DNA from: an uncultured Verrucomicrobia subdivision 3 bacterium
GTDB lineage: Bacteria > Verrucomicrobiota > Verrucomicrobiia > Limisphaerales > UBA11358
Assembly (NCBI GenBank): GCA_903850425.1
Contig: CAINLR010000001.1
Coordinates: 171,538 to 235,537 of the forward strand
DNA: 64,000 nucleotides
Direction of reading: 5' to 3'
Part shown: positions 1 through 64,000 of the stretch, in pieces
Numbering within the stretch: the first letter of the stretch is position 1
Layout of the letters: each line of letters starts with the position of its first letter
Program-made: the position numbers and the translations under genes
Notes under the pieces: model-generated
The model's input: only the letters and a program-made list of their open reading frames with translations
The model's database searches: none
What the model was told of the DNA's origin: nothing

Positions 1-357
1 AAATACCTGCGACTTTTGTCCGGCACCATCGAAGTGGAGCAAGGTCCGTCCACTCGGAAAAGGATTCGCCACCGTGAGCCTCGTGCGATACCAGCCCGGA
101 CCTTGGTAGTAGCGCGCATCGGGATCAACCGCGTCCCGCGCATTGAAACAGTGGGGCAAGGTAACTGGCGTCCAGGTGACATTGTCCGTCGCCTTGTCGC
201 CGCGCCAGATTTCCCAGGTGCTGCCAAGGGAGCCTTGATAATACTCCCAACCTTGGTCAAGGCTCTGGGTTGACGCCACGCAGCAGCAGTGGGTCAAAGC
301 CGCCAAAGCTCCGGTGACAAGAATGCGCCGTGTTAGCAATAGTCGGGATGGGTTCAT
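1..357 (-). CDS. Glycoside hydrolase family 2 (beta-galactosidase-like), N-terminal part; truncated by window edge
   Basis: Own translation of the minus strand from ATG at 357..355 stays open to position 1: MNPSRLLLTRRILVTGALAALTHCCCVASTQSLDQGWEYYQGSLGSTWEIWRGDKATDNVTWTPVTLPHCFNARDAVDPDARYYQGPGWYRT...LLHFDGAGQKSQVF, with signal peptide and GH2 N-terminal jelly-roll motifs (W..V.LPH.., GWYR). Absent from the ORF track because it runs off the edge. Confidence 0.8.
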   Translation of the reverse strand, partial: MNPSRLLLTRRILVTGALAALTHCCCVASTQSLDQGWEYYQGSLGSTWEIWRGDKATDNVTWTPVTLPHCFNARDAVDPDARYYQGPGWYRTRLTVANPFPSGRTLLHFDGAGQKSQVF

Positions 358-364
358 TTAGTCT

Positions 365-1924
365 CTAAGATTTATTTGCCATGGCCGGCTTCGCGCCTTG
401 CCAGCCCTTTTTCCATTGCTCCATCAGCTTCGCCACAAGCTCCGCGTTGGCCGGCTCCTTGGCGATGTTCGTGTTCTCCTGCGGATCGGCTTGGTGATCG
501 TAGAGTTCAATGGCATTCACTTTGGCGTGATCATTCCGGCTGACCCAGACGGTGAAACGATAGCGGTCGGTGCGCATGGAGTAACCCATCAACGCCCCGC
601 CGCCCGTCTTGCCAGCGTTGCGCGGATACTGACTGAACGCGGCGGACTTCCATTCGCGCTTGGGATCATCAAGTAATGGCTTGAAGCTGGTGCCTTCCAA
701 GTGACTTGGCAGGGACAGCCCCGCGAGTTCAGATAAAGTCGGATAGATGTCCACGAACTCTACCAGGGCGTCAGTATGAGTGCCGGCATTCTTCATGTCC
801 GGCACGGAGAGCAGCAGTGGCGCGTTCACATCATTTTCGACATTGCTGTGTTTGCACCAGGCGTCGTGCTCACCCAGTTTCCAGCCATGATCGCCCCAGA
901 GGATGACGATGGTGTGCTTACGGAGTCCAAGACGATCCAGTTCGGCGAGCACTTTGCCCACTTGCGCGTCGGTATAACTCACCGCCGCATAGTAACCGTG
1001 CTTGAGTTGACGGGCCAGGTCGGGCGGAATTGATCCTTCTGGAATGCCATGATAGGCGCGCATTTCGCTGCCGGGCAGGATGGCATATTCGGGCGCGTTC
1101 TTCGGCCGGAACGGATTGGGCGCGAGTTCGATTTTGGCGGGGTCGTAAAGGTCCCAGTATTTTTTCGGCGACACAAACGGCAGGTGCGGCTTCACGAACC
1201 CGACCGCGAGAAAGAAGGGCTCGCCTTTTTTGCTTAAGTCATTCAACGTCTTCACGGCCAGCTCGGCTACTTTGCCATCGGTAAAAGTATTGTCCGGCAC
1301 GTCGGCACCTTCAAACGCCGGGCCGCGCGAATCATGCGTCGAGGCCGCCGGGTTGTCCACGCCGCCGGATGCCGTCCTGGTCTTCGGTCGGGCGTTCGAT
1401 GCGACCGGGTCGCCGTCGGGTTCACCGGCGAACTGGCGTTTGTTTAACGTGATGTTTTCCGGCAATGCGTAAGCCACAGCTCTCGGGTTCTGCCACGGCA
1501 CGGACCAGGTGGGCGCGTCGTCAAAGCCGCCATGATAAATCTTGCCCATGCCCTGAACGAAGTAACCGTGTTGCTTGAAGTGCTGGCCCAGCGTGATCAC
1601 TTCCGGCAAGGCCGTGCGAAAATGAGTATTCAAGTCCCACACCTTCGTCGTGTCGGGCCGCGTGCCGGTCATCAGACTGGAGCGCGTCGGTGAACACACT
1701 GCCTGCTGACAGTAGGCGCGATTGAAGACGATGCCCGCCTTGGCGAGTCCGTCAATGTTCGGACTCTTGATATAGTCTTTGCCGTAACAACCCAGTTCCG
1801 GCCGCAGATCGTCCACCGCGATGAAGAGGATGTTTGGTTTTTGCGCGGTGGTGTCGGCCGCGGCCAGGGTCGGCGATCCGGCCGCAACCGCAAGCGCGGC
1901 GAGCAGAAAATGGAATGACTTCAT
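365..1924 (-). CDS. Secreted sulfatase (iduronate-2-sulfatase-like)
   Basis: 519 aa; signal peptide; formylglycine motif C-S-P-T-R in QQAVCSPTRSSLMTGTRPDTTKVWDL; KPNILFIAVDDLRPELGCYG start of sulfatase fold. Confidence 0.93.
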   Translation of the reverse strand: MKSFHFLLAALAVAAGSPTLAAADTTAQKPNILFIAVDDLRPELGCYGKDYIKSPNIDGLAKAGIVFNRAYCQQAVCSPTRSSLMTGTRPDTTKVWDLNTHFRTALPEVITLGQHFKQHGYFVQGMGKIYHGGFDDAPTWSVPWQNPRAVAYALPENITLNKRQFAGEPDGDPVASNARPKTRTASGGVDNPAASTHDSRGPAFEGADVPDNTFTDGKVAELAVKTLNDLSKKGEPFFLAVGFVKPHLPFVSPKKYWDLYDPAKIELAPNPFRPKNAPEYAILPGSEMRAYHGIPEGSIPPDLARQLKHGYYAAVSYTDAQVGKVLAELDRLGLRKHTIVILWGDHGWKLGEHDAWCKHSNVENDVNAPLLLSVPDMKNAGTHTDALVEFVDIYPTLSELAGLSLPSHLEGTSFKPLLDDPKREWKSAAFSQYPRNAGKTGGGALMGYSMRTDRYRFTVWVSRNDHAKVNAIELYDHQADPQENTNIAKEPANAELVAKLMEQWKKGWQGAKPAMANKS

Positions 1925-1934
1925 GATGGTTTTG

Positions 1935-2897
1935 TTACTTCGGTGCTAACGGTGTTTGCTTTTCTATCAGTCCCAAGCTGGACAGAAATTTTACGACGTC
2001 AGCGCGCGTCTTCGTATCGGCCGCCTTGCCTGCCTCGCCAAACTTGCTTGAATTATAGGAGTGGCCCAGTCCTTCAAAGGTTACTAGTTCGCAGCGATTA
2101 CTGTGACTCACAAGCTGGTCTCTAAACGCGACCGAGTTGGCATAAGGCACGGTCTTGTCGGCGGTGGCGTGAAATACAATGGTCGGCGGCATCTGGGCCG
2201 GCATTTGGTCGGGCACGGAACTGGCGAGGGCGCGCGCCGCATCTTTACCGAACCGCTTGGTGCCACCATAGCCGGTGTCTTTGGTATCCGTGACTGGATT
2301 CAAGAGAACCAAGGCGGCCGGCAAAAATTTTGGTGCAGGATCATCCTTCCCCGGGCCGGGTGATGGAATGGCCGTCCACGCGGCGACATGACCTCCCGCC
2401 GAGCTGCCCATGGAAATAATTTTCCGGGGATCAATGCCCAATTCATTCGCATGCTCCTCCACCCAACGCACGGCCGCCCGCGCATCGGACACGCAATCTT
2501 CTGGCGTGCCGCCCAGACGATCGCGGGTCCGATAATCCGGCGCGATCCCCACGAGGCCTTGGCTGGCGGCCCATTTCGCCCAGGGAATGCTTCGTTCCGG
2601 CGTCCCCGAATTCCAGCCCCCGCCGAAGAAGCTGACCAGGCACGGTCGCCGGTCTTGCTTCGACCAGCCCAGCGGTTTGACGACGTGCAGGCGTAACTCA
2701 AGGGTTCCGACCGTGCGAAAAACAAACGGCTCACTGCCCGGCAACGACCGTGGCGTCACTTCCGGTTCCTTGGCGGCGGCGGATTTGATGGCGGGCGGGG
2801 AAACGTTGGTGTTTGCAGCCCACGCGGAGTTTAAGTTCGCCGTGATCGAAATTGAAAGTCCCGCGATAACCAAACGGTTGTTCAGTGTTTTCATAAA
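1935..2897 (-). CDS. Alpha/beta hydrolase (esterase/lipase, BD-FAE-like)
   Basis: ORF 1935..2921; likely start at MKTLNNR; GSSAGG nucleophile elbow (SMGSSAGGHVAAW), D and H in C-terminal part; signal peptide. Confidence 0.85.
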   Translation of the reverse strand, partial: FMKTLNNRLVIAGLSISITANLNSAWAANTNVSPPAIKSAAAKEPEVTPRSLPGSEPFVFRTVGTLELRLHVVKPLGWSKQDRRPCLVSFFGGGWNSGTPERSIPWAKWAASQGLVGIAPDYRTRDRLGGTPEDCVSDARAAVRWVEEHANELGIDPRKIISMGSSAGGHVAAWTAIPSPGPGKDDPAPKFLPAALVLLNPVTDTKDTGYGGTKRFGKDAARALASSVPDQMPAQMPPTIVFHATADKTVPYANSVAFRDQLVSHSNRCELVTFEGLGHSYNSSKFGEAGKAADTKTRADVVKFLSSLGLIEKQTPLAPK

Positions 2898-2957
2898 ATG
2901 ATTCAGGCTGGGTGCGGACACGCGGTAAACCGTGGCGTAAAATGGGCCGTCTGTGAC

Positions 2958-4274
2958 TCATTTCCAATCGCTCCACCAGTTTTCAAAACGCTGCCGCTCG
3001 CGGGCCAGGCGCAAACCGGTTTCATCCTGCCAGCAAACCGCCGCGTGGCCGTGCGAAAACCGGGTCTCCCACGGCAGATGATACGCACCGGCATCAAGCC
3101 AGATCAAATGGTCGCCAGCACGCAACGCGCGCGGCAGCGCCAGACGCGCGAGTTGATCGAAGGCCATGCACGTCGGGCCGCAGACCGCAGTGAGTATTTG
3201 CGCGCCGCTGCGTTCCGGGAGCGGAATGAGCGCGTGTTGCTCCCACACGGACATGAGCGCGTTCAGGGTGCGGCCGCCGTCGCAAATGAGGTGGCGCAGG
3301 CCGCGCCGCCCCTTCACATCGAGAATTTTCACCACCAGCACACCGCTGCTTGAACTGATGAAACGCCCGTTCTCCAACCAGATTTCGCGCAAACCGGGGA
3401 ATAATTTTGCCGCCTGCCGCAGCCTTTGGGCGAACGCGTCCAAGCCAAACTGGCCGTCATAAACCTTGCCGCTGCGCGTGCGAATTTGCGGCGCCGGCAC
3501 GCCGCCGCCGAGGTCGAGGTGGCGCGGACTGAATTTGGCCGCGCGACAAATCTCCGCCACCTCGACGATGGCGCGTTCGTAACTCTGCGCGGACGGCAAG
3601 TTCGAGCGCAGGTGAAAATGAACCGTCTCAATGCGGGCATTGGCGCGCAGCAATTTGTTCAACGCGGCCACGGCTTCGTCCGGCGCGAAACCAAACTGCG
3701 TCGGGAACTGCGGATGCTCCGGGTCAAATTCTTCCTTCGTCAAGAGGCGGATACCGAGCCGCCAGTTCAGTTTTTTGGCGAGCGGCAGCAGCGCGTCGAG
3801 TTCGGCACGCGAATCAAAGTTCACGGACAGTTCCGGCAAATCAAATTGCGGCAGCCAGTGATGCTTGGCCGGGCCGTTGATGAGAATGTGTTCCGGCGCG
3901 AAACCTTCGGCCAGCGCGGCGCGCAGTTCAAATTCGCTGACGACTTCGATGCCCCGGCCCTGCGCGCGCCACCAGCGGAGCAGGAGAGCCACCGGCTGGG
4001 TTTTGCACGAGAGCCAATGGCGGAAACCAATCTGCGATTTCAAATTTTTGATTTCAGATTTGAAACCAGCGGCGATGAGCGCGGCATCGAGTTCGGAAAT
4101 TCTTTTCGCGATGGGCGCGCTGGAAAAAACGTAGAGCGGCGTGGCGGGAGAAAGCGAAAGCGCCTCGCGAACGAGGCGCTTCCAGAATTGAATGGTTTCC
4201 GGCGGAGGACCGAACGCCAGCGGGGCTGGTTGTTTCGGCGCGGCGTTCACATGCCCATAATCTGATAACCGCAA
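2958..4274 (-). CDS. Fold-type III PLP-dependent decarboxylase (DAP/ornithine decarboxylase-like)
   Basis: IEVVSEFELRAAL, HFHLRSN, LDLGGGVP, WLENGRFI, CGPTC motifs of the alanine racemase/decarboxylase fold III family; exact start uncertain. Confidence 0.8.
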   Translation of the reverse strand: MRLSDYGHVNAAPKQPAPLAFGPPPETIQFWKRLVREALSLSPATPLYVFSSAPIAKRISELDAALIAAGFKSEIKNLKSQIGFRHWLSCKTQPVALLLRWWRAQGRGIEVVSEFELRAALAEGFAPEHILINGPAKHHWLPQFDLPELSVNFDSRAELDALLPLAKKLNWRLGIRLLTKEEFDPEHPQFPTQFGFAPDEAVAALNKLLRANARIETVHFHLRSNLPSAQSYERAIVEVAEICRAAKFSPRHLDLGGGVPAPQIRTRSGKVYDGQFGLDAFAQRLRQAAKLFPGLREIWLENGRFISSSSGVLVVKILDVKGRRGLRHLICDGGRTLNALMSVWEQHALIPLPERSGAQILTAVCGPTCMAFDQLARLALPRALRAGDHLIWLDAGAYHLPWETRFSHGHAAVCWQDETGLRLARERQRFENWWSDWK

Positions 4275-5017
4275 TCCACGTAGAGCACCTGGCCGGTGAT
4301 GGCCGCCGCGCCGTCGCTGGCGAGGAAGGTGCCGGTCGCGCCGAGTTCGTCGTTGGTGACGTTGCGTTTGAGCGGCGAGCGCTGTTCGTAAATCTTGATC
4401 ATTTCGCCGAAGCCGCTGATGCCGCGCGCGGCGAGCGTGTTCACCGGGCCGGCGCTGATGCAGTTCACGCGGATTTTTTTCGGCCCCAGATCGTAGGCGA
4501 GATAGCGCGTGCTGGCTTCGAGCGAAGCTTTGGCCACACCCATGACGTTGTAATGCGGCACGACTTTCTCTGCGCCGTAATAGCTCATCGCCACGATGCT
4601 GCCGCCATCCGTCATCAGCGGTTCGGCGGCGCGGGAGAGGGCGACCAGCGAATAGGCGCTCACGTCGTGCGCGATGCGGTAGGCCTCGCGGCTGGTGTTC
4701 ACAAACCGGCCTTCGAGCGCGTCTTTCGGCGCGAAGGCGACGGAGTGCAGGAGCAAATCGAGTTTGCCGAACTTCGCGCCGACCTCGCTGAACACGCGGG
4801 CGATGTCTTCATCCTTGGTCACGTCGCAGGGCATGATCAGCGTGTCCGCGCCGAAGGTGCCGGCGAGTTCCTCGACATTTTCCTTCACGCGCTCGCCCTG
4901 GTAGGTGAACGCGAGTTGCGCGCCCGCCTTGGCCCACGCCTGCGCGATGGACCAGGCAATGGAGCGTTTGTTGGCAACCCCGAACACGACACCGGTTTTT
5001 CCTGCAAGTAATGACAT
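4247..5017 (-). CDS. fabI: Enoyl-[acyl-carrier-protein] reductase (NADH)
   Basis: 256 aa SDR: GVANKRSIAWSIAQAWAKAGAQLAFTYQGER, SYYGAEKVVPHYNVMGVAKASLEASTRYLA. Confidence 0.95.
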   Translation of the reverse strand: MSLLAGKTGVVFGVANKRSIAWSIAQAWAKAGAQLAFTYQGERVKENVEELAGTFGADTLIMPCDVTKDEDIARVFSEVGAKFGKLDLLLHSVAFAPKDALEGRFVNTSREAYRIAHDVSAYSLVALSRAAEPLMTDGGSIVAMSYYGAEKVVPHYNVMGVAKASLEASTRYLAYDLGPKKIRVNCISAGPVNTLAARGISGFGEMIKIYEQRSPLKRNVTNDELGATGTFLASDGAAAITGQVLYVDCGYQIMGM

Positions 5018-5104
5018 AATTAATTTTTGTTACCATCATTCTTAAAAAAAAATCCGGCCGCGTCCAGCCTCGACTCACGTCCGGGCGCTGGTTAAATTCA
5101 GGCG

Positions 5105-5743
5105 ATGGAAACCATTTACGACGGGCTGATCCAGTATTTGATGCTGATTGCGCTGCTGACGTTCCACGAATTCGGCCATGCGTGGACGGCGTGGAAGTGC
5201 GGTGACGACACTGCGCGCCTGCAAGGCCGCGTCTCGCTGAATCCCGTGGTCCACATGGACATCATTGGCACGGTGGTGCTGCCCTTGATGATGATTTTTC
5301 TGCCGTATGGCTACAGCCGCTTCATGATCGGGTGGGCGAAACCAGTGCCCGTGAATCCCTATAATCTCGGGCAACCGCGCCGCGATGACATTCTCGTCAC
5401 CATGGCCGGGCCGGGAATGAATTTGATTCTCGCCGTCCTCCTCGTGGCGCTCGCTCGGACGGGAATTATTTTTCATTCGATGGCGATGGCGGTGCTGTGC
5501 CTGCAGGCGGCGCGGCTTAGTTTGCTATTATGCTTCTTCAATTTGATTCCGATTCCGCCGCTGGACGGCTCCCATGTGATGCGCAATCTGGCCGGCATGA
5601 GCTACGAAACCTACGCCAATCTGGCGCGCTACGGTTTCATCGCGGTGATCGTGCTGCTGCAAATTAAGCCGGTGCAAGACACCTTGAATGCGGTGACCGA
5701 CGGCACGCTGGGTTGGCTGGCGCAACTGTTCGGCGTGCATTGA
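5105..5743 (+). CDS. Site-2 protease family (M50) membrane metalloprotease
   Basis: HEFGH zinc motif (TFHEFGHAWTAWKCGDDTA), NPVVHMDIIG, NLIPIPPLDGSHV motif. Confidence 0.9.
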   Translation: METIYDGLIQYLMLIALLTFHEFGHAWTAWKCGDDTARLQGRVSLNPVVHMDIIGTVVLPLMMIFLPYGYSRFMIGWAKPVPVNPYNLGQPRRDDILVTMAGPGMNLILAVLLVALARTGIIFHSMAMAVLCLQAARLSLLLCFFNLIPIPPLDGSHVMRNLAGMSYETYANLARYGFIAVIVLLQIKPVQDTLNAVTDGTLGWLAQLFGVH

Positions 5744-5790
5744 TTTGGCAGAAACGGCGCGCGGGTTCGCCGGCCCGCCGCAAAAGAAAA

Positions 5791-5816
5791 CGGCGGCGGG
5801 ATTTTTCCCGCCGCCG
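5791..5816. terminator. Bidirectional intrinsic terminator between convergent M50 protease and phosphofructokinase genes
   Basis: Perfect 11-bp stem CGGCGGCGGGA-TTTT-TCCCGCCGCCG with A-rich left flank. Confidence 0.8.
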
Positions 5817-5833
5817 TCCGGAGCGTTGATTTC

Positions 5834-7138
5834 TTACTTCAGCCCGACCAGGTAGCCAAAGTGCGCGTGGAATTGTTCGGGGGTCATTTTGACGACCGCG
5901 CCGAGTTTGGCGAGTTGCTTGGCGTCCTCGAAGTCTTCACGTTCGAGGCGGATCATGTAAGCCTGGGCGCATTCGAAGGCTTCGCCATCCACGTTGACGC
6001 GGCGGTTTTGCATGCGGCCGGTCTTGGGATCGAGCATGTCCTCGAAGGGCAGCGGATTCATCTTGCCGTCCACGAAGCTGATGATGGCCCCGTATTTTTC
6101 GGCTTCGGCCGAGCGGAGGAATTTCACCGCGGCGTAACCAAGGTCGCGGGTGTATTCGGCATCAAACGGAATCGGATCGGCGCAGCGCAGTTCGTAGCCG
6201 AGATCCTTGTCAATGAAGGCCATTTTGATGCCGAGCTTTTCCAGGCGCACGGTCAACAGCTCTTTCATGAGGCGGCCGAATTCGATTTCGCCGAGGCGCA
6301 GGTGGCCGTGGTCGTCGCGGACAACTTTGCCATAGCGTTCCAACTGGCCGGCGGGGAGGGCTTCCACCAAACCTTTTTCGCCGATGGATTCGATCAAACC
6401 TTCGGCGAGCACCACCAGGCCGTATTGGGAGCCCTCGGCTTTGCGCTTGATGATGGAACCGATGATGATGTCGCAGACTTCATCCACCGTGACGGTGCGC
6501 CCGCGAAATTCCTCGGAGATGATCGAGAGCGTGGCGGCCGAAGCCTTGGCAATGCCGAGGGCGAGATGGCCCGCCGCGCGGCCCATGCTGATGATGAGAT
6601 ACCAGCGCGACGTGGTCCGGGCGTCTTCAATCAGATTGCGGACAATCTGCACGCCGTAATGCCGGGCGGTTTCGTAACCAAACGTCGGCGCGGTGCCTGG
6701 CAGCGGCAGATCGTTGTCAATCGTCTTGGGCACATGCGCGACCTTGATTTTGCCGCCGCTGCGTTTCGCCACATGGCTGGCCGAAAACGCGGTGTCGTCG
6801 CCGCCGATGCTCACCAGCGCGGTGATGCCGAGCTTTTCGAACACGGTGAAAATATTTTTCATCTGCTCCTCGGACTTGGTCGGGTTCGTGCGCGCGGTGC
6901 CGAGAATGGAGCCGCCTTTGAGGTGAATATCCTTCACGTCGCGGATGGACAACGGCTTGATCTGCGTGGTGTCGCCCTGCGCAATGTGCTTGAACCCGTC
7001 ACGAAAGCCGATGACTTCGTAACCTTGGTTGATGCCTTCGATGGTGGCCGCCGAGATGACGCCGTTCAAACCGGGTGCCGGACCGCCGCCAACCAGAATT
7101 CCAAGTCTGCCTCTACTCATAGTTTTATTTTGTTGCAT
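5834..7138 (-). CDS. 6-phosphofructokinase, PPi-type signature
   Basis: LVGGGPAPGLNGVISAA, SIGGDDTAFSA, PKTIDNDLPLPGTAPTFGYETA; start likely MQQNKTMSRGRLG (7138) or MSRGRLG (7120), not the 7267 ORF start. Confidence 0.92.
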   Translation of the reverse strand: MQQNKTMSRGRLGILVGGGPAPGLNGVISAATIEGINQGYEVIGFRDGFKHIAQGDTTQIKPLSIRDVKDIHLKGGSILGTARTNPTKSEEQMKNIFTVFEKLGITALVSIGGDDTAFSASHVAKRSGGKIKVAHVPKTIDNDLPLPGTAPTFGYETARHYGVQIVRNLIEDARTTSRWYLIISMGRAAGHLALGIAKASAATLSIISEEFRGRTVTVDEVCDIIIGSIIKRKAEGSQYGLVVLAEGLIESIGEKGLVEALPAGQLERYGKVVRDDHGHLRLGEIEFGRLMKELLTVRLEKLGIKMAFIDKDLGYELRCADPIPFDAEYTRDLGYAAVKFLRSAEAEKYGAIISFVDGKMNPLPFEDMLDPKTGRMQNRRVNVDGEAFECAQAYMIRLEREDFEDAKQLAKLGAVVKMTPEQFHAHFGYLVGLK

Positions 7139-7232
7139 GAATGAATGTCTGCCAAGACAGCGTATCCTGCCCGCGCCGGCAGATAATTTCAATTCCATTC
7201 TTGCCCCAATCAGGCCACCCTTGGCGCGCATA

Positions 7233-7796
7233 ATGAACCGAGCTGTTTTCCTGGACCGCGATGGCACGCTGATCGCGGAAAAAAATTATCTGCACCGGCC
7301 CGAAGACGTGGACATTTTCCCCGGCGCGGGCGCGGCGCTGAAGCGGCTCGCCGACGCGGGCTTCAAACTGCTGGTGGTCACGAATCAATCCGGCATCGGG
7401 CGCGGCTATTTCACGCTCGCCGACGCCGAACGCGTCAATGAGCACGTCCGCCGCGAACTCGCGCGCGACGGCGTGCGTTTTGAAAAAACCTACCTCGCGC
7501 CCGAAGCGCCCGACCAGCCGAGCCGGGGCCGCAAGCCGTCGCCCCAGTTTTTGTTCGATGCGCGCGACGAATTTGATCTGGACCTAGCCGAAAGCTACAT
7601 GGTCGGCGACAAGCTGATTGATCTGGAATGCGGCTGGAATGCCGGCGTGAAAAAAAGTATTTTGGTGCGCACCGGTTACGGCGCGGAGCTGGAACGGCAA
7701 TCCGCACTGGAACTCACGCGGGCGACCATTGTGGACGGACTGGCCGAAATGGCAGAGTGGATTCTGGCTAATTCAAAATTAATAACTAAAAACTAA
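7233..7796 (+). CDS. gmhB: D-glycero-D-manno-heptose-1,7-bisphosphate 7-phosphatase / HAD-IIIA histidinol-phosphatase family
   Basis: MNRAVFLDRDGTLIAEKNYLHRPEDVDIFPGAGAALKRLADAGFKLLVVTNQSGIGRGYF; ORF extension upstream of 7233 is not homologous. Confidence 0.9.
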   Translation: MNRAVFLDRDGTLIAEKNYLHRPEDVDIFPGAGAALKRLADAGFKLLVVTNQSGIGRGYFTLADAERVNEHVRRELARDGVRFEKTYLAPEAPDQPSRGRKPSPQFLFDARDEFDLDLAESYMVGDKLIDLECGWNAGVKKSILVRTGYGAELERQSALELTRATIVDGLAEMAEWILANSKLITKN

Positions 7797-7805
7797 AAAT
7801 TCACC

Positions 7806-9728
<1,923 letters not shown>

Positions 9729-9773
9729 GACTGGTTTGGCCTGCCGGCGGCGGGGCGACCGGCGCGGCTGGGC

Positions 9774-10475
9774 TTAGGCGGTCTTCTCGTCCTGCACCCA
9801 TTGAATGGCTTGGAGCATGACTTCGGTGGAAGACTTGAGGTTTAACTTGTCTTTGATCCGGTTGCGGAAGGAATTGACGGTGGGAATGGTGACACTCATT
9901 TCTTCGGCGATGATACGGACAGCCTTGCCCTGCCCGAGCATCCGGAACACCTCTAATTCGCGGTCGCTCAAGGCTTCGAGCGGCGAGGCGGGCGGTTCGG
10001 TATTTCCGCGCATGAATTTGCCGACCATCGCGCTGGCCATCTTTTCACTCAGGTGCAAATCGCCGCCGAGGACTTTGCGAATGGCCACCTTCACGGTCTT
10101 GGAAGGTTCGTGTTTCATCACAAAACCCATGGCCCCGGCGCGCAACGCCCGTTCGGCATAGAGCGATTCGTCGTGCATGGAAACGACCAGCACGGGCAGA
10201 TCCTCGTATTCCTTTTTGATGGTCTTGATGAGATCTATGCCGCTGGTGCCGCCGAGCGAAATATCCACGATGACCAGGTCGGGGTGGCTGGTCGGAATGC
10301 CTGCGAGCGCCGCGCTGGCGTCAGCGGCATCGCCACAAACGGCCATGTCCGGTTCCCGCTCGATGAGTTGGCGCAAGCCTTCGCGGAACATGGCGTGGTC
10401 GTCCACCAGAAACACGCGGCTTTTCTTGGCGGCGGTTTTGCCGGCGTTGGCCGCGGGATAAATTTCTTTAGTCAT
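9774..10475 (-). CDS. NarL/LuxR-type response regulator
   Basis: Receiver (VFLVDDHAMFREGLRQLI, VIVDISLGG, VVSMHDESLY) plus LuxR HTH (LSDRELEVFRMLGQGKAVRIIAEEMSV). Confidence 0.92.
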   Translation of the reverse strand: MTKEIYPAANAGKTAAKKSRVFLVDDHAMFREGLRQLIEREPDMAVCGDAADASAALAGIPTSHPDLVIVDISLGGTSGIDLIKTIKKEYEDLPVLVVSMHDESLYAERALRAGAMGFVMKHEPSKTVKVAIRKVLGGDLHLSEKMASAMVGKFMRGNTEPPASPLEALSDRELEVFRMLGQGKAVRIIAEEMSVTIPTVNSFRNRIKDKLNLKSSTEVMLQAIQWVQDEKTA

Positions 10476-12927
10476 GTTTGAATTCCTGCACTTTGGGGGA
10501 TAGCGGCACTTCGCACTTAACTTGGGTGCCGTGAGCGGGCCGGTTTATCAAGTCTAAAGTTCCGCCGATCACGCGGGCGCGGTAACGCATGATGCGGATG
10601 CCCATGCCCGTGCCCTGGCCAGCGGCGGGCGGTTTGAGGCCAATGCCATCGTCGGCGACGACCAGCGTGAGCAGGTCGTTGGCATGGCTCAGCGTGATGG
10701 TGACGTGCGTGGCCTGGCCGTGTTTGGCGGCGTTGAGCACACTCTCCTGGGCGATGTAGTAAAGGTGCAGGGCCAGACTGTTTTCCAATTCCGGTGCTGG
10801 CGCAGCGCCGGTGAACTGGCAGTCAATTTTGAACAAGGCCGTCGTGTTGCCGGCCAGTTCGGCGAGGGCTGAGGCCAGCCCGCTTTCTTCCAGCTTCACC
10901 GGGAACAGGCCCCGGGCGATGCTCCGGGTCTGGCTGATGGACTCGTTGATGAGCCGGCCAATGCGCTCGGCCTCGGCGGCTTCGAACGCCCCTTTTTCCT
11001 GCAACTGATCCGCGAGAATATCAATCAAATAGCTGGTGGCGGCGAGCTGCTGGCAGACGCCGTCATGCAGGTCGTGGCCGATGCGGCGCTGTTCACGATT
11101 GCTGACTTCGAGAACTTCCTTTTCTAGCCGCTTCCGTTCGGTGATGTCGCGCCCGATGCTTTCGACTTCTGAATCCTCCCCGGCCGACTCGATGATCCGC
11201 GTGCTGATTTCGAGACGGAAACGTTGCCGGGCGGCGTTGCTGAAATCGAGTTCTACCGTCGGCGGCTCGGCATGTTTGACCACCTGATCCAGCCATTGAC
11301 GGGCAATGGCGTGCTGATCTTCCGGCAGCAAATCCATGAGGTTGAGCGACAAGATTTCTGCCCGCCGCCGTTGCAGGAGTTGCTCGCCGGTGGCGTTGAT
11401 CGAAGTGATCCGCCCGCTGAGGTCGTGGGTGAAGACCATGTCGTTGGCATTTTCAAACAGGTTGACATAGCGTTCCTTCAGCGTGGCTTCGAGGACCAAC
11501 TGCTGGCGGATGGTCTGGGTCTGCTCCTGCACGCGCCGGCGCAGCGCGGCGATCCAAGTAAAGGCGCCCATGACCACAAAGGCCAGCGCCCCGGCGATCC
11601 AGAGCATTTTTTTGAGCGTCCACCACGGCGGCGAATGCAGCACCACCACATCCTCCGGGCGGCGCAGCAATACGCGAAAAGATTTCGCCCGCCAGATTTC
11701 GCCCGCCTCCCAAGCCCCCGGTTCCACCAGACAAATGCCGGTGACCGCGAGCGTGCTCCCGTTTTCCAGCCGGGCATAGGCCTTGCCGTCGTCCGTCTGC
11801 TGATAGGCGTGAAAAATAAATCCGCCGGCTTCCAGCGCCAACGAATGTTCCCGCCCGTCCTGGGCGTGACTCAACAATTTTGCCTCAATGCGGATGAGCC
11901 GGCAGTCGAAATCCCCTTTCAAAGCCTCATCACGGTTGATCCACGCCGGAGCCGGCGGGAGGCCGTCGCCGGTTTTGCGAAAGATCGCGTCCTGCAAGGC
12001 CGGGGTGTATTGTCCTGGCGCCGCAAAACCGAGCACTTCGACGCGGTCGCCCAGTTGCAGTGGCACCGTGGATTTGGTCTGCACAAACAGACCGTTGTTC
12101 CCGTCCCGGACATACAGCGCGGAGCCGGGCTGAAAGTAAGCGACCGTGCCGCTGATTTTCACGCGGTGCCCGAAAGTCCCTTGCGGCGTAAATTGGAAGA
12201 GGCTGCTGGTGTTCTGCGTGGGAATGTCGAACGGATTGGCGGTGGCCAGAATTTCCACGGCCACATCGGCCGCGCGCGGCACCATGAGCCGGTTGGCAAA
12301 CAGTTGCCGCTGCCGGTTGAAGAGCGAGGAGCATACCCCCCGAATCCGGACCGTGCTGTCCACCAGAGTTTGCGCCGGCGTGGCAGGCAAATCTGCGGCA
12401 TAGACCGTCAGCCGTCCCCCGCCCGTGGCCAATTCGACCAAATAATGTTTGGAGGTTTCCTCAAACTGCACGGAGCGAACGACGCCGGCGACCTCCACAA
12501 ACTGGCTGTCCTCCTTGCCGCTGGCCAGTTGCTCAAACGTCACCCGCGGCGGCGTCGGCAACTCCGCCCGGCCCACGATGCGGACCTGTTCCGGCAGAAT
12601 GACCGGGGCGTATTCCCCCGGACTCGTGAAGCCTTCCACCTCCACCAACTGCCCGGGCAATAAAACCGGCACGTTGGTTTCCCGCAGGTATATGCCGGCC
12701 GTTTCATCCTGGATGAAACGGGAATAAAGTTTGTCGTCGTAAAACGTCACCACCCCGCGCAACTTCACCGGGTAGTGCTGCGCGGCCTGCCGCACCGTCA
12801 AATTGCGCACCGCCGCCGCCGTCGTCAGCAGGCGCGGCGGCGCTTCCTCCGCCGCGGCCACCGCGGCCACGAAAAAAATCGCCGGCAAAACCAACCAAGG
12901 CCGCCAGCGCTGCAGAGTGTTGTTCAT
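10468..12927 (-). CDS. NarX-type sensor histidine kinase with periplasmic OB-fold-like repeats, TM, PAS, HisKA_3/HATPase
   Basis: REQRRIGHDLHDGVCQQLAATSYLIDIL (HisKA_3); PAS SINATGEQLLQRRRAEILSLNLMDLLPEDQ; large N-terminal ectodomain before WWTLKKMLWIAGALAFVVMGAFTWIAAL TM; likely start MNNTLQRW. Confidence 0.88.
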   Translation of the reverse strand: MNNTLQRWRPWLVLPAIFFVAAVAAAEEAPPRLLTTAAAVRNLTVRQAAQHYPVKLRGVVTFYDDKLYSRFIQDETAGIYLRETNVPVLLPGQLVEVEGFTSPGEYAPVILPEQVRIVGRAELPTPPRVTFEQLASGKEDSQFVEVAGVVRSVQFEETSKHYLVELATGGGRLTVYAADLPATPAQTLVDSTVRIRGVCSSLFNRQRQLFANRLMVPRAADVAVEILATANPFDIPTQNTSSLFQFTPQGTFGHRVKISGTVAYFQPGSALYVRDGNNGLFVQTKSTVPLQLGDRVEVLGFAAPGQYTPALQDAIFRKTGDGLPPAPAWINRDEALKGDFDCRLIRIEAKLLSHAQDGREHSLALEAGGFIFHAYQQTDDGKAYARLENGSTLAVTGICLVEPGAWEAGEIWRAKSFRVLLRRPEDVVVLHSPPWWTLKKMLWIAGALAFVVMGAFTWIAALRRRVQEQTQTIRQQLVLEATLKERYVNLFENANDMVFTHDLSGRITSINATGEQLLQRRRAEILSLNLMDLLPEDQHAIARQWLDQVVKHAEPPTVELDFSNAARQRFRLEISTRIIESAGEDSEVESIGRDITERKRLEKEVLEVSNREQRRIGHDLHDGVCQQLAATSYLIDILADQLQEKGAFEAAEAERIGRLINESISQTRSIARGLFPVKLEESGLASALAELAGNTTALFKIDCQFTGAAPAPELENSLALHLYYIAQESVLNAAKHGQATHVTITLSHANDLLTLVVADDGIGLKPPAAGQGTGMGIRIMRYRARVIGGTLDLINRPAHGTQVKCEVPLSPKVQEFKHD

Positions 12928-13009
12928 GGCATGTCGCAATGCGGATTGCTTAACCGGCGGCACAACTCAGCGCGATTAGACTTGGCCGAAAATATCACAA
13001 CTATTTTAA

Positions 13010-13038
13010 TTGACAATATTTTCGCAGTGTAATACTAA
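13010..13038 (+). promoter_or_regulatory. Putative sigma70-type promoter TTGACA-N17-TACTAA
   Basis: TTGACA at 13010-13015, 17-nt spacer, TACTAA at 13033-13038 in an AT-rich divergent intergenic gap upstream of the 13117 gene. Confidence 0.5.
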
Positions 13039-13116
13039 TTACTACACACCCAACAATCATGGCGAATCAAGACACCGACGTTTTGTCGTCGCCTGGTGAC
13101 AACCAAAAACAAAACA

Positions 13117-14796
13117 ATGAAAACAACTGACATACTCAATGCGCACCGCACCTGGCGGGCCAAAGGGGTTAAATCCATAACGCTGATCTTCGCTGCGGGC
13201 ACCCTGCTGCTCGGCGCCAGGACTGCGCAGGCAGACACCACCAACCTGTTCCCAAATGGAGGATTCGACAGTCCCGCCGGAGCGGGCGGCGGCAATGCCG
13301 GCTGGGTCGAAGTCTTCGGCGGCGGCACCACGGCCTATGCCTATCCGCTCACGGGCGGCAATCCGGGCAGCTACGGTATCATGGATAATACTGCGGCCCC
13401 CGCCGGCAGTTGGGCGATTTGGGTCGGTGGCAATGCCGACCCGCTGCCGATTAGTCCCATGGGCTTGGTGGCCGGCGGCACCTACAACTTTGTCCTGGAT
13501 ATGAAGACCTTTACCTCGGGCGGCGGGTTCGAGGGCGGCGTCAAAATTGAATCCTGGGGTCCGGCGGGCTATATCAGCAACAGCGGCGAACTACGGGCGG
13601 GTTCGGAGTCTGCCATTTGGGAAACCTATACCTTCAGCGTCACGCTCGATGCGGCGGCCACGGGGATTAAGGTCGTGCCCCTTTGGGCCCAAGCGGCCAA
13701 AGTCGGTTATGACAACATTGGCGTGGTGGTGCCTCCGCAAAGTCTCCTCGCGTCCATCACCAGTCCTGCCGAAGGTGACACGGTAAGCAGTATCGCCTTT
13801 ACAATCAATGCCTCGGCCGTGGTCAGTCCGGGTAACGTCACCAACGTGTCTTTCTATGACGGAGCCAGCCTCATTGCTAGCGACACCACTTATCCTTACA
13901 GTTTCACCTACAACGGGGCGTCGGTGGGCAGCCACACACTGACAGTTGTTGCCAAGGATAATCAAGGCGGGGTGACGACGTCAGCCGCCGTCAACATCAC
14001 GGTCGCCGCCATCGCCCTGCCGCCGCCGCCCGCGCCGACCAACAACGCGCCGACGCCGATCTGGCCGGCATCCAAGGTGATCAATTGGTATGACAGCGTC
14101 GCCCTCTACCCGCAACTCTCACCCTGCAATTGGACGCCCTGGGGTTCCACCGGCAGCCGGGGTGACTATACGATCACCGCGCCCGGCGGGAGAGTCATCA
14201 AATCCTACTTGGGACTCGGCTACGCGGGTGTAGAGGTGAACCCGACCTATAGCGCCGGGCTGTCGCAAAACCTGGCCAACATGACTACGATGCATGTGGA
14301 CGTCTGGACGAAAGGCAATCAGTTGGCGATTCAATTGCAGAGTGTCTTCGGCATCAACGGCAATGTCGGTGCCATTTATCTGTTGGATTCCACGGTCATC
14401 ACCAGCAATGTCTGGATCGGCCTGGACATTCCGCTGTCCGTGTTCACCAACATTACTCCCACGTTGGATCTGACCCATATCGACCAGCTATTGTGGATTG
14501 ATAACTTTGGCCCCGGGATTCAGAACAGCGATTACTTTTTTGACAACGTGTATTTCTACAACAACACGCCGGTCATACAAAATGCGGCCAAGAGCGGGAC
14601 GAATTTCACCTTGCAGGTGGCCTCGTCTAATCCCCTGACGGCCCCGACCGGAACCAACTATGTGTTGCAAGCAACGACTGCGCTCACACCGGCCAATTGG
14701 ACGAGCCTCAAGACTAATGTGGGAACGGGCGGGATGCTCACCTTCACAAACCCGGTGACGACGGGCAATAAATTCTTCCGCATCAAGGCCCAGTAA
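13117..14796 (+). CDS. Large secreted carbohydrate-binding-like protein with Ig-like domain and shared C-terminal domain
   Basis: Signal peptide ([19 protein letters not shown]); [14 protein letters not shown]-like start; Ig-like [18 protein letters not shown]-terminus ...[47 protein letters not shown]. Confidence 0.7.
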
Positions 14797-14819
14797 ACGG
14801 CTGCGGCAATCGGACCCAC

Positions 14820-14850
14820 GCTGAGCCTGCGCTAAAATCGCAGGCTCAGC
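14820..14850 (+). terminator. Intrinsic-terminator-like hairpin
   Basis: GCTGAGCCTGCG-CTAAAAT-CGCAGGCTCAGC, perfect 12-bp stem after the 13117 gene, followed by TTTA. Confidence 0.6.
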
Positions 14851-14867
14851 TTTACGCCAAGAACAGC

Positions 14868-15638
14868 ATGAATCCCCATCGAACCGCCCGTCAAAACGGC
14901 TTTACCCTGATTGAATTGCTGGTCGTTATCGCCATCATAGCCATTCTCGCCGCCATGCTGTTGCCGGCGCTGGCCAAAGCCAAGGAGAAGGCCAAGGCGA
15001 TTGCCTGTATCAGCAACAACAAACAAATTGGTTTGGCGATGATGATGTATGTCGGCGACAACAACGACTACTTGCCACCGTTGAACGAGGCGAACTTCAT
15101 GAAGCACACGAGCAACTGGTATTTCAAGATTTTGGATGGCGGCAAGTATCTGACCAGCAGCGCCACCTCGAACAATGTCTGGCGTTGCACCGCCGTGCAG
15201 AATGCGGACATCCAGTCCGGCACCGTGACTTATTATAGCTCTCCTTGCGAAGGGTATGGACCGCTCGAAGATATCATCAACCCGGATAAGGGAATTATTC
15301 GCTACGCCTGGGATCTCGCCGACAACGTTCAAGGCAGCCGCAAATTAAGTTCCATCAAGCGGACCAGCGAAATCTGGTTGATTGGCGACGTGGGGCAGCC
15401 AAAAGTCGCCGCCGAAAACCTGATCGCTTCCGCGCCTCGCAGTGGCTACTATACGGATATTACTGTGATCAAACCGATCCTCGGCTCAGCCTGGAAAACT
15501 GTGAACCCGCCCAAACAGGCCGCCTGCCGACACAATAGTCGCGCCAACTTTTCGGCGTGCGACGGACATGTCGAGACGTGGAACTGGTCCGACCTGGCCA
15601 CCGACAAAAATGATACCTTTGCGCTGAACGGCTTTTGA
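14868..15638 (+). CDS. Type II secretion/type IV pilin-like pseudopilin of the H-X9-DG family
   Basis: Prepilin N-terminus [34 protein letters not shown]-terminal [12 protein letters not shown] (H-X9-DG). Confidence 0.92.
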
Positions 15639-15677
15639 AGCACCAATCTCGACCATTTGTGAAACCTGCTACGAACC

Positions 15678-17117
15678 ATGAATAATACAGTTCGCAACAC
15701 GCTTGGCATTTGTGCCGGCCTTACCCTCGCGGTGGCTACGGCGCTGGCCGATAATGTGCTGACCAATCCCGGCTTTGAATCCGATGCCCCGGGCCAAAGT
15801 CAAAATCTAGTCGGGTGGACTTGGTATGGCCAGTCGTGGGGGAATACCTTTAATGAGACTGGCGCGGAAGCCCGGAGTGGCAACAACTACTTCAAGGTCT
15901 TTCCCGGATTCACCAAGAGCATCAACTACAGCGGCATCCAGCAGGACTATCCGGCAGCCCCGGGCACAACCTATACGGCGGAGGGTTGGGCCAAGATGAT
16001 TTCTTCGGATAGTCTCACCGGCTCCAACGTCGCGTGGATCGAAGTTTCATTCCGCGATGCCCACGCCAACCAACTCGCACTCTATCGCTCCAGCCTGATC
16101 AACACCAACGCCATTCTGGCCGGCACTTTTCCGAAAGACACCTGGGTCAGTCTGCCGATCACCAACCAATATGACCCGAATAACTATACCGTTACCAACA
16201 CCACGACTATGCTGGTCGCTCCGCCGGGAACTACCGTCGCGCGGTATCAGGTAGTCTTGCAAGGCGACGTCGCGGGTTCCACTGGTTCGGTTTATTTTGA
16301 TGATCTCACCTTAAACCTGACAAGTCCTGCGGCCACGGCACCAGCCGGGGATTGGCGGCTAGTCTGGAGCGATGAGTTTAATCAGCCGGATGGCAGTGCG
16401 CCGGATGCCACCAAGTGGAGTTACGAGACGGGCGGAAATGGCTGGGGTAACCACGAACTGGAATACTACACCTCCCGAACGAATAACGCGCGCATTGAGG
16501 CTGGTAAACTGGTGATCGAAGCACGGGAGGAAAGTTTCAGCGGCAAGAACTACACCTCCGCGCGGCTTTTGACCAAAGGGAAACACGCGTGGACTTATGG
16601 CCGCATCGAGGCGCGCATGAAGATTCCCCACGGACAAGGCATCTGGCCGGCCTTTTGGATGCTGGGTGCGAACATTGCCTCGACTTCCTGGCCCACCTGC
16701 GGCGAGATTGACATCATGGAGAATATAGGCCGCGAACCGGGATTGATCCACGGCACGGTGCATGGGCCGGGCTATTCCGGCAGCGGCGGAATTGGCGGAC
16801 CGGCGAGCCTGCCGGGCGGCTCCGCCTTTGCCGATGACTTTCACGTTTACAGCATCGAATGGGAGACAAATCGCATCCGCTGGAGTGTGGATGGTCAGCC
16901 GTATTTCACCGTCACGCCCGCGAGTCTGCCTCCCGGAACAAAGTGGGTTTACAATCAACCGCAGTTCATGCTGTTGAACCTGGCGGTGGGCGGTGCCTGG
17001 CCGGGCAATCCCAATGCCACAACAATCCTGCCGCAACGCATGGTTGTGGACTACGTCCGCGTTTATCAAAAATCCGTGCCACCGCTGCCGGCGCAAAATC
17101 TGCGAATCAGTAATTGA
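15678..17117 (+). CDS. Secreted GH16 endo-beta-glucanase (laminarinase-like) with N-terminal CBM-like domain
   Basis: GH16 catalytic EIDIME (CGEIDIMENIGREPG); WRLVWSDEFNQPDG; N-terminal VLTNPGFESD... domain. Confidence 0.93.
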   Translation: MNNTVRNTLGICAGLTLAVATALADNVLTNPGFESDAPGQSQNLVGWTWYGQSWGNTFNETGAEARSGNNYFKVFPGFTKSINYSGIQQDYPAAPGTTYTAEGWAKMISSDSLTGSNVAWIEVSFRDAHANQLALYRSSLINTNAILAGTFPKDTWVSLPITNQYDPNNYTVTNTTTMLVAPPGTTVARYQVVLQGDVAGSTGSVYFDDLTLNLTSPAATAPAGDWRLVWSDEFNQPDGSAPDATKWSYETGGNGWGNHELEYYTSRTNNARIEAGKLVIEAREESFSGKNYTSARLLTKGKHAWTYGRIEARMKIPHGQGIWPAFWMLGANIASTSWPTCGEIDIMENIGREPGLIHGTVHGPGYSGSGGIGGPASLPGGSAFADDFHVYSIEWETNRIRWSVDGQPYFTVTPASLPPGTKWVYNQPQFMLLNLAVGGAWPGNPNATTILPQRMVVDYVRVYQKSVPPLPAQNLRISN

Positions 17118-17197
17118 ACCCCAATTCGTTCTTCAGCGGCCACCGGCTTTTTGCAACTGGCTCAATCCGGTGAATCGCGTTAAGTTCACCGAGTTGC

Positions 17198-18778
17198 ATG
17201 TTCAAATTGTTGCGCAGAAAATTCTTCTTGTTTTTCGGCTTGGCCATAATGGCTTTGCCGGTGCTGGCCGGCAAAGTGCTGACCAATCCGGGTTTTGAAT
17301 CCGACCCCACGAGCCATAGTCAAACGCTCATCGGGTGGACCAGCTACGGATCGAATAGCTACAACGAGACCGGTGCGGCGGCGCGTAGTGGCAGCAATTA
17401 TTTGAAGGTTTATCAGGGTTTTACCAGTGCCGTAAACTATACCGGCATCTATCAGGATTACATTTCTGGTCCGGGTGCCACCTATACCGCCGACGGCTGG
17501 GCCAAAACGATTTCGGCTGACACGCTCGCCGGCCAAAATGCCGCTTGGCTGGAAGTCACCTTTCGTGATGCCAGTGGCCACCAACTCGCTCTCTACCGCT
17601 CCAGCGTGATCAACACTAACGCTATTTTCGCCGGCACGTTTCCGAAAAACCTCTGGGTCAATTTGCCGGTGACCAATCAATACAATCCCGCCACCTATGC
17701 GATTACCAATACGGCCCAAACGTTGGTGGCACCGCCGGGAACTTACTTCGTGCGGTATCAAGTAGTCTTCCAAGGCGACGCGGCAAACTCGGGCGGCTCG
17801 GTCTATTTTGACGACTTTAATTTGAACCTGACGAGTGCCTCGGCTTACGGTGATTGGAACATTGTTTGGAGCGACGAGTTTAATGGCACGAACATTAACA
17901 CCAATACCTGGACTTACGACCTTGGCGGTGGCGGTTGGGGTAATAGTGAACTGGAGTATTATACCAGTCGCACCAACAACGCGTTTACTTCCGGCGGACT
18001 ACTCCACATTGTCGCCCGCAAGGAGACTACGAACAGCTCAAGCTACACCTCTGCCCGCATGAAAACCCAGGGGCGGGTCGCGTGGAAATACGGACGTTTT
18101 GAATGGCGCGCGCGTTTGCCCGCCGGCACCGGCTTCTGGCCAGCCCTCTGGTTTCTCGGCACCAACATTACGTCCGTGAGCTGGCCGGGTTGCGGGGAAA
18201 TGGACGTGATAGAAAACAATGGGGCCGTGACCAACTATGTCGGCGGGGCCTTGCATTGCGGCAGCGACAGTTCCGACACCTATACCTTTCCCGATGGCGG
18301 TGCCGTGACCAACTTCCATAACTACGTTCTGGACTGGAGCACGAACGCATTTCTTTGGTATGTCGATGGCCATCTCTACCAGATCCAGACTAACTGGACG
18401 AGCAACCTCTCCGGCGCCGTCTATCCCGCACCGTTCGACAAACCCTGTTTCATCATCATGAATCTGGCGGTCGGCGGAAATTATGTGGGCAATCCCAGTG
18501 TCACCAGCATCAATACCAATGGCGGTTTTCCGGGCGAATTGCAGGTGGACTATCTTCGGGTCTTTGACCAGACCGCGCCGCTCCAGCTTTCCCTGACACG
18601 CACCAACAATGCGTTGCGGCTGGTCTGGCCGAGTAATGTAGTCGCCCACTTACAGGCGCAACTCAACCCACTCTATGGCAGTCTGGGCACGAATTGGTTG
18701 GATCTAATCCCGCCCACCAATCCTGCCAGTATCAACCCGACCAACCGCAATGCCTATTACCGTTTGCAGTCGCCTTGA
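17198..18778 (+). CDS. Second secreted GH16 endo-beta-glucanase, paralogous to upstream gene
   Basis: GH16 catalytic EMDVIE (CGEMDVIENNGAV); WNIVWSDEFNGTNI; N-terminal domain closely similar to the 15678 gene; C-terminal YYRL domain. Confidence 0.93.
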   Translation: MFKLLRRKFFLFFGLAIMALPVLAGKVLTNPGFESDPTSHSQTLIGWTSYGSNSYNETGAAARSGSNYLKVYQGFTSAVNYTGIYQDYISGPGATYTADGWAKTISADTLAGQNAAWLEVTFRDASGHQLALYRSSVINTNAIFAGTFPKNLWVNLPVTNQYNPATYAITNTAQTLVAPPGTYFVRYQVVFQGDAANSGGSVYFDDFNLNLTSASAYGDWNIVWSDEFNGTNINTNTWTYDLGGGGWGNSELEYYTSRTNNAFTSGGLLHIVARKETTNSSSYTSARMKTQGRVAWKYGRFEWRARLPAGTGFWPALWFLGTNITSVSWPGCGEMDVIENNGAVTNYVGGALHCGSDSSDTYTFPDGGAVTNFHNYVLDWSTNAFLWYVDGHLYQIQTNWTSNLSGAVYPAPFDKPCFIIMNLAVGGNYVGNPSVTSINTNGGFPGELQVDYLRVFDQTAPLQLSLTRTNNALRLVWPSNVVAHLQAQLNPLYGSLGTNWLDLIPPTNPASINPTNRNAYYRLQSP

Positions 18779-18888
18779 TACAGCTGAGAACGGAACCCGC
18801 GAGGCCGGAAAATGTGTGACATAGGCCGGCTCGCCAAATCCCGGCTGAGGGATAAATAGCAGGTGAGTCTGGACACTACCGTGGTAGC

Positions 18889-18930
18889 GCAGTTTCCAAA
18901 CCTGCGGCAGCGCCGGCTTCCAGTCGGCGC
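18889..18930. repeat. Tandem hairpin repeat GCAGtttccaaacCTGC + GCGCCGgcttccagtCGGCGC
   Basis: Two adjacent imperfect palindromes between convergent GH16 and hybrid HK genes; core GGCTTCCAG recurs in glmS at about 8248. Confidence 0.55.
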
Positions 18931-18943
18931 TATCCGGACCGGG

Positions 18944-21091
18944 TTAAGCTGCAGCCTTTTCAATATTCAAGGGCATCACCGCCGGCAGGTCCGGACGAGG
19001 GGGAGGTTGATCGAGACATTCCCGGACGAATTGTGCCAGCGTGCCAATGGAATAGGGCTTGGGAAGGAAGTTGCGCCCTTCCAATAGGGAGATGTCCTTG
19101 CCCGCCATACCCGGGCTATAGCCGCTGGTGTAGATCACTTTGAGCCCGGGACATTTGGCCTTGAGCCGCTCCGCCAGTTCGCCGCCCATAATGGTTCCCG
19201 GCATTACCATGTCGGTCACCAGCAAATCAATTTTCCGGGTGGCCTGATCCCACACCTCGAGCGCGTGATGGCCTGAGGCCGCTTCCAGCACATAGTAGCC
19301 TTGAATCCGGAGCACCTGCACGACCATCTCGCGCAGGGCGTCTTCGTCCTCGGCCACCAGCACGGTCTCCCGCCCCCGGCGCAAGTTCGCGTGGATCGGC
19401 TCATCCGCTTTTTCGGCCAACTGCCGCGTGGCGGCGAAGTAGATGCGGAAGGTGGTGCCGCAATCCGGCTTGCTCTCCACTTCCAGCCAACCGTGATGCT
19501 GCCGCACAATGCCAAAGACGGTGGACAACCCCAGGCCGGTTCCTTTGCCCACCGGCTTGGTGGTGAAGAAGGGTTCAAAGATCCGGGTGAGAATTTTTGT
19601 ATCCATGCCGGAACCGTTGTCGCTGAGCGTCAGGCACACATATTCGCCATCGCGGGGTTCCGGATCCATCGGCGTGGGGGCGCGGTGGATTTCACAGCGC
19701 GCGGTGCTCATGGAAATTTTTCCGCCCGCCGTCATGGCATCGCGGGCATTAACCACCAGGTTCATGACGATTTGTTCCACCATGCTGGTGTCGGCATGGA
19801 TGGCGGGCAACGGGTCGGCGGGCCGGAATTCCAGTTCCACCAGATCGCCCACCAGCCGTTGCAGCATCCGAATCGAGTTGCGCAGAATGTCGTTGAGATT
19901 CTGGTGCCGGAACTGCATGACCTGCTTGCGGCTGAACATGAGCAGTTGTCGGATTAACGTGGCCGCCCGGCCCGAAGCCTTGATGATTTCCTCGAGCGAC
20001 TCGAGTTGGGGATCGTTGGCCACCAGCGCCTGCTGCATCAGTCCGGCGTGCCCCTGGATCACGGTGAGAATATTGTTGAAGTCGTGCGCCACACCGGCGG
20101 CCAACTGCCCGATGGCCTCCATCTTCTGGGCCTGGCGCAACTGGCGCTCCAGCAGCGTCCGCTCCGAGACGTCCATCGCCAGCAGCAACACATGCGGGCT
20201 GCCGTCCATCATCACCGGGGCCAGCGACACCAGCACCTCGCGCAGCACCCCCTGCTGGCTGCGAATGCAGCCTTCCTGATCCTGCACCAGATCCTGCCGC
20301 AGCAGATTCTCGAACCACCGGTCCGCCTGTTCGGGTTTATCCCAGATGAACAACTCGCCCGGCGTCCGGCCAATCATGTCGGCGCGCGCATAGCCGCTGA
20401 CTTCGGCGAGCCGCTCATTCACATCCACGAAGCGGCGTTCCGGCATGGTCACGATGCCGCTGGGCACCGGGCTGGCATGAAACGCTTTCGAGAAGCGCTC
20501 TTCGGACAGGCCCAGAGATTTGTTGGCCTCGGCCAGTTCCTGGGTCCGCTGCCGCACCATGTCTTCCAATTCGGCCAGTTTGAAACCGGCCTGGCGATTG
20601 AGCTGCCATTTCTTGGTCAGCGCGTGCGCGAGCTGCTGCACCTCCACGTTGTCGAATGGTTTCTTGAGAACGACAAGACTATCGGGCTGGCCGACTTTGG
20701 CCCGCAGCTCTTCCCATGAATAGTCCGAGTAGGCCGTGCAGACGACGACTTGAATCTCAGGATTCACTTCCCAAATGCGGGCGATGGTTTCCACGCCGTC
20801 CCAGCCGGGCGGCATCCGCACATCCACAAAAGCCAAGGCGTAGGGCCGGTGCGCGGCGAGCGCCTGCTGCACCATCGCGAGGCCTTCCTGGCCTTGGAAG
20901 GCGGAGTCCAGTTCGAAACTAAGGGCGGCCGGGGCGGGTTGCGCTTCCTCGAACAAGGCGGCCTCCAGCGCGTTCACGGCCGCATGGCCGCTGTCCGCCG
21001 GAGACAGGATTTTCCGAAAATCCGCATGGATGGTCGGGTTGTCATCCACGATCAGGATGCGCTGGTTCGGTTTTGAATCGGTATGTTCCAT
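18944..21091 (-). CDS. Hybrid histidine kinase: REC-PAS-HisKA-HATPase-REC
   Basis: ILIVDDNPTIHADFRKIL; AGVAHDFNNILTVIQGHAGL; DNGSGM...GTGLGLSTVFGI; VLVAEDEDALREMV ... LVTDMVMPG. Confidence 0.93.
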   Translation of the reverse strand: MEHTDSKPNQRILIVDDNPTIHADFRKILSPADSGHAAVNALEAALFEEAQPAPAALSFELDSAFQGQEGLAMVQQALAAHRPYALAFVDVRMPPGWDGVETIARIWEVNPEIQVVVCTAYSDYSWEELRAKVGQPDSLVVLKKPFDNVEVQQLAHALTKKWQLNRQAGFKLAELEDMVRQRTQELAEANKSLGLSEERFSKAFHASPVPSGIVTMPERRFVDVNERLAEVSGYARADMIGRTPGELFIWDKPEQADRWFENLLRQDLVQDQEGCIRSQQGVLREVLVSLAPVMMDGSPHVLLLAMDVSERTLLERQLRQAQKMEAIGQLAAGVAHDFNNILTVIQGHAGLMQQALVANDPQLESLEEIIKASGRAATLIRQLLMFSRKQVMQFRHQNLNDILRNSIRMLQRLVGDLVELEFRPADPLPAIHADTSMVEQIVMNLVVNARDAMTAGGKISMSTARCEIHRAPTPMDPEPRDGEYVCLTLSDNGSGMDTKILTRIFEPFFTTKPVGKGTGLGLSTVFGIVRQHHGWLEVESKPDCGTTFRIYFAATRQLAEKADEPIHANLRRGRETVLVAEDEDALREMVVQVLRIQGYYVLEAASGHHALEVWDQATRKIDLLVTDMVMPGTIMGGELAERLKAKCPGLKVIYTSGYSPGMAGKDISLLEGRNFLPKPYSIGTLAQFVRECLDQPPPRPDLPAVMPLNIEKAAA

Positions 21092-21103
21092 AATGAATGA
21101 CCC

Positions 21104-23074
21104 CTAGGCAGCCGCGCCCGGCTCCTTATTGTTGGCACCGGCCACCGGTAATTCAAGCATGAAACTCGCCCCCTGGCCAAGGCCGTTGCTCTCGGCGACC
21201 AGACTGCCGCCCATCTCCTTGGCCGCGTTGGCGCCGCTGTGCAGGCCAAACCCGTGGCCGTCCTTCTTGGTGGTGAAACCATGGTTGAAAATCTTGACCA
21301 GATGATCCGGCGCAATGCCGATTCCGTTGTCGCGGATGCTGAGCTTCACCCGGCCGGAAGTAGCGAGCTCCACCCGAACCACCAACTGCTTATGCTCCGG
21401 CTGTTGTGCGTCCATCGCATACTTGGCGTTGCGGATAATGTTGATGAGGATTTGCAGCACCTTGTGCCGGTCCACGCAGACCAGCGGCACGGGCTGGTCC
21501 AGTTCGCGAACGACTTGCACCCGATGCCGCTCAAAGGCGGCAGCGTTCATCCGCAACGCATCCTCGACCAGTTCCACCGGCGACAGGTTTTCAAAAGCGC
21601 CGGAGACCTTGGCATAGCTTTGTTGCATGGCCACAATCTCCTTGATGTGCTCGATGTGCTGGCCCACGGAATTCATTTCCGCGATCAGCTTGGCCTGCTC
21701 ATCGGCCAACTGGGCAGCCACGACGGCGAAATACTCCGGCAACAACTTGCCCTTCGGATCATTGGTCAGAAAGGCGGCGAGTTGGCTGTTCTGCTCGCGC
21801 AACAAATTTGCGGCGCGGCACAGGTTGGGCACCTTGGACTGCCGCAGGCGGTCGCCCACCAGCGTGGCCGACACGCTCACGCTGTTGAGCACGTTGCCCA
21901 CGTTGTGCAACACGCCCGTGGCCACTTCCGCCATGCCCGCCTGCCGGGAGGTTTCCACCAGTTTGTGGTTCAACCTTTCCAGTTTCACCGCGGATTCCCG
22001 CTGCTCGCTGATGTCTTGAAAAATGCCGCGCACGGCGGCGGCGTCACCGTGCTCAATGAGCACGACCCCGCTTTCGCGAATCCACACCGTGCGGCCATCG
22101 GCGGCCACCATGCGGTAGTCATAGCTGTAAGGCTTGCGGCGCGCCACCATTTCGTGGCAGGTCTGAATGGCTTTGGCGGCATCCTCCGGATGCAGTTTCT
22201 CCGCCCAGAAGTTTGGGTTGGCCAGCCATTCTTCAGCCGTGTAACCCAGCAGGCGCTCACTCTGCCGGCTGACGAAAGTGAACTGGAATGAGTCCGCCGC
22301 ACACTCCCAGACGATGCCGTCCAAGGAGTGAATCATCGCCTCCATTTTCTGTTGCGAAAGGTTCAAAGCCACGTCCTGACTTTGGATGCGGCCCAGCATT
22401 TCGTTAAACGACTCGGTCAAGCGCCCCAGTTCGTCGCGCCGGCCGTTGACCGGCGCGCGGACGGAGTAGTCCTTTTTTTCGCCAACGACGCGGGCGGTTT
22501 CCGCGAGTTGCAGCACCGGGGCCGTGATGACGCGCTGCAACCGGCTCGAAAGGAGCACGGCCAGCAAAGCGGACACCAGCATGACGCCCAGGATCACCAG
22601 CGCGTAGAGACCCAACAGCGCCCGCAACGTCGCCTGATAGTCGGATTGCAGGTAAAGTGTGCCCACCTCCTTGTTGTCGGATTCGACTGGCTGCGTGTAG
22701 AGGAGATGGCCGTTGAAGTAGAGAAATTCGCCGGCGCGCGGAAACTGCGCCAACGCCGGCGCCTCACTGAGTTCGCCATATTGCGCCAGAACGTTGGTGC
22801 CCGTGACCAGACAGGCGAATGCGACGGTGGGCTTGGCTTTGAGCGACTGCACCATTTCGCCGGCCGAATTGGTATCTCCGAACGTCACGATGGCCGTGCT
22901 GTTTTTGGCGATGATGGCCGCCAGCGTCGCGGTGTCGCGCTGGAAGTTGGCGCGGAAGTTCAGCACCTGGAAAGTAAAGAGCGCCGCGATGGCGACGCAG
23001 AGCACCGTGCCGCAAATGAGCATGGTCATCAACAGCATCTTCCGTTGGATTGGCAGGTCGTAAAAGGTTTTCAT
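21104..23074 (-). CDS. Membrane sensor histidine kinase with CHASE8-like ectodomain, HAMP, PAS, HATPase
   Basis: MKTFYDLPIQRKMLLMTMLICGTVLCVAIAALFTFQ...; two TMs; HAMP ITAPVLQLAETARVV; PAS/PAC; DNGIGIAPDHLVKIFNHGFTTKKDGHGFGLHSGANAA. ORF extension to 23341 overlaps yfiR and is unlikely. Confidence 0.9.
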   Translation of the reverse strand: MKTFYDLPIQRKMLLMTMLICGTVLCVAIAALFTFQVLNFRANFQRDTATLAAIIAKNSTAIVTFGDTNSAGEMVQSLKAKPTVAFACLVTGTNVLAQYGELSEAPALAQFPRAGEFLYFNGHLLYTQPVESDNKEVGTLYLQSDYQATLRALLGLYALVILGVMLVSALLAVLLSSRLQRVITAPVLQLAETARVVGEKKDYSVRAPVNGRRDELGRLTESFNEMLGRIQSQDVALNLSQQKMEAMIHSLDGIVWECAADSFQFTFVSRQSERLLGYTAEEWLANPNFWAEKLHPEDAAKAIQTCHEMVARRKPYSYDYRMVAADGRTVWIRESGVVLIEHGDAAAVRGIFQDISEQRESAVKLERLNHKLVETSRQAGMAEVATGVLHNVGNVLNSVSVSATLVGDRLRQSKVPNLCRAANLLREQNSQLAAFLTNDPKGKLLPEYFAVVAAQLADEQAKLIAEMNSVGQHIEHIKEIVAMQQSYAKVSGAFENLSPVELVEDALRMNAAAFERHRVQVVRELDQPVPLVCVDRHKVLQILINIIRNAKYAMDAQQPEHKQLVVRVELATSGRVKLSIRDNGIGIAPDHLVKIFNHGFTTKKDGHGFGLHSGANAAKEMGGSLVAESNGLGQGASFMLELPVAGANNKEPGAAA

Positions 23075-23658
23075 GGTTTCAGAGTAGAAGTGGGGGCGGC
23101 CGTTTCCACGATCGCCGCCAGTTGCAAGAGCTTGGAGCTGATTTTCAGGCCGGCCGCCTTGGCCGCCATTGGGTTGACTTCCATTTTTACGGATTTGCTC
23201 ACCAGCCGCAGGTTCACCATCCCGCCGCGTTGGGCAAAGCCATTGATATCGCTCACCGTCAGCACGGGACGGCCCGCGAGCACTCCCAATACCGCCGGCA
23301 ACCGGTCCGCCTCCGAACGGCTGATGAATACCACCTGGCAACCCCGCAGCTCAGCGTCGGTGCCCAGGCGTTTGATGCGCAGCGGGCGATGGTTCACCAA
23401 CTCGCCGCGGACGGTCTCATCCAACGGCGGGCCGAACGGATCCTCGCCGATAATGCCGATGATGATGGGCGCGTTGGTGGTCGCGAACGCGTTGGCCGGC
23501 CAGTCCGTGAACTTGGTGAAGTTGTAGAGATACGCCGCCTTGAGTTGGTATTCGCTCACGCCGTTGCCCGGATCCGCCGCGACGGCCCAACCGTTGGCCA
23601 GCCAGAGGCAGACCAACCCCAGCAGCCCGAGGCGGCGGATGAGTATCGGTGGGTTCAT
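23071..23658 (-). CDS. YfiR family (DUF4154) periplasmic protein
   Basis: EYQLKAAYLYNFTKFTDWPANAF, IIGIIGEDPFG, CQVVFISRSEA, VLTVSDINGFAQRGGMVNL: YfiR/DUF4154 hallmarks. Confidence 0.88.
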   Translation of the reverse strand: MNPPILIRRLGLLGLVCLWLANGWAVAADPGNGVSEYQLKAAYLYNFTKFTDWPANAFATTNAPIIIGIIGEDPFGPPLDETVRGELVNHRPLRIKRLGTDAELRGCQVVFISRSEADRLPAVLGVLAGRPVLTVSDINGFAQRGGMVNLRLVSKSVKMEVNPMAAKAAGLKISSKLLQLAAIVETAAPTSTLKP

Positions 23659-23676
23659 GACGGCTTGGGACAGAGT

Positions 23677-25788
23677 TTAGAATTTCCAAGTTGCCTTGAG
23701 GCGGAACTGCCGGCCGTCCTGTGGGATGGCGTTCTGCGTGAAATCGCCGGACGCTGGGTCGGAGTAATGCTGGTCAAAGAGATTGTAAATGCTGGCGGAC
23801 ACTTCCAGCCCCTTGACCAGTTCGCGGCTGAACAAGGTGACATTGGCCACCAGGAAGCCGTCCACACCGCCGCCCCGCACCGTGTCCCGATTGCTCATGC
23901 CTTGCAGTTCCAGACTGGCAAAGACTTTCTCCTGCCAGACCGGCACGGAGAGACTCACCTTGCCCAGATGCTCGGGCGAATTGCTCAACCGCCGGCCCAT
24001 CTGATGGTCGTCTGTGTGGGCCAACGTATAGCTGGCCCGCCCACATAAGCCGCTGGCCCAGTGTGCCGCCACTTCAACTTCGGCCCCGGCCGTCTGCACC
24101 GAATCCAAGTTCCCGTAGAAGTGCAGGCCATCCTCTTCATCATACTGGTAAACGATGAGATCCTTGATGTCGTTGTAGAACAGGGAGCCGCTGGCACTCC
24201 AGTGCAGTCCGAGTTTTTGTTCGCAGACCAGTTCATAGGAACGAATGGTTTCGGGGCCGAGATTCGCATGTTCGTCCTTGTTGCCCGCCTCGTAGTATCG
24301 CTCATAGGCGTCGGGGGCGCGAAAAGCCTGGCCGTATAGGAGCTTGAAGGTGGTCGGGGTCCAGGGCTGATAGATGAGCGCGGCGCGCGGATTCACCGTG
24401 TCGCCAAAGGTGTTGAAGTGGTCATAGCGGACGCCGGCGTTGAGGATCAGGTCGGGCAACACCTGATACTCATCCTGCGCGTAGAGGCTGAAATAACTGG
24501 CCGACTCAGCCGAGTCGAGGTAGGTGGTGTGCGGGGAGAGATCGTAATCTTTCTGGTCAAGCTGGAAATCAGCGCGCACTTCCGCGCCGGCCGTGACCCG
24601 GTGTTGTTCCAGCCAGCTCTTGCTCACCTGCACCTCGCCCCCCACCGAACCGGACTGGGCCAGTTGTTCGTTCAAGTAAACGGGTTGAAACGGATCGAGG
24701 TAGTCGTAGGGAACCTGGCTCTGTAATTGGTAATAGTCATAATAGGCGCGGGCCATGACTTCCCAATCGCTTTCGAACGTGTGCTGGAACTTGAGGTCGG
24801 CAAAGGCGCGCGTATCGGTCGTCGCGAAGTGCGGGTCATTGAAAATGGTGATCGCATCGGCCGAGGAGAATGGCGCGGTGGGCCAGGTTTTCTGGCGCTC
24901 CACCCAGCCGCCTTCCAGCGAGAAGCCCCGCCATGAAATACTCGCGAACGCGTTGCGCGCAGATCCGCCGTCCAGGTTCTCGGCCACACCATGGTTGATC
25001 GCAGCGAATTCCGGGTAGTAGAGCCGCGGGGCGCCCGCGCTGTCGTAGAGCATGCCCGAGAGCAGCAATTCCACGCCATTGGTGAACTGATTCCCGTAGC
25101 TGACGCGGCCGGTGTAAGTATCAAAGCTCCCCACCGACCCGGCCACCTCCGCGCCCTGCACGTCCCGGCCTTGGCGGGTGATGACGTTGATAACGCCAAA
25201 AAAAGCGTTGTTGCCGTAGAGCGAGGACCCCGGTCCGCGAATCACTTCCACGCGTTCGATCAGGTCCACATCCAAGATGAAATCGGTGCCGCTGGCTGCC
25301 GTGTCGAAAATGGGATCATTCAGGCGGTGGCCGTCCACCGTAAGCAATAAACGCCCGCCGTAGTCGCCGGGGATGTTGATGCCGCGCATTCCGATGGCGT
25401 TGTAACCGCGATCATACGTCGCATAAAATCCAGGCACGCTGCGCAGGATTTCCGCCAAGGTGCGATGCCCCTGTTTTTTGATTTCATCCGCCGAGATGAT
25501 GGTGACGGCGGACGGGGCTTCGGTAAGTTTCTGTTCGTGCTTGGAGGCGCCGAATACCTTCTCCACCTTCACTTCCATCAACTCCTCCAGACTGAGTTTC
25601 TTGAGGCTGCGAACGACGGCGTTGGTCGAGGAACCGGCCGGAGCTGACGCTGCTTCGCTGGCCCTGGCGGCCGGCGCGTGGAGGCCGAACCACGCGACCG
25701 CCAGCGCCGTGGTTAAAGCGTGTTCATAGCCGCGCACGCGCACCGGCTTGGGCGACCGGCGTTGCGGGCGGGTGCTATCTGTCTTCAT
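23677..25788 (-). CDS. TonB-dependent receptor
   Basis: Plug TEAPSAVTIISADEIKKQGHRTLAEILRSVPGFYA; IERVEVIRGPGSSLYGNNAFFGVINVITR; terminal F (ATWKF). Confidence 0.95.
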   Translation of the reverse strand: MKTDSTRPQRRSPKPVRVRGYEHALTTALAVAWFGLHAPAARASEAASAPAGSSTNAVVRSLKKLSLEELMEVKVEKVFGASKHEQKLTEAPSAVTIISADEIKKQGHRTLAEILRSVPGFYATYDRGYNAIGMRGINIPGDYGGRLLLTVDGHRLNDPIFDTAASGTDFILDVDLIERVEVIRGPGSSLYGNNAFFGVINVITRQGRDVQGAEVAGSVGSFDTYTGRVSYGNQFTNGVELLLSGMLYDSAGAPRLYYPEFAAINHGVAENLDGGSARNAFASISWRGFSLEGGWVERQKTWPTAPFSSADAITIFNDPHFATTDTRAFADLKFQHTFESDWEVMARAYYDYYQLQSQVPYDYLDPFQPVYLNEQLAQSGSVGGEVQVSKSWLEQHRVTAGAEVRADFQLDQKDYDLSPHTTYLDSAESASYFSLYAQDEYQVLPDLILNAGVRYDHFNTFGDTVNPRAALIYQPWTPTTFKLLYGQAFRAPDAYERYYEAGNKDEHANLGPETIRSYELVCEQKLGLHWSASGSLFYNDIKDLIVYQYDEEDGLHFYGNLDSVQTAGAEVEVAAHWASGLCGRASYTLAHTDDHQMGRRLSNSPEHLGKVSLSVPVWQEKVFASLELQGMSNRDTVRGGGVDGFLVANVTLFSRELVKGLEVSASIYNLFDQHYSDPASGDFTQNAIPQDGRQFRLKATWKF

Positions 25789-26057
25789 ATTGCTTTGGAA
25801 TTTACCAGCGAACTTGAGGCGCCATAAACCGCATCCACATGGGTGGCGGTCAGTTCTCCGCAGCTCAAGTGGTCCCGTGTTTTCGCCGGATTGGGTTGCT
25901 CGAGATTATTTGTGTCCAGAACTAATGCAAGCGTGCCTTGTGCTGGGATTGACGGAACGCAGCCCAAGCCGGCCATGGCCAAAAAAAGAGACAATCCGCC
26001 CGGCAAATTTCGCCGCCGCAGCAGATTGGCTAGGCAAAATCTACAGCTTCGAGTCAT
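25785..26057 (-). CDS. Small secreted protein, function unknown, ATGA-overlapping with TonB-dependent receptor start
   Basis: MTRSCRFCLANLLRRRNLPGGLSLFLAMAGLGCVPSIPAQGTLALVLDTNNLEQPNPAKTRDHLSCGELTATHVDAVYGASSSLVNSKAI*; signal-peptide-like N-terminus; its TGA stop overlaps the receptor ATG (ATGA). Confidence 0.45.
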   Translation of the reverse strand: MTRSCRFCLANLLRRRNLPGGLSLFLAMAGLGCVPSIPAQGTLALVLDTNNLEQPNPAKTRDHLSCGELTATHVDAVYGASSSLVNSKAI

Positions 26058-26320
26058 TATCCGATTTCCCCCTGGCTGATTGTCATGGCCGCTTGGGATG
26101 CACTCTCTAATTATTGTCACGGGCTAAATCACCAGCAGGTTCAATACCTCATACCCATACCCATTCCCAAAGAGAAACGGTGGAAGGCTCCGAATCTCTC
26201 CCCATAAACCTCGGTTTCGGATGGGCGCGGCGTCAATGCCCCTCCGGTCCAGATCTTCAACGCGCGAAATTCACCTGGGGAAACCGAGGATCGCTACGGG
26301 AGTTTCCGGCCCGAGTCACG

Positions 26321-27550
26321 CTAGAAATCCTTGAAATCACCGGCGAGCGGAATTTCCCGCCGGCGATTTCCCGCCGTTGCTGCCGGGGTGTGCCTGCTGC
26401 CATTGGCGGGCGCGAATTTTTTTGCAATTTTGGCGGCGGCCTGAAATTGCTGGAGGCGCGGCGCGAGCACATCGGGATTGGCAGCGGCCTTTTCGCTCGT
26501 GCCACCCACGAGTTGCATGAGTTCGCCGACCGCTTGTTGCATCAACGCGGCTTGCGCGCCAAGTTCCTGGGCGGCGGCGGCGCTTTCCTCGGCACCGGCG
26601 GCGTTGCCCTGCGTCACCTTGTCCATCTGGCCCACCGCCAGGTTGATTTGGGTGATCCCTTGGGTCTGCTCGCGCGAGGCCCCGGCCACTTCCGCCGCCA
26701 GTTCATCCACCTGCCGCGCCTTGGTCACAATGTCCGTCAACGCGTCGGTCACTTGCTGGCTGATTTGCACGCCTTGGGCGGTCTTGAGGATGGCCCCTTC
26801 GATTTTCGCCGCCGTCTCTTTCGCCGCCACCGCGCTGCGTTGCGCCAGGCTGCGGACTTCGTCAGCGACCACGGCAAAACCCATGCCCGCTTCCCCTGCC
26901 CGGGCCGCTTCCACGGCCGCGTTCAACGCCAGAATGTTCGTCTGGAAAGCAATCTCATCAATCGTCTGAATGATCTTGGCGATATCGTCGGACGACGCTT
27001 TGATGCTGTGCATCGCGGTGTTCATCGCCGTCATGTCCCCGGCCCCCTTGTCGGCCGCGCCGCGCGCGGCGCGGGCGAGGTCGTTCGCCTTCTGAGCGTT
27101 GTCCGCGTTGCGCCGCGTCATGCTCGCCAGTTCCTCCAGGGACGCACTCGTCTCTTCAATCGAAGCCGCCTGTTCCCCCGCCCCTTGCGCCAGGGTCTGG
27201 CTGGAGCCGGAAATTTGCGCGGCGGTTTGGTTTACGCACTCGGAGCCGTGCCTCAATCTCTGGGCCAGATCTCGCAGCACTTGGCCCATCGTGGCCACCA
27301 CGCCCCACAGACTTCCCAAGGACAATAACGTGCCGAGCGCACCGATGCCGAGGACGACACCGTAGGCCTGGCGCACGGCGGCATGGAGGCTGGCGGCACT
27401 GGCCGGAGTGCTCCGGGTGAGTTCTTGGATGAGGCGGTCAATCCCGTGGAGCGCATACAGGGACGAGCACGCCAACAGCCCGGCGGAGGCCATCACAACG
27501 GCAAAGCCGGCAATGATTCTTTGCCGCGCCGTCCAGTTGAAAGTTTTCAT
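26321..27550 (-). CDS. Methyl-accepting chemotaxis protein
   Basis: [19 protein letters not shown]; signalling hairpin [49 protein letters not shown]-terminal [11 protein letters not shown]. Confidence 0.93.
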
Positions 27551-27642
27551 AATGATAAAATCCCGCGCGGCGCAAAACCACGCACCGTGCAACCGATGAT
27601 CCCGCCGATCACGTCATTTTCCTGCGACCGCCGCAGCGAGGT

Positions 27643-27663
27643 CCGCAGGCGCGTTGCCTGCGG
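27643..27663. repeat. Short GC-rich hairpin CCGCAGGC-gcgtt-GCCTGCGG
   Basis: Perfect 8-bp inverted repeat in the MCP/marC intergenic region. Confidence 0.6.
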
Positions 27664-27836
27664 CAACCCCGCCATGGCGGAATCGCCGAGCCTAGCGGCA
27701 ATCCAACTCGCTATCGGCAGATGCGCGAAATACTTGAGCCAATTGGCAACGTGGCCGGGCGGCCGGGTTGACCGCACAAATCCAGAACCAAGGCGGAAAG
27801 CAGTCGCCACCGGATTCGTCGCCGGCGGGGAAAAAA

Positions 27837-28463
27837 TCAAATTACTGGCGGGGCTAGCAAATCCAGTCGGAACGCTTTGATGGCATTGAGCATGAATTGC
27901 ACGGCAACCGCCGCCAGCAACAGGCCCATGATGCGGACGGCGATGTTCATCACGATCGGACTCAGCCAGCGCGCACCCCGGGCAGAGACGCGTAAAGTCA
28001 CGTAGCTGACGAACGCCACCGCCACGATGCAGCCATACAGCGCCAGGTGTTGGGGAATGTCTTTCGCTTCATTCTGGAGCAGGACGGTGGTGGAAATGGC
28101 ACCCGGTCCGGCCAGCATTGGAATCGCCAGCGGCGTCACGGCAATGTCCGGCTTTTCCGTCCCCGCCTGCGTTTCCTCGTGAGTTTCTTGAACCCGCGAA
28201 CGTTGGGCCCGCACCATGTCCAGCGCTACGATCAGCAGCAGGATGCTCGCGGCCATTTGAAACGCCGGCATGGTGATGCCCATGACTTTGAAGAGCAGTT
28301 GGCCGGTCCAGGAAAAAACCAGCATCACGCCGGCGGCCACACAACACGCCAGCCGCGCGGTGCGGATGCGCTGCTCCGCCGTGTCGTGCGGCGTCATGGC
28401 CAGAAACGCCGGCACGATGGCCAACGGATCCACGATCACGAAGAGCGAACTGGCCGCCAGCAA
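27837..28463 (-). CDS. MarC family integral membrane protein
   Basis: SSLFVIVDPLAIVPAFLAMTP; PLAIPMLAGPGAISTTVLL; non-ATG start (TTG, or CTG slightly upstream). Confidence 0.88.
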   Translation of the reverse strand: MLAASSLFVIVDPLAIVPAFLAMTPHDTAEQRIRTARLACCVAAGVMLVFSWTGQLLFKVMGITMPAFQMAASILLLIVALDMVRAQRSRVQETHEETQAGTEKPDIAVTPLAIPMLAGPGAISTTVLLQNEAKDIPQHLALYGCIVAVAFVSYVTLRVSARGARWLSPIVMNIAVRIMGLLLAAVAVQFMLNAIKAFRLDLLAPPVI

Positions 28464-28675
28464 AATGTATTCAAGCAGATTAATGGAAGCGAATTAGACG
28501 CGGATGGCGGGAAAAGTCAATGGCGGGAATGCGCGATTGCGACGCACACTCCCGTTGATCGGCCTGGGCGGGCTTCAACCGGCGGACGACGCCACCCGGA
28601 TTTGCCCTGGTTGCTGCGGACCATCAAGCGCCGCCAGCAAAAGTCAAAACCTGCGGGTGGTTCGGCGTCGGAGCG

Positions 28676-29005
28676 CTATTTCTTCAAGGTCCGCAGATAG
28701 GCGACCGAGGCCTTGATGTCCTCATCGGAAAGTTCCGACGATTTCATCAGCGTCTTGTCGTCTTTCTTCATGCCTTCTTTGATGGCCTTGAAGGCCTGGT
28801 CATCCGTGACAGCGGCTTGGACAGCGGCGTCGCTATAATCTTTCGCGCCGAGTTTTTGGCCCATCTTGGTGGCGCCTTTGCCGTCGTCGCCGTGGCATTT
28901 GGCGCAGTTGTCGGCATAAACCGTCTTGCCGTCAGCGGCCAGGGTGGTGGTGGTGAAGGCGAGCGCGAGCGCCGCCGGGATTGCGAGGAGAGCTAGTTTT
29001 TTCAT
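28676..29005 (-). CDS. Monoheme cytochrome c (c553/c6-like)
   Basis: Signal peptide, CAKCH heme motif (YADNCAKCHGDDGKGATKMGQKLGAKDYSD). Confidence 0.93.
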   Translation of the reverse strand: MKKLALLAIPAALALAFTTTTLAADGKTVYADNCAKCHGDDGKGATKMGQKLGAKDYSDAAVQAAVTDDQAFKAIKEGMKKDDKTLMKSSELSDEDIKASVAYLRTLKK

Positions 29006-29137
29006 AAGTGCGAGTTAACAATCGCGCTAAGTTTGATTTCTTTCTAATCAATTCTTGCCAGAGGCTTGACGTGAATTGACTGTCCAGTTTGCTTCCAATC
29101 ATTGCCGCGCCCAGCGGAAATTGCTACCGTGGACGCG

Positions 29138-30802
29138 ATGCCGGACATCGTTCTCACCACGCTGAACGCGAAGTTTATCCACGCCGCGTTTGGGCTGCGC
29201 TATCTGTTCGCCAACCTCGGCGACCTGCAACCGCGCGCCGTCATCGCGGAGTTCGACATCAATTTGCGCCCGCTGGACATCGCCGAAGCGTTGCTCGCGC
29301 GCTTGGAACGCCAGCCTCCGACCCGGCCGGATGGACCTCGTGGCGTGGCTGACGCCGGGCCGGAGACCGGCGCTCCCACGACTCAAATCATCGGCTTTGG
29401 CGTTTACATCTGGAACGTCGCGCAGACCACCGAAGTCATCACCGTCATCAAGCGTGTGCGGCCGGAAATAAAAATCATCCTCGGCGGCCCGGAGGTCAGC
29501 TACGAAACTGACGGGCAAAATATCGTGAGGCTGGCCGACCACGTCATCACTGGCGAAGCCGATCTGAAATTTGCCGAGGTGTGCCGAGGGCTTTTGGATG
29601 GTAGGGCGGGCACTCCCGTGCTCGCCGACGCTTCAATTGAAAACGAACGGCGCGCCCGGAGTGACGCGCCTTACCCGAAGATCATCCCGGCCGAGCTGCC
29701 AGAATTTTCGCGCATCGCCCTGCCTTACGATTTCTACACGCAAGCCGACCTTGCACATCGCATCGTGTATGTCGAGGCGTCGCGCGGCTGTCCGTTTACC
29801 TGCGAGTTCTGCCTGTCGTCGCTCGACATTCCCGTCCGTCAGGTGCCGCTGGATAATTTTCTCGCGGCCATGCAGCGCCTGCTGGATCGCGGGCTGAAGC
29901 AGTTCAAGTTCGTGGACCGCACGTTCAACCTGCATATCGCCACCAGCAAAACGATCCTGGAATTTTTTCTGGCGCGATATCAGCCGGGAATGTTTTTTCA
30001 TTTTGAACTGGTGCCCGACCGCCTGCCCGACGAGTTGCGCGCGGTCATTGTAAAATTCCCGCCCGGCTCGCTGCAATTCGAGGTGGGCATCCAGACGTTT
30101 AATCCCGAAGTCGGCCAGCACATCAGCCGCCGGCAGAACTACGAACGGCTGGCGGCGAATTTTAATTTTCTGCGGCATGAAACCAATGTCCACATCCACG
30201 CGGATTTGATCGTCGGCCTGCCTGGCGAGACGCTGGAAAGTTTCGCCGCCGGTTTTGACAAACTCATCACGCTCGGTCCGCAGGAAATCCAGGTCGGCCT
30301 CTTGAAACGGCTGCGCGGCACGCCGATTATCCGGCACGATGCGGAGTGGCAGATGATTTACCATGCGCAGCCCGCCTACGAATTGCTGCAAAACAAGCTG
30401 CTGGATTTCGCCACGATGCAGCGGTTGCGGCGCTTCGCCAAATACTGGGACCTGATTGGGAACAGCGGCAACTTCGTCGAGACCTTGCCGCTCATCTGGC
30501 GCGAAGGTTCGCCGTTTGTGAATTTCTTTCGTTGCAGCGCCTGGCTTTACGCGCAGTTGGGGCGCACCGACACGATTGCGCTGGTGCGTCTCGCCGAGAA
30601 ACTTTTCGAGTTTCTCACCAGCGAACTCAAAGTTGATGCGCGGCTGGCCGCAGAAAAACTGTGGCTGGACTGGCAACGCGGCGGACACCGCGATCCGCCG
30701 GAAAAAATCCGCGCGTTTCTGCCGGAAGAAAAAGCAAATCCTCCGCGCGCCAGCAAATCTGCCCTGCCGAAACGCCAGGCCAGGCATTTGGCTGCGCCGT
30801 GA
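29138..30802 (+). CDS. B12-binding-domain radical SAM protein
   Basis: MPDIVLTTLNAKFIHAAFGLRYL; ILGGPEVSYE; radical SAM CxxxCxxC variant RGCPFTCEFCLSSLD; ASRGCPF; DLIVGLPGET. Confidence 0.9.
   Translation: MPDIVLTTLNAKFIHAAFGLRYLFANLGDLQPRAVIAEFDINLRPLDIAEALLARLERQPPTRPDGPRGVADAGPETGAPTTQIIGFGVYIWNVAQTTEVITVIKRVRPEIKIILGGPEVSYETDGQNIVRLADHVITGEADLKFAEVCRGLLDGRAGTPVLADASIENERRARSDAPYPKIIPAELPEFSRIALPYDFYTQADLAHRIVYVEASRGCPFTCEFCLSSLDIPVRQVPLDNFLAAMQRLLDRGLKQFKFVDRTFNLHIATSKTILEFFLARYQPGMFFHFELVPDRLPDELRAVIVKFPPGSLQFEVGIQTFNPEVGQHISRRQNYERLAANFNFLRHETNVHIHADLIVGLPGETLESFAAGFDKLITLGPQEIQVGLLKRLRGTPIIRHDAEWQMIYHAQPAYELLQNKLLDFATMQRLRRFAKYWDLIGNSGNFVETLPLIWREGSPFVNFFRCSAWLYAQLGRTDTIALVRLAEKLFEFLTSELKVDARLAAEKLWLDWQRGGHRDPPEKIRAFLPEEKANPPRASKSALPKRQARHLAAP
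29310..29380. repeat. Imperfect GC-rich palindrome inside radical SAM gene
   Basis: GCCAGCCTCCGACCCGGCC...GACGCCGGGCCGGAGACCGGCGC; arms approximately inverted; encodes low-complexity linker RQPPTRPDGPRGVADAGPETGAPTT. Confidence 0.5.
29600..29675. repeat. Palindromic GGTAGGGCG...CGCCTTACC element within radical SAM CDS
   Basis: Left arm GGTAGGGCGGGCACTCCCGTGCTCGCCG and right arm CGGCGCGCCCGGAGTGACGCGCCTTACC are imperfect inverted repeats; same architecture, length and arm sequence as 52785-52859. Confidence 0.75.
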
Positions 30803-30992
30803 TTTAAAACCATTTCCGTTTGGTGGCCGTTGGAAGCAGGCTCCGATTGGGTCAAACTGAACTGAAGTGCCAGGCCGATCCACGTTGCCTGGCCATTATA
30901 ATTTTCACCTAAAATTCTACTTCACAGCTTTCCGGTTTGCGGTGATGATGGGGCGAACAAAACGCAGCAACATATTTTCACCTAAAAAAATT

Positions 30993-32072
30993 ATGGGCCT
31001 CCTAGATTATCTCAAAACCCAGTTCCTCGAAATCATCGAGTGGCAGGACGATTCCCGCGACACCATTTCCTTCCGCTTTCCGGACCAGGACAAGGAGATT
31101 AAAAACGGCGCGCAACTCATCGTCCGCGAATCGCAGACGGCGCAGTTCGTGTATCTCGGCCAGTTCGGCGACACGTTCAGCCCCGGCAAATACACGCTGA
31201 CCACCGATAACATCCCGATCCTTTCCACGCTCAAAGGCTGGAAATACGGACTGCACTCGCCGTTCAAGGCCGACCTCTATTACGTCAACACGCGCCTGTT
31301 CACCGGTAACAAATGGGGCACGTCGAATCCCATCATGATGCGCGATGCCGATTTTGGCATCGTCCGCGCGCGCGCCTTCGGCACGTTTGATTTTCATGTC
31401 ACCGATGTGAAAACGTTTCTCAAGGAGGTCGCCGGCACGGACGATCATTTCCGCCTCGATGAATTTGCCGACACCATGCGGTCGCGCATCGTCAGCGTCT
31501 TTACGGAGGCGCTCGCCTCGGCGAAAGTGCCGGTGCTCGACATCGCCGCGCGCTATCAGGAACTCGGCGCGGCGCTGTTGCCGATCATCAACGCGCAGGT
31601 CACCGCCAAATACGGCCTCGAAATTCCCAGCTTCATCGTCGAAAACGTTTCGCTGCCGCCGGAGGTGGAGGCGGCGATTGACAAGCGTTCGAGCATGGCG
31701 GCCGTCGGCAACCTCAACGACTATGTGAAATTCCAGATGGCCGAATCGCTCACCAAGGAAGGCGGCGCGGCGGGCGGCATGGCCGGCACCGGCGCGGGCC
31801 TCGGTGCCGGTCTGGCCATCGGGCAACAAATGATGGCGGCCATGAATCAACCGCAAGCCACCCCGGCGGCGGGCGGCGGCGCAGCGGCGGCACCGGCCGT
31901 CGCGGCGGCCAGCGCCGTGCCCGAATTGCTCGGTTCCGCCGACGTGGCCAAAGTTCTGGGAGTCAGTGAAGCCGACGTGCTGGCATCGCTCGAAAAAGGC
32001 GACATCAAAGGCAAAAAGATCGGCTCAACCTGGCGCATCACCCGGACGGCGCTGGATGAGTTTTTGAAGTAG
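30993..32072 (+). CDS. SPFH/Band 7 domain protein (YdjI / virion-core-like) with C-terminal excisionase-like HTH
   Basis: MGLLDYLKTQFLEIIEWQDDSRDTISFRFPDQDKEIKNGAQLIVRESQTAQFVYLGQFGDTFSPGKYTL; C-term SADVAKVLGVSEADVLASLEKGDIKGKKIGSTWRITRTALDEFLK. Confidence 0.88.
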   Translation: MGLLDYLKTQFLEIIEWQDDSRDTISFRFPDQDKEIKNGAQLIVRESQTAQFVYLGQFGDTFSPGKYTLTTDNIPILSTLKGWKYGLHSPFKADLYYVNTRLFTGNKWGTSNPIMMRDADFGIVRARAFGTFDFHVTDVKTFLKEVAGTDDHFRLDEFADTMRSRIVSVFTEALASAKVPVLDIAARYQELGAALLPIINAQVTAKYGLEIPSFIVENVSLPPEVEAAIDKRSSMAAVGNLNDYVKFQMAESLTKEGGAAGGMAGTGAGLGAGLAIGQQMMAAMNQPQATPAAGGGAAAAPAVAAASAVPELLGSADVAKVLGVSEADVLASLEKGDIKGKKIGSTWRITRTALDEFLK

Positions 32073-32131
32073 TCGTCCCGCCCATTTCAAGCGTGGAACG
32101 CTAACATCGAAAACCAAAACTGATTTAGACG

Positions 32132-32701
32132 ATGATCGAGACTGCCAGCTACATCATCATCATTTGCTGGTGCATTTTCGTTATGGTTTGGGTGACCAGC
32201 GCCAAGCGGGCGAAGCCGACGGTGGAGAGGCAGAGCGTGGAATTCCAAGTTGCCTATCGCCTGCCGCTGGGCATCGGTTGGTGCCTGCTAGTTATTCCAG
32301 ATTGGTTTCGGCCCATGAATTTGCAAATCGTCCCGCACACAACTTTTCTGGTAGTGAGCAGCACGGCTATTTGCATTTGCGGACTGGTTTTCACGATTTG
32401 GGCGCGGCAGACGCTGGCGGGAAACTGGAGCTCTGACGTGGCGTTCAAGCAAGGCCATGAACTGATTCGCACCGGGCCTTACCACCTGGTGCGCCATCCG
32501 ATTTACACCGGCTTGCTGGCGATGTTCCTTGGCAACGCGATTCTTATCGGCCAATTGCGTGGCGTGTTCAGCCTGCTGCTCATCTCGCTTGGTTTTTGGA
32601 TCAAACTGCGCCAGGAAGAACGGCTGATGCTCCAGCATTTTCCCGATACCTACCCGCTTTATCGGCGCGAAGTGAAAGCGTTGATTCCATTCGTCATTTG
32701 A
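32132..32701 (+). CDS. Isoprenylcysteine carboxyl methyltransferase (ICMT) family membrane protein
   Basis: LIRTGPYHLVRHPIYTGLLAMFLGNAI...EERLMLQHFPDTYPLYRREVKALIPF. Confidence 0.9.
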   Translation: MIETASYIIIICWCIFVMVWVTSAKRAKPTVERQSVEFQVAYRLPLGIGWCLLVIPDWFRPMNLQIVPHTTFLVVSSTAICICGLVFTIWARQTLAGNWSSDVAFKQGHELIRTGPYHLVRHPIYTGLLAMFLGNAILIGQLRGVFSLLLISLGFWIKLRQEERLMLQHFPDTYPLYRREVKALIPFVI

Positions 32702-32722
32702 AATTCGTTATTCGATATCGCT

Positions 32723-33853
32723 ATGCCCAACCAACCGCCGCCCGGCAACGAAGCCACCGCCCAAAAGAAATTCTCCTGCCCGTCGTGCGGCGGCGAGGCG
32801 CAATGGAATCCCGCCAAAAAATTGCTCGTCTGTCCGTTCTGCGGCACGACTTCCCCAGCGCAGGCGGAGCTTACCGCCACCGGGGACGAGCAAATCGTCG
32901 AGCACGACCTCGTGGCGGCGTTGCGCGACATCCCCGATTCCGCGCGCGGCTGGGACACCGCCAAGACTTCCGTCAAATGCCAGAGCTGCCAGGCCATTTC
33001 CGTCTTTGACGCCACGCGGGTCGGCCAGCGCTGCGATTTTTGCGGCTCGTCTGCGCTCGTGCCCTACGAGGAAATCAAGGCAGCGTTCCGCCCGGAAAGT
33101 TTGCTGCCGATGAAGATCAGCGAAAACCAGGTGCGCGATTCCATTCGCCAATGGTATGGCAGCCGCTGGTTCGCGCCGAACAAGCTCACGCACGCCGCGC
33201 TCACCGACACGGTCAAGGGGCTTTACATTCCCTACTGGACCTTCGACGCGCAGGTGCACGCCGAGTGGACCGCCGAGAGCGGTTATTATTATTACGAGAC
33301 GGAATATTACACCGACTCGAACGGCAAACAGCAGAGCCGCCAGGTGCAAAAAATCCGCTGGGTGCCCAGCGCCGGCGCACTCGACCATTTCTTCGACGAC
33401 GAACTGGTGCCCGCCTCGCGCGGCGTGCAACCCGACATGCTCCGCAAAATCGAGCCGTTCCCGACGACGAAAGAACTGGTGCCCTACAACGCCGGGTTTC
33501 TTTCTGGCTGGGTGGTGGAGCGTTATCAAATTGACCTCGTCGCCGCCGCCAAAACCTCGCGCGACCAAATGGACAAGAAGATGTATGCCCGGTGCGCTGC
33601 GCAGGTGCCCGGTGATACCCACCGCAATTTGCAAGTGGAGGACGATTATTCCGGCCAGACTTTCAAGCACATCCTCACGCCAATCTGGCTGCTGACTTAC
33701 AACTACGGCACGCAGAATTATCAGGTCGTCATCAACGGCTACACCGGTGTCATCGCGGGCAAATATCCCAAGAGCTGGGTGAAAATCTTCTTCGCCGTGC
33801 TCGCCGGTTTGGCGGTCGCGGGCGTCATTGCCTTGATGGCAAACCATCATTGA
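32723..33853 (+). CDS. Membrane protein with two N-terminal TFIIB-type zinc ribbons
   Basis: FSCPSCGGEAQWNPAKKLLVCPFCGT and VKCQSCQAISVFDATRVGQRCDFCGS; C-terminal TM. Confidence 0.82.
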   Translation: MPNQPPPGNEATAQKKFSCPSCGGEAQWNPAKKLLVCPFCGTTSPAQAELTATGDEQIVEHDLVAALRDIPDSARGWDTAKTSVKCQSCQAISVFDATRVGQRCDFCGSSALVPYEEIKAAFRPESLLPMKISENQVRDSIRQWYGSRWFAPNKLTHAALTDTVKGLYIPYWTFDAQVHAEWTAESGYYYYETEYYTDSNGKQQSRQVQKIRWVPSAGALDHFFDDELVPASRGVQPDMLRKIEPFPTTKELVPYNAGFLSGWVVERYQIDLVAAAKTSRDQMDKKMYARCAAQVPGDTHRNLQVEDDYSGQTFKHILTPIWLLTYNYGTQNYQVVINGYTGVIAGKYPKSWVKIFFAVLAGLAVAGVIALMANHH

Positions 33854-33961
33854 CCTCCCGGAGAAATCAAAAATCTCAAGCGGCCCGCCGAACACCAACC
33901 AGGCTGCCCCAGTGGTAATAGTCGCTTTCGGTAGCGGAAAAAGTTACCCTGTCCGCTTTCG

Positions 33962-34858
33962 ATGAACTGGGTGTTCGCCATATTATTGTCCGCGTTTTTT
34001 CTCGGCCTTTACGATCTCTGCACCAAATACGCCGTGCGCGCGAATGCCGTCACGCCCGTATTATTTTTCAGCACGCTCACCGGCGCATCCGTTTGGTTCG
34101 CCCTGCTGCTCGTGCAGGCGATTCATCCGGAATGGCTGCCACACTCGCTCGTCACCGATGCACTGACGTGGAAACAACATCTGCAACTGCTGTTGAAATC
34201 CGGCATCGTCGCCGCATCCTGGATTGGCACCTACTACGGCTTAAAACATCTGCCGCTCTCGCTCGGCGCACCCATCCGCGCGACCAGCCCGCTGCTGACC
34301 CTGTTCGGTGCGATCTTGATTTTAGGCGAGCGACCAACCGCCATTGAAACCCTCGGCATCCTCACGACGCTGGGTTCGTTTGTGGGATTGTCCGTGGCCG
34401 GCTCCCGCGAAGGCGTGCATTTCCACCGCAACAAATGGGTTTGGTCCCTGTTGGTGGGCACGTTGTTCGGCGCGGTCAGTTCGCTCTACGACAAATTTCT
34501 TTTCAGCACGCTCCATTTTTCCGTTCCCACGGTGCAATGCTGGTTTTCGATTTACCTGCTCGGATTCTTTGCGCCGTTCGCGCTCGGCTGGAAGCTCCGG
34601 CTCTGGCCGCGCAATGAATTCAGTTGGCGCTGGACCATTCCGTTCATCGCGCTCGCCTTGCTCGTGGCGGATTATTTTTATTTCAGCGCCCTGCGCGATC
34701 CGCACGGTTTGGTTTCCATCGTGATGAGTTTGCGCCGGGCCAGCACGCTTGTGGCGTTCGCCGGCGGACTGTATTTCTTCCGCGAGGCGAACGGCTGGCG
34801 CAAGCTGTCTGCCGTCATCGGCATTTTGGTGGGGATTGTCCTCACGCTGATTGGCTGA
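33962..34858 (+). CDS. EamA/DMT family transporter
   Basis: Ten-TM DMT pattern: APIRATSPLLTLFGAILILGERPT; SLRRASTLVAFAGGLYFFREANGWRKLSAVIGILVGIVL. Confidence 0.85.
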   Translation: MNWVFAILLSAFFLGLYDLCTKYAVRANAVTPVLFFSTLTGASVWFALLLVQAIHPEWLPHSLVTDALTWKQHLQLLLKSGIVAASWIGTYYGLKHLPLSLGAPIRATSPLLTLFGAILILGERPTAIETLGILTTLGSFVGLSVAGSREGVHFHRNKWVWSLLVGTLFGAVSSLYDKFLFSTLHFSVPTVQCWFSIYLLGFFAPFALGWKLRLWPRNEFSWRWTIPFIALALLVADYFYFSALRDPHGLVSIVMSLRRASTLVAFAGGLYFFREANGWRKLSAVIGILVGIVLTLIG

Positions 34859-34945
34859 AACATCCGGCTAACCGATGGCGACGATGCCATGCGCAAAACT
34901 TGCCGCTTGAAACTTTAAACCTGAAACTTGAAACTGCCTGCGCCC

Positions 34946-35746
34946 ATGAATCGCATCGTTGAAAAATTCGCCCGGTTGAAGTCGGCCGGTAAAAAAGCGT
35001 TCGTCGTCTATATCGGCGCGGGCGATCCGCATCTCGAAGCCACGCGCCAGCTCGCGCTTGCGTTTGACCAAGCCGGGGTGGATGTGCTGGAACTCGGCGT
35101 GCCGTTCAGCGATCCGCTGGCCGACGGCTTGGTGAACCAACTCGCCGCGCAGCGCGGCTTGGAATCCGGCACCACGCCGCCGAAACTGCTCGCGACGATT
35201 CAGGCGATTCGCAAGGAATCGCAGATACCGATTGTTCTTTATATTTATTTCAACCTGATTCACAAAGTCGGCCTGGAAAAATTCATCGCTGATTGCGCCC
35301 AAGCCGGCGTGGACGGTTTGCTGGTTTTGGATTTGCCGCCGGAAGAATCGGACAACTACGAGGCGCTGATGAAAGCGGCAGGGCTGTGCCATATTTATCT
35401 TGTTGCGCCGACCACGCCGGAGGAGCGCATGGCGCTCATCGTCAAGCGCGGGGCGGGTTTCATCTACTACATTTCGCGCATTGGCGTCACGGGAATGCAG
35501 ACGAACGTCGCGGCGGACCTCGCCTCGCAAATCGCCAAAATCCGCGCGCATACTTCGTTGCCGATTGCCGTCGGCTTTGGCGTCTCCAATCCAGCGCAGG
35601 CCAAGGAAGTCGCCACCGAAGGCGATGGCTGCGTGGTCGGCAGCGCGATTGTGAACCAGATTGCCGAGCACGGAAAATCGCCGGACCTCGTCGCCAAAGT
35701 CGGCGCATTTGTGAAGGCGCTGGCGGAGGCGGTGAAAGCAATCTGA
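34946..35746 (+). CDS. trpA: Tryptophan synthase alpha chain
   Basis: AFVVYIGAGDPHLEAT; ELGVPFSDPLADG; GVDGLLVLDLPPEE; GFIYYISRIGVTG; AVGFGVSNPAQ. Confidence 0.94.
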   Translation: MNRIVEKFARLKSAGKKAFVVYIGAGDPHLEATRQLALAFDQAGVDVLELGVPFSDPLADGLVNQLAAQRGLESGTTPPKLLATIQAIRKESQIPIVLYIYFNLIHKVGLEKFIADCAQAGVDGLLVLDLPPEESDNYEALMKAAGLCHIYLVAPTTPEERMALIVKRGAGFIYYISRIGVTGMQTNVAADLASQIAKIRAHTSLPIAVGFGVSNPAQAKEVATEGDGCVVGSAIVNQIAEHGKSPDLVAKVGAFVKALAEAVKAI

Positions 35747-35747
35747 A

Positions 35748-35832
35748 CCACGGATAAACACGGATGGACACGGATAAAATTGAAAGTGTGTTTTTGAAAT
35801 TTCCATCCGTGTTTATCCGTGTCCATCCGTGG
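35748..35832. repeat. Inverted array of decanucleotide CACGGATRRA repeats
   Basis: Left arm CCACGGATAAACACGGATGGACACGGATAAAA; right arm TTTCCATCCGTGTTTATCCGTGTCCATCCGTGG; 10-nt unit three times per arm, arms in inverse orientation. Confidence 0.9.
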
Positions 35833-35845
35833 TAAAAACATTTGT

Positions 35846-36976
35846 ATGAAAACCAAAACTGACCTCAAAGATCGTTTCGTCATCATCATGGCCGGCGGGC
35901 GCGGCGAACGCTTCTGGCCGCTGAGCCGCGAGAAGATGCCCAAGCAATTGCTCACGCTGCTCGGTAAAAGATCCTTTCTGCAATCCGCCGTGGATCGCGT
36001 GCTGCCGCTCGTGCCGCTGAAAAATATTTTCATCATCACCAACTCAGCGCAAGCGGCGGAAGTGCGGAAACAGTTGCCGAAGCTGCCCAAGGAAAATGTT
36101 GTGGCCGAACCGCTGGGGCGGGACACCTGCGCCGCCGTCACCCTCGGCGCGGCGCTCGTCGGTGCGCGCTCGACCACCGGTGTGATGGCCGTGCTGCCCG
36201 CCGACCATGTCATCCCCGAGGAGAAAAAATTTCAGCAGGTCTTGAGCGACGCGTTCGATATCGCCGCGCAGGGACAGGCGATTGTGACCATCGGCATCAA
36301 ACCGAATGAGCCGGCGACGGGCTACGGCTACATTCACACCGGCCATGAGTTGCCGACACCGCCCGGCGCAAAAAAGACGAAGACAATTTTCTTCAAAGCC
36401 GAGCGTTTCGTCGAAAAACCGAATCACGAGACGGCGCTGGAATACGTCGCCAGCGGCCAGTATCGCTGGAACGCCGGCATGTTCGTCTGGAGTTTCATCA
36501 CGGTCACGAACGGGCTGGAGGCGCATCAACCGGAAATGTTCGCCGCCTGCCAGCGCTGGTTCAAGGTCGCAAATAATCCGGCGAAACTTGCGAAAGTGCT
36601 GGCCAAGGAATATCCCGAGATCAAAAAGGTTTCCATTGATTATGCGCTGATGGAGAAGGCGCAGAACGTCGTGGTGGCCGACGGCGCGTTTGAGTGGGAC
36701 GATCTCGGCGCGTGGCCCGCGCTGGCGCGGCATCTCAAGCCGGATGCGGAAGGCAATTGCGCCGTGGGCGATTTCATCCATGTGGACGCGGCCCGCAACA
36801 TCATCTTCGACGCGCGCACCAAGAATCGCACGCCCATCGCCGTGGTCGGCTTGCGCGATTCCATTCTGGTGCAGACCGACGACGCGGTGTTGCTCGCCCA
36901 CAAATCGCAGGCACAGAAAATCAAGGAACTGGTCAAGAAGCTCGGCGAGGATGCGCGGTTGAAAAAGCTGGTTTAA
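35846..36976 (+). CDS. Mannose-1-phosphate guanylyltransferase
   Basis: IIMAGGRGERFWPLSREKMPKQLLTLLG; VLPADHVI; GYGYIH; FVEKPN. ORF start at 35819 lies in the repeat; ATG at 35846 preferred. Confidence 0.93.
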   Translation: MKTKTDLKDRFVIIMAGGRGERFWPLSREKMPKQLLTLLGKRSFLQSAVDRVLPLVPLKNIFIITNSAQAAEVRKQLPKLPKENVVAEPLGRDTCAAVTLGAALVGARSTTGVMAVLPADHVIPEEKKFQQVLSDAFDIAAQGQAIVTIGIKPNEPATGYGYIHTGHELPTPPGAKKTKTIFFKAERFVEKPNHETALEYVASGQYRWNAGMFVWSFITVTNGLEAHQPEMFAACQRWFKVANNPAKLAKVLAKEYPEIKKVSIDYALMEKAQNVVVADGAFEWDDLGAWPALARHLKPDAEGNCAVGDFIHVDAARNIIFDARTKNRTPIAVVGLRDSILVQTDDAVLLAHKSQAQKIKELVKKLGEDARLKKLV

Positions 36977-36992
36977 CCACGGATGGACACTG

Positions 36993-37259
36993 ATGCACAC
37001 GGAGGAATCCATTTTGCCGAGCAGCCGCAAAATGAAATTGCTGGCGATTGGAATTCCGTGTCTGTTGGTTTTGTATGTGTTGAGTATCGGGCCAACCGCC
37101 AAACTCGCTGACCAAGGAATGTTTGGTGAATCAGCCAACAAAATTCTGCGCGTGGCTTATGCACCATTGGGAGTTTTAGGCATCATTCCCGGCATGGAGC
37201 GGATATATGAGTGGTATATCTTTGATGTTTGGAACTGTGACTCAATGACCACGCGCTAA
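36993..37259 (+). CDS. Small hypothetical membrane protein
   Basis: 88 aa ORF with one TM (LLAIGIPCLLVLYVLSIGPTA); the ATG at 36993 lies within a degenerate decanucleotide repeat, alternative start ATG downstream (MKLLAIG). Confidence 0.45.
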   Translation: MHTEESILPSSRKMKLLAIGIPCLLVLYVLSIGPTAKLADQGMFGESANKILRVAYAPLGVLGIIPGMERIYEWYIFDVWNCDSMTTR

Positions 37260-37268
37260 TCTAAACTC

Positions 37269-38006
37269 ATGTATCGCCACTTAAATGCCGACCTGATTGT
37301 CCAGACGTGCCGCGCCACGCAGGAGCGCATTGCGGAACGATTTGTCAATTCCGGCTTGAGCAAGGTGGCCGCAGAAATTCTGGCGGTCAGTGAACAGGCG
37401 GCGGGGTTGGCCACGTGGCTCACCAAACCGCACTGGCCGTTGCGCGCATTGGCCGGTTTCAGCATTGCCACCATCTTGATCATCGTCCTCAGCGTGGCGC
37501 TGCATGTGAAGGTGCAATTGACGTTTAGCAGCATCGCGGAATTTTTACAGGGCCTGGACGCCGCCATCAACGAAGTCGTGTTCATCGGGGTGGCCGCGTT
37601 CTTTTTCGTGACCTTGGAAACGCGTTTAAAACGGCGGCGCGTGCTTAAGGCCATTCACGAGCTGCGCGCGCTGGCCCACATCATTGACATGCATCAGCTC
37701 ACGAAAGATCCCGAGCGCCTGGCGACCGCGCCGACGGCGGCTACGCCGGACGTCCAGCGGCCGCAAAACCCGGCGGAGTTGAGCCGCTACCTGGATAATT
37801 GCAGCGACCTGCTGGCCTTGATCAGCAAAATCTCCGCGCTCTATGTGCAGAATTTTGACGACCCGGTCACGCTGGCGGCCGTGAACGAAATTGAAAACCT
37901 TACGAACGGCCTCTCGCGGAAAATCTGGCAGAAGATCATGATCTTCGACCGCATTCTCGCCCCCGCTGGAATCAAACTGCCCACGGAACCACCGGTGGAG
38001 CCGTAA
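37269..38006 (+). CDS. Hypothetical membrane protein
   Basis: 245 aa with two TM segments (ALAGFSIATILIIVLSVAL; EVVFIGVAAFFFVTLE). Confidence 0.65.
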   Translation: MYRHLNADLIVQTCRATQERIAERFVNSGLSKVAAEILAVSEQAAGLATWLTKPHWPLRALAGFSIATILIIVLSVALHVKVQLTFSSIAEFLQGLDAAINEVVFIGVAAFFFVTLETRLKRRRVLKAIHELRALAHIIDMHQLTKDPERLATAPTAATPDVQRPQNPAELSRYLDNCSDLLALISKISALYVQNFDDPVTLAAVNEIENLTNGLSRKIWQKIMIFDRILAPAGIKLPTEPPVEP

Positions 38007-38029
38007 TCTGGCGCGCCCCGGCGCAGAGC

Positions 38030-38965
38030 TCACGGATGATAGAGGCGGTAAAACATCTGACCCGTCGAAGCTACGACTGAAACCGATTTGACTAGTCCGT
38101 CATCGCTGGGAACCAAAGGCGATGTGGTCCAGTTGGTCGCAGCCAGATCGGGATTTTGCTGGAGCACAAAACCGGTGGCAGGCGACGCCCAGGAGACCAC
38201 GACATTGGCCGCATTGGTCCGGCGGATGGAAAGCGATATCGGGTTGTAAGCCCCGTCGTAGATGCGCAACGACGCGATGCTGCCGTTGGAGAATTCGCCC
38301 TGCCCGCCCGCCGCGACATTGTCCGCGAAGAAAACCAATTGGTTCGTGGCGCTGGTGATGTTCATCAACGCACTTGCGCCGCTAAACTGCAACACGCCGT
38401 TGAGATACGCCGACACCACGCCGCCGCCGACCGACATCACGACATGCTGGTAGGTATTCATGACAAAGGGCGTGGCGCTGGAAATGATCGGGTAAACGGC
38501 CAAATGATTGCCCGGGTCCACATAAAAGCCGTCGTCGGACTGCCGGTTGCTGACATCAATCAGCCGCCGCCATTGCGAGTCGCGGTCGGTCAGCTTGAAA
38601 ACCATTTCGACCGAATAGTTGGTTGGGCTTACCAACCCGGTGGGATCGAGGGCGAAGCCGGACTGCTGAATGACGGGCGTGGCATTGCCAATCCAGTTAA
38701 ACACGGTCTGCGCCTGTCCATTCACCAGGTCGTTGGTGAAATGATTCAAGCCCAGGGGATCAATGGGCGTCAGTGCCGGTGCGCCGGGCGTGCTTGAATT
38801 GAGCGTGCCGTTGAAATAATATTCGGCCTTCAGGGTTGAGGCCTGGAGGGAAGTCGCGCAGAAAAGCCAAGCCGCAACTAGACTCCATCCCGCTAAACCC
38901 GTGGGACGAAACCCAAACCAACGGTTTGACGTTGATAATGCCGAAAAAAAAGGCTCCAGATTCAT
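38030..38965 (-). CDS. Secreted LamG/concanavalin-like lectin-domain protein with shared C-terminal domain
   Basis: NYSVEMVFKLTDRDSQWRRLIDVSNRQSDDGFYVDPGNHLAVYP...VVMSVGGGVVSAYLNGVLQFSG; NGSIASLRIYDGAYNP; C-term FVLQQNPDLAATNWTT...MFYRLYHP. Confidence 0.75.
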   Translation of the reverse strand: MNLEPFFSALSTSNRWFGFRPTGLAGWSLVAAWLFCATSLQASTLKAEYYFNGTLNSSTPGAPALTPIDPLGLNHFTNDLVNGQAQTVFNWIGNATPVIQQSGFALDPTGLVSPTNYSVEMVFKLTDRDSQWRRLIDVSNRQSDDGFYVDPGNHLAVYPIISSATPFVMNTYQHVVMSVGGGVVSAYLNGVLQFSGASALMNITSATNQLVFFADNVAAGGQGEFSNGSIASLRIYDGAYNPISLSIRRTNAANVVVSWASPATGFVLQQNPDLAATNWTTSPLVPSDDGLVKSVSVVASTGQMFYRLYHP

Positions 38966-39166
38966 GCGCCACATTCCTAAATCCAGCCGCCGGCCAAAGC
39001 AACCAAAAATTTTGGCAGCCACCGGTTTTTCGTGCCTGAAACCAGTGGAGGGTCGGCAACTGCTGCCAAGCACCGCGACCACCGCGATTGACACGACCAA
39101 ATTATTCTGACGCTTGACTTGACCTTTTGCGCTCAGATGACATCCTGTTCGACTATATTAGATCCT

Positions 39167-41005
39167 ATGTTGCACATTAGAAATATCGCGATCATCGCGC
39201 ACGTTGACCACGGCAAGACCACGCTCGTGGATTGTTTGCTCAAACAGTCGGGCACCTTCCGCGCCAACCAGCACGAATCGTCCGAGGAACGCCTGATGGA
39301 TTCGATGGACTTGGAAAAGGAAAAAGGCATCACCATCCGCGCCAAGAACGCCGCTTTCAAATACAAGGATTACCACATCAACATCGTGGACACGCCCGGC
39401 CACGCGGATTTCGGCGGCGAGGTGGAACGCATCATGAACATGATTGACGGCGTGCTGCTCGTGGTGGATTCCTCCGAAGGTCCGCAGGCGCAGACGCGCT
39501 TCGTGCTGCGCAAGGCGCTTGAAGCCGGGGCGAAGCCGATCGTGGTCATCAACAAGATTGACCGCGAGAACGCGAACCCGAAGAAAGTTCTGGACCTCGT
39601 GTTTGAACTGTTCATGTCGCTCAACGCGACCGATGAGCAGCTCGATTTCCCGTTTATTTATTGCTCGGCCAAGGAAGGCTTTGCCAAGGCCGAACTCGAA
39701 CACGTCAGCGGCACGATGGAACCGCTGTTCGATGCGATTGTGAAACACATTCCGCCGCCGCGCGCCAAAGCCGGCGATGGGTTTCAAGTGCTCGTGGCGA
39801 ATCTGGACTACAACGATTACGTCGGCCGTATCGCGTTCGGCAAAATCGTCGAAGGCAAATTGAAGGTGGGCGATCCCGCCATCTGCCGTCACGGCAGCGG
39901 TAAAATCACCAAGGGCAAGATCACGATGATCTATCATTTCGAGGGCATGAAGCGCATCGAAATCCAAGAAGCCCACGCGGGCGACATCATCGGCATTGCT
40001 GGCTTTGAAGACGTGTTCATCGGCGAAACGATCTGCGATTCCGAAATGCGGCAGACGCTGCCCTACATTCCGATTGATCCGCCGACGATCCAGATGGAAT
40101 TCGCCGTGAACGACGGCCCGCTCGCCGGCCAGGACGGCAAGCTTGTCACCGCGCGCCACATTTGGGACCGCCTCGTGAAAGAAATCCGCACGAACGTCGC
40201 CTTGCGTATCGCCCAGACCAGCGACCCCAAAATTTTCGCCGTGAGCGGACGTGGCGAAATGCAGATCGCGATTCTCATCGAACAGATGCGCCGCGAAGGT
40301 CACGAAGTTTTGGTTTCGCGCCCGGAAGTGCTGTGGAAAAAAGATCCCATCACCGGCAATCCGCTGGAGCCGATCGAGAAATTGTTCGTGGAAATCCCGA
40401 ACGAAAACCTCGGCACGATCATGGAAAATCTCTCCGGCCGCAAAGCACAGATCACCGGCATGAACCATGTTGGCAATCAGGTTTCCGTCGAGGCGCTGGT
40501 GCCCATGCGGGGCTTGATTGGCTTTGAGACTGATCTCGTCAACTCCACCAAGGGCATGGGCGTGATGAGCCATTTGTTCCACGAATACGGCCCGGACTGC
40601 GGCGAAATTGCCGCGCGCAAGAACGGTTCGCTCGTCTCCATGGACAACGGCGAGGCCACGAACTACGCGCTGAACATGGTGCAGGAACGCGGCCGCCTTA
40701 TGGTCGAGGCCGGCGATGCGATTTACGTCGGCATGATCGTTGGCGAGAACGCCCGCGAAAACGACATCCCGGTGAATCCGGTGAAGGAAAAGCGTTTGAC
40801 AAACATGCGGTCGCAAGGCGACGGCAAAGGCATCCAGCTCGCCCCGCCGCTCAAGCTCTCACTCGAACGCGCCTTGGAATACATTGACGTGGACGAATAC
40901 GTGGAAGCCACGCCGAAGAACCTGCGCCTGCGCAAAAAGGTGCTGGACGAAGGTCTGCGCCGCCGCACCGAGAAAACCCGCGCGATCAAATACGTGTCGG
41001 AATAA
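39167..41005 (+). CDS. typA: Translational GTPase BipA/TypA
   Basis: [29 protein letters not shown]...[15 protein letters not shown]; ends [25 protein letters not shown]. Confidence 0.97.
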
Positions 41006-41028
41006 ACGTTCTTAGCCTTTTGAAACGC

Positions 41029-41058
41029 AACGGCGCGATGTTAAGTCGCGCCGTTTTT
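41029..41058 (+). terminator. Rho-independent terminator of typA
   Basis: AACGGCGCGA-tgttaag-TCGCGCCGTT followed by TTT; perfect 10-bp stem. Confidence 0.85.
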
Positions 41059-41217
41059 GATTTCCACGGATCATGCAGAGTATGCGGCGAAGTCATTCCG
41101 CTGGCGGTGAGAAAAGGCTTGGCAGCGCGGGTGACAAAACGTAAACCCAGCGAGTGCCAGCCTGGATTTCACCAAAAAAGTTCTGCGCGGCGGCGCCAAA
41201 ACCGATTTCAAAAAATC

Positions 41218-42750
41218 ATGAAACGTAAAAATTTTATCGGCCTCGTCCTGCTGATTGGCGGCGGCAGTTTGCTGGTGGCGGCAGCGCCGGAAACCAATGC
41301 CTATTTCAAAATCCGCGTCGTGGATGCGCAGACGGGACGCGGGGTGCCGCTGGTGGAATTGAAGACGACGGCGCAGCAGAAATTTTACACGGACAGTGCC
41401 GGCGTGGTGGCGTTCAAGGAACCGGGTTTGATGGGGCATCAAGTCTGGTTGGACGTGTCGAGTCAGGGTTATGAATACCCGAAGGACGGTTTCGGCATGA
41501 CGGGCGTAAAACTGTTGGCGGAACCGGGACGCAGCGCGGAAATCAAACTGAAGCGCTTGAACATCGCCGAGCGGTTGTATCGCATCACCGGCGCGGGTAT
41601 TTACCGCGACACAGTGTTGCTGGGCGAGCCTGCGCCGATCGCGGAACCGGTCTTGAACGGCGACGTGGTCGGGCAGGATTCTTCGGTGCCGGCGATTTAT
41701 CATGGCCGGATTTATTGGTTCTGGGGCGATACCTCCCGGCCGGAATATCCGCTCGGACATTTTCACACAGCCGGGGCGACTTCGGAACTGCCAGCTCATG
41801 GCGGGCTGCCGCCGGCGCAAGGCATCAACCTGCATTACTTCACCAACGCGGATGGTTTCAGCCGGGGCATGGCACCGTTGGCCGCGCCCGGTCCGGTGTG
41901 GATTGATCAATCGCTCGTGCTGACCAACGCGGGTCGCGAAGTAATGTTCACCCATTACGCCCGTGTGAAAAAGGACATGTCGCCGATGGAACACGGCTTC
42001 ATGGTTTATGACGACACGAAGCAAGAATTCGTGAAGCTGCGGGAACTGGAGTTAACAGAAAAATGGCGATTCCCGACGGGCCATCCGTTTCGGTGGAGCG
42101 AAGCCGGCACGGATTATTTTATGTTTGCGCGGCCCTTTGCGACGGTGCGGGTCAAGGCCGATTGGCAAAGCGTCACCAATCCGGCAGCCTACGAAGCGTT
42201 CACCTGCCTCGCGACGGCAAGCACGGCCGACCGCCCCATCGTGGCGCGCAATACAGCTGGCCAGGTAATGTGGCAATGGCGCACCGACGCCGGACCGCTC
42301 AAACAAAAGGAGGAACAGGATTTAATCAAACGCGGCGTGCTGAAAACTGAGGAGGCGCGTTACCAATTAATGGATGTGGATACGGGCAAGGCGGTGGAGC
42401 TGCATCACGCTTCGATTCATTGGAATGCTTTCCGGAAAGCCTGGATTCTCATCGGCCTGCAAATTGGCGGCACTTCATTCATGGGCGAAGTTTGGTTGGC
42501 TGAGGCGGCGAGTCCGCTTGGTCCGTGGCGACCGGCCAAGCGGATTGTGACGCATGACCATTATTCGTTTTACAACCCGGCGCAGCTTCCTTGCTTTGAC
42601 GAAGCGGATGGCCGTTTCATTTATTTCGAAGGCACTTACAGCCAGACTTTCTCCGGCAACGAGCACGCAACCCCGCTCTATGATTACAACCAAATGCTCT
42701 ATCGGCTGGATCTGGCGGACCCGCGCTTGCGCTTCGATCCAGCGCACTAA
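41218..42750 (+). CDS. Secreted protein with predicted beta-propeller glycosidase-like fold, unknown function
   Basis: Signal peptide MKRKNFIGLVLLIGGGSLLVAAAPE; carboxypeptidase-regulatory-like N-terminal part; YHGRIYWFWGDTSRPEYPLGHF, SPLGPWRPAKRIVTHDHYSFYNPAQLPCFDE. ORF start at 41020 lies in the terminator. Confidence 0.65.
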   Translation: MKRKNFIGLVLLIGGGSLLVAAAPETNAYFKIRVVDAQTGRGVPLVELKTTAQQKFYTDSAGVVAFKEPGLMGHQVWLDVSSQGYEYPKDGFGMTGVKLLAEPGRSAEIKLKRLNIAERLYRITGAGIYRDTVLLGEPAPIAEPVLNGDVVGQDSSVPAIYHGRIYWFWGDTSRPEYPLGHFHTAGATSELPAHGGLPPAQGINLHYFTNADGFSRGMAPLAAPGPVWIDQSLVLTNAGREVMFTHYARVKKDMSPMEHGFMVYDDTKQEFVKLRELELTEKWRFPTGHPFRWSEAGTDYFMFARPFATVRVKADWQSVTNPAAYEAFTCLATASTADRPIVARNTAGQVMWQWRTDAGPLKQKEEQDLIKRGVLKTEEARYQLMDVDTGKAVELHHASIHWNAFRKAWILIGLQIGGTSFMGEVWLAEAASPLGPWRPAKRIVTHDHYSFYNPAQLPCFDEADGRFIYFEGTYSQTFSGNEHATPLYDYNQMLYRLDLADPRLRFDPAH

Positions 42751-42846
42751 TTCTAATCCGCGATCAAGCTGCGGCTGGTCTCCGTCACCGCCGCACTCCG
42801 CGCTTTCGCCTGCCGCCCGTTCTGCTAGGCTCCCCGCCACGATACC

Positions 42847-44124
42847 TTGAAATCACTCATCCAGACCCGCGACACGCGCTCCATCCGTGTCTTCCTTGTC
42901 GGCGTGGAACTCAAATCCCGCACCGCCGCCGACGTCCGCGAATCCCTGGCCGAACTGGCCGAACTGGCCGAGACCGCCGGCACCCAGATCATCGGCGAAG
43001 GCGTGCAGAAAATGGCCGTGCCTGTCGCCGCCACCTACATCGGCCCCGGCAAGGCCGAGGAATTTGCCAAGCTCTGCCAGGAGAGCGACGTGGACACAAT
43101 CCTCTTCGACGACGAGCTGTCGCCCGCGCAAACGCGCAACTTGGAGAAAATTTTCGGCTGTAAAATCATGGATCGCACCGCGCTGATCCTGGAAATTTTC
43201 GGGCAACGCGCCCGCACGCGCGAAGGCAAGTTGCAGATCGAACACGCGCAGCTCAAATACTTGCTGCCGCGCCTCACGCGTTACTGGTCACACTTGTCAC
43301 GCCAGCGCGGTTCGACGGGTTCCATCGGCGGCGAAGGCGAATCGCAGCTCGAGGCCGACCGTCGGAAAATTTCCGAGCGCATTGAAAAAATTGACAGCGA
43401 ACTCGACAAAGTTCGTTCCCAACGCGAAACGCAGCGTGCCGGTCGCCAGCGCAGCGAGTGGCCGCTCGCCTCCATCGTCGGCTATACCAATGCCGGCAAA
43501 TCCACTTTACTCAACCAACTCACCGGCGCGACCGTGCTCGCCGAGGATAAATTATTCGCCACGCTCGACCCGACGACGCGGCGATTGAAATTGCCCACGA
43601 AGCAAAACGTGTTGCTCACCGACACCGTCGGCTTCATCAAGAAGCTGCCGCACGGACTGGTCGAGGCGTTCAAGGCCACGCTCGAAGAAGTGGTGCAGGC
43701 GGACTTGCTGGTGCATGTGGTGGACATCAGCCATGCGCAGGCCGAGGAGCAGATTGACGCCGTGAACGCGGTGCTCATGGAAATCGGCGCGGCGGAAAAG
43801 CCGGTGCTCATGGTGTTCAACAAGATTGACCAGGTCACCGGCGGCATCTCCCCGCTGATGCGCGAAAAATATCCGCACGCGGTTTCCATTTCTGCCAAAA
43901 CGGGCGAAGGCATCGAGCCCTTGCTGGCCGAACTCGGCACGCAGCTCCGGCCCATCCGCGAATTTCTGGATCTGCGCGTGCCGCAGGAAAAGGCCGCCGT
44001 CATTGCGCGACTGCACGCCGTGGGCCAGGTGGTGGAGAGCCGTTACAGCGGCAAGAATGCGCGGTTCAAGGTGCGCATTCCGCCGCATCTGCACGCGGAG
44101 TTCGCGGCGTTTGTGGTGGCGTAG
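42847..44124 (+). CDS. hflX: GTPase HflX
   Basis: TTG start; DDELSPAQTRNLEKIFGCKIMDRTALILEIFGQRARTREGKLQIEHAQLKYLLPRL; GYTNAGKSTLLNQLTGA. Confidence 0.96.
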   Translation: MKSLIQTRDTRSIRVFLVGVELKSRTAADVRESLAELAELAETAGTQIIGEGVQKMAVPVAATYIGPGKAEEFAKLCQESDVDTILFDDELSPAQTRNLEKIFGCKIMDRTALILEIFGQRARTREGKLQIEHAQLKYLLPRLTRYWSHLSRQRGSTGSIGGEGESQLEADRRKISERIEKIDSELDKVRSQRETQRAGRQRSEWPLASIVGYTNAGKSTLLNQLTGATVLAEDKLFATLDPTTRRLKLPTKQNVLLTDTVGFIKKLPHGLVEAFKATLEEVVQADLLVHVVDISHAQAEEQIDAVNAVLMEIGAAEKPVLMVFNKIDQVTGGISPLMREKYPHAVSISAKTGEGIEPLLAELGTQLRPIREFLDLRVPQEKAAVIARLHAVGQVVESRYSGKNARFKVRIPPHLHAEFAAFVVA

Positions 44125-44214
44125 TCGGGAAGAAAAGCGGGCCGAAAGCACAATCGCAGCCCTGATCCGCCGGCCGGGAATTGATTGGCACTGGACAAAC
44201 AAATTTATCCCCCG

Positions 44215-44460
44215 CTATTGTTCCACCATGAAGCCAACGCGCTCTCCCGCCGCCCGTCCCGAACGTGCCTCGGCGTCTTTGATCTGCTTGAGGACTTCGC
44301 GCCGCGCGGCGTCCGCCGGCTTGTCTTTGCCAGTTTTGCGGATCACCTCCGCCGCAATCTCATGAACGTTGTGAATCACAGCCTGCAGCATACGCGATGG
44401 GACGGCGACAATACAGCGCGGACATGCAGTGCAAGTCGTATCAAAGCCGGTCCGGCACAA
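44215..44460 (-). CDS. Hypothetical small ORF, possibly a gene remnant
   Basis: 81 aa open frame in a long intergenic gap; no family recognised. Confidence 0.25.
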   Translation of the reverse strand: MCRTGFDTTCTACPRCIVAVPSRMLQAVIHNVHEIAAEVIRKTGKDKPADAARREVLKQIKDAEARSGRAAGERVGFMVEQ

Positions 44461-44715
44461 AAAGCGTAGAAAAGCCTAAGGTTTTGAAATTGCGAGGCTG
44501 ATCGGCGGACTTTCAGAGGTCAAAACCCGGCCACCAATGCCCGCCGGGACACTGGCAATGCCCATTTTATGACTGACACTGGTCTTCTGGAGACCGCCAA
44601 GGTGCATCGGAAAACCATCCGCGTTCGTCGGGGAACGAGCCGTTGACGCCGACGGAATGTCATCGGCGAGTTTGGCTGAACGGAGATCGAACGGGATTAG
44701 TTGCAGGGCCTCCGC

Positions 44716-47424
44716 TTAAGCCTTGGCCACCAACTGCCGCAACACGAACGGCAAAATGCCGCCGTGCTGGTAGTAGTCAATCTCGATGGGCGTATCAATG
44801 CGGCAGCGGACGTTTACGTTTTCCACGGAGCCGTCCTTGCGCGTGATCTTGAGCGTGAGATCTTGCTGCGGCTTGATGCTCGCGTCGAGGCCCACGATGT
44901 CGTAGGTCTCGGTGCCATCGAGTTTGAGGCTCAAGGCCGTGGTGCCTTCTTTGAACTGGAGCGGCAGCACGCCCATGCCGACGAGGTTGCTGCGGTGGAT
45001 GCGCTCGAAGCTCTGCGCCACGACGGCTTTCACGCCGAGGAGGTTCGTGCCTTTCGCCGCCCAGTCGCGCGAGGAGCCGGTGCCGTATTCCTGGCCAGCG
45101 ATGATGACGAGCGGCGTTTTCTCGGCCTGATATTTCATCGAGGCGTCATAGATGCTGACCTGTTCGCCGGACGGCTGCAACTTGGTCACGCCGCCTTCCA
45201 CGCCGGGGACCATGAGGTTCTTGATGCGGACATTCGCGAACGTGCCGCGCGTCATCACGCGGTCGTTGCCGCGCCGCGAGCCGTAGCTGTTGAAGTCTTC
45301 CACGGCGACGCCGTGTTCGACGAGATATTTTCCGGCGGGCGTGGTTTTTTTGAAGGAGCCGGCGGGCGAAATATGATCGGTCGTCACGCTGTCACCAAAA
45401 ATCCCAAGCGCACGCGCACCGGTGATGGGCTTGATGCTGCCGGGCGTCATTGAGAAACCCTCGAAGAACGGCGGCTCCTGAATATAGGTGGACTGGCGGT
45501 CCCATTCATACACGTTGCCGGTGCTCGACGGAATTTCGTTCCACTTGGGATTCTGGGCGGCGAAATCTTTGTAGAGGTTGCGGAAGATTTCCGGCTGCAA
45601 GGCGGCCTGCATGAGGTCGCGGACTTCGCGCAGACTCGGCCAGAGGTCGCGCAAATAAACGGGCTTGCCGTCTTTGCCGGTGCCGAGCGCGTCGTTGGCC
45701 AGGTCAATGTCCACGCGGCCCGCGAGCGCAAAGGCGACGACGAGCGGGGGCGACATGAGGAAGTTCGCCTTGATGTTCTGATGCACGCGCGCTTCGAAGT
45801 TGCGGTTGCCGGACAACACGGCGGCCGCGATCAGGTTGTTTTTCACCACGGCTTCTTCAATCGGCGCGGCGAGCGGACCGGAGTTGCCAATGCAAGTGGT
45901 GCAACCATAGCCGACGAGGTTGAAGCCGAGTTGGTCCAGATAAGGCTGGAGGCCGGTCTTGCCCAAATAATCCGTGACCACGCGGGAACCGGGCGCGAGC
46001 GAGGCTTTGACCGAGGCATTGACCGTCAGCCCTTTTTCAACCGCTTTCTTCGCCAGCAAACCGGCGGCGAGCATGACGCTGGGGTTGCTGGTGTTGGTGC
46101 AACTCGTGATGGCCGCGATCAAAACCGAACCGTGGCCGATGGTGGATTTGTGGCCGTTGAGCGCAACATCGGCTTTGGTCTTGCCGAGGTCTTCGGCCTT
46201 CATGCCAAAACCATTTTCAGTGACGGGCTTGCTGAATGCCGTGGTGAATTCGTTTTTCAGCTTTGGCAATTCGATGCGGTCTTGCGGACGTTTCGGACCA
46301 GCGACGCTGGGCAACACGCTGCCGAGATCGAGTTCGATTTCCTGCGAGTAAACCACTTCGCCCTTTTTCGGAATGCCCCAAAGTCCTTGCGCCTTGTAAT
46401 AATTCTCGTAGGTCTTGACGGCTTCTTCGCTGCGGCCGGTCGCGCGAAGATAATTCGCACACTCGGCGTCAATCGGAAAGAAGCCCATCGTCGCGCCGTA
46501 TTCCGGCGCCATGTTCGCGATGGTCGCGCGATCAACGAGCGGCAGCGCGGTCGCGCCGGGGCCGAAGAATTCCACGAACTTGCCAACGACTTTCGCCTTG
46601 CGCAAAATCTGCGTGACGGTCAGCGCAACATCCGTGGCGGTGACCCCTTCGCGAATCGAACCGGTGAGATGCACGCCCACGACATCGGGTGTCAGGAAAT
46701 AAACCGGCTGACCGAGCATACCCGCTTCGGCTTCGATGCCGCCGACGCCCCAGCCGACGATGCCGAGGCCGTTGATCATGGTCGTGTGCGAGTCGGTGCC
46801 GACGAGCGTGTCGGGATAATAAACCTCGCCGGCGCTCAAAACGCCCTTGGCGAGATACTCCAAATTCACTTGATGCACGATGCCGATGCCCGGCGGCACG
46901 ACCTTGAACGTGTCGAAGGCTTGCATGCCCCATTTGAGAAACTGGTAACGTTCGCGGTTGCGTGCGAATTCCAAATCCAGATTCTTCGCCATCGAATCCG
47001 CGCCACCGGCGAAATCCACCTGCACCGAGTGGTCAACGACGAGATCCACCGGCACGAGCGGCTCGATGATCTTGGGATTTTTGCCGAGTTTCGCGACCGC
47101 CGTGCGCATCGCCGCCAAATCCACGAGCAGCGGCACGCCGGTAAAATCTTGCAGCACGATGCGCGCGACCACGAACGGGATTTCCGCTGTGCGCGTCTCG
47201 GTCGCCCGCCAGTTGGCGAGTTCCTTGATGTTCGCCTCGTGGACTTTTTTGCCGTCGCAGTTGCGCAAGACGGATTCCAGCACGAGACGGATGGAAACGG
47301 GCAGCTTGGAGATGGGGCCGACGCCGGCTTTTTCCAAGGCAGGCAGGGAATAAAATTGCCCGGGCTGGCCGTTGCCGAGTTCGAATTGCTGCAGCGTGTT
47401 GAAAAGGTTGTGTGATGCGCTCAT
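44716..47424 (-). CDS. acnA: Aconitate hydratase
   Basis: 902 aa; [71 protein letters not shown]. Confidence 0.97.
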
Positions 47425-47568
47425 TTAATGATGTAATTGAAAAACAATCACCAGAAAATGAAGTTTGCGCGCGGCGGTGTCAAGCGAAGGGCGCAGGGAA
47501 ACGCAAATAGCGAAGCCCGGATTGCCCTGATCGCGGAGGTTGGCGCGGCGGGTGAAGCGGCGGCGGCG

Positions 47569-47949
47569 TTAATTCAGCGCCGCCGTAATGTGCAGAATCT
47601 CCGCGATGCGCTTTTCAAGCCGGTTCATGTCCAGCGGTTTGGTAAAGAAATCCTCCGCATGCATGGCGGCGGTGCGCTTGGTGATGTCGCCCGTAAGCGC
47701 GCTCATGAAAATGACGGGAATTTTTTTGGTGTTGGGCTGACGGCGCAGAATTTCGCAGACGGACAGGCCGTCAAGATCGGGCAGCAAAATATCCAGCAGG
47801 ATGAGATTGGGCTTCATCTGCCGCGCCTGGCTCAAAGCGTGAATGCCATCGTTGGCTACGATCAAGTCATAGCCGTGGTCGCGGAGTTTGTATTGCAACA
47901 ACTCGATGAAATCATTCTCGTCATCAACGATCAGAATGCGCGGTAACAT
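47569..47949 (-). CDS. Single-domain response regulator
   Basis: ILIVDDENDFIELLQYKL; LILLDILLPDLDGL; VIFMSAL; FFTKPLD. Confidence 0.92.
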   Translation of the reverse strand: MLPRILIVDDENDFIELLQYKLRDHGYDLIVANDGIHALSQARQMKPNLILLDILLPDLDGLSVCEILRRQPNTKKIPVIFMSALTGDITKRTAAMHAEDFFTKPLDMNRLEKRIAEILHITAALN

Positions 47950-48139
47950 TCGGAAAATCTAGCCGAGCCCCTGCCAAACGCAAAGACGAGCGCGTTAAAT
48001 CCTGGTGACGAACTGGCAACGGAAAAGGGCGGGAGGCTGGTAAGCAGCGGTGGGCAGCCGACGACGCGGACGAGGCAAGCGGCGCGGCGCGAAGGGCATT
48101 GACGCCGTCGTTGGTCGTCGCCAGAATCACGGCAAAATT

Positions 48140-49096
48140 ATGAAAGTGCCCGCCTTAATCCGGGAGCGGCCAGAGTCCCAGACTCGTCACGCCTCACGCC
48201 TCATGCAGCCCGCGTCCGTTCCGACGGTGGACCAGGTCATGGTCGAGGAACGCGCCGCCTCCTTCGGCAAGCGCAGCCTCAAGACCTCCGCCAAGCTCGC
48301 GGGGCTCAAGATGACGGTCGCCATGTGCGATCTCACCACGCTCGAAGGCAAGGATACCCCGGGCAAAGTCGCCTATCTCTGCCGCAAAGCGCTCCAGCCG
48401 ATTGACGCGAAATACGAGGTGCCGAGCTGCGCCGCTGTGTGCGTCTATCCGAACATGGTCAAATACGCGCGGCAGTTTCTTGGCGAAAATTCTCCCGTCA
48501 ACATCGCCGCCGTGGCCACCGGTTTTCCGAGCGGACAATTTCCCCGGCCGACGAAACTCGCCGAGGTGCGCCGCGCCGTGGCCGATGGCGCGGATGAAAT
48601 TGACATGGTCATTGATCGTTGCGCCTTTCTCGCCGGCGATCACGCGAAAGTGTTCGACGAAATCGCCGCCACGAAGGAAGCCTGCGGCCCGGCGCATTTG
48701 AAAGTCATTCTCGAAACCGGCGAACTCGTCACCTACGACAATGTCCGCCTCGCCAGCGAAATCGCCATGCAGGCCGGCGGCGATTTCATCAAGACCAGCA
48801 CCGGCAAAGTGTCGCCCGCCGCGACGATGCCCGTCACGCTGGTGATGCTGGAGGCCATCCGCGATTACTTTTTCGCCACCGGCATCCGCATCGGCATGAA
48901 ACCCGCCGGCGGCATCCGCACGTCCAAGCAGGCGCTCGCCTATCTCGTGATGGTCAAGGAAACGCTCGGCGACGACTGGCTCACGCCCGAGCTGTTCCGC
49001 TTCGGCGCGAGCACGCTCGTCAATGACGTGCTCATGCAAATCGTGAAGAACGGCGAGGGAAATTATCAAGGCTCGGATTACTTCTCGCTGCCGTGA
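48140..49096 (+). CDS. deoC: Deoxyribose-phosphate aldolase
   Basis: MTVAMCDLTTLEGKDTPGKVAYLCRKA; EIDMVIDRCAFLAGDH; VILETGEL; DFIKTSTGKVSPAAT; GMKPAGGIRTSKQA. Confidence 0.93.
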   Translation: MKVPALIRERPESQTRHASRLMQPASVPTVDQVMVEERAASFGKRSLKTSAKLAGLKMTVAMCDLTTLEGKDTPGKVAYLCRKALQPIDAKYEVPSCAAVCVYPNMVKYARQFLGENSPVNIAAVATGFPSGQFPRPTKLAEVRRAVADGADEIDMVIDRCAFLAGDHAKVFDEIAATKEACGPAHLKVILETGELVTYDNVRLASEIAMQAGGDFIKTSTGKVSPAATMPVTLVMLEAIRDYFFATGIRIGMKPAGGIRTSKQALAYLVMVKETLGDDWLTPELFRFGASTLVNDVLMQIVKNGEGNYQGSDYFSLP

Positions 49097-49566
49097 GCAC
49101 GAAGCTGAAATTCTCCGCCAAACTCGTCCCGGCTGGCGCGGACGGGAATTTATGCCTGCTGCATTTCCCGTTGGATTTCGTGAAGACGTTCGGCACGCGC
49201 GCCCGCGTTCCGGTCGCAGGCACGATCAACGATTTTCCATTCCGCAGCTCCCTCATGCCGAGAAATGGCAAATACGTCATGTGCATCAACCAAGCGATGC
49301 AGGCCGGCGCGAAAGTGAAGACTGGCGACACCGTGCGCTTTGTCATGCAGCGCGACGACCAGCCGCGCACCGTTGCGGTTCCGCCGGCCTTGAAGCAGGC
49401 GCTGGCCGCGCAACCCAAAGCCAAGGCCGTGTTCGACAAACTTTCCTACTCGCACCAAAAGGAATACGCGGATTGGATTGCAGGTGCCAAGCAGGCGGAA
49501 ACCGTGGAGCGCCGACTTAAGAAACTCATTCCCGTTTTACTCGCCAAGCAAAGCGCCAAAGCCTGA
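49093..49566 (+). CDS. DUF1905/YdeI (OmdA)-family protein
   Basis: GTG start overlapping deoC stop; DUF1905 KFSAKLVP...RVPVAGTINDFPFRSSLMPRNGKYVMCINQAMQAGAKVKTGDTV; YdeI part FDKLSYSHQKEYADWIAGAKQAETVERRLKKLI. Confidence 0.85.
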   Translation: MSTKLKFSAKLVPAGADGNLCLLHFPLDFVKTFGTRARVPVAGTINDFPFRSSLMPRNGKYVMCINQAMQAGAKVKTGDTVRFVMQRDDQPRTVAVPPALKQALAAQPKAKAVFDKLSYSHQKEYADWIAGAKQAETVERRLKKLIPVLLAKQSAKA

Positions 49567-49575
49567 AGAATTTTT

Positions 49576-51114
49576 ATGAAGACGAAACTCACGCCCGTCA
49601 AACCTTCTCCCAAGCGCGCCGTCGCCGCTGCCACGCACGCCGTTGTGCCGCTCAAGGAGCGTCGCCTAAACTTCGGCGACAAGTGGGACTACGCACCCGC
49701 GCCGGAGGATTCCAAGAATTACGTCATCGCGCCACGCCACGGTTTGTTCATCAACGGCAAATTTGTCGCGCCGCATTCGGGCAAGCATTTCGACACGATC
49801 AATCCCGCCACCGAGGACAAGATCACCGAAATCGCGCTCGGCGATGCGGAAGACGTGGACATCGCGGTGAAGGCCGCGCGCCGCGCTTACGAAAAAGTCT
49901 GGAGCAAAATGCCCGGTCGCGAACGCGGCAAATATCTTTACCGCATCGCCCGCATCATCCAGGAAAAATCGCGCGAACTCGCCGTGCTCGAAAGCATGGA
50001 CGGCGGCAAGCCCATCAAGGAAACGCGCGACGTAGATTTGCCCATCGTCGCCGCGCACTTTTTTTATCACGCCGGCTGGGCGGACAAACTGCAATACGCT
50101 TTTCCCGGTCGCACGCCGCGTCCGCTTGGCGTGGTTGGGCAGATCATTCCGTGGAATTTTCCGCTGCTGATGGCCGCGTGGAAAATCGCCCCGGCGCTCG
50201 CGTGCGGCAACACTGTCATCATCAAGCCGTCCAAGACCACCAGCCTCACGCTGGTGCGGCTCGCGCAGATTTTTCAGGAGGCGGAATTGCCGGAAGGCGT
50301 GGTCAATGTCATCACCGGCGTCGGCGAAACCGGCACGGCCATCGTCAAGCATCCGGACGTGAACAAAATCGCGTTCACCGGCTCGACGGAAATCGGCAAG
50401 CAGCTTGCGCAGATGATCGTCGGCACGGACAAGCGCATCACGCTCGAACTCGGCGGCAAGGCGGCGAACATCGTGTTCGAGGACGCGCCGATTGACCAGG
50501 CCATCGAAGGCATCATCGCCGGAATTTATTTCAACATGGGCCACGTCTGCTGCGCCGGTTCGCGATTGTTCGTGCAGGAAAGCATTTATCCGAAAGTCGT
50601 CAAGAAACTGCGCGACCGCATCCAGACGTTGCGCATTGGCAATCCGCTCGATAAAAACACCGACATCGGCGCGATCAACAACAAACCGCAGCTCGAAAAA
50701 ATCCGCGAACTCGTCCAGAGCGGCGCGGATGAAGGGGCCGAGGTGGTGCAAACTACCTGCAAACTTCCGGAACGCGGCTACTGGTATCCACCGACGTTTC
50801 TCACCGGCGTCACCGCGTCGCATCGCGTGGCGCAGGAGGAGATTTTCGGGCCGGTGTTGAGCGTGATGACGTTCCGCACGCCGGAGGAAGCATTCGAGCG
50901 CGCCAACAACACGCCCTACGGCTTGAGCGCCGGCGTGTGGACGGACAAAGGCAGCAAGATCTTCAAGATGGTCAACAAGCTGCGTGCCGGCGTGGTCTGG
51001 GCGAACACCTACAATAAGTTCGATCCGACGAGTCCGTTTGGCGGCTACAAGGAAAGCGGCTTCGGCCGCGAAGGCGGCGTGCAAGGATTGGCGGCGTATT
51101 GTAAACTGGATTGA
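49576..51114 (+). CDS. Aldehyde dehydrogenase family protein
   Basis: [69 protein letters not shown] catalytic Cys. Confidence 0.95.
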
Positions 51115-51389
51115 GACGCGCCAACTGTTTTGTTCCGAACGGCAATCGCGTCAGCCTTTACAGCTATGATTTCCCCGTGGCTTTCAACCGCGGATTCAAG
51201 CCGAACGAGATTGCCGAGGTCCAGCGTGCGATTGCGGATCGCCGTGCGGAAATTGTGGAGCGACGGCTTGAACAGCTTGTATCGGTCGGTGTCTGGATCA
51301 AGGCAATGCGGGTTAACCCGGATATTTTACACGGTTGCGAAAGGCCGAAGACGGAGCGCAGGTTGGCAACCTGCCGGCACCCGATTTGA
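51111..51389 (+). pseudogene. Possible degraded small ORF (N-terminally eroded, repeat-derived C-terminus)
   Basis: Core FNRGFKPNEIAEVQRAIADRRAEIVERRLEQL looks like a DUF4160-type C-terminal segment; the last residues are encoded by a GC-rich hairpin repeat (51358-51374). Confidence 0.3.
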
Positions 51390-51395
51390 CACGCC

Positions 51396-52682
51396 CTAAG
51401 GCAGCTGAACCAACAGCCGATAAAATCGCTGGTTCACACCGTCCATTTGGTTTGTCATACAGATGTTCGCACCAGTGCCTTGAAACTGACTGCCGAGATT
51501 CGTCCACTGATTTGAATTCAAGATGGGACTAGACTGAAGTTGATATTGCAAGTTGGGGATCGAATCCCAACAAAGCGCCAGGGCTAAATTGTTCGCGGAA
51601 ATCTGGGTGGTTAAGAGCGGCGCCACAGGCGTGATTCTGAGCACGCGGCTATTTGCATATTCGCTCAGATAAAGCGAATCATCGTCCCCGAATTTCAAAC
51701 CGGTGGCATTATCAAAGCCAGTGCCGACCAGGTTGGTGCGACCGTTGAGATCGAGTTGGAGCAAATTCCCCGCGCCACTAATGACATAAATACTGGTGCC
51801 CCAAAAACCGCCGTGGGCTGAAGCCAGTTGACAACCCGCCTGTGAACCGGACTGAACACCAGAAACAAAATTGCTGCTGAGGAACATGCCACTGGAAGAA
51901 AACAGCCACAGATTCCGCTCGTTTTCGGCGGAAACTACGATGCGATTTGTCATGTCCATGGCCAAGTGGTTGGGGCGCGCCGGGCCGTTGGTATTGAGTA
52001 TGATAAAAGAACCATTGGAGATCATTCCCCAATTGCCGGTGTCGGGATAATTGGGATTGGTAAATCCTCCGCCATCGGCGACCAACAATCGTCCAAACCG
52101 GTCAAAAGAAAGTCCCGTCGGGTTTCTTAAAGTAATTGTCGGAGGAACTAAAATAGAGACCTGGTTGCTTTGTGGGCCACTCTGCGCAATCATTTTGACA
52201 ACGCCAGCCCCCGCATTTGCATAGCCCCCCACCAGCACGGTTCCCGGAGTGCCGGAAACTGTCCCGCTGCGGTCCACCACGACCGAATCAGGATCCTGTA
52301 TGGGAGTCCCGATTTGTTGGACCGGTGAGCCACCGATGCCGATGCGCCAGATGTTGGTGACATCCGTCGTGCAACCACCGCACTCGTCGCGACCGCTAAA
52401 CAATGTGCCATCACTTGCAAAATCTATTTCTTTGGGATGTGTGGGGGTGGCATAAGTCGTCGTGATTGCCCCCGGAACATTTGGTGTCGCCGCGTTCAGG
52501 CAAATACGCGGCAGAAGCAGCCATATGGCGACAAGAGAAAAAAAGAAAAAGGAGGCAGTTCTTGGTTTTGACAACTCGCCTGAACAAGTTGGAGACGACG
52601 CAAACTGGTCGGCTTGGGATATAAAAATGGCCGGCGAGTTTGCGCCATGAGTGAGAATTAGGATTGCAGCCTGGTTCCTCAT
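51396..52682 (-). CDS. Secreted NHL/SMP-30-like beta-propeller protein with shared C-terminal domain
   Basis: Signal-peptide-like FFFFSLVAIWLLLPRICLNA; LRNPTGLSFDRFGRLLVADGGG, KEIDFASDGTLFSGRDECGG, TGLKFGDDDSLYLSEYANSRVLRI repeats; C-term YQLQSSPILNSNQWTNL...RFYRLLVQLP. Start assigned at 52682, uncertain. Confidence 0.7.
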   Translation of the reverse strand: MRNQAAILILTHGANSPAIFISQADQFASSPTCSGELSKPRTASFFFFSLVAIWLLLPRICLNAATPNVPGAITTTYATPTHPKEIDFASDGTLFSGRDECGGCTTDVTNIWRIGIGGSPVQQIGTPIQDPDSVVVDRSGTVSGTPGTVLVGGYANAGAGVVKMIAQSGPQSNQVSILVPPTITLRNPTGLSFDRFGRLLVADGGGFTNPNYPDTGNWGMISNGSFIILNTNGPARPNHLAMDMTNRIVVSAENERNLWLFSSSGMFLSSNFVSGVQSGSQAGCQLASAHGGFWGTSIYVISGAGNLLQLDLNGRTNLVGTGFDNATGLKFGDDDSLYLSEYANSRVLRITPVAPLLTTQISANNLALALCWDSIPNLQYQLQSSPILNSNQWTNLGSQFQGTGANICMTNQMDGVNQRFYRLLVQLP

Positions 52683-52746
52683 GCGTTGCTTATTGCATAA
52701 GCAAGAGGCGCACCGCGCGTCAACTTTTATCTGCAAGATTTTATTG

Positions 52747-52898
52747 CCACGGATGGCCACGGATGGCCACGGATTTATTTCGCAGGTAGGGCGCGTCGCT
52801 CCGCGCGCGCCGCCACACAAAATTTCACAAACGGCGCGCACGGAGTGACGCTCCCTACCAAAACGTTTCATCCATGTTCATCCGCGTCCATCCGTGGT
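52747..52898. repeat. Nested composite repeat: decanucleotide arrays flanking a palindromic GGTAGGGCG element
   Basis: CCACGGATGG x3 (52747-52774), palindrome 52785-52859 (GGTAGGGCGCGTCGCTCCGCGCGCGCCG...CGGCGCGCACGGAGTGACGCTCCCTACC), inverted array 52867-52898 (TTCATCCATGTTCATCCGCGTCCATCCGTGGT). Confidence 0.88.
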
Positions 52899-52972
52899 TG
52901 AATTCAATTCTCTGCCCGGCCGCAAATTGCAAAACGTTGCGCCGGCTGGGTTCCGATGTTTTAATTTCGAAA

Positions 52973-54061
52973 ATGACGAATGCCCTCATCGCGTTGAGCG
53001 CAGTCCTGCTCGCCTGGCCGATGTTTCGCGGCGATCAAGGACTGACCGGTGTCGCGGCTGGCCGATTGCCGGAGGCGCTGGAACTCCGCTGGACTTTCAA
53101 AACCGGTCAGCCCATCAAATCCTCCGCTGCCATCGCGGAGCGCCGCGTTTTCATCGGCTCCGACGACAGTAATCTCTACGCGCTCTCAGCCGATACCGGC
53201 AAGCAACTGTGGTCGTTCAAAGCCGGGGAAAGCATCGAAGCTCCGCCGCTGGTGCTCGACGGCACGGTGTTCGTCGGATCAGTGGACAATAATCTCTACG
53301 CGCTCGGCGCCGCTACAGGTGCGTTGAAGTGGAAATACCAGACGGGCGATAAAATTCTCGGTGCCGCGAACTGGTTCCGCGTGGGCGAATCCCAGCGCAT
53401 TCTTGTCGGCAGCTACGATTACAAGCTCCACTGTGTGGACGCCGCGACCGGCAAGCCCGTGTGGACCTACGAAACCGGCAATTACATCAACGGCGCGCCG
53501 GCCGTGGGCGACGGCAAAATTGTATTCGGCGGTTGCGATGGCAAACTTCACGTCCTCGATGCCGCCACGGGCAAGGAACTTTCGTCGGTCGAGGCTGGCG
53601 CTTACATTCCTGGTTCTGCGGCCATTGCCAGCAATCGTGCCTACGTCGGCCACTATGGTAATGAAGTCATCTGCCTTGATCTCGCCGGCACGAACATTCT
53701 TTGGCGCTCGAAGCAGACCAACGCGGCGTTCTTCGCTTCGCCCGCCGTCACGGAGAAGCAAGTCATCATTGGTGCGCGCGACAAGAAACTTCACTGTCTC
53801 GATCGCGCGACCGGCACGCAGCTTTGGACCTTTGCCACGCAAGGCGACGTGGACAGCTCACCGGTAGTCGTCGGCGACAAAGTGGTGTTCGGTTCCGGCG
53901 ATGGCCGACTCTATCTCGTGAGTCTCGCCACGGGAAAGAAACTCTGGTCGTATGACCTCGGCAAAGAACTCACCGCTTCACCCGCCGTCGCCGACGGCTT
54001 GGTGATCATCGGCTGTGAAGACGGCGCGCTTTACGCCTTCGGCCCAAAACGAAGTCCCTGA
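52973..54061 (+). CDS. PQQ-like beta-propeller repeat protein (BamB-like), secreted
   Basis: Repeats such as ALSADTGKQLWSFKAGESIEAPPLVLDGTVFVGSVDNNLYALGAATGALKWKYQTG; start at ATG 52973 preferred, since MFIRVHPWLN of the ORF call is repeat-encoded. Confidence 0.88.
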   Translation: MTNALIALSAVLLAWPMFRGDQGLTGVAAGRLPEALELRWTFKTGQPIKSSAAIAERRVFIGSDDSNLYALSADTGKQLWSFKAGESIEAPPLVLDGTVFVGSVDNNLYALGAATGALKWKYQTGDKILGAANWFRVGESQRILVGSYDYKLHCVDAATGKPVWTYETGNYINGAPAVGDGKIVFGGCDGKLHVLDAATGKELSSVEAGAYIPGSAAIASNRAYVGHYGNEVICLDLAGTNILWRSKQTNAAFFASPAVTEKQVIIGARDKKLHCLDRATGTQLWTFATQGDVDSSPVVVGDKVVFGSGDGRLYLVSLATGKKLWSYDLGKELTASPAVADGLVIIGCEDGALYAFGPKRSP

Positions 54062-55302
54062 TGCGCATCGTCCAACTCACTCCCGGCACGGGAAATTTTT
54101 ATTGCGGCAGTTGTCTGCGCGACAACGCCCTCGTTCGCGGCCTGCGCGAGCGAGGTCACGACGCCCTCATGGTGCCACTCTATCTGCCGCTCATCGTGGA
54201 CGAACCTTCCGCGAGCGCCGGCACCCCGATTTTTCTCAGCGGCATCAGCGTCTATCTGAGCAACAAATTTCGCGTGCCCGGCTGGCTTGATCGCGCGCTT
54301 AGTTCTCCGCCACTGCTCCGCATGGCTGCCGGTCTGGTGGGTATGACCAGTCCGAAGCAGTTGGGCAAATCCGCCGTTGCCATGCTCCAACCGGATGCCG
54401 CTCATGGTGAACTCGAACGCCTCATTGGCTGGCTCCGCTCGCAACCTGCGCCCGACGTGATCTGTCTGTCCAATTCGCTCCTCACCGGATTGGCGGCACG
54501 GCTCAAGCAGGAATTTCGCGTGCCGATTGTCTGCACGCTGCAAGGCGAAGACTCGTTTCTCGACGCTCTCCCCGAGCCTTACCGGCAACGCTCGTGGGAA
54601 TTGCTCGCGGAACGTTGTGCGGGGATTGACCACTTCATCGCCGTCAGCCGGTATTTCGCGGACGTAATGATCAAGCGATTGAACTTGCCCGCCGCGCGCG
54701 TTTCCGTCGTCCATCCAGGCATTGCTGTTGAGGAATTCTCACCGGCGAACGCGACGCAACCGGTCGTCGGCTATCTCGCGCGGATGCACCCGACCAAAGG
54801 ACTGAACACGCTCTTCGAAGCATTCCTGCAACTGAAGACACCCGGTGCGCGGCTGCGGATTGCCGGCGCGATGACCGGCCGCGACAAGGTGTTCGTCGCG
54901 TCGCTGCAACGCAAGCTCGGCGACCGCGCGGAATTTCTTCCGAACCTTGACCGCGCGGCAAAGGCCGATTTTCTGCGCAGCCTCGCGGTGTTCTCGGTGC
55001 CCGCGACTTACGGCGAAGCGTTCGGCATGTATGTCTTGGAGGCGCTCGCCGCTGGCGTGCCAGTGGTTCAGCCGAGACATGGCGCGTTCCCGGAAGTGCT
55101 CGCGGCCACCGGCGGCGGGTTGCTGTGCGAACCAAATCAGCCGTCGGCGCTGGCGAACGCGCTGGACGAGTTGCTCGGAGACCCGGCACGTGCCCGGCAA
55201 CTCGGTGGGATTGGCCGACAAGCCGTCCAAGAAAAATTCAGTGTCGCGGCAATGACCGCGAAGGTTGAAGCCATACTCCAAAAGGTTGCTCATGCTCGTT
55301 GA
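54061..55302 (+). CDS. Glycosyltransferase family 4
   Basis: NFYCGSCLRDNALVRGLRERGHDALMVPLYLP; VVGYLARMHPTKGLNTLFEAF; GEAFGMYVLEALAAGVPVVQPRHGAFPE. Confidence 0.9.
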   Translation: MRIVQLTPGTGNFYCGSCLRDNALVRGLRERGHDALMVPLYLPLIVDEPSASAGTPIFLSGISVYLSNKFRVPGWLDRALSSPPLLRMAAGLVGMTSPKQLGKSAVAMLQPDAAHGELERLIGWLRSQPAPDVICLSNSLLTGLAARLKQEFRVPIVCTLQGEDSFLDALPEPYRQRSWELLAERCAGIDHFIAVSRYFADVMIKRLNLPAARVSVVHPGIAVEEFSPANATQPVVGYLARMHPTKGLNTLFEAFLQLKTPGARLRIAGAMTGRDKVFVASLQRKLGDRAEFLPNLDRAAKADFLRSLAVFSVPATYGEAFGMYVLEALAAGVPVVQPRHGAFPEVLAATGGGLLCEPNQPSALANALDELLGDPARARQLGGIGRQAVQEKFSVAAMTAKVEAILQKVAHAR

Positions 55303-55978
55303 ACTCACCCACGTCCAAAAAAACTACGCCACGCCGTCCGGCGAAGTGTTGCGTGACATCAATTTTCAACTCGCCGCCGGCGAAGCCGTGGCGATCGTCG
55401 GTCCGTCCGGCTGCGGCAAGAGCACGCTGCTGAATCTCATCGGCGCGCTGGATCAGCCGACGCGCGGAACCGTTCGCTTCGACGGTCGGGATCTGGCCGG
55501 TTTGAGCGTGAATGAGCTGGCGGGCATTCGCAATCGCGACATTGGTTTTATTTTCCAGCTTCATCATCTGCTGCCGCAATGCACCGTTCTGGAAAACGTC
55601 CTGATTCCCACTCTGGCCAATCCATCCGCGTCGAATAACGCGACGGCGGTGCAGCGGGCTGAACGATTGCTTGACCGTGTGGGCTTGAAACCGCGTCTGC
55701 ATTATCGGCCCGGCCAACTTTCCGGTGGCGAACGCCAGCGCACCGCCGTCGTTCGAGCGTTAATCAATCAGCCTAAACTGCTGCTGGCGGACGAACCTAC
55801 CGGCTCGCTCGATCAAGCCGGTGCCGAAAACCTGGCGCAACTTTTGCAGGAACTGAATCAGGAAGAACGCGTCGCGCTGGTCGTCGTGACCCATTCGCGT
55901 GAATTGGCGGGGCGGATGAAACGCGTGTTGGAACTGCGCAAGGGCGTGATGCAAAACCAACGGTCCGCGACAAGCTAA
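55292..55978 (+). CDS. ABC transporter ATP-binding protein (LolD/MacB type)
   Basis: VAIVGPSGCGKSTLLNLIGALDQPTRG; LSGGERQRTAVVRALINQPKLLLADEPTGSLD. Confidence 0.94.
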   Translation: MLVELTHVQKNYATPSGEVLRDINFQLAAGEAVAIVGPSGCGKSTLLNLIGALDQPTRGTVRFDGRDLAGLSVNELAGIRNRDIGFIFQLHHLLPQCTVLENVLIPTLANPSASNNATAVQRAERLLDRVGLKPRLHYRPGQLSGGERQRTAVVRALINQPKLLLADEPTGSLDQAGAENLAQLLQELNQEERVALVVVTHSRELAGRMKRVLELRKGVMQNQRSATS

Positions 55979-55979
55979 G

Positions 55980-58900
55980 ATGAGCATCGGCAAACTCATC
56001 TTCCGCAGTTTGCAGTTTTATTGGCGTGCCCATTTGGGTGTGCTGTTGGGGACCATTCTGGCTGGCGCCATTCTCACCGGAGCGCTGGTGGTGGGAGACT
56101 CGGTGCGTTTCAGTCTCAAGCAATTGGCGTTGGTGCGACTGGGCCAGACCACGCAGGCATTGACCTCGGGCGACCGCTTCTTCCGTGCCGATCTCGCGCA
56201 GGAACTGGAGGCGCAGCTCCACACCCCGATAGCGCCGCTGCTGATGTTGCGTGGCTCGGTAACGACTCCCGAGGGCACTCATCGCGCCAATGAAGTCCAG
56301 GTGCTAGGTGTGGATGAACGGTTCTGGAAGCTGAGTCCCTCAGCAGTGGCTTGGCACAACTCAACCAATACTTTCGCCAGCGACGAAATTGCCGTCAGCG
56401 AATCACTGGCCAGTCGGCTGCAACTGAAAATGGGTGACGCGGTGGTGGTTCGACTGGAGCAACCGGCCTTCGTCACGCGCGACTTGCCGCTCGCCGGCCA
56501 AGCGGATGCGTCGGTCGCCGTGCGCTTGCGCGTCCGGAACATTGTCAGCGACGAGCAATTTGGACGGTTCAGTTTGCAGGGCAATCAAGTGCCGGCCCTT
56601 TCGGTGTTTCTGCCGCTGAACGCGCTGCAACAACAAATCCAAAGAGCCGGGCGCGCCAACACGCTTCTGGTGGGCCAGGCACAATCGCCGACGGTTCTTT
56701 GCGACGCAGCAACAGTGAATAGCGCCTTGGCAAAAGTCTGGACTTTGTCGGATGCGGACCTCGAACTACGCGAACTACACGACCAGAAAGAATTTGAGCT
56801 GCGGACAAAACGAGTCTTTCTGGACTCGGTGGTTGCGGACGTGGCATTCGCTGTCGGCTCCAACGCTGTGGGTGTGCTGACGTATTTCGTGAATGAAATC
56901 CGCCTCGGCGATCACGCCACGCCTTATTCGTTCGTCGCCGCCACTTCGCCTAGCCGAGATGGAGTTCCATTGCGCGATGATGAAATCGCAATCAACTCTT
57001 GGCTCGCGGAAGATCTCGGCGCGAAACTCGGCGACGAAGTGATGCTGCGCTATTTCGTCATCGGCGAACGGCGGGAGTTGCAGGAACAGACGGCGATCTT
57101 TCGCGTGCGCGAGATCATGCCGCTGAAGGCGGACGCTTCGTGGATGCCCGATTTTCCGGGACTGGCGGACACCGACAATTGCCGCGAGTGGAAGCCCGGC
57201 ATTCCCATCAACCTCGACCGCATCCGGCCCAAGGATGAAGCCTATTGGAAGGAATATCGAGGCACTCCGAAGGCCTTCGTGACGCTGGCGGCGGGCCAGC
57301 GATTATGGTCCAACCGGTTCGGCAATCTGACTGCGATTCGTTTCGTGTCCGGCGGTGAAACGGTCAAGACCACCAACGACCTCGAAAGTGCGCTGCTTAA
57401 AATAATTGATCCTGCCGCGCTGGGTTTTGCTTTCACCGATGTGCGCGAGCGCGCCCTGCAAGCCAGCGAAAAATCCCAGGACTTCGGTCAACTCTTCATC
57501 GGCTTCAGTTTCTTTTTGATCGTGGCCGCGCTGCTGCTGACCGCGCTGCTCTTTGTGTTTAACCTCGAACAGCGCAACGCCGAGGTCGGTCTCCTGCGGG
57601 CCTTGGGATTTTCCGACCGGAAAGTGCGTTGGATATTTCTCGTCGAAGGAGCTTGCGTCGCCGGGTTGGGGACGCTGCTGGGGCTGCTGGGTGGCGTGGT
57701 TTTTACCAAGTTAACTTTGCAGGGGTTAGCGACGGTCTGGCGTGGCGCAGTGGGCACATCGAGTTTTATTTATCATGCGGAAACACCTTCGCTGATCACT
57801 GGTGCGGGACTGAGTCTGCTTGCTGCGATCGGCGCCATGGCACTGGCCCAGCGCGGACTCACGCAGCGTTCGCTCGCCGGCTTGCTGGCCAGTGGCGCAG
57901 AAGTCGAATTGGGTGGCGCACCGGCGAGCGGACTTCGGAGAAACCTCGGCCTGGGGATCGGTGCGGGCTGCTTGCTGGGCGCAGTCGCTTTAGTGGCCAC
58001 CAACCGTCATGGCCAAGGCTCCGAGATGGCTGAAGTGTTTTTCGGTTCTGGCCTGTTGGTCCTGTGCGCTGGCCTTGGAATCACACATCGTCTGTTGGTC
58101 GGCCTCACCCAAGCCACCAAGCCCGCGCACAACGTCGCTCAACTCGGCTGGCGCAACGCCGGGCGGCGACGCACCCGCAGTCTCACCACAGTCAGTGTGC
58201 TGGCGGTGGGCGTTTTCATGGTGGTGGCGGTGAATGCGTTTCGACAAAACCCGCGTGGGGCCGCGCTGGAACGGCGTTCGGGAACCGGCGGCTTCGCGCT
58301 TTACGGCCAATCCACTTTGCCCATCTACGAGGACTTGAACACCGCCAGCGGTCGCGATGCCTTCAACCTGCCGGCGGAGGCCATGCGCGATGTGGCCTTG
58401 GTGCCGCTGAGGATTCGGGACGGCGACGATGCAAGCTGTCTCAATCTGAATCGGGCGTTGCAGCCGCGATTGCTTTCAGTGCAGCCGGAGGAATTGAAAC
58501 GGCGTCAGGCATTTGCCTTTGGTCAATCTCTGGATCAAAAAACGCTCGCCCGCAATGGAGTTGCGGGCACCAACGAAAGCGCGTGGGATTTGTTGAACTG
58601 GCAGCCAGCCACAGACGTGGTGCCGGCGATTGGCGATGAACAAACTGTGCGCTGGGCCTTGGGCAAATCGCTGGGCGACACAATTGCTTACACCGATGAT
58701 CGCGGACGAACCTTCAAGATTCAAATCGTAGGCATCTTGGCCAATTCCATTCTGCAAGGCGGCCTGCTGATTTCTGAACCGAATTTCATTGAGCGCTTTC
58801 CGTCGGTCGCAGGATACCGCGCATTCTTGGTGGATGCACCGTCGGAACGGACGGATGCGGTCGCTGATTTGCTGACGCGTCAGTTGCAGGACAAAGGCCT

Positions 58901-59333
58901 CGACCTGCAGCCAGCTTGGCAACGGCTAGCGGATTATATGGCCGTGGAAAACACTTATCTGGGCATCTTCCAAGCCTTGGGCGGACTCGGCTTGCTGCTT
59001 GGCAGCTTGGGCCTTGGGATCGTGGTGCTGCGAAACGTTTTGGAACGGCGCAATGAACTGGCGTTGCTCCAAGCCGTTGGGTTTCGCCCCTCGCAGCTTC
59101 AGCGCTTGGTGCTGAGCGAGCACTGGCTGCTGGTTATTTTGGGAATGGTCATTGGTCTGGGGGCGGCTTTGTTGGCGGTGCTCCCCGCCTTGCCGTCGTC
59201 GGGCGGTGAAGCGCCTTCGGGCACCATCGTGTTGACGTTGGTAGCGCTGGGCGTCGGGGGCGTTTTCTGGTGTTGGCTGGCGACGCGCGTGGCGTTGCGC
59301 GGGCCGCTGCTGGATGCGCTCAGGAAAGAATAG
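55980..59333 (+). CDS. Large FtsX-like ABC transporter permease
   Basis: 1117 aa; FtsX-type TMs LLLTALLFVFNLEQRNAEVGLLRALGFSDRKVRWIFLVEG and GIVVLRNVLERRNELALLQAVGFRPSQLQRLVLSEH. Confidence 0.92.
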   Translation: MSIGKLIFRSLQFYWRAHLGVLLGTILAGAILTGALVVGDSVRFSLKQLALVRLGQTTQALTSGDRFFRADLAQELEAQLHTPIAPLLMLRGSVTTPEGTHRANEVQVLGVDERFWKLSPSAVAWHNSTNTFASDEIAVSESLASRLQLKMGDAVVVRLEQPAFVTRDLPLAGQADASVAVRLRVRNIVSDEQFGRFSLQGNQVPALSVFLPLNALQQQIQRAGRANTLLVGQAQSPTVLCDAATVNSALAKVWTLSDADLELRELHDQKEFELRTKRVFLDSVVADVAFAVGSNAVGVLTYFVNEIRLGDHATPYSFVAATSPSRDGVPLRDDEIAINSWLAEDLGAKLGDEVMLRYFVIGERRELQEQTAIFRVREIMPLKADASWMPDFPGLADTDNCREWKPGIPINLDRIRPKDEAYWKEYRGTPKAFVTLAAGQRLWSNRFGNLTAIRFVSGGETVKTTNDLESALLKIIDPAALGFAFTDVRERALQASEKSQDFGQLFIGFSFFLIVAALLLTALLFVFNLEQRNAEVGLLRALGFSDRKVRWIFLVEGACVAGLGTLLGLLGGVVFTKLTLQGLATVWRGAVGTSSFIYHAETPSLITGAGLSLLAAIGAMALAQRGLTQRSLAGLLASGAEVELGGAPASGLRRNLGLGIGAGCLLGAVALVATNRHGQGSEMAEVFFGSGLLVLCAGLGITHRLLVGLTQATKPAHNVAQLGWRNAGRRRTRSLTTVSVLAVGVFMVVAVNAFRQNPRGAALERRSGTGGFALYGQSTLPIYEDLNTASGRDAFNLPAEAMRDVALVPLRIRDGDDASCLNLNRALQPRLLSVQPEELKRRQAFAFGQSLDQKTLARNGVAGTNESAWDLLNWQPATDVVPAIGDEQTVRWALGKSLGDTIAYTDDRGRTFKIQIVGILANSILQGGLLISEPNFIERFPSVAGYRAFLVDAPSERTDAVADLLTRQLQDKGLDLQPAWQRLADYMAVENTYLGIFQALGGLGLLLGSLGLGIVVLRNVLERRNELALLQAVGFRPSQLQRLVLSEHWLLVILGMVIGLGAALLAVLPALPSSGGEAPSGTIVLTLVALGVGGVFWCWLATRVALRGPLLDALRKE

Positions 59334-59424
59334 GCAGTCACGCGACACCGACAACGAAGCTCGACTTTTGGAAACCGACCATTATTTTTTGGCGTCCTGA
59401 CTTTAGAAAGTTAGAACAAATTTT

Positions 59425-60708
59425 ATGATGAAATCAAACGCCCAGATATCTGGCGGTCGTCCGATCCCGCAAGTCCGCAGAACTTTCTTGCTGGCCGTAT
59501 GCAGTTTGATATTGGTTGTCGCGTCCAACGTCCCTGCGGAAAACTGGCCTTCCTGGCGCGGCCCGCGCGGTGACGGAACCAGTCTGGAAACAAGTGTTCC
59601 CGTGAAGTGGAGTGCCACGGAGAATATTGCTTGGAAAACCGAGTTGCCGGGAATTGGCCATGCCGCGCCGATTATCTGGGGCGACCAGCTCTTCACCGTT
59701 ACCGCCGTGCCTGAAAGTCAGGAGCGTGTCTTGTTGTGTCTGGATCGTAAGACCGGGAAAATCCAGTGGCAGAAGACCGTGGTTACCGCACCGTTGGAAA
59801 AGAAACACGGCGAGAACAGTTACGCGTCCGCGACGCCGGCCACCGATGGCAAGAGTGTGTTTGTCGCCTTCCTCGATGGTCCCTCGGTGGTCGTCGCCGC
59901 TTATGATTTTTCCGGGAAACAACTTTGGTCGGTCAAGCCCGGCACGTTCGCCAGCGAATGGGGATTCGCCAGTTCACCCCAGATTTTCGGAGACCGGCTG
60001 ATCATCAACTGTGACAGCAAGGATGAGAATTTTCTCGCCGCCTTAAGCCTGGCCGACGGGAAGCCGCTCTGGAAAACGAAGCGCCCGAATCCGAGCCAAA
60101 GTTATTCCACGCCGTTGATCCGCAAAATGGCGGGCCGCGACCAAGTCATCCAAGCCGGCAGCAAGAGTGTTTCCAGTTACGATCCAAAGGACGGTGCCTG
60201 CCTCTGGACGGTGGACGGAAAGTATTCAGACTTTGTGGCCTCGCCCGTTTACAGCGACAAAGCCGGACTCCTGCTGACCAGCAGCAGTTGGCCGAATCGG
60301 TTGCTCATGGCGATCAAACCGGATGGCAGCGGCAATGTGACCGCAACCCATGTTGCCTGGAGTTCAGCTCTGGGTGCCCCGTATGTTCCTTCACCAATTG
60401 CTGCCGGTGAATGTTTTCTGACGGTTGCCGCCACGAAAGCGTTTTGCTTCAAAGCCGCCACCGGCGAAGTCCTGTGGCAACAAGAGCTCGGCTCCCATCA
60501 CGCCTCGCCGGTCCTGGCCAACGGCACGGCTTATTTCCTCAGCGATAACGGAGTCATGAATGTGGTCAAGCCCGGCCCGACGTTTGAATTGATTTCGCGA
60601 AATGAACTGGGCGAAAAAACCTTTGCGCAACCGGCGATCAGTCAGGGCCAGTTGTTCATTCGCGGCTTCAACCATCTTTACTGTATCGGGAACCTCTCTT
60701 TGAAATAG
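59425..60708 (+). CDS. Secreted PQQ-like beta-propeller protein
   Basis: Signal peptide; WPSWRGPRGDGTSLETSVPVKWSATENIAWKTELPGIGHAAPIIWGDQLFVT-type motif; RKTGKIQWQK. Confidence 0.92.
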   Translation: MMKSNAQISGGRPIPQVRRTFLLAVCSLILVVASNVPAENWPSWRGPRGDGTSLETSVPVKWSATENIAWKTELPGIGHAAPIIWGDQLFTVTAVPESQERVLLCLDRKTGKIQWQKTVVTAPLEKKHGENSYASATPATDGKSVFVAFLDGPSVVVAAYDFSGKQLWSVKPGTFASEWGFASSPQIFGDRLIINCDSKDENFLAALSLADGKPLWKTKRPNPSQSYSTPLIRKMAGRDQVIQAGSKSVSSYDPKDGACLWTVDGKYSDFVASPVYSDKAGLLLTSSSWPNRLLMAIKPDGSGNVTATHVAWSSALGAPYVPSPIAAGECFLTVAATKAFCFKAATGEVLWQQELGSHHASPVLANGTAYFLSDNGVMNVVKPGPTFELISRNELGEKTFAQPAISQGQLFIRGFNHLYCIGNLSLK

Positions 60709-60906
60709 CGCCAGAAAACGACCAGCGCGCAACCACCACCCGCAACCAATGGAAGTTGCCAGGTCAAAGGTTGCGTCCCATGCCCGCAGGGGAGCGCTGC
60801 TGCCAGAACCCAATCTGGCGGCTTGCCTGCCGCCTCATCCTCATGGACGATATGATTGTGGACCGCGATCCTTTAACTTTTAACGCCATTTAGCTGCCTG
60901 AAAAAC

Positions 60907-63498
60907 ATGATGCCTCAATTCAATCTGCCATGGCGTGCCACTTTGATGTGCGCTGCCGTGCTGCTGAACTTCACTTCAGTCAACGTCCGCGCTGAAACGT
61001 TCCGCCCGCCATCGGTTCCGCTGGTGGCGTGCGATCCGTATTTCAGCATCTGGTCGCCAGCGGACAAATTGACCGACGCCGACACGGCGCACTGGACGGG
61101 CAAGGCGCGGCGGTTGGTCGGCTTGGTGAAAATTGACGAAAAAAATTTCCGCGTCATGGGCGTGGAGCCGGCGGATGTCCCGGCGTTGCCGCAGACGAAA
61201 CTGGAAGTGCTGCCGACGCGGACGATTTACACTTTCGAAGGCGAAGGCATCCGCCTCACGCTCACGTTTATGACGGCGGCTTTGCCGGAGGATCTGGATG
61301 TGCTGTCGCGTCCGGTAACTTATCTGACGTGGGAATCGCATTCGACCGACGACAAACAACATAAAGTGTCCGCTTACTTCGACGCGCGTGGGGCGATTGC
61401 CTGCAACACGCCGGATCAGGCGGTGAATTTTAAAAAATCCGACTCCGCCAAGATCAAGGCTTGGCGCGTTGGCACCGTGGAACAACCCGTTTTGCAGAAA
61501 CGCGGGGACGATTTGCGGATTGACTGGGGCTATTTCTACGTGGCGCTGGCCGAAGTCGCGCAGGGAAATGTGACCGCCAATACCGCGGAAGCAACCCGCG
61601 CCGGTTTCATGGCCGACGGCAAGCTGCCCGCGCCGGCTGCCGAATCAGCGTTGCAAAATAATAATCGCAACGACACGGTGCTCGCGTTCGCCAGCAGCCT
61701 GAATTGCGGCCCCAAAAAAATCGGCTCCGCCTGGCTGATGCTGGCCTACGACGATTTGTATTCGATTCAATACATGCGGAAAAATCTGCGTCCCTATTGG
61801 CGGCGCAACGGCTGGGAAGCAGCGGATCTGTTGAAAGCCTCGGCGCAGGACTATGCCGCGCTGCAAACGCGATGCGCCGCGTTCGACAACGAATTGATGA
61901 ACGACTTGCGGAAGGTCGGCGGCGAAAATTACGCGCTGCTCGGCGCGCTGGCGTATCGCCAGTGTTTCGCCGCCGGTAAAATTGTGGCCGATGAAAAAGG
62001 CCAACCGCTCCAGTTCTGCAAAGAAAATCACTCCAATGGTTGCATCAGCACGTCAGACGTGTTTTATCCGATGGCACCGCAATTTCTTTTGTTTGGTCCA
62101 TCGCTCGCGAAATCATTCATCGTGCCATTCATGGATTACGCCGCAAGCGCGCGCTGGAAATTTCCTTTCGCGCCGCACGACCTCGGCACTTATCCGAAAG
62201 CCAATGGCCAGGTCTATGGCGACGGCGAGCATGGCGTGAACAACCAGATGCCGGTCGAGGAAAGTGGTAACCTGCTCTGTCTTTTCGCGGCCGTTGCGGA
62301 AATGGAAGGCAATGCCAATTTCGCCGGGCTTTATTGGAAGCAGTTGGAGCAATGGGCAAACTATTTGAAGGAAAAAGGTTTCGATCCGGAGAAGCAGCTT
62401 TGCACCGACGACTTTGCCGGTCATCTGGCGCACAACGTGAACTTGAGCGTGAAGGCGATTTGCGGTCTCGGCTCCTTTGCCAAGCTGTGCGAAATGCGCG
62501 GTGACCACGCGAAGGCGGAGGAATATTTCAAGCTCGCGCGCGAATTTGCCCAGCGCTGGGTGACGGAAGCCAACGATGGCGACCATTATCGCCTCGCCTT
62601 CGACCGACCCGGTTCGTGGAGCCAGAAATATAATTTGGTTTGGGACAACGTTCTAGGCTTGAATCTTTTTCCGGCAGAGGTCGCGCGCAAGGAAATGGAT
62701 TTTTACAAAAAGACCCAGAATGAATTCGGCCTCCCGCTGGACGATCGGAAAGAATACACGAAGCTGGATTGGATCACGTGGACCGCGACGCTCACGCAGC
62801 ACCGCGAGGACTTCGAAGTGCTGGTCGCGCCCATCATTCATTTCCTGAACCACACGCCGGATCGCACGCCGATGTCCGACTGGTATCAGACCAAGACCGC
62901 CAAGCGGGTCGGCTTCGATGCGCGACCCGTGGTCGGCGGCGTGTTCATGCGGATGCTTTACGAAAAACCGGTCTGGCAGAAATACGCCAAGCGCGACCAA
63001 ACGAAAGCGTCGGGTTGGGCCCCGATGCCGAAATTGCCGGGCTTCGAGGCAGTCGTGCCGGCGGCGGACCAGGCTCCCGCGATGTGGCGTTACTCCATAA
63101 CCAAGCCGGCGGACAATTGGTTCGCCACTGATTTTGACGCGTCGAGCTGGCCGGAAGGCCAAAGCGGTTTTGGCAAAACGCAAAATTCCACGGCCGTCAT
63201 CAACACGCCGTGGACCAGCGATGACATCTGGCTCCGGCGCGAGATCGAGTTGAACGCCAACCAGTGGGACGAAGCGCTGGGCTGGATGAATCACGACGAC
63301 GACGCGGAAGTTTACTTCAACGGCGTTCTCGCCCTGCGGACCGTGGGTGCCACTTCGACTTACGAAGATTTTTCGTTCCCACCACGCGTCCGCCGGAATG
63401 TCAAACCTGGAAAAATCGTCATTGCCGTTCATTGCCGCAACACCGGCGGCGAGCAATACATTGATTTCGGTTTGGTGAAGGCGAAGGCCGCAAACTGA
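60907..63498 (+). CDS. Secreted GtaA-like glutaminase family protein (DUF4964/5127/4965/1793 architecture) with C-terminal jelly-roll
   Basis: FRPPSVPLVACDPYFSIWSPADKLTDADTAHWTGKARRLVGLVKID; ALAYRQCFAAGKIV; CLFAAVAEMEGNANFAGLYWKQLEQWANYL; VWDNVLGLNLFP; C-term WRYSITKPADNWFATDFDASSWPEGQSGFG...DDIWLRREIEL. Confidence 0.85.
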   Translation: MMPQFNLPWRATLMCAAVLLNFTSVNVRAETFRPPSVPLVACDPYFSIWSPADKLTDADTAHWTGKARRLVGLVKIDEKNFRVMGVEPADVPALPQTKLEVLPTRTIYTFEGEGIRLTLTFMTAALPEDLDVLSRPVTYLTWESHSTDDKQHKVSAYFDARGAIACNTPDQAVNFKKSDSAKIKAWRVGTVEQPVLQKRGDDLRIDWGYFYVALAEVAQGNVTANTAEATRAGFMADGKLPAPAAESALQNNNRNDTVLAFASSLNCGPKKIGSAWLMLAYDDLYSIQYMRKNLRPYWRRNGWEAADLLKASAQDYAALQTRCAAFDNELMNDLRKVGGENYALLGALAYRQCFAAGKIVADEKGQPLQFCKENHSNGCISTSDVFYPMAPQFLLFGPSLAKSFIVPFMDYAASARWKFPFAPHDLGTYPKANGQVYGDGEHGVNNQMPVEESGNLLCLFAAVAEMEGNANFAGLYWKQLEQWANYLKEKGFDPEKQLCTDDFAGHLAHNVNLSVKAICGLGSFAKLCEMRGDHAKAEEYFKLAREFAQRWVTEANDGDHYRLAFDRPGSWSQKYNLVWDNVLGLNLFPAEVARKEMDFYKKTQNEFGLPLDDRKEYTKLDWITWTATLTQHREDFEVLVAPIIHFLNHTPDRTPMSDWYQTKTAKRVGFDARPVVGGVFMRMLYEKPVWQKYAKRDQTKASGWAPMPKLPGFEAVVPAADQAPAMWRYSITKPADNWFATDFDASSWPEGQSGFGKTQNSTAVINTPWTSDDIWLRREIELNANQWDEALGWMNHDDDAEVYFNGVLALRTVGATSTYEDFSFPPRVRRNVKPGKIVIAVHCRNTGGEQYIDFGLVKAKAAN

Positions 63499-63595
63499 TT
63501 GGCGGTGTGGCGTTGACGCAGTTCTACAACCCAGCGCGCTACAGTCCCAGGCGCGCTGTGCTGATGCCCGGACGCTAGGTCGCCCGGCTTCGCTG

Positions 63596-63864
63596 TCAGT
63601 GCTCCCGCCCCATCGGGTTCGAACCCGGGTCGGTGCGTGGATCCGACAAAGGCACGACGGAAGGTCCGGCAGACAATTTGTCTTCCGAGGACTTGTCGGC
63701 GTAACGTGCCTGCACCCATGCGATCGCTTCGCGCAATTGCACCATCGTAAAAGGTTTGTTGAGCAGACAATCCACCCCACTGTTGGGGCAGCCGTCTTCA
63801 ATGAAATTCGAGGCCGAACCACTCATCAGGATAATGGGCAGATCCGGCCAGCGTTGCTTAACTA
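63596..63864 (-). pseudogene. Receiver-domain (response regulator) gene, 5' part missing
   Basis: LVKQRWPDLPIILMSGSASNFIEDGCPNSGVDCLLNKPFTMVQLREAIAWVQARY = C-terminal half of a REC domain (beta4 IILMSG, conserved K in NKPF); no phospho-acceptor half upstream. Confidence 0.7.
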
Positions 63865-64000
63865 GTGTTGTGTTCTCGAATACAGTGGACATAACATGAT
63901 ATTTGTTTAAACTGGGTGCATGGCAAGACCCATACGCGGTTTGGAACTGGATTCGGATCAACGCACGGCGTTGGAAGCGTCGGTGCGGGCACCAACGACA
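63863..64000 (+). mobile_element. Left end of probable IS630-family insertion sequence (continues beyond window)
   Basis: Sequence change at a TA dinucleotide inside the receiver gene; short leader then a transposase-like N-terminus. Confidence 0.5.
63920..64000 (+). CDS. IS630-like transposase, N-terminal 27 aa (truncated by window edge)
   Basis: MARPIRGLELDSDQRTALEASVRAPTT..., similar in style to IS630 transposase N-termini (L(t/d)..(e/q)R..LE...R..T). Confidence 0.55.
   Translation, partial: MARPIRGLELDSDQRTALEASVRAPTT

Follow-up and report, generated by a model that had tools for sequence, protein, structure and literature searches.

The window analysed here is a stretch of 64,000 nucleotides from an uncultured Verrucomicrobia subdivision 3 bacterium. 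Four large genes of its minus strand form a compact operon, encoding a TonB-dependent receptor (TBDR), YfiR, a CHASE8-HAMP-PAS kinase, and a REC-PAS-kinase-REC hybrid kinase. The features of the locus are the following:

25785..26057, minus strand: small ORF, 90 aa, unlikely to be part of the system
23677..25788, minus strand: TBDR, 703 aa, with plug (88-199) and barrel (300-670), from Pfam
25600-25602, minus strand: codon of TBDR K63
25540..25608, minus strand: TBDR N-terminal motif, residues 61-83 (SLKKLSLEELMEVKVEKVFGASK), pre-plug, proposed YfiR contact
23071..23658, minus strand: YfiR (DUF4154), 195 aa with signal peptide, from Pfam, NCBIfam, and AlphaFold/Foldseek
23401-23403, 23509-23511, 23131-23133, and 23122-23124, minus strand: codons of YfiR E86, F50, K176, and Q179, respectively
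21104..23074, minus strand: sensor histidine kinase, 656 aa, with TM, CHASE8 (41-142), TM, HAMP, PAS_3, and kinase core
22874..22903, minus strand: kinase residues 58-67 (NSTAIVTFGD), equivalent in position to AAVVF, the YfiR-binding motif in P. aeruginosa YfiN
18944..21091, minus strand: hybrid kinase, 715 aa, REC-PAS-HisKA-HATPase-REC, from Pfam
20597-21091, minus strand: N-terminal receiver of the hybrid kinase

A gap of 18 nt separates the TBDR and YfiR genes, the YfiR and CHASE8 kinase genes overlap by an ATGA at 23071-23074, and 12 nt lie between the genes of the two kinases. The coordinates, strand, and junctions given for these four genes in an earlier note on this DNA all match the sequence. 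That note, however, had described a five-gene operon including a small secreted ORF, which is unsupported as a component. The ORF at 25785-26057 is an open frame with a signal-like hydrophobic stretch. It has no family match in Pfam or NCBIfam, and no homologue in any other locus compared, including that of Pedosphaera sp. (L060), whose TBDR is 71% identical. Being without relatives, even beside this closest known orthologous operon, it was dropped from the system. Its identity as a truncated TBDR N-terminus was suggested by a pairwise score (11/500 shuffles) and rejected by the family motif model, against which it scores at chance level (181 of 2000 shuffles were as good).

No output regulator is found within the operon. 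An Rfam search of the window returned no matches, and promoter and terminator scans gave no more matches than shuffles. Two tandem GH16 glucanase-like genes (window 15678-18778, plus strand) converge on the operon, a possible hint to a ligand and no more, and a prepilin-like ORF is located at 14868-15638. Of the five YfiR loci in this genome, three have chemoreceptor genes nearby, at window 26321-27550 (minus strand), L008:5967-8168, and L007:1181-2830; in L008, MCP and CheW genes immediately precede YfiR.

YfiR is identified by Pfam PF13689/DUF4154 (7.6e-47, 159.4 bits for a cut-off of 24.9) and by the NCBIfam model YfiR_like_TOL0243 (NF053591), with 161.6 bits, above the equivalog cut-off of 125. 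Its AlphaFold model has a pLDDT of 92.5. The best 15 PDB matches retrieved with this model by Foldseek are all P. aeruginosa YfiR structures (TM 0.64-0.70 by query), followed by substrate-binding-protein folds. The stabilising Cys145-Cys152 disulfide is a trait of P. aeruginosa YfiR, not of the Pfam family. In the window's YfiR, a single cysteine (C107) is found outside the signal peptide, which leaves no disulfide of this type.

The kinase ectodomain was described earlier as CHASE8-like, and Pfam CHASE8 (PF17152) indeed matches residues 41-142 (1.2e-13, 51.6 bits, above the cut-off of 27). The domain lies between two TM helices, followed by a HAMP domain (179-231), and Pfam also matches PAS_3 and HATPase. 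The ectodomain model displays a PAS/CACHE-like fold, and a PDB sequence search with the ectodomain returned HAMP matches only. The kinase motifs are intact, with H390 in an HNVGN phosphoacceptor box and both N and G boxes. The hybrid kinase, matched by Pfam REC (twice), PAS, HisKA, and HATPase, likewise retains its H336 and the receiver aspartates in VDVRMP and TDMVMP. The TBDR matches Pfam Plug (9.1e-23) and the TonB_dep_Rec barrel (1.5e-43), and Pfam finds no STN signalling domain besides them. NCBIfam curates models named for the same TBDR-YfiR-kinase neighbourhood (TOL_0243, TOL_0244, HK_near_YfiR_like). YfiR passes its cut-off, whereas the kinase falls just short with HK_near_YfiR_like (NF053592, 181.9 bits for 194) and the TBDR stays below the equivalog cut-off of TonB_dep_TOL0244 (NF053590, 168 bits for 645), which makes the operon a divergent branch of this trio.

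The operon resembles the P. aeruginosa YfiBNR (TpbB) system, with which it shares a periplasmic YfiR, a CHASE8-type domain with HAMP, an outer-membrane partner, and a predicted YfiR-binding motif conserved at the matching ectodomain position. The outer-membrane partner, however, is here a TBDR and there the OmpA-like lipoprotein YfiB, and the output is here a histidine kinase with a hybrid kinase and there a GGDEF domain. The two systems also differ by the lack of the disulfide and by an outer-membrane contact predicted on another YfiR face. YfiB is absent from the operon, the neighbours being the TBDR, an MCP, and the hybrid kinase. The proposal that a TBDR replaced YfiB presupposes a direction of change that is unsupported; the TBDR form is found in records of about ten phyla. 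Complete yfiBNR sets have been reported from alpha-, beta-, and gamma-proteobacteria only. A kinase output in place of GGDEF is confirmed, Pfam matching the kinase domains and no GGDEF, but it is not new: swapped outputs and YfiB loss were published in 2012 for divergent YfiNR pairs, including that of Opitutus (PMC3375315). Given this work and the NCBIfam trio models, the arrangement is already known in kind, and the new content lies in the contact predictions. No published TBDR-YfiR coupling was found among the open-access papers searched.

The survey comprised 257 distinct YfiR genes, taken from this genome, from other members of its order and phylum, and from a scan of GTDB contigs. Among the 186 YfiR loci with enough flank, a CHASE8 transducer lies directly downstream in 170 (91%), a TBDR is adjacent in 156 (84%), and both are present in 147, frequencies biased upward because the loci were fetched with YfiR queries close to the window's YfiR. 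The 60 loci contributed by the GTDB scan, the records of which name about ten phyla, comprise 58 with CHASE8 and 51 with both partners. The neighbours are therefore conserved, in support of the earlier note, and the TBDR/YfiR/CHASE8 wiring extends beyond this one genome; the TBDR/YfiR arrangement is common across many phyla. In the order's 321 genomes, a TBDR plug domain occurs in 131 of the 134 with YfiR versus 114 of the 187 without, according to hand-counted lists uncorrected for kinship. Readable outputs of the CHASE8 proteins are kinases in 142 of 146 cases and a chemoreceptor in one (L134). The same gene order is found on Alpha-, Beta-, and Gammaproteobacterial plasmids, those of Ralstonia and Pseudoalteromonas having a GGDEF-EAL output. 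An apparent TBDR-YfiR fusion (L116) was discarded, since a stretch of N and reading through the frame account for it.

Residue couplings were computed with a home-made mean-field direct coupling analysis on 154-231 sequences, a small set for such an analysis. Between YfiR and the kinase (231 pairs, effective number 216), the top couplings are F50-T64 (1.84), K176-T60 (1.64), and K176-E73 (1.33), above the maxima of 26 random re-pairings (only 1.42, 1.19, and 1.02, respectively). Kinase residues 58-73 take 7 of the top 20 couplings, versus 0-2 in the re-pairings, and L178-A61, Q179-S70, and V161-V63 are also among these 20. The residue partners are chemically sensible: Y50 occurs with D/E64, R179 with D70, and K176 with E73. 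Tree-based likelihood ratios (LR) for correlated change reach 63.3 (176-60), 38.2 (176-73), and 34.7 (179-70), versus at most 14.7 for 70 random YfiR-kinase column pairs. For 50-64, the LR is 58.4 when coded Y versus D/E but 12.2 when coded by the commonest residue, and this trait, as well as that of YfiR 86-TBDR 63 below, undergoes only about 8-21 changes on the trees. This coevolution of YfiR 50/176/179 with kinase 64/60/73/70 is new evidence.

In the kinase model, the 58-67 motif forms a short helix closing the long N-terminal helix, and F65 is shared by 186 of 201 relatives. The motif aligns with the stretch of YfiN in which YfiR-insensitive mutations map (A66-F70, the AAVVF site; PMC3375315), and the YfiR side aligns with the Pseudomonas C-terminal face (PMC4655355). 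The YfiR-kinase interface claimed earlier is thus supported, as a predicted contact, by coevolution at the expected AAVVF-equivalent motif.

Between YfiR and the TBDR (154 pairs), the strongest coupling is E86-K63 (2.42, versus at most 1.33 in six re-pairings). YfiR E86 is found with TBDR K63 in 59 loci, and K86 is accompanied by T63 in 38 loci and by D61 in 44; a K86-K63 pairing is absent from the residue combinations listed. One second-rank coupling, YfiR 52-TBDR 173 (1.80), is not accounted for by the motif, and YfiR 88 and 112 couple weakly with the TBDR. On the tree, the 86-63 LR is 55.6; the largest value among 70 random YfiR-TBDR column pairs is 17.1. In nine plasmid loci kept outside the analysis, all eight readable cases are free of a like-charge clash at 86/63, and the Pseudoalteromonas plasmid loci present R86 opposite E63 or D63. 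Both proposed contacts, with the kinase and with the TBDR, hence display phylogeny-corrected coevolution, a signal that indirect coupling could produce as well as binding. The TBDR might conversely be a mere co-regulated transporter, next to a separate sensor of the envelope or redox state made up of YfiR and the kinase; shared descent would then account for the TBDR-YfiR couplings. Operon neighbours do travel together, coupling methods are phylogeny-sensitive at such depth, and a few YfiR and CHASE8 loci are devoid of a TBDR. This explanation is nevertheless very improbable in view of the 86-63 LR, far above random columns on the same tree, and of the charge complementarity in the further plasmid loci.

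The TBDR segment LKKLSLEELM, beside the TonB-box position, is conserved and present in nearly all YfiR-linked TBDRs, versus none of 20 TBDRs sampled from YfiR-less genomes of the order. With a 16-position motif model, the YfiR-linked TBDRs have a median score of 35 (5th percentile 13.4), versus 5.0 or less for these 20, which were picked by high plug score, a choice that may bias the sample. The latter mostly carry a plain TonB box, such as VVVTATR, in place of the motif. In this genome, all four TBDR plug domains sit at YfiR loci. At L060:627-6967, three tandem TBDRs, two with K63 and one with T63, precede a single YfiR with E86; several receptors may share one YfiR.

TonB-like (PF13103) and ExbB genes are found in this genome, with one of the matches beside an ExbB gene on contig 62, making energised gating possible; an absence of TonB, suggested by PF03544, was withdrawn on the PF13103 and ExbB matches. 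These genes would also serve a system in which the TBDR imports a small molecule and the kinase is under the control of ligand-bound YfiR, in the manner of LuxP and LuxQ. The substrate-binding-protein folds ranked by Foldseek after YfiR, and the pocket of P. aeruginosa YfiR that weakly binds L-Trp and vitamin B6 (PMC4887326), are in line with such a role. The published affinities are millimolar, however, and a ligand-binding YfiR gives no reason to expect a direct residue coupling between YfiR 86 and the N-terminus of the TBDR, or a TBDR motif specific to YfiR, so that this scheme appears improbable.

When 146 triples are modelled jointly, the highest couplings are still those of YfiR with the TBDR and with the kinase, and no TBDR-kinase coupling exceeds 0.82. 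Since both partners couple to YfiR and not to each other, YfiR is the likely link between them. For Pseudomonas, the proposal is that a single YfiR face serves both YfiB and YfiN, YfiB removing YfiR from YfiN (PMC4655355; PMC4887326). The same competition could operate here, with an activated TBDR occupying the kinase-binding face and pulling YfiR off the kinase. It would fit the gene order, the conserved YfiR-CHASE8 pair, and the binding of P. aeruginosa YfiB to the C-terminal YfiR face, at which YfiN is likewise proposed to bind (PMC4655355; PMC4887326). The strongest TBDR coupling, however, is at YfiR 86 and not on the kinase-coupled C-terminal face (161, 176-179), and the alignment puts residue 86 in a segment neighbouring the contacts of the P. 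aeruginosa YfiR dimer, which makes such a competition unlikely. The TBDR couplings and the kinase couplings fall on different regions of YfiR, and this favours a bridge under allosteric control. YfiR would then probably bridge receptor and kinase by two different surfaces, unlike the shared-surface sequestration of YfiBNR; we infer the separateness of these surfaces from sequence position and the Pseudomonas alignment. This suggests that YfiR may act as a bridge and not as a sponge alone, which bears on the outer-membrane control of YfiR.

We therefore read the operon, with a probability of roughly 0.6, as an outer-membrane-to-cytoplasm signalling system of the YfiR/CHASE8 type, running from the TBDR segment to YfiR, the kinase, and the hybrid kinase. 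The TBDR would sense, and might import, a ligand, and its pre-plug LKKLSLEELM segment would touch periplasmic YfiR around residue 86. The first and C-terminal helices of YfiR would bind the membrane-distal tip of the kinase CHASE8 (NSTAIVTFGD), keeping the transducer inactive, by homology with YfiR-YfiN. A ligand-dependent movement of the TBDR segment would alter the grip of YfiR on the transducer, whereupon the CHASE8 kinase would phosphorylate the N-terminal receiver of the hybrid, which would hand the signal to an unlinked output. Physical binding, the sign of regulation, ligand gating, and the direction of phosphotransfer are what we infer from these data. The named residue pairs turn a neighbourhood guess into charge-swap experiments feasible in any culturable host.

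Regarding the relay, among CHASE8 kinases with room downstream, the next gene encodes a REC_N-type partner for 24 of the 32 of HNVGN type versus none of 110 others. In L115, an N-terminal receiver of the same kind is joined to PAS-GGDEF-EAL. The pairing of HNVGN kinases with REC_N supports a putative phosphotransfer in which the CHASE8 kinase hands its phosphate to the N-terminal receiver of the hybrid kinase.

Outer-membrane transporter-to-cytoplasm signalling is known in detail mainly from the FecA/FpvA sigma-factor route. In FecA-FecR-FecI as here, a TBDR with an N-terminal periplasmic element signals inward. There, however, this element is a folded STN domain that engages an anti-sigma factor, whereas here a short segment and YfiR would meet a kinase ectodomain, without STN. 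OmpS of Alcanivorax dieselolei and TOL_0244 of Thalassolituus oleivorans, involved in long-chain alkane sensing, belong to the same broad TBDR group and are reported to trigger downstream responses. The output reported there is chemotaxis, and the ligand here need not match. TOL_0244, the namesake of the NCBIfam TBDR model, is similar to the alkane sensor OmpS and increases sevenfold on C28 alkane, in a paper that does not address YfiR (PMC6304351). There is about an even chance that the LxxLSLEELM TBDRs constitute a widespread receptor class docking YfiR away from the transducer interface, YfiR being a standing bridge with interchangeable outputs in about ten phyla. If so, they would define a TBDR signalling route apart from STN/anti-sigma signalling, with histidine kinases, chemoreceptors, and GGDEF-EAL proteins as outputs.

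Variants of the YfiR module are also observed. In this genome, L006:5601-8401 (contig 82) harbors a TBDR-YfiR pair with no adjoining CHASE8 kinase, its YfiR being 58% identical to the window's. L009:8664-10199 (contig 74) codes for a protein of 511 aa that combines sigma-70 regions 2 and 4 and a TM-like stretch with a YfiR domain at its C-terminus; it may be a fusion between a sigma factor and a YfiR sensor located in the periplasm. At L198:3511-6252, a natural fusion (signal peptide-YfiR-coiled coil-TM-HisKA-HATPase-REC) has YfiR built into the kinase, and L197 is a partial case resembling it.
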